NCBI GenBank assembly: GCA_012799935.1
Contig: JAAZKG010000048.1
Span: 1-39,617 of the forward strand
DNA: 39,617 nucleotides
Source: Erysipelotrichia bacterium
Lineage (GTDB): Bacteria > Bacillota_I > Bacilli_A > Erysipelotrichales > Erysipelotrichaceae
Direction: 5' to 3'
Shown: positions 1-39,617 of the stretch, one piece after another
How the letters are laid out: each line of letters starts with the position of its first letter
How positions within the stretch are numbered: position 1 is the stretch's first letter
Program-made: the position numbers and the translations under genes
Notes under the pieces: model-generated
The model's input: only the letters and a program-made list of their open reading frames with translations
Database searches by the model: none
Told to the model about the DNA's origin: nothing

Positions 1-261
1 GATCGTTCTTATGGAGTTCATGTAGCATCACTAGCTAAAATTCCTGAAAGTGTAATAGAAAGAGCAAAAGAATTATTAAAAGGCTTTGAACAAAGTAAGA
101 AGCATAGAAATGATCAATCTCAAATTATAGTGATGGAAAAAATTCCTCCTCAGATAAAAGAAATAGAAGATATTATAAAAAAGGTCAATCCAAATAATAT
201 GACACCAATTGAAGCATTACAGTTAATAGCACTGATGAAAAATAAAATGGAAGGTAAGTAA
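1..261 (+). CDS. mutS: DNA mismatch repair protein MutS, C-terminal fragment (5' truncated by window)
   Basis: Frame 1 reads DRSYGVHVASLAKIPESVIERAKELL...TPIEALQLIALMKNKMEGK*, typical MutS C-terminus, immediately upstream of mutL. Confidence 0.9.
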   Translation, partial: DRSYGVHVASLAKIPESVIERAKELLKGFEQSKKHRNDQSQIIVMEKIPPQIKEIEDIIKKVNPNNMTPIEALQLIALMKNKMEGK

Positions 262-263
262 AA

Positions 264-1982
264 GTGAGTAAAATTAGAATATTGGACGAACTTTTATCAA
301 ATATGATTGCAGCGGGAGAAGTTGTTGAAAGGCCAATGGGGGTAGTAAAAGAACTCGTTGAAAATTCAATCGATGCTCAAGCTACTAGAATAGAGATTCG
401 TTTGATAAATGGCGGTTTAGATTACATCGAGATAACAGATGATGGTTGTGGAATGGATAAAAAAGATGCCACTGCTGCTTTTAGTCGTCATGCAACAAGC
501 AAAATCTCAGAAGTAAATGATTTATGGCAAATAAGCACGATGGGTTTTAGAGGCGAAGCTTTACCTTCAATAGCATCGGTAAGCAAGGTTTCATTAACAA
601 CAAACGATGGAAATGATTCAACTTTAGTTAAAGTGGAATATGGAAAAATTGTTGAAGCAAAGCCATTTGGTGCGCCAGAAGGAACAACGATTAAGGTAGA
701 AGGATTATTCTACAAAACACCAGCCCGTTTAAAACATTTAAAAAGCGCCAATGTTGAACTAAATTTAATATTAGATTTAATTTCTAAAATGGCCTTATCT
801 CATCCTAAAATATCTTTTGAATTAACTAATGATGAGCAAATAAAAATACAAACCAATGGCTCAGGGTCTTTGCAAGAAGTAATCATGGCAATTTATGGAG
901 TTGGAGTTGCCAAAAAATGTATTGCTATTGATTTTGAAGACTATGACTTTAAGTTAACTGGATATATAGTTGATCCAGCGATAACTAGAGCAACTAGACA
1001 ATATATAAATTGTTTTATTAATGGACGAATCATTAAAAGTTATCAAATACAAAAAGCAATTATTGAAGGTTATAAAGGTTATCTAATGTCTGATAGATTT
1101 CCAATTGCGATAGTTAATATTGATATTGACTATAAATTGGTAGATGTTAATGTTCATCCTTCTAAATGGGAAATAAGAATTTCTAAAGAAAGACAACTAT
1201 ATAGGTTAATTACCAAGGGAATTAGTGAAATTTTAAAAAAAGAAATGACTCCAAGTGATTTGTTGCTTAAAAACTTATCAAGCTTAAAACAACAGCATGA
1301 ACAAAATGAACTGGAATTAACAAAAAAAGAACTCTATGAGTCTTATGTACAACCTAGCTTAAATATTGTTCAAGAAGAAATACTAGAATACATTGAATCT
1401 GAACAAAGATATAGATTTGAATATTTAGCACAATTACATGGCAAATATATCTTAGCTAATGATGAAGAAAATTTATATATTATTGATCAACACGCAGCTC
1501 AAGAAAGATGCATGTATGAAAAAATACAAAATCAAATAATGGATAAAAGTGTTATAACTCAACATTTACTGTTACCTTTAGTAATTGAAGTAAGTCCAGC
1601 AATTGTTAATCAACTAGATATAATTAACCAACAATTAGATTGTATAAAATTAAAGTTTGAACAATTTTCAATGAATTCAATAGTTACACGCGAAGTGCCA
1701 GATTTCTTTGACCAAATTGATGAACTTCACTTTATTCAACATTTAATAAACGAAATAATTGAAGATAAACAGATGAGCAGAATTGATATCAGAAAAGAGA
1801 AAATTGCCTCACTAGCTTGTCATAGTTCGGTTCGTTTTAATCAATATTTATCAATGGAAGAAAGCAAAAAACTTTTAGAGAGACTTTCAAAATGCAATCA
1901 ACCATTTAACTGCCCACATGGTAGGCCAACAATGATAGCTATAAATGAAAAAGATTTAATTAAGGAGTTTAAGCGTGTCTAA
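264..1982 (+). CDS. mutL: DNA mismatch repair protein MutL
   Basis: IAAGEVVERP and GFRGEALPSIASVS GHKL ATPase motifs; C-terminal DQHAAQERCMYE fits the DQHA(X)2E(X)4E endonuclease motif; GTG start. Confidence 0.96.
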   Translation: MSKIRILDELLSNMIAAGEVVERPMGVVKELVENSIDAQATRIEIRLINGGLDYIEITDDGCGMDKKDATAAFSRHATSKISEVNDLWQISTMGFRGEALPSIASVSKVSLTTNDGNDSTLVKVEYGKIVEAKPFGAPEGTTIKVEGLFYKTPARLKHLKSANVELNLILDLISKMALSHPKISFELTNDEQIKIQTNGSGSLQEVIMAIYGVGVAKKCIAIDFEDYDFKLTGYIVDPAITRATRQYINCFINGRIIKSYQIQKAIIEGYKGYLMSDRFPIAIVNIDIDYKLVDVNVHPSKWEIRISKERQLYRLITKGISEILKKEMTPSDLLLKNLSSLKQQHEQNELELTKKELYESYVQPSLNIVQEEILEYIESEQRYRFEYLAQLHGKYILANDEENLYIIDQHAAQERCMYEKIQNQIMDKSVITQHLLLPLVIEVSPAIVNQLDIINQQLDCIKLKFEQFSMNSIVTREVPDFFDQIDELHFIQHLINEIIEDKQMSRIDIRKEKIASLACHSSVRFNQYLSMEESKKLLERLSKCNQPFNCPHGRPTMIAINEKDLIKEFKRV

Positions 1983-2880
1983 AGTCATCGTTATAGTAGG
2001 CCCTACAGCTGTAGGTAAATCAGCACTTTCAATTGAGTTGGCTAAAAACTTCAATGGAGAAATAATCAATGGTGATAGTATTCAGGTTTATAAGGGTCTA
2101 AATATTGGGAGTGCAAAAATAACAGAAGAGGAAAAACAAGGAGTAGTACACCATTTGCTAAACTATAAAGAATTGAGCGAACGATATGATGTGGCTATTT
2201 TTCAAAAAGATGCTAGAGAAAAAATTGAAGAAATTAATAAAAAAGGTAAAATCCCTATTATTGTTGGAGGAACAGGACTATACATTAAAGCATTATTGTA
2301 TGATTATGAATTTGTAAAAATCTCCAACAATATAGATGAATATAAATATAAAGATTATACTAACGAACAATTACATCAGAAATTAAAAGAGTTGGATAAA
2401 AAAACAGCTAAAACAATTCATCCTAATAATAGAAAAAGAGTTATTAGAGCTTTGATTATGGCAGAAAGTGGAATAAAAAAATCTGATCAAGAAAAAAAAC
2501 AAAAAGGCATAATGATTTATGATGCCAAAATAATTGGTCTTACAATGGATAGGGAAAAACTAAAAGAAAGAATCCATTTAAGAGTTGACAAGATGATTGA
2601 AGAAGGACTGATTGAAGAAATTAATACATTATTTAATAATTATTCATTAAAAAGTCAAGGATTTGCTGGCATAGGTTATAAAGAAATGATTCCATATTAT
2701 TTAAATCAAGAACCTTTAGAAAAGTGTGTTGAAAAAATCAAGACTCATACTAGACAGTTTGCTAAAAGACAATACACTTGGTTCAATAATCAAATGAAGG
2801 TTGACTGGTATAATATTGAAGAAGAAGACTATTTAGAAAAAATATATAAAAATGTAAAGGAGTTTTTAAATGGACAATAG
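1975..2880 (+). CDS. miaA: tRNA dimethylallyltransferase MiaA
   Basis: GPTAVGKSALSIELA P-loop, NGDSIQVYKGLNIGSAK, GGTGLYIKALLY. Confidence 0.95.
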   Translation: MSKVIVIVGPTAVGKSALSIELAKNFNGEIINGDSIQVYKGLNIGSAKITEEEKQGVVHHLLNYKELSERYDVAIFQKDAREKIEEINKKGKIPIIVGGTGLYIKALLYDYEFVKISNNIDEYKYKDYTNEQLHQKLKELDKKTAKTIHPNNRKRVIRALIMAESGIKKSDQEKKQKGIMIYDAKIIGLTMDREKLKERIHLRVDKMIEEGLIEEINTLFNNYSLKSQGFAGIGYKEMIPYYLNQEPLEKCVEKIKTHTRQFAKRQYTWFNNQMKVDWYNIEEEDYLEKIYKNVKEFLNGQ

Positions 2881-3568
2881 TAGAACTAAAAATATGATTG
2901 GCCAAGAAAACTTCGACTTGATTCAAGATAAAACAGTAATGATTATCGGTCTTGGTGGTGTTGGCGGTTATGCTTGCGAAGCACTTGTAAGAAGCGGAAT
3001 TGGTAAAGTAATTTTAATAGATAATGATAAAGTTGATAATTCAAACATTAACAGGCAGATAATAACCACCGAAAAAACAATAGGCAAAAGAAAAGTTGAA
3101 GTAATGAAAGAAAGGCTTTTAAGTATTAATCCTAAGTTAAAGATAATTAGTTATGATGTGTATTTTTCTGAAGAGAACATAGAGCAAATATTTAATGAAA
3201 AAATAGATTATGTTGTTGATGCCATAGATACTATGAGCAGCAAAGTAGCTTTATGGAAATATTGCCTGGGAAATAATATAAAAGTAATCTCTTGTTTAGG
3301 AATGGCGAGAAGATTAGACCCGCAGAAGGTATTTATTACAAAACTTTCTAAAACAGAAAATGACCCAATGGCTAAAGCTCTCAGGTCATTAGCAAGAAAA
3401 AATAATGTTTCTTTAGATATTCCAGTAGTATTTTCGAAAGAAAAACCATTAGAAATAAGTAAAGCAGAAAAAGAAAACTTAGGGTCAATGATTTTTGTTC
3501 CAGCAACTGCAGGAATAATATGTGGTTATTATATTATAAATGACATCATTGACATAAAAGATAAATAG
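2870..3568 (+). CDS. tcdA: ThiF/E1-like tRNA threonylcarbamoyladenosine dehydratase (TcdA/CsdL type)
   Basis: IIGLGGVGGYACEALVRSGIGKVILIDNDKVDNSNINRQI nucleotide-binding motif; size and context. Confidence 0.85.
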   Translation: MDNSRTKNMIGQENFDLIQDKTVMIIGLGGVGGYACEALVRSGIGKVILIDNDKVDNSNINRQIITTEKTIGKRKVEVMKERLLSINPKLKIISYDVYFSEENIEQIFNEKIDYVVDAIDTMSSKVALWKYCLGNNIKVISCLGMARRLDPQKVFITKLSKTENDPMAKALRSLARKNNVSLDIPVVFSKEKPLEISKAEKENLGSMIFVPATAGIICGYYIINDIIDIKDK

Positions 3569-3588
3569 TGTAAAATAAAACTCCGAAG

Positions 3589-4173
3589 GTGAAAGAAATG
3601 AAGTTAATTGTAGGTTTAGGAAATCCAGGAAGAGAATATAAAAACACCAGACATAATGCTGGTTTTTTGGCTTTGGATATCTTGGCTGATAAGTTAAATG
3701 TGAAAATGAATAGAAAAGCATTTAATTCAACAATTGGCAAAACAATGTATAAAGGCCAACAAGTTCTTTTAATGAAGCCACAAACCTATATGAACAATTC
3801 TGGAGAAGCGGTTAGAAAGGCGATAAATTACTACCAACTTAATCCCCAGGAAGACTTGATAGTAATTTATGATGACTTAGATTTATGTTATGGTCAAATT
3901 AGATTAAGAGCAAAAGGATCAGCTGGAGGCCATAAAGGAATGAAAAGTATTATTGCCAACATTACAACACAGGAATTTCCTAGAATAAGAATTGGAATTG
4001 AAAAGAATCCTTTTATTCTAACATCTGATTATGTATTGGGGAGAGTTGAAAAAGAAAATTTACCAGCCTATAAATCAGCAGTAGAAAAAGCAGCTTTAGC
4101 AGCCATTGATTTTATTGATTTGCCTTTTAATAAAGTAATGAATATGTATAACAAGAAGGAAGCAGATGATTAA
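3589..4173 (+). CDS. pth: Peptidyl-tRNA hydrolase (true start probably 3598)
   Basis: MKLIVGLGNPGREYKNTRHNAGF; KPQTYMNNSGEAV; upstream of mfd. Confidence 0.95.
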   Translation: MKEMKLIVGLGNPGREYKNTRHNAGFLALDILADKLNVKMNRKAFNSTIGKTMYKGQQVLLMKPQTYMNNSGEAVRKAINYYQLNPQEDLIVIYDDLDLCYGQIRLRAKGSAGGHKGMKSIIANITTQEFPRIRIGIEKNPFILTSDYVLGRVEKENLPAYKSAVEKAALAAIDFIDLPFNKVMNMYNKKEADD

Positions 4174-7100
4174 TTTCTACCAATTGTTGGAGAAAGACCC
4201 AGCAGTGTTAGCCTTAAATAATAATGTCGAAAAGATAAATGGGTTAACAGAAACAGAAGAAACACTAGTTTTAGCAACCAGCTTTCACCAACAACAAGAA
4301 ACTAAAATTGTCGTAAAAGGCAATATGTATACAGCACAACAACTTTACTACAGGTTATACCCCCTATTAAAGGATGATGTGCTGCTTTTCACTATGGAAG
4401 AGTCGTTAAGAGTAGAAGCAGTAGCTGCTTCTCCTAGTATGTATGCTAACCAGATGGAAGTGTTAACAACTTTATGTTTAGATGAAAAACCAAAGATAAT
4501 TATTACTCATCCAATGGCGATAATTAGATATTTACCAAAAAAGGAAACTTTTGAAAAACAAATACTAAATCTTTCAATCAATCAAAAATACAACATGAAT
4601 GATTTGAAAAACGATTTAATAAAAAGTGGATATAAACAAACAGCTAGAATTGACCAACCATTAACCTTTTCGCTAAGAGGAGGAGTTATTGATGTTTTTT
4701 CAATTAAAGATGAAAAACCAATAAGAATAGAATTCTTTGATGATGAAATAGATTCAATTCGTTATTTTGATATTTCAACTCAAAGAACAATAAAACAAAT
4801 CAAAAGTTGTAAAATTGTACCAGCCTCACTTTTAATCTTTGATGAATCTTTTGCCCCTTTTGAACAAAGAGTAAAAACTCAATTAGAAAGGGATAGAAAA
4901 AAAGCTATAAACTATTCGACACTAAAAGAAAATGTTGAAAGAGATATTAGCTATTTAAAGAAGAATATTTTTGAACACTATTTATATCGTTATCAATGTT
5001 TTAAAGAAAACACAGCCTCACTGCTTGATTATGTAAAACATAAGCAAGTAATAATTTCAACTTATGATGACATAAGAGCTAATCTAGATTTAATATTAGA
5101 TGAAAATTATGAATATATTGGAGAACTTTATAACAACAATGCAGGATTAAATTACTATAGTATTTTCGATGATTTTGACCGAGTTGTTGAAAAGCATAAA
5201 CCTTATTACATTAAAAGTAGTTTCGCTAGTTTAGATGGCATCAAGTCAAAAGTAAAGATGACTTATTTCCCGTTACTACCTTTGGATAAAGTAGTTGAAG
5301 AAATAGTTAGATTATCTAAAAGAAATAAAATTATCTTATCGATAAATAAAACGCAAAGAGAACTACTGGAAAGTGCTTTTGATTATGGAAAATATAATTT
5401 AGATGATTATGTACAATTTACCGATGTAGAGTTATTTGAAGGGTTTAATTATGAAGAGATAATGGTTTTAACTGCTAAAGAATTATTTGGTGTTAAGATT
5501 GTTAAAGGAAGATATGAAAATAAATTTAAAGATGCAGTTGTATTAGAATCATATACTGATTTAAAAATTGGGGATTATGTTGTTCATAATCAACATGGTA
5601 TTGGAAGATATGAAGGGATAGTAACTAAAGAAATTCAAAATAAATATCGCGATTATCTACAAATTAGATATAAAGATGATGATTTACTGCTTGTTCCACT
5701 TGAACAATTTAAATTAGTTAGAAAGTTTTTAGCTGCTGAAGGAGTTGGAGTTAGATTAAACAAACTGGGTAGCAAAAGCTGGGAAAGAAGTAAACAAAGA
5801 ATTCAAGCTGAGGTAAATGATATTGCAGAAAGACTAGTGAATCTCTATTCGGCCAGAGAAGAAAATATTGGTCATGCTTTTAGCAAGGATGATGAGAATA
5901 CCCGAAAATTTGAAGCCAATTTCCCTTATCAATTAACGGAAGATCAAGAAAAAGCAATTGCTGAAATTAAATATGATATGGAACAACCTAGACCAATGGA
6001 CAGATTACTATGTGGAGATGTTGGTTTTGGAAAAACAGAAGTAGCAATGGTAGCTGCTTTTAAAGCGGTTAAAGATTTAAAACAGGTAGCTTACTTGTGT
6101 CCAACAACAATACTTTCTTTACAGCACTATAATACTTTTTTGGATAGATTTAGAGATTTTCCAGTAAAGATTAAACTCTTGAATAGATATGTTGTGGCTT
6201 CTCAACAAAGGCAAATCATTAAAGAATTAAAAGAAGGTAAAATAGATATTTTAATTGGAACCCATCGCATTATCAGTGATGATGTTGAATTTGCTGATTT
6301 AGGGCTTTTAATTATTGATGAAGAACAAAGATTTGGTGTACAAGCCAAAGAAAAAATCAAAGAATATAAAAAAAGCATCGATGTCTTATCATTAAGTGCG
6401 ACACCTATTCCTAGAACATTACAAATGTCACTAGTTGGTGTTATGTCTTTGTCACAATTAGATACAGCTCCACAAGATAGGATGCCAATTCAAACTTATG
6501 TGGTCGAAAAAAATGATTCTTTAATAAGAGAAGTTATTTCTAGAGAACTGGCAAGAAATGGACAAGTATTCTATTTATATAACAATGTCAGTAATATTTA
6601 CAATGTGGCTAGAAAAATATCAGTAATGATACCAAATGCTACTGTGGCAGTTGGTCACGGTAAAATGAATAGAGAAGAAATAGAAGATGTCATGTACCGC
6701 TTTATAAACAAAGAGTTTAGCATTCTTATCTGTACTACTATTATTGAAACAGGAATTGATATACCAAATGTCAATACTATTATTATTGAAGATGCAGATA
6801 GATTTGGATTGGCCCAACTTTATCAAATTAGAGGCAGAGTAGGAAGAAGCAATAAAATAGCTTATGCATATTTGATGTATCATAGTAACAAGCAACTATC
6901 AGAAACTGCAACTAAAAGACTTCAAGCTATTAAAGAATTTACGGAATTAGGTTCAGGATATAAAATTGCGATGAGAGATTTAACTATTAGAGGAGCAGGA
7001 GACCTGTTGGGGGAAAGGCAGGCAGGTTTTATTAACACCATAGGAATGAGCCTATATTTAGAAATGCTCAACAAAGCGATTAATAAACAAAAAGGAATTG

Positions 7101-7561
7101 TTGAAGAAGAAATTGAAGAAGCAAAAAATAAGGTTAGTGAAATAGATGGTTATATTCCAGGCAAATTTGTCAGTGAAGATATAGAAAAACTTGAAATTTA
7201 TCAAAAACTAGCAATAATAAATACAGAAAAAGATTTAATCAATTATAACAAAGAATTGACAGATTATTATGGTAAACTGCCAGCAGCAATTGGTAATCTT
7301 TTTGAAAAGAAAAATTTGGAGTTAATGTTAAATACAGATAGAATAGCTTCTTATGATGAATATGAAAAAGAAAATAGAATTGCACTGACACAGGAATACT
7401 CATCATCAATTGATGGAGTCAAATTTTTTGAAAAAATCTCAAAAATCTCTAATGAGATTAAATTAAGATATATAAAAGGTCAAATCATCTTAGTTTTCGA
7501 AAAGAAAAAGAATTATATGGATAGGATTGCGAAGGTATTGGAGGTAATTAATGATTTATGA
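4166..7561 (+). CDS. mfd: Transcription-repair coupling factor Mfd
   Basis: 1131 aa; LLCGDVGFGKTEVAMVAAFKA, DEEQRFGV, CID-like GDYVVHNQHGIGRYEGI. Confidence 0.97.
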   Translation: MINFYQLLEKDPAVLALNNNVEKINGLTETEETLVLATSFHQQQETKIVVKGNMYTAQQLYYRLYPLLKDDVLLFTMEESLRVEAVAASPSMYANQMEVLTTLCLDEKPKIIITHPMAIIRYLPKKETFEKQILNLSINQKYNMNDLKNDLIKSGYKQTARIDQPLTFSLRGGVIDVFSIKDEKPIRIEFFDDEIDSIRYFDISTQRTIKQIKSCKIVPASLLIFDESFAPFEQRVKTQLERDRKKAINYSTLKENVERDISYLKKNIFEHYLYRYQCFKENTASLLDYVKHKQVIISTYDDIRANLDLILDENYEYIGELYNNNAGLNYYSIFDDFDRVVEKHKPYYIKSSFASLDGIKSKVKMTYFPLLPLDKVVEEIVRLSKRNKIILSINKTQRELLESAFDYGKYNLDDYVQFTDVELFEGFNYEEIMVLTAKELFGVKIVKGRYENKFKDAVVLESYTDLKIGDYVVHNQHGIGRYEGIVTKEIQNKYRDYLQIRYKDDDLLLVPLEQFKLVRKFLAAEGVGVRLNKLGSKSWERSKQRIQAEVNDIAERLVNLYSAREENIGHAFSKDDENTRKFEANFPYQLTEDQEKAIAEIKYDMEQPRPMDRLLCGDVGFGKTEVAMVAAFKAVKDLKQVAYLCPTTILSLQHYNTFLDRFRDFPVKIKLLNRYVVASQQRQIIKELKEGKIDILIGTHRIISDDVEFADLGLLIIDEEQRFGVQAKEKIKEYKKSIDVLSLSATPIPRTLQMSLVGVMSLSQLDTAPQDRMPIQTYVVEKNDSLIREVISRELARNGQVFYLYNNVSNIYNVARKISVMIPNATVAVGHGKMNREEIEDVMYRFINKEFSILICTTIIETGIDIPNVNTIIIEDADRFGLAQLYQIRGRVGRSNKIAYAYLMYHSNKQLSETATKRLQAIKEFTELGSGYKIAMRDLTIRGAGDLLGERQAGFINTIGMSLYLEMLNKAINKQKGIVEEEIEEAKNKVSEIDGYIPGKFVSEDIEKLEIYQKLAIINTEKDLINYNKELTDYYGKLPAAIGNLFEKKNLELMLNTDRIASYDEYEKENRIALTQEYSSSIDGVKFFEKISKISNEIKLRYIKGQIILVFEKKKNYMDRIAKVLEVINDL

Positions 7562-7839
7562 GATTAGATAAATATTTAAAAGTTTCACGAATATTAAAAA
7601 GAAGAACTGTATCAAAAGAATTAGCAGTTAATGAAAGAATCACAATAAATGGCAAAATTGCCAAACCTTCAAAAGAAGTTAAAATTGGTGATATTATTGA
7701 AATTACCTATGGAACTAGAGTAATGAAAATCAAAGTGTTAGACATCAAAGATGTTGTAAGAAAAAATGATGCTAGTATTTTATATGAAGTATTAGAAGAA
7801 TATAAAGTTGAACAAAATGAAAAACAAGACAAAGTTTAA
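7558..7839 (+). CDS. rqcP: S4-domain RNA-binding protein (RqcP/YabO/Hsp15-like)
   Basis: MRLDKYLKVSRILKRRTVSKELAVNERITINGKIAKPSKEVKIGD S4 domain; overlaps mfd stop. Confidence 0.88.
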   Translation: MRLDKYLKVSRILKRRTVSKELAVNERITINGKIAKPSKEVKIGDIIEITYGTRVMKIKVLDIKDVVRKNDASILYEVLEEYKVEQNEKQDKV

Positions 7840-7913
7840 ATGAAATAAGGATATGCATTTTAAATCAATGTTGTAAACTAATTTATTTATATACATCAAT
7901 TAATCTGATATTG

Positions 7914-7919
7914 TATAAT
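7914..7919 (+). promoter_or_regulatory. Candidate -10 box (TATAAT) for the TIR gene, 6 nt before its ATG
   Basis: TATAAT at 7914-7919, ATG at 7926; no good -35 at 17-nt spacing (atacat). Confidence 0.5.
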
Positions 7920-7925
7920 ATAACC

Positions 7926-10900
7926 ATGAAATCATACAAATATAGTGCCTTTATTTCTTATCGTCATGAAAGTCCAGATCAAGAAATAGCACAGAAACTG
8001 CATTCAATAATTGAAAACTATCACATACCATCTCCACTTAAAGAAACCTTAGGTGTTTCTAAAATGGGTAGAGTTTTTCGCGATCAAGAAGAATTACAAC
8101 TTTCATCAGATTTAGGTGAAGAAATTCGTGCAGCGCTTAGAGATTCTCAGTGGTTGATATGCATTTGTTCGCCAAGATATTTAAAATCAAAATGGTGTCT
8201 TGAAGAACTGGATTATTTCATCTCTTTAGGTAGAAGAGATCATATCTTAGCCATTCTTGTAGAAAAAGAACCAATAGATTCTTTTCCTTATTCTTTACGC
8301 TATGAAATAATTGATGGTGTTCAAGTAGAAAGAGAACCTTTAGCCGCTGATGTAAGAGCAACTTCAATACAAGAATCTATTAAAAAACTTAATAACGAGA
8401 AACTAAGAATACTGGCTCCAATGCTTGGGGTTAATTATGATGATTTAAAGCAAAGAGATCGTATAAGAAAAAATAAGATTATGTTGATTACTATCGCTTG
8501 TGCTTTTATTTTGCTAGCGAGTTTTTTGACATACGTAATTGTTAAAAATAAACAAATCACCAATGAAAGAAACAGTGCCTTAATAGCTGAATCAAAATGG
8601 CTGGCCCAATCAGCTAATGAGGCACTGGATAATGGCAATAAAAATCTATCATTATTATTATCGCTTGAAGCCTTGCCAAAAGATGGCAACAATCCAGATA
8701 GGCCAATTGTTGATGAAGCAGTAAGTGCACTTTATAATGCCTTGATTTATGGTGCTAATGACCAGTATTCAGCAATATATGATATTAATATGCCTTATAC
8801 AAAATATATAGGATTATTGGATTATCTGGCAATTAAAAATGGAGATGAAATACTATTCTATAATAAAACAGATGGAAAACTTAATCCTGATGCTGATGTA
8901 GGGGATTTAATGTATAAAGTATCTTTTAATGAGATGACTTACAAAGAGAAGGCAGAAAAAGATTACAATAGTTTAAGCGATGAAGAAAAAAGGGTACTTG
9001 GACTTGATAGTTATTTTTCAATTCATAATATTTATCGTGGTGAAAATGAACTGTCAACAATCAAAGCTTATAGTACAATATATTTAGCAATTAATAGTGA
9101 CAATAAATTATATCTTTATGATTCCAAATTGATTCGTCATACATATTCAGTTGATTTAGCGCAATATCGAGATGATGGATTTTTTAAATATACTTGGTAT
9201 GACTTTAGTGTTCCAAATGAAGAAATGGCAATTTATATTGATTCATCAGCAGATGGAAATTATATCGTATCGGTTTATAGCCCTTATGTTGTTATTTGGG
9301 ATACTGCAAGTGAAAAAATAAACAATATTCTTTTTTATCCTGATTTCGATAAGGGATATTTTAAAAATATAAATATTGATCCACAAAAACCCATTTTGGG
9401 AATTCTTACTAAGTCGGGTAATGTTTTTATTTATGATATTGACAATAAGAAAACTATTTGCTGTATGGATAATCAGTCAATTCCTTTGGATGGTTTTTAT
9501 TTCAATGTGGATGGAACGAAGATATTAGCCTATTCAACAGCGAAAAACACGATTATGTTATTTAATGCTAATACAGGTGAACTTTTGCAAAAACTCAATG
9601 TTGATTTCAATTTGGAAAGTGCACAATATTTTTGTATAGATGGTTATGGAAATGCAACTAGAGATGATTATATTGTTGCCAGCGGAAAAAATATTATCCG
9701 TGTTTATATGGCTGGAAATTCATCTTCGATGGAGATCATTACTTCGCTAAAGGAAACAAATGCGAGAACTCACGATAATTTTACTACCTTATCTTTAAGT
9801 GGAGAAACAGTCTTTACTTACACTACCACAACTTCCTTTAACAAATATTTATGTGTTAATGATGCAAAAACCGGAAAGGTGTTACACAGATATGATATAC
9901 CAGTCTTTATAAATCAAACTGTAAGCCTTGGACATAATGAAGTATTTGTTTTTGGAACCAATAATCTTTCAAAAGAAGCAGAAGATGAATATGCAGTAAC
10001 AAAAGTATTTAATGGCAGCAGTGGAGAATTTATAGAAACTATTACCTTCATTCCAGATTTTAATGGAGATGGCAAGGCTGATGAAGGAACTGTAAAAACT
10101 TATGAGTGTAAAAATATATCATATTCCAAACAAGTAGATGCGTTGATTGCTGAAGTGCATAAATATATTGATAATAAATACATCGATTCACTTTTCATAT
10201 TAGATGGGAAAAGTCATGAATTGTTATGGAATATATCTGCAAACCTCAGTAAACATGAATTTGAATTTGATGAAAATGAATATGAAGTAGTTGGTCTGGG
10301 TTATCAATTAATTCATGATGGAAATGATATGTTGATTATATATCGATGTAAAAAGAAAGATGCACCTAGTTATACTTCAGAAGGAATAATGGGTGTAGAA
10401 ATAAGAAATGTTAGGACAGGACAGTGTAAGAGTGCCTATACTTTAAATATAGAATATTTGCTTAATATTGAATATAATTTTGTATATTTTGTAGATGAAG
10501 AAAACGGCTTACTATATACAAGAAAAATAAATATAAGCAAAAATAAAGAGGATGATTTAAATAGTTTTTATGATTTATATAGTGGAGATTTAAAAGGGCA
10601 AATAGGTTATTATGAATATATTGAATTATATAATAATAAATTTTCCAAAGAAAAATATTGGTTGTTTGGAAATCATCGTGTTAGAGCTAAAGACAATATA
10701 GTCTATGATATTGACAGTAATGAAGTAGTACTAAAATTTCAAAATAATATTAAGATTCTTTCTTCATCTGAAAATGGTGAAGCGTTAGAAATTATGTATA
10801 CTGGCATTGATAAATTCAGTAGTACTTGTTATGTTGTTCATCATACTGATCTTAATACCATGATTTTTTCAGCAAACGAAATGCTTAATGGCAGAGAACT

Positions 10901-10937
10901 AACTTTAGAAGAGAAAAAGAGATATTTCTTAGAATAA
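7926..10937 (+). CDS. TIR-domain transmembrane protein with C-terminal beta-propeller-like ectodomain
   Basis: ORF track gives 7911 (TTG); ATG at 7926 is a better start. N-terminal YSAFISYRHE...FRDQEELQLSSDLGEEIRAAL...SPRYLKSKWCLEEL TIR motifs; TM IMLITIACAFILLASFLTYVIV; then LAQSANEALDNGNKNLSLLLSLEALP and repeated beta-rich segments. Confidence 0.85.
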   Translation: MKSYKYSAFISYRHESPDQEIAQKLHSIIENYHIPSPLKETLGVSKMGRVFRDQEELQLSSDLGEEIRAALRDSQWLICICSPRYLKSKWCLEELDYFISLGRRDHILAILVEKEPIDSFPYSLRYEIIDGVQVEREPLAADVRATSIQESIKKLNNEKLRILAPMLGVNYDDLKQRDRIRKNKIMLITIACAFILLASFLTYVIVKNKQITNERNSALIAESKWLAQSANEALDNGNKNLSLLLSLEALPKDGNNPDRPIVDEAVSALYNALIYGANDQYSAIYDINMPYTKYIGLLDYLAIKNGDEILFYNKTDGKLNPDADVGDLMYKVSFNEMTYKEKAEKDYNSLSDEEKRVLGLDSYFSIHNIYRGENELSTIKAYSTIYLAINSDNKLYLYDSKLIRHTYSVDLAQYRDDGFFKYTWYDFSVPNEEMAIYIDSSADGNYIVSVYSPYVVIWDTASEKINNILFYPDFDKGYFKNINIDPQKPILGILTKSGNVFIYDIDNKKTICCMDNQSIPLDGFYFNVDGTKILAYSTAKNTIMLFNANTGELLQKLNVDFNLESAQYFCIDGYGNATRDDYIVASGKNIIRVYMAGNSSSMEIITSLKETNARTHDNFTTLSLSGETVFTYTTTTSFNKYLCVNDAKTGKVLHRYDIPVFINQTVSLGHNEVFVFGTNNLSKEAEDEYAVTKVFNGSSGEFIETITFIPDFNGDGKADEGTVKTYECKNISYSKQVDALIAEVHKYIDNKYIDSLFILDGKSHELLWNISANLSKHEFEFDENEYEVVGLGYQLIHDGNDMLIIYRCKKKDAPSYTSEGIMGVEIRNVRTGQCKSAYTLNIEYLLNIEYNFVYFVDEENGLLYTRKINISKNKEDDLNSFYDLYSGDLKGQIGYYEYIELYNNKFSKEKYWLFGNHRVRAKDNIVYDIDSNEVVLKFQNNIKILSSSENGEALEIMYTGIDKFSSTCYVVHHTDLNTMIFSANEMLNGRELTLEEKKRYFLE

Positions 10938-11083
10938 TTTTAGATACAAAAAAGTTGATAAGGGATATATCTATTGAAAGATATTATAGGATTTTGATGA
11001 AATTAAAAATATAGTTATAAAAAACTATTCAACAAGAACAGTTTTTGTAAAGGATAGAGTTAAAAACAAACCATTTAAAGATG

Positions 11084-11141
11084 TTAAAAAAAGAGTTTAA
11101 ATAATATGATTTTTTAATTTTATGGATAAACTCTTTTTTAA
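11084..11141. terminator. Bidirectional terminator-like hairpin between convergent genes
   Basis: ttaaaaaaagagttta ... taaactcttttttaa inverted repeat with flanking A/T tracts. Confidence 0.75.
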
Positions 11142-11156
11142 TGATTTTAAATTTTC

Positions 11157-11999
11157 TTATTTTGATAATTCTACAACCCAGTCTTTACCTTCTTTTATGT
11201 GATAGGTATCTTTAAAACTATTTTGATTTAAACCAATAGAAATATAATTACTACTAGAATTAAACAAGACAGGTTTATTTAAATCAACATAACCAAATGA
11301 TTTTTCATATGGAACATCTTCTTCAAAATAAACTTTATCATTATGACTAATTTTAACGTGAACAATATCACCATGATTATAGCCAATTTTAATGAAATCT
11401 TTAGTTAAGATGTTAAAAACTATTGAACCAAAAGGGTCTAATACACTGATAATAATTCCTTTAATGTCAGTGCTTTTAACAGTTGCTTTTACATATTCAT
11501 AATCTTCAACAATAATTTCATTTACTGGGTAAATAGGACCAACTTCTTCAAAAGAGATAATTGAGCTAGCAAGTCTAGCAGCTGTATAAGCAAATATATC
11601 ACGACCATGAAACACTGAAACATCTTCAGTTCCTTTATATCTATTGATGGTTGTGTCAATTTCCCTTACTTCTTCAATACCTACTTCATAATAAACATGA
11701 GTTAAAGTTCCATTATCAGGAGTAATTACATAATTACCATCTTTTAATTTAGCAACACAAGCTTTTCTTTTAGTTCCAACACCTGGATCAACAACACTTA
11801 CAAAGATAGTGCCTTTAGGCCAAAATGGCACAACAAATGCTAATTCTCTAGAAGCAGCAAGAATATTAAATTGTTCAATATCATGAGTTATATCAAAACA
11901 CTCTAATTCACTATCTATTTGTTTAACAACACCACGCATGGTGTTTACTGCTCCCCAAGTTAAACTAAAATCGGTTTGCCATACAATGCTTGGTTTCAT
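11157..11999 (-). CDS. SAM hydrolase / SAM hydroxide adenosyltransferase family (DUF62), paralog 1
   Basis: FVVPFWPKGTIFVSVVDPGVGTKRKACVA...PDNGTLTHV...FHGRDIFAYTAARLA; start taken at ATG 11999, which overlaps the upstream stop as ATGA. Confidence 0.9.
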   Translation of the reverse strand: MKPSIVWQTDFSLTWGAVNTMRGVVKQIDSELECFDITHDIEQFNILAASRELAFVVPFWPKGTIFVSVVDPGVGTKRKACVAKLKDGNYVITPDNGTLTHVYYEVGIEEVREIDTTINRYKGTEDVSVFHGRDIFAYTAARLASSIISFEEVGPIYPVNEIIVEDYEYVKATVKSTDIKGIIISVLDPFGSIVFNILTKDFIKIGYNHGDIVHVKISHNDKVYFEEDVPYEKSFGYVDLNKPVLFNSSSNYISIGLNQNSFKDTYHIKEGKDWVVELSK

Positions 12000-12841
12000 T
12001 TGGTAAATACTACTTTCCAATCTTTTCCAGCAGAGTTGATATCGTATTTTTCTGCAAAACTAGCTTGATTTAATGCTAAGCAAATATCCAACATAGAACC
12101 ACTGAAGATAATAGGTTGATTAAGACTTGCATAACCAAAGGATTTATGAAACAACACTTTTTCATTAAATTTAACTTCATCTTTGTAAGTTATCTTGACA
12201 TTGACGTAGTCTCCTTCAACAAATCCAGCTTTTTTAAAATCTTTATAAGTGATATTTGTAAAAACATTTCCAAAATGTTTGAAGATAATAATAATATTTC
12301 CTTCAACATGATTTTCCTTGATAATAGGATTGTAAAAAGTGTCATGTAAAACAACTTCATCAACTGGATAAGCAGGACCAACCTCTTCAAAGGTAATAAC
12401 ATTAGCTGCTAATTTGGCAGCGCAATAAGCAAACAAGTCACGACCATGGAAAATTGAAGTGTCTCTAGTTGATGGAAGTCGATTAACTGTTTCATCAATT
12501 TCTCTTATTTCTTCAATCCCAATTTCATAATAAACGTGAGTTAAAGTACCATTATCTGGAGTAACAATATAGTTGCCATCTTTTAATTTAGCAACACAAG
12601 CTCTTCTTTTGGTTCCAACACCTGGATCAACAACACTTACAAAGATAGTGCCTTTAGGCCAAAATGGAACAACAAACTTAAGTTGAGAGCTAGCTTCCCA
12701 AGTGTTAAATGGGGTAACTGAATGAGTAATGTCAGTAGTAATTAAATCAGAACAAATATTGCTGCAGACACCTTTCATAGTACAAACACTACTATTGTCT
12801 GGTCCAAAATCTGTCATCATACAAATAGTTGGATATTTCAT
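11996..12841 (-). CDS. SAM hydrolase / SAM hydroxide adenosyltransferase family (DUF62), paralog 2
   Basis: MMTDFGPD...SVVDPGVGTKRRA...PDNGTLTHV...FHGRDLFAYCAAKLA; start at ATG 12841 after ggaggtgttt, ATGA overlap with EcfT stop. Confidence 0.9.
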   Translation of the reverse strand: MKYPTICMMTDFGPDNSSVCTMKGVCSNICSDLITTDITHSVTPFNTWEASSQLKFVVPFWPKGTIFVSVVDPGVGTKRRACVAKLKDGNYIVTPDNGTLTHVYYEIGIEEIREIDETVNRLPSTRDTSIFHGRDLFAYCAAKLAANVITFEEVGPAYPVDEVVLHDTFYNPIIKENHVEGNIIIIFKHFGNVFTNITYKDFKKAGFVEGDYVNVKITYKDEVKFNEKVLFHKSFGYASLNQPIIFSGSMLDICLALNQASFAEKYDINSAGKDWKVVFTK

Positions 12842-13695
12842 AAACACCTCCAATATATCCACATCTTAGGCACACGCGGAGTGATAAACCCAGAGATAAT
12901 ATAGTAAGCACAGAATAGTGCAATTAAACAATAAATTAATTTAAATATTTTGTCGTTTCTTCTTTCAGGATATTCAGAATAATACGATCTTTTCTTTCCT
13001 TTGCCAAAACCTCTTAAATCCATAGCATTAGAAATATTACCCACTCTATCAAAAGAAGTGACAATTAAAGGAATTAAGATTATAACCATTTGTTTCAAAC
13101 GCTCTATAGGCTTGGTTTTTTTAGCATCCAACTCCAAACCTCTACACTGCATTGAAACTGCAATATTCTCATAATCTCTTGAGATATCAGGAATATATCT
13201 AAAAGCAATTTCTACAATACTACCAAGTTTGTAAGGAAACCCTATATTAGTTAAACCAGCAGCTAATTCACTAGGAGTGATAGACATAATAAAAGCTAAT
13301 GAGGTAGAAAAAGCAGTTAACATCTTTAATAGTCTAATTGACAAAAACCAAAGAGTTCCTCTAGTAACAATAAGATAGTCTGTATAAGCAAATAAAATTG
13401 TTTGGTCACCAGTATATTCTAACCCGCAAAGTGGATTAGCTAACCAATACAATACAATATTAAGAACATTCAAGAAAACAACAAAAAAGATTAATGGTTG
13501 AATTGTTTTCCAGTGTGGTTTTAAAGAAATTATACTGATGATTGAAAAAACAAATAGTGGTAGAATTATAGGCAAATCAAAAGACATCATAACGTAAACC
13601 ATCAAAACAGCAAATAATCTAACCTTGGTAGTACCAGTAAGTTGATGTAGGAAAGTTTCTCCTTTTGTCAAATTAATAATATTAAGATTTTTCAT
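12838..13695 (-). CDS. ECF transporter transmembrane T component (EcfT/CbiQ family)
   Basis: Multi-TM; AVSMQCRGLELDAKK and NAMDLRGFGKGKKR coupling-helix motifs; start at 13695 preceded by gaaaggag. Confidence 0.88.
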   Translation of the reverse strand: MKNLNIINLTKGETFLHQLTGTTKVRLFAVLMVYVMMSFDLPIILPLFVFSIISIISLKPHWKTIQPLIFFVVFLNVLNIVLYWLANPLCGLEYTGDQTILFAYTDYLIVTRGTLWFLSIRLLKMLTAFSTSLAFIMSITPSELAAGLTNIGFPYKLGSIVEIAFRYIPDISRDYENIAVSMQCRGLELDAKKTKPIERLKQMVIILIPLIVTSFDRVGNISNAMDLRGFGKGKKRSYYSEYPERRNDKIFKLIYCLIALFCAYYIISGFITPRVPKMWIYWRCL

Positions 13696-15394
13696 GACGT
13701 TTTCTCCTTTCTGATACAATAAATGATTCAATGAAACTCTCAGGATTAATACCTAATCTAGTAGCTAAAGAGTATAAAGAGGTCTGTTTTAAACTAGCTC
13801 GTTCAATAATATCATTATCAGACAATATTTTAAATACTGAATCATCACCAATACATTTGCCGTCAGCAAAAACAATAGCTCTATCAGTATATTCAATTGC
13901 TAAATGCATATCATGAGTAATAAATAGTATGGTAATACCAAAATCCTTATTCAGTTTTTCCAAGAAAGACATTATTTCAGTATATACTCGATAATCTTGA
14001 CCAGCAGTAGGTTCATCTAAAATAATAATTTCCGGATTCATAGCTAAAATAGATGCAATAGTTACTCTTTTCTTTTGCCCATAACTGACAACAGAAACAG
14101 GCCAATTTCTCATCGGCCAAAGATCACATTTTTTAAGTGCTTCCTCAATATTTTTTTCGATTTCTTCTTCAGATTTATTATTAAGAACTAAACCTAAAGA
14201 AACTTCATCTTTGATGATATCTTTAACTAGCATTTGGTTAGGATTTTGCATTACATATCCTATCTTCTGCCCTAATTCTTTAATAGAATAGTTTAGATAA
14301 TTAACGCCTTCTAAATGAACTTCACCTTTATCAGGACGAAGAATACCACAAATTAGTTTAGCCATTGTTGATTTTCCTGCCCCATTTTTACCAATTACTG
14401 CAATTTTATCGCCTTTATTAATAGAAAATGATACATTATCCAATGCTTTGTTTTTATCATAAGAAAAATCAACATTTTTAACATTTAAAACAACTTTTTT
14501 TTCTTTGTAAGGCTTACTAGTATCAACATTACTATAGTAAGATACCAATTTTTCTTTATATTTATCCAATTTTATATCAAATATATTACTCGGATTATCA
14601 TCAATAGTAACATTACAGCCTGCCATCTTTAAGGCTTGTAAGTAAAGGGGTTCTCTAATTCCTTTTTCAACTATGATATTTGAACAGAGAAGCTCATTAG
14701 GTTTCATATCTGCAATAATTTGACCATCTTCTAATAGAATAATTCTATCAACTGGACGATATAAAACATCTTCTAAACGATGTTCAATAATTATAACAGT
14801 ACAGTTATTATTTTTTTGAATTTTATCAATTAAATCGATAGCTTGATTACCCATTTGAGGATCAAGAGCAGCTAAGGGTTCATCGAAAAGAAGAATTTTA
14901 ACATGCTCATGCATAATACCAGCTAAAGAAACGCGTTGTTTTTGTCCGCCAGAAAGATTATAAGGAACATGTTCTAAGAACTCTTGCATACCAACAAGAG
15001 TTGCAGAATTCAATACACGTGGAAGCATTTCTTCTCGTGGCATGTTATCGTTTTCCAGTGCATAGGCAATATCTCCTCCGACAGACAAACCAACAAATTG
15101 GGCATCAGAATCTTGAAGTACTGTGCCAACAACAGAACTCAAACTAAAAATGCTAGAATGCGATGTTTCATTTCCAGCAATTTTACAAGATCCATGAATT
15201 TCGCCTGGATATGAGAAGGGAATTAAGCCATTAATACAATTGGCTAGAGTGCTTTTCCCACAACCACTAGGTCCTAAAATAAGCACTTTTTCCCCCTCAT
15301 ATATTGTTAAGTTTATGTTTTTTAAAGTTGGTTCAAGTTGAGATTTATATTTAAACGTGAAATCTTTAAATTCAACAATAGGCGATTTTGACAT
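13682..15394 (-). CDS. ECF transporter ATPase, two fused ABC domains (EcfA-EcfA', YkoD-like architecture)
   Basis: Two Walker A motifs (GPSGCGKST, GKNGAGKST), signatures LSGGQKQR and VSYGQKKR, two Walker B (ILLFDEPLAALD, IIILDEPTAG). Confidence 0.93.
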   Translation of the reverse strand: MSKSPIVEFKDFTFKYKSQLEPTLKNINLTIYEGEKVLILGPSGCGKSTLANCINGLIPFSYPGEIHGSCKIAGNETSHSSIFSLSSVVGTVLQDSDAQFVGLSVGGDIAYALENDNMPREEMLPRVLNSATLVGMQEFLEHVPYNLSGGQKQRVSLAGIMHEHVKILLFDEPLAALDPQMGNQAIDLIDKIQKNNNCTVIIIEHRLEDVLYRPVDRIILLEDGQIIADMKPNELLCSNIIVEKGIREPLYLQALKMAGCNVTIDDNPSNIFDIKLDKYKEKLVSYYSNVDTSKPYKEKKVVLNVKNVDFSYDKNKALDNVSFSINKGDKIAVIGKNGAGKSTMAKLICGILRPDKGEVHLEGVNYLNYSIKELGQKIGYVMQNPNQMLVKDIIKDEVSLGLVLNNKSEEEIEKNIEEALKKCDLWPMRNWPVSVVSYGQKKRVTIASILAMNPEIIILDEPTAGQDYRVYTEIMSFLEKLNKDFGITILFITHDMHLAIEYTDRAIVFADGKCIGDDSVFKILSDNDIIERASLKQTSLYSLATRLGINPESFIESFIVSERRKRHEKS

Positions 15395-15395
15395 A

Positions 15396-15974
15396 TTATT
15401 CTTTTGTTAAGTTAGTGCCACGAGCATTTCTAGCTGCTAAAGCTTTTAAGATAGGGATACCAGCTACAAGTAATACAGTTGAGTTAGAAACTGCAGCAAC
15501 CCAACCTTGAGCAATAGAGATTTCTAATTCTCCACCAAAAATTAATTTTGTGAAGATTGGAGTAACAAAGCCAAATGCCAAGACATTACCTAATACAGCT
15601 AAAATAGCATAGATAACCATATGTTTAACATCGAAAACTCCTTCATCAATATTAGCACCGTAAAGTTTTAAACTACCTACAATAAATCCTAACAATGCAT
15701 TACCAATTGACCAGTCAAACCAGAACCCCCAGCCACCAATTAAGTCAGCTAAAACGTTTCCTAAACCACATGCTAGCGCAGCTGGCAGTGGTCCAAATAA
15801 ACCACCAACGATAATAGGAACAAGCATAGCTAAAGACAAGTTAGTGTTTGTGAATACAGTAATTGATCCATAAACCATTAATACCGCAAATAAAGCAATA
15901 CCAATAGCTACACCAACAATAGTTTTAGTGTCCCATTTTCCCAATAGAATTTTTCCAAAACTTTCTTTTTTCAT
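15396..15974 (-). CDS. ECF transporter substrate-binding S component (UPF0397 / ECF-ribofla_trS-like)
   Basis: TKTIVGVAIGIALFAVLMVYGSITVFTNTNLSLAMLVPIIVGGLFGPLPAALACGLGNVLADLIGGWGFWFDWSIGNALLGFIVGS; hydrophobic, adjacent to A and T. Confidence 0.82.
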   Translation of the reverse strand: MKKESFGKILLGKWDTKTIVGVAIGIALFAVLMVYGSITVFTNTNLSLAMLVPIIVGGLFGPLPAALACGLGNVLADLIGGWGFWFDWSIGNALLGFIVGSLKLYGANIDEGVFDVKHMVIYAILAVLGNVLAFGFVTPIFTKLIFGGELEISIAQGWVAAVSNSTVLLVAGIPILKALAARNARGTNLTKE

Positions 15975-16096
15975 TTTTTCTCCTTTTCTCCTTTTCTATT
16001 TTTCTTGCAATATCTAAAACACAAAAGTGTTATTGCCTAAAATATAAAACAGCATCCACAAAGGATGCCATTTAATAAACAAACATCTTCCCTTAT
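15975..16096 (-). promoter_or_regulatory. Structured 5' leader of the ECF operon (candidate riboregulator)
   Basis: Predicted TSS ~16096; hairpins GCATCC-tttgt-GGATGC (16068-16052) followed by tgttttatatttt, and GCAATAACAC-tttt-GTGTtttagaTATTGC (16036-16007). Confidence 0.4.
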
Positions 16097-16102
16097 GGGT
16101 TT

Positions 16103-16131
16103 ATTTTATTGAGTAAATCTTTTTATGTCAA
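16103..16131 (-). promoter_or_regulatory. Consensus sigma-A-type promoter for the ECF/SAM hydrolase operon
   Basis: Minus strand TTGACA (16131-16126), 17-nt spacer, TAAAAT (16108-16103). Confidence 0.8.
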
Positions 16132-16967
16132 GCAATTTTCTTAAGTTTAATTTGCCAAGTAATACCTGTACCAATATTGTAGGCTTTGGCAAAACTTCCT
16201 TGATTTATAGCAATTGCGACACAATCTAAAGAGTTTACATATAATAAAGTCTCGCCTACATTAACATCAGCAAAACTTCTGGCATATGCCATGATATTAC
16301 TATAGACAACTCTGGTGTTGTTTGAAATTACTACTTCAACTTTATCGCCATGATTGATATCTAACTGTTTAAATAAGTTTCGAGGAATATTAGTCCATAA
16401 TGAACCGTATCTTACATCTAGTACATCAATAGTTCCAGTAATGATATCATTTTCAATAAGAGCCTTGGCTACTGGTAATTCAACTATTTCTTCAACATCA
16501 AACGAAGGACCAATTTGTTCAAACGAAATCAATCCAGTAGCAAGCCTTGCTCCTGTATAAGCATAAATATCACGACCATGGAAAGTATAACTTTCCCCTG
16601 AATTTGGAAGTCTATTGACTTTTTCATCAAGAATGCGAGCTTCTTTAATGCCTAAAACTCTTTTAATGTGAGTTAAAGTTCCGTTATCTGGAGTAACCAC
16701 ATAAGTATCATTATTTGTTTTGACAACAACAGATTTACGATCGCTTCCAACACCTGGATCAACTACAGAAACAAAAACGCTTCCTTTAGGCCAGTAATTG
16801 ATTGTTTGAATTAAACGATAACTTGCTTCCCAGATATCATATTGGGGGATATCATGAGTTAAATCATAAATTCTGATTTCAGGGTTTACACAATTGGCAA
16901 CACCATACATAGCACTTACTGCACCATCAGCTCTTCCGAAGTCAGATTGTAAAATTAGTGGAAACAT
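16128..16967 (-). CDS. SAM hydrolase / SAM hydroxide adenosyltransferase family (DUF62), paralog 3
   Basis: LQSDFGRADGAVSAMYGV...SVFVSVVDPGVGSDRKSV...PDNGTLTHI...FHGRDIYAYTGARLA. Confidence 0.92.
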   Translation of the reverse strand: MFPLILQSDFGRADGAVSAMYGVANCVNPEIRIYDLTHDIPQYDIWEASYRLIQTINYWPKGSVFVSVVDPGVGSDRKSVVVKTNNDTYVVTPDNGTLTHIKRVLGIKEARILDEKVNRLPNSGESYTFHGRDIYAYTGARLATGLISFEQIGPSFDVEEIVELPVAKALIENDIITGTIDVLDVRYGSLWTNIPRNLFKQLDINHGDKVEVVISNNTRVVYSNIMAYARSFADVNVGETLLYVNSLDCVAIAINQGSFAKAYNIGTGITWQIKLKKIA

Positions 16968-17017
16968 AAATACACCTCACTTGACACTTTAAGAATATAA
17001 CATTGAAGTGTATTTAT
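16966..17017. repeat. Perfect 10-bp inverted repeat ATAAATACAC / GTGTATTTAT bracketing the paralog 3 promoter/start region
   Basis: Arms 16966-16975 and 17008-17017, 32-nt spacer; left arm overlaps the ATG of the minus-strand gene. Confidence 0.6.
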
Positions 17018-17076
17018 CAAATATTAGTCCTTGAAAAAGATAATAAATAATGTTTTAATAAGGTACTTGATAAAAG

Positions 17077-17409
17077 GTGATGAAGATGAAGAAGAAAAAA
17101 GTGAAAAAGGGCAATCTATTAGGCAAATTCTTAAGATTTTTTATTAGTGTGCTAATGATTTGTGGCATGATTTATATGTATTATCAAATGACAAGAGAAA
17201 TAAAGACAACATTCTCTTTATTGAGTGATGTTAAAGAATCAGAAAAAGAATTGGCTCAATTAGAAGCTGAAAAAGAAAGTTTAGAGTTGCAAAAAGAAAA
17301 ACTGACAGATGAAAACTATGTCAGTTCAGTTGCCAGAGGCAAATATTTAATTACTAAAGAGAATGAACAAATTTATGTTCTTCCTCCTCTTACTGAGGGA
17401 AACGATTAG
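17077..17409 (+). CDS. divIC: Septum formation initiator family protein (DivIC/FtsB-like)
   Basis: Short basic N-terminus, single TM, coiled coil KESEKELAQLEAEKESLELQKEKLTDENYVSSVARGKYLITKENEQIYVLP. Confidence 0.85.
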   Translation: MMKMKKKKVKKGNLLGKFLRFFISVLMICGMIYMYYQMTREIKTTFSLLSDVKESEKELAQLEAEKESLELQKEKLTDENYVSSVARGKYLITKENEQIYVLPPLTEGND

Positions 17410-17432
17410 GAAGTTGCTAGACTTCCTTTTTT
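17408..17432. terminator. Terminator-like hairpin shared by convergent divIC and NADAR genes
   Basis: AGGAAGT-tgctag-ACTTCCTTTTTT, overlapping both stop codons. Confidence 0.7.
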
Positions 17433-17902
17433 AATGTATCTCTTACTTCCATTAAGGTAAAACCATGTAAGTTAAGACCATCCCATCTTGAAAGGTTATA
17501 AAGTCTAGTATCACCATAATTTAAACCAGAGCCCCAGACTTTATCAGTTTTGCCACATTTAACTAAAACAATATCTTCAGTAGCTAAAAGTAAATTTTTT
17601 AAATCGTTATTTTGAGAAAATTTTGCGTAGTTAGCTTTATAAAGGTTAATATGTCTTCGAGCATTCCAAACTTTATCAACATAATTAACAACCCCTTTAC
17701 TATATTGCATAATCTCTTTTCTATCTACAGCATTTAAAAGTTTATCAGCACGATAATTATCATTAAACATCAGGGCTTTGCGATATTGTAGATATTGTTC
17801 CACACACCAAAATTTATATCCATCAATAAAAAAACTGCAAGGATACCAAACACTTAGATAACCATTTTCTTCTTCAACTTTTTCAAAACAGATAACTTTC
17901 AT
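17417..17902 (-). CDS. NADAR (YbiA-like) domain protein
   Basis: GYLSVWYPCSFFIDGYKFWCVEQYLQYRKALMF...DKVWGSGLNYGDTRLYNLSRWDGLNLHGFTLMEVRDTL matches the NADAR fold pattern. Confidence 0.82.
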   Translation of the reverse strand: MKVICFEKVEEENGYLSVWYPCSFFIDGYKFWCVEQYLQYRKALMFNDNYRADKLLNAVDRKEIMQYSKGVVNYVDKVWNARRHINLYKANYAKFSQNNDLKNLLLATEDIVLVKCGKTDKVWGSGLNYGDTRLYNLSRWDGLNLHGFTLMEVRDTLKKEV

Positions 17903-17951
17903 ATAATCACCATCTCAATTATATAAGAAAAGAAGACTTGATTTAAGTCCT

Positions 17952-18446
17952 CTAAACAAATAATCTTAAAAAACCAAAAGCACCATAACAAGCAAGGGTC
18001 ATAATAATTGCAGCAACACAAACCCCCAGAAAGATTGATAAGAATCCTTTTTTAAAGTCAAACTGCAAAATTGTAGCTACAAGCGAACCGCTCCAAGCAC
18101 CTGTTGCTGGTAAAGGAATACCAACGAAGACGGTTAGAGCAAAAAATCCATATTTTTCAACCTCTTCACTTTTGGCATGTAATTTTTCTTCATATTTTGT
18201 AAAGAAATTTCCCAAAAGTTTAGTAGTTTTTAAATATTTAATAATTTTCATACCGAAAATTAAGAGAAACGGCACTGGGAGCATATTCGAAATAATACAA
18301 ATAGGTAAAGCTTTATACCAAGGAAAGCTGATTGCAGAAGCAAAGATGATTGCTCCTCTTAATTCAATAAGGGGAATCATCGAAATCATAAATAAAGCAA
18401 ATTCACTTCCTAAAGCGCTAAAGAAATTAAATACTGCTTCAACCAT
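17952..18446 (-). CDS. Small multi-drug export family membrane protein (COG2426-like)
   Basis: SMIPLIELRGAIIFA...FVGIPLPATGAWSGSLVATIL conserved segments. Confidence 0.8.
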   Translation of the reverse strand: MVEAVFNFFSALGSEFALFMISMIPLIELRGAIIFASAISFPWYKALPICIISNMLPVPFLLIFGMKIIKYLKTTKLLGNFFTKYEEKLHAKSEEVEKYGFFALTVFVGIPLPATGAWSGSLVATILQFDFKKGFLSIFLGVCVAAIIMTLACYGAFGFLRLFV

Positions 18447-20014
18447 TATTTAATAATACTCTCATTCCATTTTTCGTGAGGTTTTAACCCTAATAGTTTA
18501 ACAATGGTAGCAGCCACATTACTTAAACCAAAGTTGCCTTCTTTAATCTTGACATCATTATTGTAAATGATAAATGGAACCTTGTTTAAGGTATGGGCAG
18601 TTAATGGAATAATTGGTGCATCTTCACTTTTTCTTTTTTGATACATCTCATCAGCATTACCGTGATCAGCAGTAATGACAACAGTATAATCCATTTCATC
18701 AGCAACTTTTAAAACTCTAGTTAAAGCTAAATCTACAGATTCTACTCCAATAATTGTCGCAGCATAGTCGCCAGTGTGACCAACCATATCCCCATTTGGA
18801 TAGTTAACACGTAAAAACTGATATTTTTTTGATTTCATTGCTTCAATTAATAAATCAGTTATTTCCGCAGCTTTCATCCAAGGTCTTTGATTGAAAGGGA
18901 CAATATCTGATGGTACCTCTTGCCAAACTTCAAGATTATTATCAAATTTTTCACTTCGGTTTCCATTCCAGAAATAAGTAACATGACCATATTTTTGAGT
19001 TTCACTAAGTGCATAAGAATGAATATTTTCTTTTGCCAATAATTCTGACATTGTGTGTTCAATTTTTGGAGGGTTTACTAAATAATTATTTGGAATATGC
19101 AAGTCACCATCATATTCAAGCATACCAGCATAGACTACTGAAGGATATTTATTGCGTTTGATAAAAGGTAAATCTTTGTTATCGAAAGCTCTAGAAATTT
19201 CTAAGGCTCTATCACCTCTGAAGTTAAATAAGATAACTGAATCATGATCATTAATAGTGCCAACTGGTTTTCCGTTTTCAGCAATTACAAATCCAGGTAA
19301 ATATTGATCATCAAGATCCAGCTCTTTTCTATATGTTTCAATAGCTTCAGTTGCATTGGCAAATTGTCTGCCTTCGCCTTCAACATGGATTTTCCATCCA
19401 TCTTCAACCATTTTCCAGTTAGCTTCATAACGGTCCATAGTAACAACCATTCTTCCACCACCTGAAGCGATTCTGGCATCAAAAGATGAATCATTTAATT
19501 TAGCCATTTCTTCTTCTAGCTGTTTAATGTAGATTTCACCAGTTCTAGGTCCAACATCTCTACCATCTAGTAGAGCATGAACTCTAACTTTTGAAAGGCC
19601 TTCAGCTTTAGCTTGATTAATCATAGCAATTAAATGAGAAATATGTGAGTGCACATTGCCGTCAGATAGTAAACCAATAAAGTGTAAAGTATGATCTTTA
19701 GCATTTTTTACTAAAGAAGTCCAAATTTCTGATTGGAAAATTGCTTTTGAAGCAATGGATTCATTAACTAATTTAGCTCCTTGAGAATATATTTGGCCAC
19801 ATCCTAAAGCATTATGTCCAACTTCAGAGTTTCCCATATCTCCATCTGAAGGTAAACCAACAGCTTCACCATGAGCAGCAATAGCTGTAGCAGGGCAAGT
19901 TGCCCACAATTTATCTAATGTCGGGGTATAAGCATTTTTTACTGCATTGCCATCAGACTTTTCATTAATACCAATACCATCCATAACAATTAATACAACA
20001 GGTTTTTTTTCCAT
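18446..20014 (-). CDS. gpmI: 2,3-bisphosphoglycerate-independent phosphoglycerate mutase
   Basis: VVLIVMDGIGINEKSDGNAV, SDGDMGNSEVGHNALGCG, ADHGNADEM. Confidence 0.96.
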   Translation of the reverse strand: MEKKPVVLIVMDGIGINEKSDGNAVKNAYTPTLDKLWATCPATAIAAHGEAVGLPSDGDMGNSEVGHNALGCGQIYSQGAKLVNESIASKAIFQSEIWTSLVKNAKDHTLHFIGLLSDGNVHSHISHLIAMINQAKAEGLSKVRVHALLDGRDVGPRTGEIYIKQLEEEMAKLNDSSFDARIASGGGRMVVTMDRYEANWKMVEDGWKIHVEGEGRQFANATEAIETYRKELDLDDQYLPGFVIAENGKPVGTINDHDSVILFNFRGDRALEISRAFDNKDLPFIKRNKYPSVVYAGMLEYDGDLHIPNNYLVNPPKIEHTMSELLAKENIHSYALSETQKYGHVTYFWNGNRSEKFDNNLEVWQEVPSDIVPFNQRPWMKAAEITDLLIEAMKSKKYQFLRVNYPNGDMVGHTGDYAATIIGVESVDLALTRVLKVADEMDYTVVITADHGNADEMYQKRKSEDAPIIPLTAHTLNKVPFIIYNNDVKIKEGNFGLSNVAATIVKLLGLKPHEKWNESIIK

Positions 20015-20112
20015 AAAGTCCTCCTAAAATCACTCGATACATTTTAACATTTTTTTGATAAATATGCACTTATTAAAAGAAATGTAGTATTATGTATAAT
20101 GAGGTAATATTT

Positions 20113-21183
20113 ATGACAAAAAAAGATTTTTTAATAAATTTTCTATATTATTGTTGCATTGTTTTAATTGTCTATTTATGTGGCAAATATTTATTGCCTG
20201 TTATGATGCCTTTTATTATTGGATTTACCATTGCGTATTTTGTTAGGAAAATAGCAATAAAAATATTTGGCAAACCAGGCAGGAAGAGACTTATATTACT
20301 ATTAATTGCATTTTATATCTTGGTAGTATTCTTATTTGCTCTTACTTCAGTGATTACTGTAAATTCATTGAAAACATTTGATTATGCGGGATTGTATTCT
20401 AACTATTTAGAACCAGCAATTAATATTGTTTATAACCATTTTATTGATTTAACTGAATCGTTGCCTGCAGAAGTAGCAGAAATTTTCAATCAGGTTATGT
20501 CATCAATTTTTGAAGCTATTAAGACTGTTCTAATGACAGTGTCAACATTTTTAATTAATTTTGTTAAAGGGTTAATAACATCATTTCCTAGCGTAATCAT
20601 TACCGTAACAGTAACAATTGTTTCATCTATTTATATCATTTTAGATTATGAAGGAATTTTGGCATTTATATATAGAGTGTTGCCAACAAAAGCATCAGTT
20701 TTTTTAGAAGATGTAACACTATTTATTAAAGAGAATATTTTAAATGTTTTAAAATCCTACATAATTATCATGGGGATAACATTTGTTGAATTAACAATAG
20801 GCTTAACTATTTTAAAGGCAAAACCAACAATTTTATTAGCTGCTTTAATTGCGATAATGGATATTTTGCCAATATTAGGTGTTGGAACGGCACTAATTCC
20901 TTGGGGTTTTGTAGAAATGATTTTTGGCAATATTTTAAAAGGAGTTAGCGTATTAGTTTTGTATGCGGCAATAACAGCAATTAGAAATATTATCGAACCA
21001 AGAATTGTTGGAACTAAATTAGGATTAAATCCACTAGTAAGCTTAATTTCGATGATTGCAGGATTAAAAATGTTAGGACTTTTAGGAATGATTGGCTTTC
21101 CTTTGACAATTTCTTTCTTTATGTATCGAGATGAAAAAAAGAAAAATATGAAAAATGAAGAAACTCAAGAGGTTGCTAGCTAA
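20113..21183 (+). CDS. AI-2E family transporter / sporulation integral membrane protein YtvI-like
   Basis: Multi-TM; VTIVSSIYIILDYEGI, DILPILGVGTALIPW, EPRIVGTKLGLNPLVSLISMIAGLKMLGLLGMIGFP; start 20113 after SD gaggtaat. Confidence 0.85.
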   Translation: MTKKDFLINFLYYCCIVLIVYLCGKYLLPVMMPFIIGFTIAYFVRKIAIKIFGKPGRKRLILLLIAFYILVVFLFALTSVITVNSLKTFDYAGLYSNYLEPAINIVYNHFIDLTESLPAEVAEIFNQVMSSIFEAIKTVLMTVSTFLINFVKGLITSFPSVIITVTVTIVSSIYIILDYEGILAFIYRVLPTKASVFLEDVTLFIKENILNVLKSYIIIMGITFVELTIGLTILKAKPTILLAALIAIMDILPILGVGTALIPWGFVEMIFGNILKGVSVLVLYAAITAIRNIIEPRIVGTKLGLNPLVSLISMIAGLKMLGLLGMIGFPLTISFFMYRDEKKKNMKNEETQEVAS

Positions 21184-21200
21184 TAGCAATCTCTTTTAAT
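21169..21200 (+). terminator. Intrinsic terminator overlapping the stop of the ytvI-like gene
   Basis: GAGGTTGCTA-gctaa-TAGCAATCTCTTTTAAT. Confidence 0.65.
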
Positions 21201-21251
21201 ATTCAGTCAGTAAAGTGATATAATTAATTAAGCATAGAAGGGACAGTTAAT

Positions 21252-22685
21252 ATGTATGATGTAATAATTATTGGAGCTGGTGTGGTTGGTTGTTCAACAG
21301 CTTACTGGCTTTCACAATATGAAATGTCAATTGCTCTTTTAGAAACGCATAATGATGTCGCTAATGGTACAACAAAGGCTAATTCAGGATGTATGCATGC
21401 TGGATATGACCCACAGCCAGGTTCTCTGATGGCTAAATATAATGTCGAAGGTTCATTAATGGCTAAAGAACTATGTGAAAAATTAGATGTTCCATATAGT
21501 AATGATGGATCACTAGTTTTGGCTTACAACCAACAAGACAGACAAACACTGCAAGAGTTATACAAAAGGGGAATAGAAAACGGAGTTAAAGAGCTCTATA
21601 TTCTTGATGAAAAAGAAACCAGAAAACTAGAACCTTTACTAAGTGAAAAAGTAGTAGGATCCTTGTATGCTAAAACAAGCGCAATTATAGATCCTTGGCA
21701 ATATACTATTGCTTTAGCAGAGGTAGCGGTGGAAAACGGAGTTGATTTAAAACTCAGTAATGAAGTAAAAGCAATTACGAAAGAAAATGATATTTTTACT
21801 ATTACCACTAGTAAAGGTCAGTATAGATGTAAATATATAATTAATGCTGCAGGAGTTTACAGTGATGTTGTTCATGAGATGATTGGAGAAAAAGAATTTA
21901 CCATCATTCCAGTTAGAGGACAGTATTTCCTATTAGATAAAAATGAAGGAGAAAAGGTTCACTTAACTTTATTTCAATGCCCTAGCAAATATGGTAAAGG
22001 AGTAGCAGTATGTCCAACAGTTCATGGAAATATGATTGTTGGTCCTGATGCTGAAACTGTCCAGTTTGAGGATTTAGCAACAACAACTGAAGCCCTAAAT
22101 TACATCAAAGAAAGATCGGCTTTAACAATGGATTGCATTAATTTTAGAGATAATATTAGAAATTTTGCGGGAGTAAGAGCAAGAAGTGATAGACAAGATT
22201 TTATTATTGAAGAAAGTAAGTCAGTTAAAAATTTCTATAACTTAGCTGGCATGGCTTCTCCTGGACTAACAGCAGCATGTGCCATTGGCTATCATGTAAT
22301 AGATTGGTTAAATACTAAAGAAAGGTTTGTTAAAAAAGAAAATTATAAAGAAACAAGAAAGAAAGTTCGCTTCAAAGATTTAAGTTTTGAGGAAAAAAAT
22401 GAAATGATTGCCAAAAATCCAGCTTATGGTAGGATTATTTGCCGTTGCGAACAAGTTACAGAAGGAGAAATTCTTGATTGTTTTAATTCTCCCATTCCAC
22501 CTCAATCAATAGATGGAATAAAAAGAAGAACCAATGCTGGCATGGGAAGATGTCAAAGTGGTTTTTGTGGAGAAAAAGTAGCAATGATATTAAAAGAAAA
22601 ATTGAATATTGAATTTAATGAAATCTTATTAGATAAAGAAGGTTCTAATATCTTAATGAGTAAAGCGAAGGAAGGGGACTACTAA
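21252..22685 (+). CDS. FAD-dependent oxidoreductase with C-terminal BFD-like [2Fe-2S] domain (GlpA/anaerobic G3P dehydrogenase-like)
   Basis: DVIIIGAGVVGCSTAYWLS FAD motif; C-terminal ICRCEQVTEGEI...GMGRCQSGFCGEKV. Confidence 0.88.
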   Translation: MYDVIIIGAGVVGCSTAYWLSQYEMSIALLETHNDVANGTTKANSGCMHAGYDPQPGSLMAKYNVEGSLMAKELCEKLDVPYSNDGSLVLAYNQQDRQTLQELYKRGIENGVKELYILDEKETRKLEPLLSEKVVGSLYAKTSAIIDPWQYTIALAEVAVENGVDLKLSNEVKAITKENDIFTITTSKGQYRCKYIINAAGVYSDVVHEMIGEKEFTIIPVRGQYFLLDKNEGEKVHLTLFQCPSKYGKGVAVCPTVHGNMIVGPDAETVQFEDLATTTEALNYIKERSALTMDCINFRDNIRNFAGVRARSDRQDFIIEESKSVKNFYNLAGMASPGLTAACAIGYHVIDWLNTKERFVKKENYKETRKKVRFKDLSFEEKNEMIAKNPAYGRIICRCEQVTEGEILDCFNSPIPPQSIDGIKRRTNAGMGRCQSGFCGEKVAMILKEKLNIEFNEILLDKEGSNILMSKAKEGDY

Positions 22686-22686
22686 A

Positions 22687-23937
22687 ATGTATGATTTAAT
22701 AGTTGTTGGTGCTGGTCCTGCGGGGTTAAGTGCTGCCTTAACTGCTTATGAAAATGGATTAAAGAAAATTCTTGTTGTGGAAAGAGATAAGGAAATGGGG
22801 GGAATCTTAAATCAGTGTATTCACAATGGGTTTGGATTACATTTGTTTAAGAAAGAACTAACAGGACCAGAGTTTGCGGGAAGATTTATAGAAAAAATAA
22901 AAGAAACAGATATTGAAATAATGCTTGATACGATGGTTTTAGATATGGACAAAAACAAAAATGTTTATATATTAAATACCAATGGATACAAAAAACTTTC
23001 AGCTAAAGCAATTATTTTAGCGATGGGTTGTCGTGAAAGAACTAGAGGGGCTATTGCTACTCCAGGAGATCGAGGAGCGGGAGTTTATACCGCAGGGGCT
23101 GCTCAAAGATACATGAATATGAATGGCTACAGTGTCGGTAATAAGGTTGTTATCTTAGGTAGCGGTGATATTGGTCTAATTATGGCTCGAAGAATGACTT
23201 TAGAAGGAGCAAAGGTTTTGGCTTGTATAGAAATCAATCCTTATTCAGCAGGATTAAGAAGAAATATCAAACAATGTTTAGAAGATTTTGATATTCCATT
23301 ATATTTGTCACATACAATTACTGATATCAAATGTACTAATAATCGAGTCAGTAAAGTCATTATTTCTAAGGTAGATGAGGCTTATAACATTATTGAGGGC
23401 AGTGAAATAGAAATAAAGTGTGATACAGTTTTACTTTCAATAGGATTAATTCCAGAAAACGAATTAAGTAAAGAGGCTGATATCACAATTGATGAAAGAA
23501 CTAAAGGACCAGTGGTTTATGAAAATATGGAAACTTCAGTAGAAGGAATTTTCTGTTGTGGCAATGTCGTTCAGGTACACGATTTAGCGGATAATGTTGC
23601 TATGGAAGCAAAAAAAGCAGCTAAAGCTGCTTGTAAATATATATTAGAAGAAAAAACTTTTGTAAGGGAAATTAAGGTAGAAGCCAATAAACCAATAACC
23701 TATACTATTCCTCAAAAAATCCATTTACCTATTGAGGAAAAAGTAGTTGATATTTCCTTTAGAACAAACAAAGTATTAGATAAATGTGTTATTAAAGTTA
23801 CTAATTCTAATGGTGAAGTTGTATGTAAATATCCAAGAGAGTACGTGATTCCAGCAGAGTTAGAAAAGATTAATGTTCCTGTTAGTCTAATTAAAGATGA
23901 ACAAAATAGTATTACAATATATATTGAGGAGGATTAG
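22687..23937 (+). CDS. NAD(P)/FAD-dependent oxidoreductase (GlpB-like partner)
   Basis: DLIVVGAGPAGLSAALTAYENG; GDRGAGVYTAGAAQRYMN; VVILGSGDIGLIMARRM. Confidence 0.87.
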   Translation: MYDLIVVGAGPAGLSAALTAYENGLKKILVVERDKEMGGILNQCIHNGFGLHLFKKELTGPEFAGRFIEKIKETDIEIMLDTMVLDMDKNKNVYILNTNGYKKLSAKAIILAMGCRERTRGAIATPGDRGAGVYTAGAAQRYMNMNGYSVGNKVVILGSGDIGLIMARRMTLEGAKVLACIEINPYSAGLRRNIKQCLEDFDIPLYLSHTITDIKCTNNRVSKVIISKVDEAYNIIEGSEIEIKCDTVLLSIGLIPENELSKEADITIDERTKGPVVYENMETSVEGIFCCGNVVQVHDLADNVAMEAKKAAKAACKYILEEKTFVREIKVEANKPITYTIPQKIHLPIEEKVVDISFRTNKVLDKCVIKVTNSNGEVVCKYPREYVIPAELEKINVPVSLIKDEQNSITIYIEED

Positions 23938-23940
23938 GAT

Positions 23941-24285
23941 ATGATTGAATTGATTTGTATCGGTTGTCCAAGAGGATGTAAATTATTAATAGATGAAAAT
24001 AACGACTACACGGTAACTGGTCATAGTTGTCAAATAGGGGTTGAATACGGGAAAAACGAAGTCCTTAATCCAACAAGAGTATTAACAACAATTGTAAAAA
24101 TTGAAAATGCGATACATAATTGTTTGCCAGTAAAAAGCAGTAAACCTTTGCCAAAAGAAAAGCTTATTGAAGTTTCAAAAGCTTTAAAAGAGGTGGTAGT
24201 AAAATCCCCAGTAAAAACAAATGAAATAATAGTAAAGAATATTTTGAATACTGGGATTGATATTGTAGCAACTAGAGATATGTAA
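23941..24285 (+). CDS. DUF1667 domain protein, third member of the redox operon
   Basis: ELICIGCPRGCKLLIDEN...GHSCQIGVEYGKNEVLNPTRVLTTIVKI; Cys-rich, next to GlpA/GlpB-like genes. Confidence 0.88.
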   Translation: MIELICIGCPRGCKLLIDENNDYTVTGHSCQIGVEYGKNEVLNPTRVLTTIVKIENAIHNCLPVKSSKPLPKEKLIEVSKALKEVVVKSPVKTNEIIVKNILNTGIDIVATRDM

Positions 24286-24310
24286 AAAGCACCGAAGTGC
24301 TTTTTTTACA
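24282..24310. terminator. Bidirectional terminator
   Basis: gtaaaaagcac-cgaa-gtgctttttttac. Confidence 0.85.
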
Positions 24311-25124
24311 TTTTAGTTATTAATAATTTTAATAATGCTTTAAACTCATCATTAACTCTTCTAGCGACCGCTTCTACCTCTAAATGACTGAGTGCTTCAC
24401 CAGTAATGCCAGCTCCCATATTAGTAATACAAGAGATTCCTATCGTCGGAATATTAGCATGCCTTGCCACCAAGATTTCTGGCACTGTACTCATACCAAC
24501 AGCATCAGCACCAATTGCTTCAGCAAAACGTATCTCAGCAGGAGTTTCATAGTTAGGACCTCTAAATGACATATAAACTCCTTTTCTTAAGTCGATTTTT
24601 AATTCTTTCGCTGCTTCAAAAGCTAATTTTTTATATTCTTTATCTAAAGCTAGAGTCATATCAGGGAATCTTGGGCCAAACTCTTCAACATTGTCTCCAG
24701 TTAATGGATTTTCTCCCATGAAATTAATAAAATCATCAATTAACATTAATGTTCCCTCGCTAAAGCTTCTATTTACTCCGCCTGCAGCATTAGTAACAAT
24801 TAATGAACGAATACCTAAAAGTTTCATAACTCTCACTGGCATTGAGACAATTTTCATATCATAACCTTCATAGAAGTGGAAACGTCCCTGCATACAGACA
24901 ACTTTTACACCATTTAATTTTCCTATAACCAATCTTCCAGCATGTCCAAGAACATTAGTCATTGGAAAATGAGGAATATCTTTATAAGAGATAATTACTG
25001 CCTCTTCAACCTCTTCGGCTAAGTTCCCAAGTCCACTACCCAAAATAATTCCAATAGCTTCATTAGCATCAGCAAATTGCTTGATATATTCAGCAGATTC
25101 TACACATTTTTGATAAATATTCAT
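24306..25124 (-). CDS. punA: Purine nucleoside phosphorylase (PNP-I, PunA type)
   Basis: GIILGSGLGNLAEEV, MQGRFHFYEGY, VTNAAGGVN, VGMSTVPEILVARH, NMGAGI. Confidence 0.92.
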   Translation of the reverse strand: MNIYQKCVESAEYIKQFADANEAIGIILGSGLGNLAEEVEEAVIISYKDIPHFPMTNVLGHAGRLVIGKLNGVKVVCMQGRFHFYEGYDMKIVSMPVRVMKLLGIRSLIVTNAAGGVNRSFSEGTLMLIDDFINFMGENPLTGDNVEEFGPRFPDMTLALDKEYKKLAFEAAKELKIDLRKGVYMSFRGPNYETPAEIRFAEAIGADAVGMSTVPEILVARHANIPTIGISCITNMGAGITGEALSHLEVEAVARRVNDEFKALLKLLITKM

Positions 25125-25171
25125 CTTGTACTCCTTTCCTATGTGTTTTCTATTAATTTTTCAAAATATAG

Positions 25172-25535
25172 TTAACGATTAATTAATGAAACGGGTATCC
25201 CAAAAAAAGTTTTGTCTGGTAGTATTTCATCAATCAACTTTCTTTCAGCTTTGCTAGCGTAATAAATAATGATGCTTCCCTTTTCCTGACAGGTAATAGA
25301 ATCTATCATAACTTCAATATTGCCTTCTAAAGATAAGTTTTCTATTTGTTCAATAACATCTTGATGTTGAAAAACAATTTCTTCAACTTCATTTTAAAAT
25401 ATCAGTTAATCGGTGATACCATTTTGTAGATGGTTCTGTTATGATAACGACAATAATAACCCTCAAAAAGGTAAAGAAAATTTTTCTTCTTTTTTTCCTT
25501 TTCTTAAATCTCCTTATTTCTTTATTACAAACCAA
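25172..25535 (-). pseudogene. Decayed small membrane-protein gene (frameshift, no usable start codon)
   Basis: Minus strand: ...FKKRKKRRKIFFTFLRVIIVVIITEPSTKWYHRLTDILK* then, one frame over, NEVEEIVFQHQDVIEQIENLSLEGNIEVMIDSITCQEKGSIIIYYASKAERKLIDEILPDKTFFGIPVSLINR*; frames meet at 25389-25395; AAGGAG is not followed by ATG/GTG/TTG in frame. Confidence 0.6.
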
Positions 25536-25582
25536 TTATAACAAATATTATGATAAAATAGACATATATTGGAGGGTTAATC

Positions 25583-26788
25583 ATGAGCACATTGTCAGAA
25601 GAAAAAGTTTTTAGAGACCCAATACATGGTTATGTTAGAGTACAAGATAAAGTGGTATGGGACTGTATTCAAACAAGGGAATTTCAAAGGCTGAGAAGAG
25701 TAAAACAATTAGGTTCTACCTCAATGGTTTATCATACTTCAGAGCATACAAGATTTGCCCATTCTTTAGGTGTATATGAGATCGCTAGAAGAATGATTAA
25801 CGAAGTAGAAGATATAAGTAGGACTTTAACAGAATATGAAAAAATAACGGTTAAATTAGCAGCTTTATTACATGATGTTGGTCATGCTCCATTTTCTCAT
25901 TCTTTTGAAACAGTTATGAACAGTGATCATGAGTTATATACTATTCAAATTATTAAAGAGGAATCAGAAGTTAATACAGTATTAAAAGAGTATAAAGATA
26001 GTTTGCCAATAGATGTAGCCAGTGTTATAGATGGCACTCATCCAAATAAAATATTATGTCAAATAGTTAGTTCTCAATTAGATGCTGATAGAATGGACTA
26101 TCTACTGAGAGATTCATATTTTTCAGGAACAAAATACGGTGAATTTGATTTAGAAAGAATTTTAAGAACGATGAGAGTTGCCAATGATAAACTGGCAATC
26201 AAAGCTAGTGGGATGCATACCATTGAAGATTACATCATGGCTAGATATCATATGTACTGGCAGGTATATTATCATCCAGTTAGTAGAAGTTATGATACTC
26301 TGCTACAAAAGGTATTTAAACGTTTGTTTGATTTGTATAAAAAAGATAAAAACGTAGCTTTAAAACTTCCAATGTTTAAACAATTGTTAGAGAAAAAGAA
26401 ATTATCAAATGAAGAAATGTATCTTTTAGATGATTCAGCATGCTTTTATGGTTTTAACTTGATGAGTCAAATGGATGATGGAATTTTAGCTGATTTAGCT
26501 AAAAGAATTTTAAATAGAAATCTTTTCAAATATACATCAGTGGACAAAAAAGATGATATAGAAAAGAAATGTTTAGAAAAAGGCTATGATTTAAGATATT
26601 ATTTTCATCAAGATTATCAAAGTCAAAATCCTTATAAACCATATTCTGGGAAGTCTCAGTGTATTTGGGTATTAAAAGAAGATGGCTCAATTAAAGAATT
26701 GTCAACAGTTAGTATGATTGTGTCATCTTTGTCGCAAAACGATTCATATGAAGATGAGAAAATCTTCTTTCCAAAGGAAGTATTATAA
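25583..26788 (+). CDS. HD-domain phosphohydrolase (YwfO/dGTPase-like)
   Basis: FRDPIHGYVRV, RLRRVKQLGSTSMVYHTSEHTRFAHSLGVYEIA, LLHDVGHAPFSHSFE. Confidence 0.92.
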   Translation: MSTLSEEKVFRDPIHGYVRVQDKVVWDCIQTREFQRLRRVKQLGSTSMVYHTSEHTRFAHSLGVYEIARRMINEVEDISRTLTEYEKITVKLAALLHDVGHAPFSHSFETVMNSDHELYTIQIIKEESEVNTVLKEYKDSLPIDVASVIDGTHPNKILCQIVSSQLDADRMDYLLRDSYFSGTKYGEFDLERILRTMRVANDKLAIKASGMHTIEDYIMARYHMYWQVYYHPVSRSYDTLLQKVFKRLFDLYKKDKNVALKLPMFKQLLEKKKLSNEEMYLLDDSACFYGFNLMSQMDDGILADLAKRILNRNLFKYTSVDKKDDIEKKCLEKGYDLRYYFHQDYQSQNPYKPYSGKSQCIWVLKEDGSIKELSTVSMIVSSLSQNDSYEDEKIFFPKEVL

Positions 26789-27735
26789 TGGTAGAAAAGG
26801 TATATTTTGTAGATAGCGATAATGTCAATCCCTTTCATAATTTAGCATTACAAGCACACCTTATAAATAATATACCTGATGATAGTCTGGTCTTTTTAGT
26901 GTGGCGAAATAATGACTCAATTATTTTGGGGAACAAAAGCAATGCCTACACAGAATGCAATATTTCACAATTGGAAATAGAAAAAACTCGTTTATGTCGA
27001 AGAGAAAGTCATGGCAAAACAGTATTTAATGATTTAGGAACGCTTAACTATGCTTTTTTCTTATACATGAATAACTATAATCCAGCCGATCAAATTAATG
27101 TAATTTATCAAGCGTTGGCAAGAATGCAGTTACCAGTATATATAGAAAACAATGAAATTATGTTGAATAGTTTGCGCTTAACGGATAATAACTATTACCT
27201 AAAACAACAAAGATGTATGCATGCTGGTTCGCTTTATTGGAGTTGTGACAAAAGTAAAAGGTCAAGGCTGCTAAAAGATCAAACTAGCAAAAGAGATATA
27301 ATAAATATTGTTGATTGTGATCCACTAGTTAGATATGTCGATGTTAAAGAAAATATCCTTCAATCTTTAGCTAATTTGTATGGTGATGTTTTTCAAATGA
27401 CGATTATTGATGATTTGCTAGATTATGTGGAGCATTATCATAGTTATAAATATATTTATGATACTGATAAAAAGTATACAATTCGTATAAGCGATAGTTA
27501 TGATTTTGGGCCAGCTCAAATTTATGTAGATTTATATCGAAATAAGATATTGAAGGTAAATTTGTTTTTGCCTCAAGAAAATGTAGAAGTAAGTGACTTA
27601 ATTGTTGATACATTTAACGATTTAGTTGTTGATGAGTTACAATTTAATCAAAGACTAAGAAAAGTTGATGAAAAATATCATCAAGATTTCATAAAATTAT
27701 TTAATAAAATAAAAAAGGAAAGTTATTGTTTATGA
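26788..27735 (+). CDS. Lipoate-protein ligase A-like protein with divergent active-site motifs
   Basis: FHNLALQAHLINN...VFLVWRNNDSIILGNKSNAYTECN...CRRESHGKTVFNDLGTLNYAFF; LplA-like overall layout. Confidence 0.78.
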   Translation: MVEKVYFVDSDNVNPFHNLALQAHLINNIPDDSLVFLVWRNNDSIILGNKSNAYTECNISQLEIEKTRLCRRESHGKTVFNDLGTLNYAFFLYMNNYNPADQINVIYQALARMQLPVYIENNEIMLNSLRLTDNNYYLKQQRCMHAGSLYWSCDKSKRSRLLKDQTSKRDIINIVDCDPLVRYVDVKENILQSLANLYGDVFQMTIIDDLLDYVEHYHSYKYIYDTDKKYTIRISDSYDFGPAQIYVDLYRNKILKVNLFLPQENVEVSDLIVDTFNDLVVDELQFNQRLRKVDEKYHQDFIKLFNKIKKESYCL

Positions 27736-28346
27736 GCAAAAGTTATTTTAGAAGAGTATTAATTATGATTGCCAGTGGGCTAGTGATTGGACTAGGAATA
27801 CATTTAGCTGTAACCGCTAATGTGGGAACTGACCCAATGACCACCTTTCAAGTGGGGTTATCAAAAACATTTAAATTAGATTTAGCACTGTGTAGTTTTA
27901 TGGCTAATGTACTATTTACAGTATTATCATTTATTGCTGATAAAAAATCAGTAAGTATAATAGACCTTTTTTATCCATTTATTATTTCGGTTGGTATAAA
28001 ACTTACTAGTTGGATGGTTTTGCCTGTTAACTTAATGATATATAGATATATGTATCTACTTTTAGCTTTAGTTGTTGTTGGTTTGGGTATTGGACTAGGA
28101 GTAAATAGTCAGATTAGCAAAAGCCCTTATGATGGATTTTCAGTCATAATTAGCGAAAAAACAAATAAACAGTTTAAACAGGTAAGATTAGTTATAGATA
28201 TTATTATGTTAATAATAGGTGTTGCCTTAAGAGGAAACTTTGGAACTGGTACATTTATTTCAATGATTTTACAAGGAACAATTGCTCAATTTTTTATTGA
28301 TAATTTGAAAAAAAGTGAATTTTTAATAAAATTTATAGCAGAATAA
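27732..28346 (+). CDS. YczE/YyaS/YitT family integral membrane protein
   Basis: GLVIGLGIHLAVTANVGTDPMTTFQVGLSKTF; SKSPYDGFSVIISEKT. Confidence 0.82.
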   Translation: MSKSYFRRVLIMIASGLVIGLGIHLAVTANVGTDPMTTFQVGLSKTFKLDLALCSFMANVLFTVLSFIADKKSVSIIDLFYPFIISVGIKLTSWMVLPVNLMIYRYMYLLLALVVVGLGIGLGVNSQISKSPYDGFSVIISEKTNKQFKQVRLVIDIIMLIIGVALRGNFGTGTFISMILQGTIAQFFIDNLKKSEFLIKFIAE

Positions 28347-28387
28347 TAAAATCTCAACTATTATTGTTGTTTTTTATGAAAAAGAGG

Positions 28388-28416
28388 TTGCAATTATATG
28401 ACAATCTATTTATAAT
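28388..28416 (+). promoter_or_regulatory. Promoter for rpoE (delta)
   Basis: TTGCAA - 17 nt - TATAAT. Confidence 0.7.
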
Positions 28417-28445
28417 CATAACTACGTAATAGGAGAGGGTAATAA

Positions 28446-28787
28446 GTGAGTTTAAAAGCAATAGATATAGCATACAATAAATTATTAAATGAAAAAGAAG
28501 GCATGTCATTTAAAGAATTATGGTCTAGCATAAATAACGAATTAGGTTATGATGAAAAAATTGCATCTAGAAAAAAATCTCAATTTTATACTGATCTGAC
28601 ATTAGATGGAAGATTCGTCATGCTAGAAAACAATGTTTGGAATCTTAAATCTCGTTGTAAATACCAACAAATCGAAATTGACGAAGATGAATTTGAAGAA
28701 AACGATGATTTTGATGAAGAAAATGAAGATGAATTTGATGACGAAGACGAAGAAGATGAAGAAGAAAACGAAGAGGATGAATATTAA
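28446..28787 (+). CDS. rpoE: DNA-directed RNA polymerase subunit delta
   Basis: Globular N-terminus (MSFKELWSSINNELGY...FYTDLTLDGRFVMLENNVWNLKSR) plus long Asp/Glu-rich tail; GTG start. Confidence 0.93.
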   Translation: MSLKAIDIAYNKLLNEKEGMSFKELWSSINNELGYDEKIASRKKSQFYTDLTLDGRFVMLENNVWNLKSRCKYQQIEIDEDEFEENDDFDEENEDEFDDEDEEDEEENEEDEY

Positions 28788-28788
28788 A

Positions 28789-28818
28789 TAAAATAGCCGT
28801 TTTGGCTATTTTATTTTG
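28789..28818. terminator. Bidirectional terminator
   Basis: aaaatagccgttttggctattttattttg. Confidence 0.75.
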
Positions 28819-29885
28819 TTTAATTCTATTAGTGCAACTTTTAAATATTCATCGGTGGAACTTAAATTTAATGACTTTAATTTGTCTACGATTAAATTAA
28901 TTTCTATAGATTTATAACCTAGGTTTTTTAAGCCTTGAATAGCTTCATTTATATTAGAGTTGTCTATGTTATCATTTCTGTTATCTTTTAATTGGTATGG
29001 GGTTATAGCTTTAAAATTAAAAGATGTGGATAAATTGATTCTATTTTCAAAATTTAAGATGAAATTATAAGGTTTGTTAATGCTAGATAAATCAATATTT
29101 TCCATTTTTAAACGGTCAAATTTGAAAGAGAATAAATATTCATCAATTAAATCACCATCTTTATTTCTTCTTTGTGAATATCCTGAGAGAATTATTTTCT
29201 CTATAAACGGTGTTAAGTTAAAGAAGTTTGCAGCTAAATAAATAGCTAAAGAAATAACTGCTTGACTATAGTGCTGTTTAAGAGTGTTTTGATTTTTGTT
29301 TTTTATAACCATCTCACCACTGGAAGATAGGGCAGGATATTGGTTGTTGAATGTTTCGATTTCAGGTAAATCTAAATCAATGAAAAGAACATTGTCTTCT
29401 ACTTGGTATTCAATTTTAAATTCATATGGCAACTCTATCGAGTTGATATAATTTTCAATTAAAGCATCAAGAGTGTTTTTATCACCATCAATTACTAACT
29501 GTAAAGAATTTTTAAGAGAATCGCCTTCTATTTCACTAAGATGATTGATGAAATCATCTTTAGTTACCACATCATCAGCATATTTATGAAGATTAATGAT
29601 AAAGTCATTTTCTTTTTTATATTGTTCAATAATTTCTTTATATTCTTCATTTTGTTTAAAGGTCTCAATTTTTGTTGCTGATGTTTTCTTTTTATTATCT
29701 TTTTTATCTAATCTTTCTCGCCAAGAAAGACCTGTTTTAGGAACAGATAAATTTAAGTAGGTTCCTCTTTTACCAGTATTAAGTTTTACAGCCTTAGAAC
29801 CTAAAGTCCAACTAATCCCTGATTTAGAAACATTCATTCTAACACCAGGTAAAATTTTAAATGATTTATAAAATCTTAGTCCCAT
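28806..29885 (-). CDS. DUF4236 domain protein with uncharacterised C-terminal region
   Basis: MGLRFYKSFKILPGVRMNVSKSGISWTLGSKAVKLNTGKRGTYLNLSVPKTGLSW. Confidence 0.85.
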   Translation of the reverse strand: MGLRFYKSFKILPGVRMNVSKSGISWTLGSKAVKLNTGKRGTYLNLSVPKTGLSWRERLDKKDNKKKTSATKIETFKQNEEYKEIIEQYKKENDFIINLHKYADDVVTKDDFINHLSEIEGDSLKNSLQLVIDGDKNTLDALIENYINSIELPYEFKIEYQVEDNVLFIDLDLPEIETFNNQYPALSSSGEMVIKNKNQNTLKQHYSQAVISLAIYLAANFFNLTPFIEKIILSGYSQRRNKDGDLIDEYLFSFKFDRLKMENIDLSSINKPYNFILNFENRINLSTSFNFKAITPYQLKDNRNDNIDNSNINEAIQGLKNLGYKSIEINLIVDKLKSLNLSSTDEYLKVALIELNKIK

Positions 29886-29935
29886 AACTATTACCTCTAT
29901 AACTAATTATATAATAAAAAAGACCAGTTTATAAA

Positions 29936-30793
29936 CTAGTCCAAATTATGATAAACAAATAGCATTCTATCTTTACCATTTAAATCTTTTAATACTTCAT
30001 ATCGATTGTTTGGGAAGTATTCTTTAACCATCTTTTCCAGCGCTTCTTTTTCGTCATAACCAATTTCAAAAGCCATAAATGATTTGTTTTTAAGCACTTT
30101 ATGAGCATTTTCAAAAACTAAGCGATAGAAGTATAAACCATCTTCTCCGCCAAACAAAGCTAGATGTGGTTCAAAATTAATAACACTATCTTCCATGCTT
30201 TGCTTAGAAGGGATATAAGGCGGGTTACAAACTAAAATATCAAGTTTTATATCATTTTCAATTAATGGCTGTAACATATCTCCTTTTAGGAAGGTTATTT
30301 CACAATCATTGAGCTTACTATTTTCTTTTGCGATATTTAAGGCTTTGCTTGAAATATCTGTTGCATACATATTGAATTTATTTTCTTCTTTTTTTAATGC
30401 AACAGCAATAGCTCCAGAGCCAGTTCCTATATCAGCTATATCAATTGACTTATAATCTTTAAAATAATAATCAGAGTCTGCCAAGATGTTAGCTACTAAC
30501 TCTTCTGTTTCATATCTAGGGATAAGAACATCAGGATTAACTAATATTTTATAACCATAAAACCATTGATATCCTAAGATATATTGTAAAGGTTCATTTT
30601 TCAACAAACATTTTACACCTTCCATAAATTGTTGATTAATAGATGCATCTATTTCTTCTTCATAGTTAAGGTATAAATCGGTGTAGTTCATATTACACAA
30701 TTCAAGAAGTAGAATTTGAACTGATTCAGATGAAACATTAACTTGTTGGCACTTTTCAATGGCATCTTTTAACACTTGACGATAAGAGGCCAT
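29936..30793 (-). CDS. prmC: Release factor glutamine N5-methyltransferase
   Basis: LGYQWFYG, LIPRYETEELV, DIGTGSGAIAVAL, LVCNPPYIP; adjacent to prfA. Confidence 0.94.
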   Translation of the reverse strand: MASYRQVLKDAIEKCQQVNVSSESVQILLLELCNMNYTDLYLNYEEEIDASINQQFMEGVKCLLKNEPLQYILGYQWFYGYKILVNPDVLIPRYETEELVANILADSDYYFKDYKSIDIADIGTGSGAIAVALKKEENKFNMYATDISSKALNIAKENSKLNDCEITFLKGDMLQPLIENDIKLDILVCNPPYIPSKQSMEDSVINFEPHLALFGGEDGLYFYRLVFENAHKVLKNKSFMAFEIGYDEKEALEKMVKEYFPNNRYEVLKDLNGKDRMLFVYHNLD

Positions 30794-31860
30794 TATTGTT
30801 CTCCAGCAATTCTAGCTTTTTGATCAGCATCTAATAATGCAGTAATAATATCATCTAACTTGCCTTCCATAACACGATCTAATTGTTGAAGGGTAAAGTT
30901 GATTCGATGGTCAGTAATGCGGTTTTGTGGATAGTTGTAAGTTCTGATTTTTTCGCTTCTATCACCAGTTCCAATTTGACTTTTTCTGAACTCACCTTTT
31001 TCTTCTTCTTCTTTTCTTTTATATTCATCATAAACTCTGGCAGTGATAATTTTTAAAGCTTGTTCTCTATTTTGAAGCTGACTTCTGCCATCTTGACAAT
31101 TGACAGTTATTCCAGTAGGAACATGGGTTATTCTAACAGCTGAATCGGTTTTATTAACATGTTGTCCGCCTGCCCCCGAAGCACGGTGAGTGTCAATAAT
31201 CAAGTCATCCATATTAATTTCGTAGTCAAAATCTTCTAAATCAGGTAAAACTAGTACCGTAGCTGTTGAGGTGTGAATTCTACCACTTGCTTCAGTTTTA
31301 GGCACACGTTGCACACGGTGAACTCCACCTTCAAACTTAAGTTCTCTGTAAACATCATCCCCTTTAATGATGAATGAAATATCGCTAAAACCACCAGCTT
31401 CACACTCTTCAAAGTCAAATGTTTGTACTTGCCATCCTTTTGCTTCAGCATAACGGCAATACATACGATATAAATCACCAGCGAAGATATTTCCTTCATC
31501 TCCACCAGCAGCCCCTTTAATTTCAATAATGGCATCGCATTCATCATTAGGATCTTTTTCAATTAATAAAACTTCTAAACGGTCAATAAGCTTTTGTTTC
31601 TTTTCTTTTAATTCTTTAAGTTCCATTTCTGCCATTTCTCTTAAATCAGAATCATGTATTAATAATTCTGCATCTTTAATATGCTTTAAAGTTTCAACTA
31701 ACTCATGATATAGTTCAACTGGTTGTTGAAGCTTTGAGTGTTCTTTACTTATTCTTCCATATTCTCTAGCATCAGAAAAAGATGAACCACTAATTAGTTT
31801 CTCGTTTATCTCGTTATATCTTACCGCCATACTTTCTAGCCTTGCTAGCATTTTATCCAT
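30793..31860 (-). CDS. prfA: Peptide chain release factor 1
   Basis: RASGAGGQHVNKTDSAVRITHVPTGI GGQ motif; VQRVPKTEASGRIHTSTATV; contains PKT-type motif region. Confidence 0.95.
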   Translation of the reverse strand: MDKMLARLESMAVRYNEINEKLISGSSFSDAREYGRISKEHSKLQQPVELYHELVETLKHIKDAELLIHDSDLREMAEMELKELKEKKQKLIDRLEVLLIEKDPNDECDAIIEIKGAAGGDEGNIFAGDLYRMYCRYAEAKGWQVQTFDFEECEAGGFSDISFIIKGDDVYRELKFEGGVHRVQRVPKTEASGRIHTSTATVLVLPDLEDFDYEINMDDLIIDTHRASGAGGQHVNKTDSAVRITHVPTGITVNCQDGRSQLQNREQALKIITARVYDEYKRKEEEEKGEFRKSQIGTGDRSEKIRTYNYPQNRITDHRINFTLQQLDRVMEGKLDDIITALLDADQKARIAGEQ

Positions 31861-32020
31861 AAATAATCACCTTCTAACGTAGTAATTATACTACAAGCGT
31901 ATTAATAATCAAAATAAGAAAACAATAAAAAGTTAGGTCTTTTTAACAATAAACAGATAAAATCAAGAACAAAAAAGAATCAAGTTTTCATTATTTAGAT
32001 TGATGGTGTAAAATTATTGT

Positions 32021-32824
32021 GTGACACTAATTATCGTTTTAATAATCGCATTTTTAGTCTATGCAATATACCAAAACAAAAATGTAGGAATTACTTTCTA
32101 CGAGTTTTTTAGTGATAAAGTTGAAAAAGAAAAAAGAATTGTCCATCTTTCTGATATTCATAATGATTTATTTGGGAAAAATAATATTAGATTAATAGAA
32201 TTAATAAAAAGTGTTAATCCAGATTATATCTTCCTTACAGGCGATTTATTAGATTCCAGAAGAACAAATGTTTATAGATGTTATTATCTGATTGAAAAGA
32301 TTATCAAGATTGCACCAATCTATTTTGTGACTGGAAATCATGAATCAAGAAAAACTTTCTACCCTAAGTTTAAAGAAAAATTGATAGAATTAGGTGTAAT
32401 TGTTTTGGATAATCGCAAGATAAAGTTAGAAGAAATTAACTTAGTAGGAATCGATGATCCAGGTTTTAAGGCTAAGCCAAATGAAACAGTTTATCGGAAA
32501 ATTATTGATGAACAATTAAAGGAAATAGAGTTAGAAGATTTTAATGTTTTACTTGCTCATCGACCTCAATATTTTGATATATATGCTAAATATGATTTTG
32601 ATTTGGTTTTTACAGGCCACGCTCACGGAGGGCAAATTAGGTTACCTTATATTGGAGGACTACTTTCTCCCCAACAAGGGATACTGCCAAAATATACTAT
32701 AGGAATATACGAATCAAACAACACTAAAATGGTAGTTTCAAGAGGATTGGGGAACAGCCAATTTCCACTAAGAGTTTTTAATAATCCTGAAATAGTAGTT
32801 GTTGATATCAAAAAAGCTGGTTAG
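32021..32824 (+). CDS. Metallophosphoesterase with N-terminal membrane anchor
   Basis: VHLSDIHNDLF, TGDLLDSR, TGNHESR, TGHAHGGQIRLP. Confidence 0.9.
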   Translation: MTLIIVLIIAFLVYAIYQNKNVGITFYEFFSDKVEKEKRIVHLSDIHNDLFGKNNIRLIELIKSVNPDYIFLTGDLLDSRRTNVYRCYYLIEKIIKIAPIYFVTGNHESRKTFYPKFKEKLIELGVIVLDNRKIKLEEINLVGIDDPGFKAKPNETVYRKIIDEQLKEIELEDFNVLLAHRPQYFDIYAKYDFDLVFTGHAHGGQIRLPYIGGLLSPQQGILPKYTIGIYESNNTKMVVSRGLGNSQFPLRVFNNPEIVVVDIKKAG

Positions 32825-32894
32825 TTATTTCATGTGCTAGTATTTTCTTTTAAAAACTATAATAATGAAATTAAATTAAAGATAGGTTGAAATA

Positions 32895-32928
32895 AAAGTG
32901 GTCAAAATGTTAATTATAAGCCACTTTA
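32895..32928 (+). terminator. Possible intrinsic terminator
   Basis: aaagtgg ... ccacttt stem downstream of the metallophosphoesterase. Confidence 0.4.
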
Positions 32929-32990
32929 TCAAGTGATTACTGGTGTTGATTTTGCTTTTGTTGAAAAATAGAATAGGAAGGTTTTGCGAA

Positions 32991-33893
32991 ATGAAAAAAA
33001 TATTTTATGTTATTTTGGTAGTTTTTATATCACTAACAATAGTGATAGGATGTGAAAAAAAGACAATAAATGAAGATTCAACATATTACTTTCACAAAAT
33101 AAGCGAAGAAGGATATCGTGGTTTTCCTCATTTGTTTTTTGATGCCAAAATACATCGTTACTATTTTATATTTGATAGCGATGAATATAACCAACATGTG
33201 GGAAATTATGAAATTAAGGGAAATAAACTAATTTTAACTAGTTTGAATAATAAGGAAAAATTTGTCTTCGAAATAATAGATGAACATACGCTTTCATTTA
33301 TTGAAAGTCAATCAGATAAAGTATTTGACGAAACAGGATATTATTATTCTTTAAGTGAAGGTGATTTGCTATATGATATTGAATTTAAAGGATTTGTCAA
33401 AGAAGAATTTGATATTGAAGGGTTGTACAAAGATAATTTAGTTATAGCTTGTACTGATGCCTCAAAAGAAGAAATTGAATATATTGAAATAAATTTTATT
33501 ATTCATACAGACTTGGTTAATAATGAGTTAGTAATTAAAGAGATAAATGAAATGAAACAGTTTTTAATTATTGTCGAAGATAACATAAAGAGTTACATTA
33601 ATTATAATTTCGATTACTTTTATGGTCCAAGTGTGGCACATATTGATACGCTAAGTAAAAGTTATCAAAAACTAATTGAAGATATAGAGAATAATAAGAA
33701 AATATGTCTTATGTCTGTTTATATTGAAAATCATGATTCATTTATTTTCTGTGTTACTGAAGATTTAAATGCATATTTAATTTGTAGAACAGGAAGTGGA
33801 AACAATGACTTTGAAATAACTTATTCACATATGAACCAGTTATTGCCATATATGCAAGAAGTAGCGATTAAACACTATGTGTTGAAAAAATAA
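32991..33893 (+). CDS. Putative lipoprotein of unknown function
   Basis: MKKIFYVILVVFISLTIVIGC signal peptide with lipobox VIGC; no recognised domain. Confidence 0.7.
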   Translation: MKKIFYVILVVFISLTIVIGCEKKTINEDSTYYFHKISEEGYRGFPHLFFDAKIHRYYFIFDSDEYNQHVGNYEIKGNKLILTSLNNKEKFVFEIIDEHTLSFIESQSDKVFDETGYYYSLSEGDLLYDIEFKGFVKEEFDIEGLYKDNLVIACTDASKEEIEYIEINFIIHTDLVNNELVIKEINEMKQFLIIVEDNIKSYINYNFDYFYGPSVAHIDTLSKSYQKLIEDIENNKKICLMSVYIENHDSFIFCVTEDLNAYLICRTGSGNNDFEITYSHMNQLLPYMQEVAIKHYVLKK

Positions 33894-34056
33894 CACATAA
33901 GATTTAATGGAAACACGAAAGTAAAAAAACATTAAATATCATTTCATAATTACATAGTTACCTTATAGTTATTAATATAAAAAATAGTAACTAAAAATAT
34001 CTTTAAAGTGATATAATTTAAATGTAAGAAAAAACAACAAAAAAAAGGAGACAATT

Positions 34057-34278
34057 ATGAGAAAATGTTTGAGATGTGAAACTGAGATGATTGAAGATCT
34101 TAAAATAACACCAGCTAATACCTTGGCTAGTATTCAGTTAAAAGAAAAGCTTATCAAGCCTTCTGCAGCGCCAATTGAAGCAGCTTTATGTCCAAAATGT
34201 GGTTATGTAGAAACTTATATTGAATTAAACAACAGAGAAGAATTAGAAGCAATTATAAAAAAACAAAAGGAAAAATAA
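34057..34278 (+). CDS. Small zinc-ribbon-like protein
   Basis: CLRCE...LCPKCGYVE paired CxxC motifs; strong SD aaaggag. Confidence 0.8.
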   Translation: MRKCLRCETEMIEDLKITPANTLASIQLKEKLIKPSAAPIEAALCPKCGYVETYIELNNREELEAIIKKQKEK

Positions 34279-34283
34279 CAAAT

Positions 34284-34337
34284 AAAAAAACAATGGGTAA
34301 TCTATCAAAGTTGATAATATATCCATTGTTTTTTATT
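34284..34337. terminator. Bidirectional terminator (long compound hairpin)
   Basis: aaaaaacaatgg...tatcaa-ag-ttgata...ccattgtttttt. Confidence 0.8.
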
Positions 34338-35627
34338 TTAAAGTGTGGCTAAATAGTTATCTAGTTCTCTTTCACAGATTTCATTCTTTTTAATTTTAGG
34401 TTGTAAGTATTGTTGGTCTTTAAAGTGAACTAGATAAGGTTTTCTTATGGTTGAAAAACCGAAAGTTAAAGGATTTTCATCGACCACAATAAAGTCAGCG
34501 GATTTACCTACTTCAATTGAACCAGTTTCATTTTCAATACCTAAAATAGAAGCATTAATTAATGTGCCAGTATGAAGCGCAAAGTTTCTTGATACCCCCA
34601 CTAGTTTATGGAAATATTCTAATTCTCGCCACATATCATAATGAGTAATAAAAGGGCAAACTGTATCAGTTCCTAGTCCTACTGGAATGCCGTTTTCAAG
34701 GCATTTTTTAGTTCCAGAAAGAATACCTTCTAGTAGCACTTCGCTATTGTAAAGAACAATTTCAGTTGCTTTTGAAATAGCAGGGTCAAATTTAGCTAAA
34801 GGAATAGCTGGAGAAATCGTACAAACTAAGGCAGCATTTTTTTGTTTGAAAAGTTCAATAATTTCATCATTCATCGCTGCTCCATGTTCGATAGTATTAA
34901 CGCCGTTTTCTAAAGCGATAACGATTCCTTTAGTGCTTTCTACATGAGCACAGACTTTTAATCCTAATGAGTGAGCCTTGTCGCAACAAGCCTTTACTTG
35001 TTCAGCAGTCATTTTTACTTCACCAGGTTCACCTCTGACCTTAGCATCTAAAACACCGCCAGTAATCATCAGTTTAATCCAGTCGACATTAGCTTTGGCA
35101 TTTGCTTCGATAAACTTTTCAAATTCTTTAATAGAATGAGCGCCATAAGCAACCGAGCCTTCCATGTGACCACCAGGAATTGTAACAGCACTATCACAGC
35201 TGAATACTCTTGGTCCAATAGATTTTCCACCATTTATTTCATCACGCAACTGGGAATCAAAATGTCCTAAACCACCAACAGTTCTAACAGTAGTAGTCCC
35301 TGAAAGCAGTTCCGTTTTTAAGGCACTACGACAAATCATTTTACCTATTTGTTGTAAAAGTTTGTTGCTCATAATTAATTTGGCAAGTTTGGTACTATCT
35401 GATTCTTTTTTCTTTGGAAAGCCAGTACCAGGAGTATGAATGTGTAGATTAATTAATCCAGGAATAAGATACTTACCTTGTAGATCGATTATGTTGTTTG
35501 CAGTTGTATCTTTAGCCTCCTCAATACTAACAATTCTTCCATTTTCTACTGTAAGCATCATGTTTTCTTGTAGAACCATATCTTTGGTTCCATTTAAAAT
35601 ATTGACATTAGTATAAACAGTTTTCAT
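34338..35627 (-). CDS. Amidohydrolase family protein (imidazolonepropionase-like)
   Basis: LIPGLINLHIHTPG, IKLMITGGVLD, CAHVESTKGI, NTIEHGAAM, VGLGTDTVCPF; start at 35627 preferred. Confidence 0.9.
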   Translation of the reverse strand: MKTVYTNVNILNGTKDMVLQENMMLTVENGRIVSIEEAKDTTANNIIDLQGKYLIPGLINLHIHTPGTGFPKKKESDSTKLAKLIMSNKLLQQIGKMICRSALKTELLSGTTTVRTVGGLGHFDSQLRDEINGGKSIGPRVFSCDSAVTIPGGHMEGSVAYGAHSIKEFEKFIEANAKANVDWIKLMITGGVLDAKVRGEPGEVKMTAEQVKACCDKAHSLGLKVCAHVESTKGIVIALENGVNTIEHGAAMNDEIIELFKQKNAALVCTISPAIPLAKFDPAISKATEIVLYNSEVLLEGILSGTKKCLENGIPVGLGTDTVCPFITHYDMWRELEYFHKLVGVSRNFALHTGTLINASILGIENETGSIEVGKSADFIVVDENPLTFGFSTIRKPYLVHFKDQQYLQPKIKKNEICERELDNYLATL

Positions 35628-35713
35628 AAAATAATTATACACTTAAAAAGATAAAAAGTTCTTTGTCTTTTTAAAGAAAGGTATTATTATATTAAAAAAG
35701 GAGAGTGTTAATC

Positions 35714-36391
35714 ATGTATGGAGCAATGATAAATGCTGTGCTAATAATATTAGGAACAACTATCGGTATGGTTGTTGGCAAATTTTTAAAAGAAGAACTA
35801 CAAAACCAACTAGTAATAGCAATGGGATTGTGTGTTATTTATATTGGTATTGACGGAATGTTAGAAATGTCCTCGGCTTTAAATATGTTGCTTTCAATGT
35901 CAATTGGTACTCTTATTGGAAATATTATTGATTTAGATGCGATGATAGTTAGACTAGGAGATAAAATACAACAGAAGTTTAGTTCTTCATCACCTATTGC
36001 TTCAGGTTTTGTCAATGCCTCACTATTGTTTTGTGTTGGTGGAATGGCTATTGTTGGTTCAATTCAAGATGGTTTGATCTCCGATTACAGTATTTTATTA
36101 ATGAAAGGAATTATAGATGCTGTCAGTGCTATTGTTTTAGCAGCTAAGTATGGTTTGGGGGTTTATTTTTCAGCAGTCTTTGTCCTGATTTATGAAGGAT
36201 TGCTTAGTATATTGGCTTTGGTTATTAGTCCAATCTTGACCAATGAGTGCATTGTTCAACTGTCAGCGGTAGGTTCAATTGTGCTTTTAGCAGTAGGATT
36301 AAATATGCTTAATGTAATTAAAGTTAAACCAATGAATATGGTTCCAGCGATTATTTTAAGTGCCATTTTAATCATCTTATTTAGCATTTAA
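35714..36391 (+). CDS. DUF554 family membrane protein
   Basis: MYGAMINAVLIILGTTIGMVVGKFL...FCVGGMAIVGSIQDGL...LLMKGIIDAVSAIVLAAKYGLGVYFSAVFVLIYEG. Confidence 0.88.
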   Translation: MYGAMINAVLIILGTTIGMVVGKFLKEELQNQLVIAMGLCVIYIGIDGMLEMSSALNMLLSMSIGTLIGNIIDLDAMIVRLGDKIQQKFSSSSPIASGFVNASLLFCVGGMAIVGSIQDGLISDYSILLMKGIIDAVSAIVLAAKYGLGVYFSAVFVLIYEGLLSILALVISPILTNECIVQLSAVGSIVLLAVGLNMLNVIKVKPMNMVPAIILSAILIILFSI

Positions 36392-36395
36392 CATT

Positions 36396-36424
36396 TTGAC
36401 AATTTAATAGTGATTTTATATACT
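36396..36424 (+). promoter_or_regulatory. Consensus promoter for degV-like gene
   Basis: TTGACA - 17 nt - TATACT. Confidence 0.75.
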
Positions 36425-36484
36425 TGAAATGTTGAAAGTACGACAAAAAAAGTTAATAAATATCAAGGAAAATAAGGAGAAAAT

Positions 36485-37330
36485 ATGATTAGAGTTTTTG
36501 TAGATTCAGGAAGCAGCATCAAACAAGAAGAAAGGGAAAAGTATAATGTTGAAATCTTGCCATTAAAGATTTTGTTAAATGATAAAGAATATTTAGATGG
36601 AATTGATCTAACGATGGAAGAATTTTATCATGCTTTAATAGAAGAAAAACAATTCCCTAAAACATCACTTCCAAATATGGTTGAAGCTAAAGAAAGAGTT
36701 ATGAAATATGTAAATCAAGGAGATGATGTCATTATCATTCCTATTTCTAAAGCTATTTCTTCAACTTATAGCACTCTTTATATGATGTTTCAAGATGAGG
36801 AAAAGGTCCATGTTATTGACTGTAAATCAGTTGTTGGTGGAATAAAAATAATTGTTGAAGAAATCAATAGACACCGTGATAAACCTATCGAAGTAGTTTT
36901 GCAAAAGATTCAGGACATACTTCCAAAAATTAGAATAGTTGCGATTCCAGATACATTAGAATATTTATATAGAGGTGGAAGACTATCAAAAGTGGCTTAT
37001 CTTGCAGGAAATGCAATGCAGCTAAAACCATTTATTGCTATTGATAACGAAGATGGTGGTGTAAAAATGATTAATAAGGTTTTAGGCAGAAAGAAAGCAC
37101 TTAAAATGTTGGCTAATTTTTTAGTAACGGAAGATTGTGATATAAATTATCCGATTATTCCTTCATATACCTATGATGAGACAAATCTTGATGAACTAAT
37201 TGCAGTAACTGATGATAAGTATAAAGAAGCAATGATTGAGTATGATAATCTTGACCCAGCAATTGCTTGCCATTGGGGGCCAGGAGCATTTGGTTACATC
37301 TTTGTATCCACAACACCATATAAAAAATAG
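36485..37330 (+). CDS. DegV family (fatty-acid-binding) protein
   Basis: VFVDSGSSI...VEILPLKILLNDKEYLDG...FPKTSLPNMVEA...DTLEYLYRGGRLSKVAYLAGNAMQLKPFIAI. Confidence 0.93.
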   Translation: MIRVFVDSGSSIKQEEREKYNVEILPLKILLNDKEYLDGIDLTMEEFYHALIEEKQFPKTSLPNMVEAKERVMKYVNQGDDVIIIPISKAISSTYSTLYMMFQDEEKVHVIDCKSVVGGIKIIVEEINRHRDKPIEVVLQKIQDILPKIRIVAIPDTLEYLYRGGRLSKVAYLAGNAMQLKPFIAIDNEDGGVKMINKVLGRKKALKMLANFLVTEDCDINYPIIPSYTYDETNLDELIAVTDDKYKEAMIEYDNLDPAIACHWGPGAFGYIFVSTTPYKK

Positions 37331-37358
37331 TTTATCTAAATTTAGATAAGCTATTTAT
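37325..37358 (+). terminator. Intrinsic terminator after degV-like gene
   Basis: aaatagtttatctaaatttagataagctatttatttt near-perfect palindrome with T-rich tail. Confidence 0.7.
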
Positions 37359-37389
37359 TTTAAGATTTGTATAAACTAATTAAAAAAAA

Positions 37390-37527
37390 TTAATGAGAGT
37401 CACTTTTGAACAAAATAAATAAGCCAACAATTCCAATAGGAAGCGCTATTAAAAATACAGGACTAACAATGGTGTTTATCAAAATAGCAAACAAAAGTAT
37501 ACCAATACCTCTTAATTCATTTTTCAT
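37390..37527 (-). CDS. Small hydrophobic (45 aa) membrane protein
   Basis: Minus strand ATG...TAA: MKNELRGIGILLFAILINTIVSPVFLIALPIGIVGLFILFKSDSH*, preceded by SD ggaggg and TATAAT-type -10. Confidence 0.65.
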   Translation of the reverse strand: MKNELRGIGILLFAILINTIVSPVFLIALPIGIVGLFILFKSDSH

Positions 37528-37649
37528 AATAAACCCTCCAACTCTAATAGGGGCAATGTTAATTTACAATTTTATTATAGCAGATAGTAGAAAAATGAGA
37601 AATAATAAATTGCATCATCAAACAATTATAATTAAAAAGATTTATATAA

Positions 37650-37677
37650 AAAACGTGCCAATGCTGACACGTTTTAA
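37650..37677 (-). terminator. Intrinsic terminator after argS
   Basis: Minus strand aaaacgtg-tcagcattgg-cacgtttttt. Confidence 0.75.
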
Positions 37678-37696
37678 ATTGACTTATAAAAATCTC

Positions 37697-39340
37697 TTAC
37701 ATTCTCTCAGGAGCAGAAACCCCTATTAAATCCAAAGCGTTTTTTAATGTTATTCTAGTAGCTTCTACTAGTGCTAAACGTTCTTTGGATAATTGAAGGT
37801 TGTTTTCATTCCAAATTTTGTTAGTTGCATAGAAAGAATGGAAATATTGAGCTAATTTTTGAATATAATTACATACTTTATGTGGAGATCTTGTTTTAGC
37901 CCCATCAGCCACAACCGAGGTAAATTGTCCTAGATGTTTTAAAAGAGATATTTCTTTTTCGTCATTTAATAAAGAGTAATTGTTCAATTTTTCAGCAGAA
38001 TATTGTCTTAAGACAGAACAAATTCTAGCATAGGCATAATGGGCATAATAAACAGGATTATCAGAAGTTTCTGACTTGGCTAAGTTAAAATCAAAGTCAA
38101 GATGAGTATCAACAGCTTTACTAACAAAGAAGTATCTTGCGGCATCTAAACCCACTTCATCAACTAATTCTCTAATGGTAATAGCATTGCCAGTACGTTT
38201 GCTCATTTTAACTTCTACACCATCTTCTACAAGTCTTACCATTTGAATCAAATCGACTTCTAGAGCATCTTTAGGATGGCCTAATGCTGTCATTGCAGCC
38301 TTCATTCTAGCGACATAGCCATGATGATCAGCCCCCCAAAGGTTAACTAATTTTTCGTAGCCTCTTTCAAATTTATACTGGTGATTAGCAATATCAGGGG
38401 TCAAATAAGTATATAAACCATCCGATTTTTTTAATACTCTATCTTTATCATCGCCATATTCGGTGCTTTTAAACCAGAAAGCGCCATCTTGCTTGTAAGT
38501 AAGTCCCATAGCAATCATCTTCTCTAAAGCTTGATCAACTCTTTTTTCATCAACAATCCATTGTTCAGAAACCCACGAATCAAACTGACAGCCGTAATAA
38601 GCCAAGTCTTCTTTAATGCGACTAAGCTCCTTGTTTCTTCCTTCCCATTTAAAGTAATCAACGGCTTCTTGTTTATCGCTGTGAAGATATTTGTCTCCAA
38701 CTTCATCAATTATTTCTTTAGTGATTTCTATAATATCTTGCCCATGATATCCATCATCTGGCAAAGTGAAATCTAGTCCATAATGTTGACGATAACGACC
38801 ATAGATTGATTCCCCTAACATATCTATTTGATTGCCAGCATCATTGATATAATATTCTCTTAAAACATCATAACCAGATTTTTTAAGTAAACGACAAATA
38901 GCATCCCCCCAAGCTGCTCCTCTAGCATGTCCACAATGTAAAGGACCAGTAGGATTAGCTGAAACATATTCAACTAAGATTTTTAAATTATTGCCACTTT
39001 TATTTTGCCCATAATCATCTTTGGCATCAATAATAGTATTAATGATACTAGCTAAAATATCGTTTTTAATAAAGAAATTGATAAAACCAACACCAGCTAC
39101 TTCAATTTTTTTAACAAAATTACAATTTTCGTTTAGTTTTTCTACTAACATTTCTGCTGTAACACTTGGTTTTTGTTTAACTAATTTAGTTAGTTTCATA
39201 GCAATATTAGTGGAAAAGTCACCATTGTTATTATCTTTAGGTATTTCAATAACGATAAAGTCATCAGCTAACTCAATATGAAAAGTTGAAAAAACAGCTT
39301 CTTTAATTTTATCAATCAATAATATTTCGATTTTATTCAT
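37697..39340 (-). CDS. argS: Arginyl-tRNA synthetase
   Basis: VSANPTGPLHCGHARGAAWGD (HIGH-type), VEVKMSKRTGN (KMSKS-type), C-terminal anticodon-binding domain. Confidence 0.97.
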   Translation of the reverse strand: MNKIEILLIDKIKEAVFSTFHIELADDFIVIEIPKDNNNGDFSTNIAMKLTKLVKQKPSVTAEMLVEKLNENCNFVKKIEVAGVGFINFFIKNDILASIINTIIDAKDDYGQNKSGNNLKILVEYVSANPTGPLHCGHARGAAWGDAICRLLKKSGYDVLREYYINDAGNQIDMLGESIYGRYRQHYGLDFTLPDDGYHGQDIIEITKEIIDEVGDKYLHSDKQEAVDYFKWEGRNKELSRIKEDLAYYGCQFDSWVSEQWIVDEKRVDQALEKMIAMGLTYKQDGAFWFKSTEYGDDKDRVLKKSDGLYTYLTPDIANHQYKFERGYEKLVNLWGADHHGYVARMKAAMTALGHPKDALEVDLIQMVRLVEDGVEVKMSKRTGNAITIRELVDEVGLDAARYFFVSKAVDTHLDFDFNLAKSETSDNPVYYAHYAYARICSVLRQYSAEKLNNYSLLNDEKEISLLKHLGQFTSVVADGAKTRSPHKVCNYIQKLAQYFHSFYATNKIWNENNLQLSKERLALVEATRITLKNALDLIGVSAPERM

Positions 39341-39430
39341 GTCTTTACCTTTCTAATTACGTTATCGGGAAAATACTAACATATTTAAAGGAAATAATAA
39401 ACATTATAAATAGTGTTAAGTATTTTTAAA

Positions 39431-39466
39431 GATAAAAAAAGTCTGTGTGAAACAGCCTTCTTTTAA
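39431..39466 (-). terminator. Intrinsic terminator after rpmE
   Basis: Minus strand aaggctgt-ttcac-acagacttttttt. Confidence 0.6.
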
Positions 39467-39477
39467 CTTCTTTAAGC

Positions 39478-39617
39478 TTATTCCTTGATGCCGTATTTTT
39501 TATTGAATTGTTCAATACGTCCTGCAGCAGCTTGGAAACGTTGTCTTCCTGTATAAAATGGATGACAGTTTGAACAAGTGTCAACCTTGATTTCTTTTTT
39601 AGTAGAATGTGTTGAGA
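39478..39617 (-). CDS. rpmE: 50S ribosomal protein L31, C-terminal part (5' end beyond window)
   Basis: Minus strand [45 protein letters not shown]. Confidence 0.93.

Follow-up and report, generated by a model that had tools for sequence, protein, structure and literature searches.

We propose that an operon of an Erysipelotrichia bacterium encodes an ECF importer for SAM, or for an adenosyl-methionine compound very close to it, that works together with SAM hydrolases of the DUF62 family in the cytosol. From comparison of the genes and their relatives we judge the chances of this reading to be evenly balanced. Three lines of evidence point to methionine or SAM, and not to a vitamin: SAM-I riboswitches and Met-specific T-boxes that precede S in relatives, adjacency of metK or metNIQ in several genomes, and hosts in which metK was undetected. 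DUF62 SAM hydrolases are widespread but their cellular role is unclear, and a conserved transporter operon gives them a testable context. If the proposal is true, SAM would be added to the known ECF transporter ligands, the family now called 'riboflavin transporter' would have to be renamed, and a set of anaerobes, those of gut and rumen among them, would probably rely on SAM from outside.

The window, i.e. the whole stretch of DNA analyzed, comprises 39,617 nucleotides (contig JAAZKG010000048.1). The operon and its control elements lie on its minus strand:

16967-16128, minus: third DUF62 gene, clade 'c', located 5' of S (PF01887 and PF20257; triad D-R-H)
16103-16131, minus: candidate sigma-70 promoter of the S operon (TTGACA-17-TAAAAT, 11/12 matches)
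15975-16096, minus: leader RNA before S, attenuator-like, conserved in same-genus relatives
16047-16073, minus: terminator-like hairpin in the leader, 11 pairs with a T-rich tail
15974-15396, minus: S component, 192 aa, ECF S of the UPF0397/PRK13661 family, PF07155
15394-13682, minus: AA, 570 aa, fused double ABC ATPase with DUF3744
13695-12838, minus: T component, CbiQ-like, ATG start, 14-nt overlap with AA
12841-11996, minus: DUF62 'b', ATGA overlap with T
11999-11157, minus: DUF62 'a', ATGA overlap with DUF62 'b'
11086-11136, minus: probable terminator, weak and A+T-rich (AAAGAGTTTA ... TAAACTCTTTTTTT)

An earlier, sequence-only reading had described the order S-AA-T-DUF62-DUF62 at 15974-11157 on the minus strand, with a 14-nt A/T overlap and two ATGA overlaps, and all of these were recovered. 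The overlaps are counted from ATG starts; T, DUF62 'b' and DUF62 'a' also have longer in-frame ORFs with TTG or GTG starts. Stoichiometric co-expression is a possible reading of the gene overlaps. The unit is wider than 11157-15974, since the third DUF62 gene and the 153-nt intergenic leader belong to it. DUF62 'a' and 'b' are 56% identical. The probable terminator was read directly off the sequence, and a terminator scan that requires G+C pairs gave no call at 11086-11136. Two further genes lie close to the operon. A 1008-aa protein at 7911-10937 (plus strand) adjoins it and has WD40-like repeats and an N-terminal TIR domain, with weak similarity to Thoeris TIR models. At 17417-17902 (minus strand) a NADAR-family protein of the riboflavin biosynthesis intermediates N-glycosidase type is encoded (TIGR02464, above cut-off).

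An S-component fold, a CbiQ-type T protein and a pair of ABC ATPase domains, all encoded in one operon, support assignment of S-AA-T to the ECF transporters by family membership, with ATP-driven uptake of a micronutrient as the predicted activity. An AF2 model of S (pLDDT 90.5) displayed the S-component fold, and a Foldseek comparison with FolT, BioY and ThiT gave a probability of 1.00. The nearest solved relatives are FolT, BioY, PanT and ThiT at a TM of ~0.6. Since these matches are only remote, the ligand of S is not readable from the fold. The motif GGWGFWFDW (residues 80-88 of the window S) is invariant or nearly so across 46 S proteins, and a patch of aromatic and acidic residues like this would be compatible with a positively charged ligand.

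All three DUF62 proteins of the window contain the SAM_HAT_N and SAM_HAT_C domains above the Pfam cut-offs and carry the D-R-H triad of PH0463. The D-x6-R and FHGRD motifs previously claimed for every copy are indeed present in all three. As SAM hydroxide adenosyltransferase homologs they are predicted to hydrolyze SAM to methionine and adenosine. The reaction described for the family is that of SAM with water to give methionine and adenosine, one DUF62 protein is reported to prefer (R,S)-SAM, and the described reactions require a sulfonium leaving group (PMC10491745). Against the (R)-SAM hydrolase equivalogs NF053629 and NF058624 the window copies scored 98-148 bits, below the 350-470 cut-offs. 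Among relatives the Asp and Arg were invariant in 116 of 116 copies, and 17 copies had Tyr, Asp or Asn in place of the triad His. The FHGRD His is Asp in L040, L041, L085, L086, L090 and L172-L174, and Tyr in L044, L045, L048, L064, L170 and L183. These replacements suggest altered chemistry in some paralogs. The idea that one paralog is catalytically dead, as a sign of a heteromer, was rejected because Asp and Arg are invariant and His is replaced only sporadically. Judged from leaf order in the tree, the DUF62 proteins form distinct old clades, and operons with a DUF62 pair usually combine one member of clade 'c' with one of another clade.

The variable His would also allow a system that imports a different adenosyl sulfur compound, such as methylthioadenosine, S-adenosylhomocysteine or a natural SAM analog, for cleavage by DUF62 or a variant of it. 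We consider this unlikely, in part because of the sulfonium requirement of the described reactions (PMC10491745).

The association of S with DUF62 is recurrent. In 148 genomes of the order both occurred together in 42 of the 43 genomes with S and 42 of the 46 with DUF62 (p=4.3e-31, nominal because the genomes are related), and 40 of 44 S genes lay within 9 kb of a DUF62 gene. A scan of genome contigs gave an independent collection of 68 S loci, from records labeled Erysipelotrichaceae, Lachnospiraceae, Oscillospiraceae, Christensenellaceae, Treponema, Brevinematales, Thermoclostridium caenicola and Anaerotruncus massiliensis. DUF62 was part of the same-strand cluster in 41 of the 45 loci whose sequence continues for more than 6.2 kb downstream of S. 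Clustering on this scale greatly exceeds what chance would give, so the lack of recurrence named earlier as an outcome that would overturn the proposed link between transporter and enzymes was not what the neighborhoods showed.

The commonest order among relatives, most of which carry M20, is S-AA-T-M20-DUF62-DUF62, in which M20 is a PepV/Sapep-type dipeptidase encoded between T and DUF62. In five loci (L060, L084, L085, L086, L090) an N-formylglutamate amidohydrolase-like gene (FGase-like, PF05013) takes the position of M20 after T. A second amide hydrolase at this position hints at an amide-containing substrate, and together the two types of gene suggest that the substrate is conjugated or that methionine is scavenged more widely. 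The chief argument for an importer of methionine or a conjugate (N-formyl- or N-acyl-methionine, or a Met dipeptide) comes from these genes: the M20 or FGase-like enzyme would free methionine from the conjugate, and DUF62 would independently turn the cell's own SAM back into methionine whenever charged Met-tRNA runs low. This is a possibility to be taken seriously, although on balance we find it doubtful. The clade of the window, with the order DUF62-S-AA-T-DUF62-DUF62, has no M20 in the operon, which counts against a methionine importer of this kind. Other neighbors were single cases only (DeoD in L096, an aminotransferase, EamA, CorA and others). Neither nucleosidase nor methylthioribose genes recurred beside the operon in the neighbor surveys of relatives, which argues against uptake of other adenosyl sulfur compounds.

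The regulatory elements in front of S were compared across the loci. A SAM-I riboswitch lies directly 5' of S in eight loci: L064, L077, L080, L081, L083, L097, G135 (L222) and G100 (L228). A simple S-box pattern search over whole loci matched L030 only, and Rfam was needed for the rest. A Met-specific T-box lies directly 5' of S in another set of eight. It scored at or above the Rfam cut-off in G083, G037 and G035, just below it in G089 (L041; 90 vs 93 bits), and was recognized by sequence in L040, L043, L051 and L072. In all eight the specifier is AUG (by eye in L051 and L072). Its position was checked on T-boxes of the same genomes, which gave CAC for HisZ, GUA for ValS, UAC for TyrS, AUC for IleS (two), UCC for SerS, CUC for LeuS and AUG for MetN (two); these control genes were identified by our own reading of their sequences.

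Because both regulators respond to a shortage of SAM or methionine, the operon should supply SAM or methionine. Methionine metabolism also appears among the neighbors. In L064, L081 and L097 metQ-metN-metI precedes S and is itself preceded by a T-box, and metNIQ lies beside S in G117 and G135. G101 has the order metK-S-AA-T-DUF62-DUF62, with the end of metK 7 nt before S, and G120 has the DUF62 pair, a SAM-I riboswitch and metK in succession. The identity of these metK genes rests on HMM matches at those places and a TSESITEGHPDK-type motif. The T-boxes and nearby metNIQ genes would suit uptake of methionine as such, but several of these genomes already have metNIQ for methionine, and SAM-I control would turn on a SAM-destroying enzyme when SAM is low. 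For an importer of other adenosyl sulfur compounds the regulators and neighbors would fit too.

The same regulators bear on two further explanations. The first is that S belongs to a transporter of riboflavin or another vitamin, with DUF62 as a chance neighbor. This follows the NCBI family name, as the window S scored 122.4 bits against NF010182 'ECF-type riboflavin transporter', above the 99-bit cut-off. It conflicts with a DUF62 linkage beyond chance and with regulators that sense SAM or Met-tRNA. An FMN or TPP riboswitch was not found in front of the UPF0397 S gene in any locus scanned, FMN being the usual though not strictly required genomic mark, and the FMN riboswitch in G016 and G022 belongs to another S gene, which it precedes, near the operon. 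Riboflavin or thiamin specificity was rejected on these grounds, and the vitamin ligand that the sequence-only reading had kept in view now looks very improbable. The second explanation is that the operon serves detoxification by clearing an alkylated or halogenated adenosine compound, an idea to which the halogenases among the DUF62 relatives lend some plausibility. We give it hardly any credence. There is little sense in taking up a toxin only to break it down, both regulators switch the genes on when methionine or SAM is short, and the enrichment in metK-less genomes described below does not fit. Of the two roles offered before, salvage and detoxification, the former survives as SAM or methionine acquisition and the latter is disfavored.

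The leader of the window itself gave no match in an Rfam search of the window, so that neither a SAM nor a Met element was recognized there. In the genus of the window the leader has a AATAAACCCATAAGGG...GTTTATT stem followed by the terminator-like hairpin ahead of S, and one compensatory pair change in this hairpin was seen between same-genus relatives. It looks like an attenuator or a small riboswitch without an Rfam family. The candidate promoter is the best in its region, where the total of promoter-like sites is at chance level. Its TTGACA, at the end of the DUF62 gene, is also present in L033 and L034. A different leader motif, ATTCTRCATG...CATGTGGGAGATAGAT, is common to the Lachnospiraceae loci L044, L045, L046, L048, L050, L057 and L067 at ~100 nt 5' of S. 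It had no Rfam match in the loci scanned and is a candidate for an unrecognized regulatory RNA.

The third line of evidence concerns SAM synthetase. In draft MAGs of the window genome and two genus mates (99% and 95% complete) metK (PF02772) was not found, and the same holds for eight more draft MAGs with S and DUF62 (G016, G026, G089, G098, G100, G129, G135, G145). In these 11 genomes PF02773 gave nothing above cut-off and the archaeal PF01941 was absent, whereas the SAM-dependent methyltransferase RsmH was kept in 11 of 11. For genomes treated as ≥90% complete, metK was missing from 10 of 40 with the module as compared to 3 of 101 without it (nominal p=2e-4). Two of these three, G041 and G062 (98-99% complete), yielded no metK, S or RsmH candidate and hardly any for other families. 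The search probably could not read these genomes, and they should for that reason be left out of absence counts; dropping them changes the non-module figure to 1 of 99 (nominal p=1.4e-5). Five small genomes of another family (0.7-0.9 Mb) contain S-AA-T and neither DUF62 nor metK. MetK is strongly diverged in G006, G110 and G117 and in L217 and L218, with E ~1e-23 on PF02772 vs ~1e-40 to 1e-54 elsewhere.

Three metK-less genomes (G100, G135, G145) have a SAM-I riboswitch on S. With SAM synthetase missing, low SAM would be correctable only by uptake or by an unknown route. A methionine importer would leave the enrichment of the module in metK-less genomes unexplained, as methionine cannot become SAM there, and other adenosyl sulfur compounds would not replace metK either. 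The possibility that DUF62 acts in reverse as a SAM synthase, replacing MetK in such hosts, was set aside on thermodynamic grounds, the formation of SAM from adenosine and methionine being strongly uphill.

Under the SAM-import reading, S would bind SAM or a close adenosyl-methionine compound outside the cell and AA-T would power its entry. SAM fits as the imported compound because the importer is coupled to enzymes with a described reaction of SAM with water. On part of what is imported, DUF62 would direct water to the ribose C5' and so give methionine and adenosine. Hydrolyzing good SAM during SAM shortage would be wasteful, and a preference for (R,S)-SAM would resolve this by clearing the bad epimer and keeping the good one. 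The likeliest use would accordingly be removal of (R,S)-SAM, the biologically useless epimer that accumulates in extracellular SAM, with recovery of methionine and with (S,S)-SAM left for methylation. Hosts lacking metK, including the genus of the window, would have the importer as their source of SAM. That such a lineage lives on ECF-imported SAM, with DUF62 as stereochemical quality control against the (R) epimer that recovers methionine and adenosine, we put forward tentatively. We infer the ligand, the reaction and the epimer preference in this scheme. The earlier suggestion that enzymes and transporter share a substrate thus gains from recurrence, SAM-I and Met T-box control in relatives, metK and metNIQ adjacency and undetected metK where SAM-related compounds are concerned, but adenosine as the main substrate found no specific support. 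Several observations count against the SAM model. SAM alone does not account for the M20 dipeptidase or FGase-like enzyme that is common among relatives, the leader of the window is without a known SAM or Met element, two other genera outside the order have S-AA-T without DUF62, metK is present in 31 of the 42 genomes with the module, and the DUF62 proteins score below the (R)-SAM hydrolase cut-offs.

The window operon resembles ECF transporters with a dedicated operon in that S, two ABC domains and T are encoded together and S has the S-component fold. The solved relatives bind folate, biotin, pantothenate or thiamin, whereas this operon includes predicted SAM hydrolases and is of a type under SAM or Met control in relatives. 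By HMM the window S belongs to the UPF0397/NF010182 family, for which the riboflavin name is unsupported here. Early comparative genomics reportedly predicted methionine-related ECF groups, and a SAM-regulated group may be among these predictions; if that group is UPF0397, what is new here narrows to the link with DUF62 and the absence of metK. Searches of the open-access literature gave no paper tying ECF transporters or UPF0397 to DUF62 or SAM uptake. With the PH0463-type DUF62 proteins and (R)-SAM hydrolases the window copies share both SAM_HAT domains, the triad and full-length homology; they differ in falling below the equivalog cut-offs and in occurring as two or three copies tied to a transporter. 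Rickettsia takes up SAM by an EamA-type carrier, and its metK is decaying in most species (PMC5615194). There, too, an importer is proposed as the SAM supply where metK is lost or dispensable (PMC5615194). The EamA protein is a secondary carrier of intracellular parasites, whereas the window system would be an ATP-driven ECF transporter with its own hydrolases.
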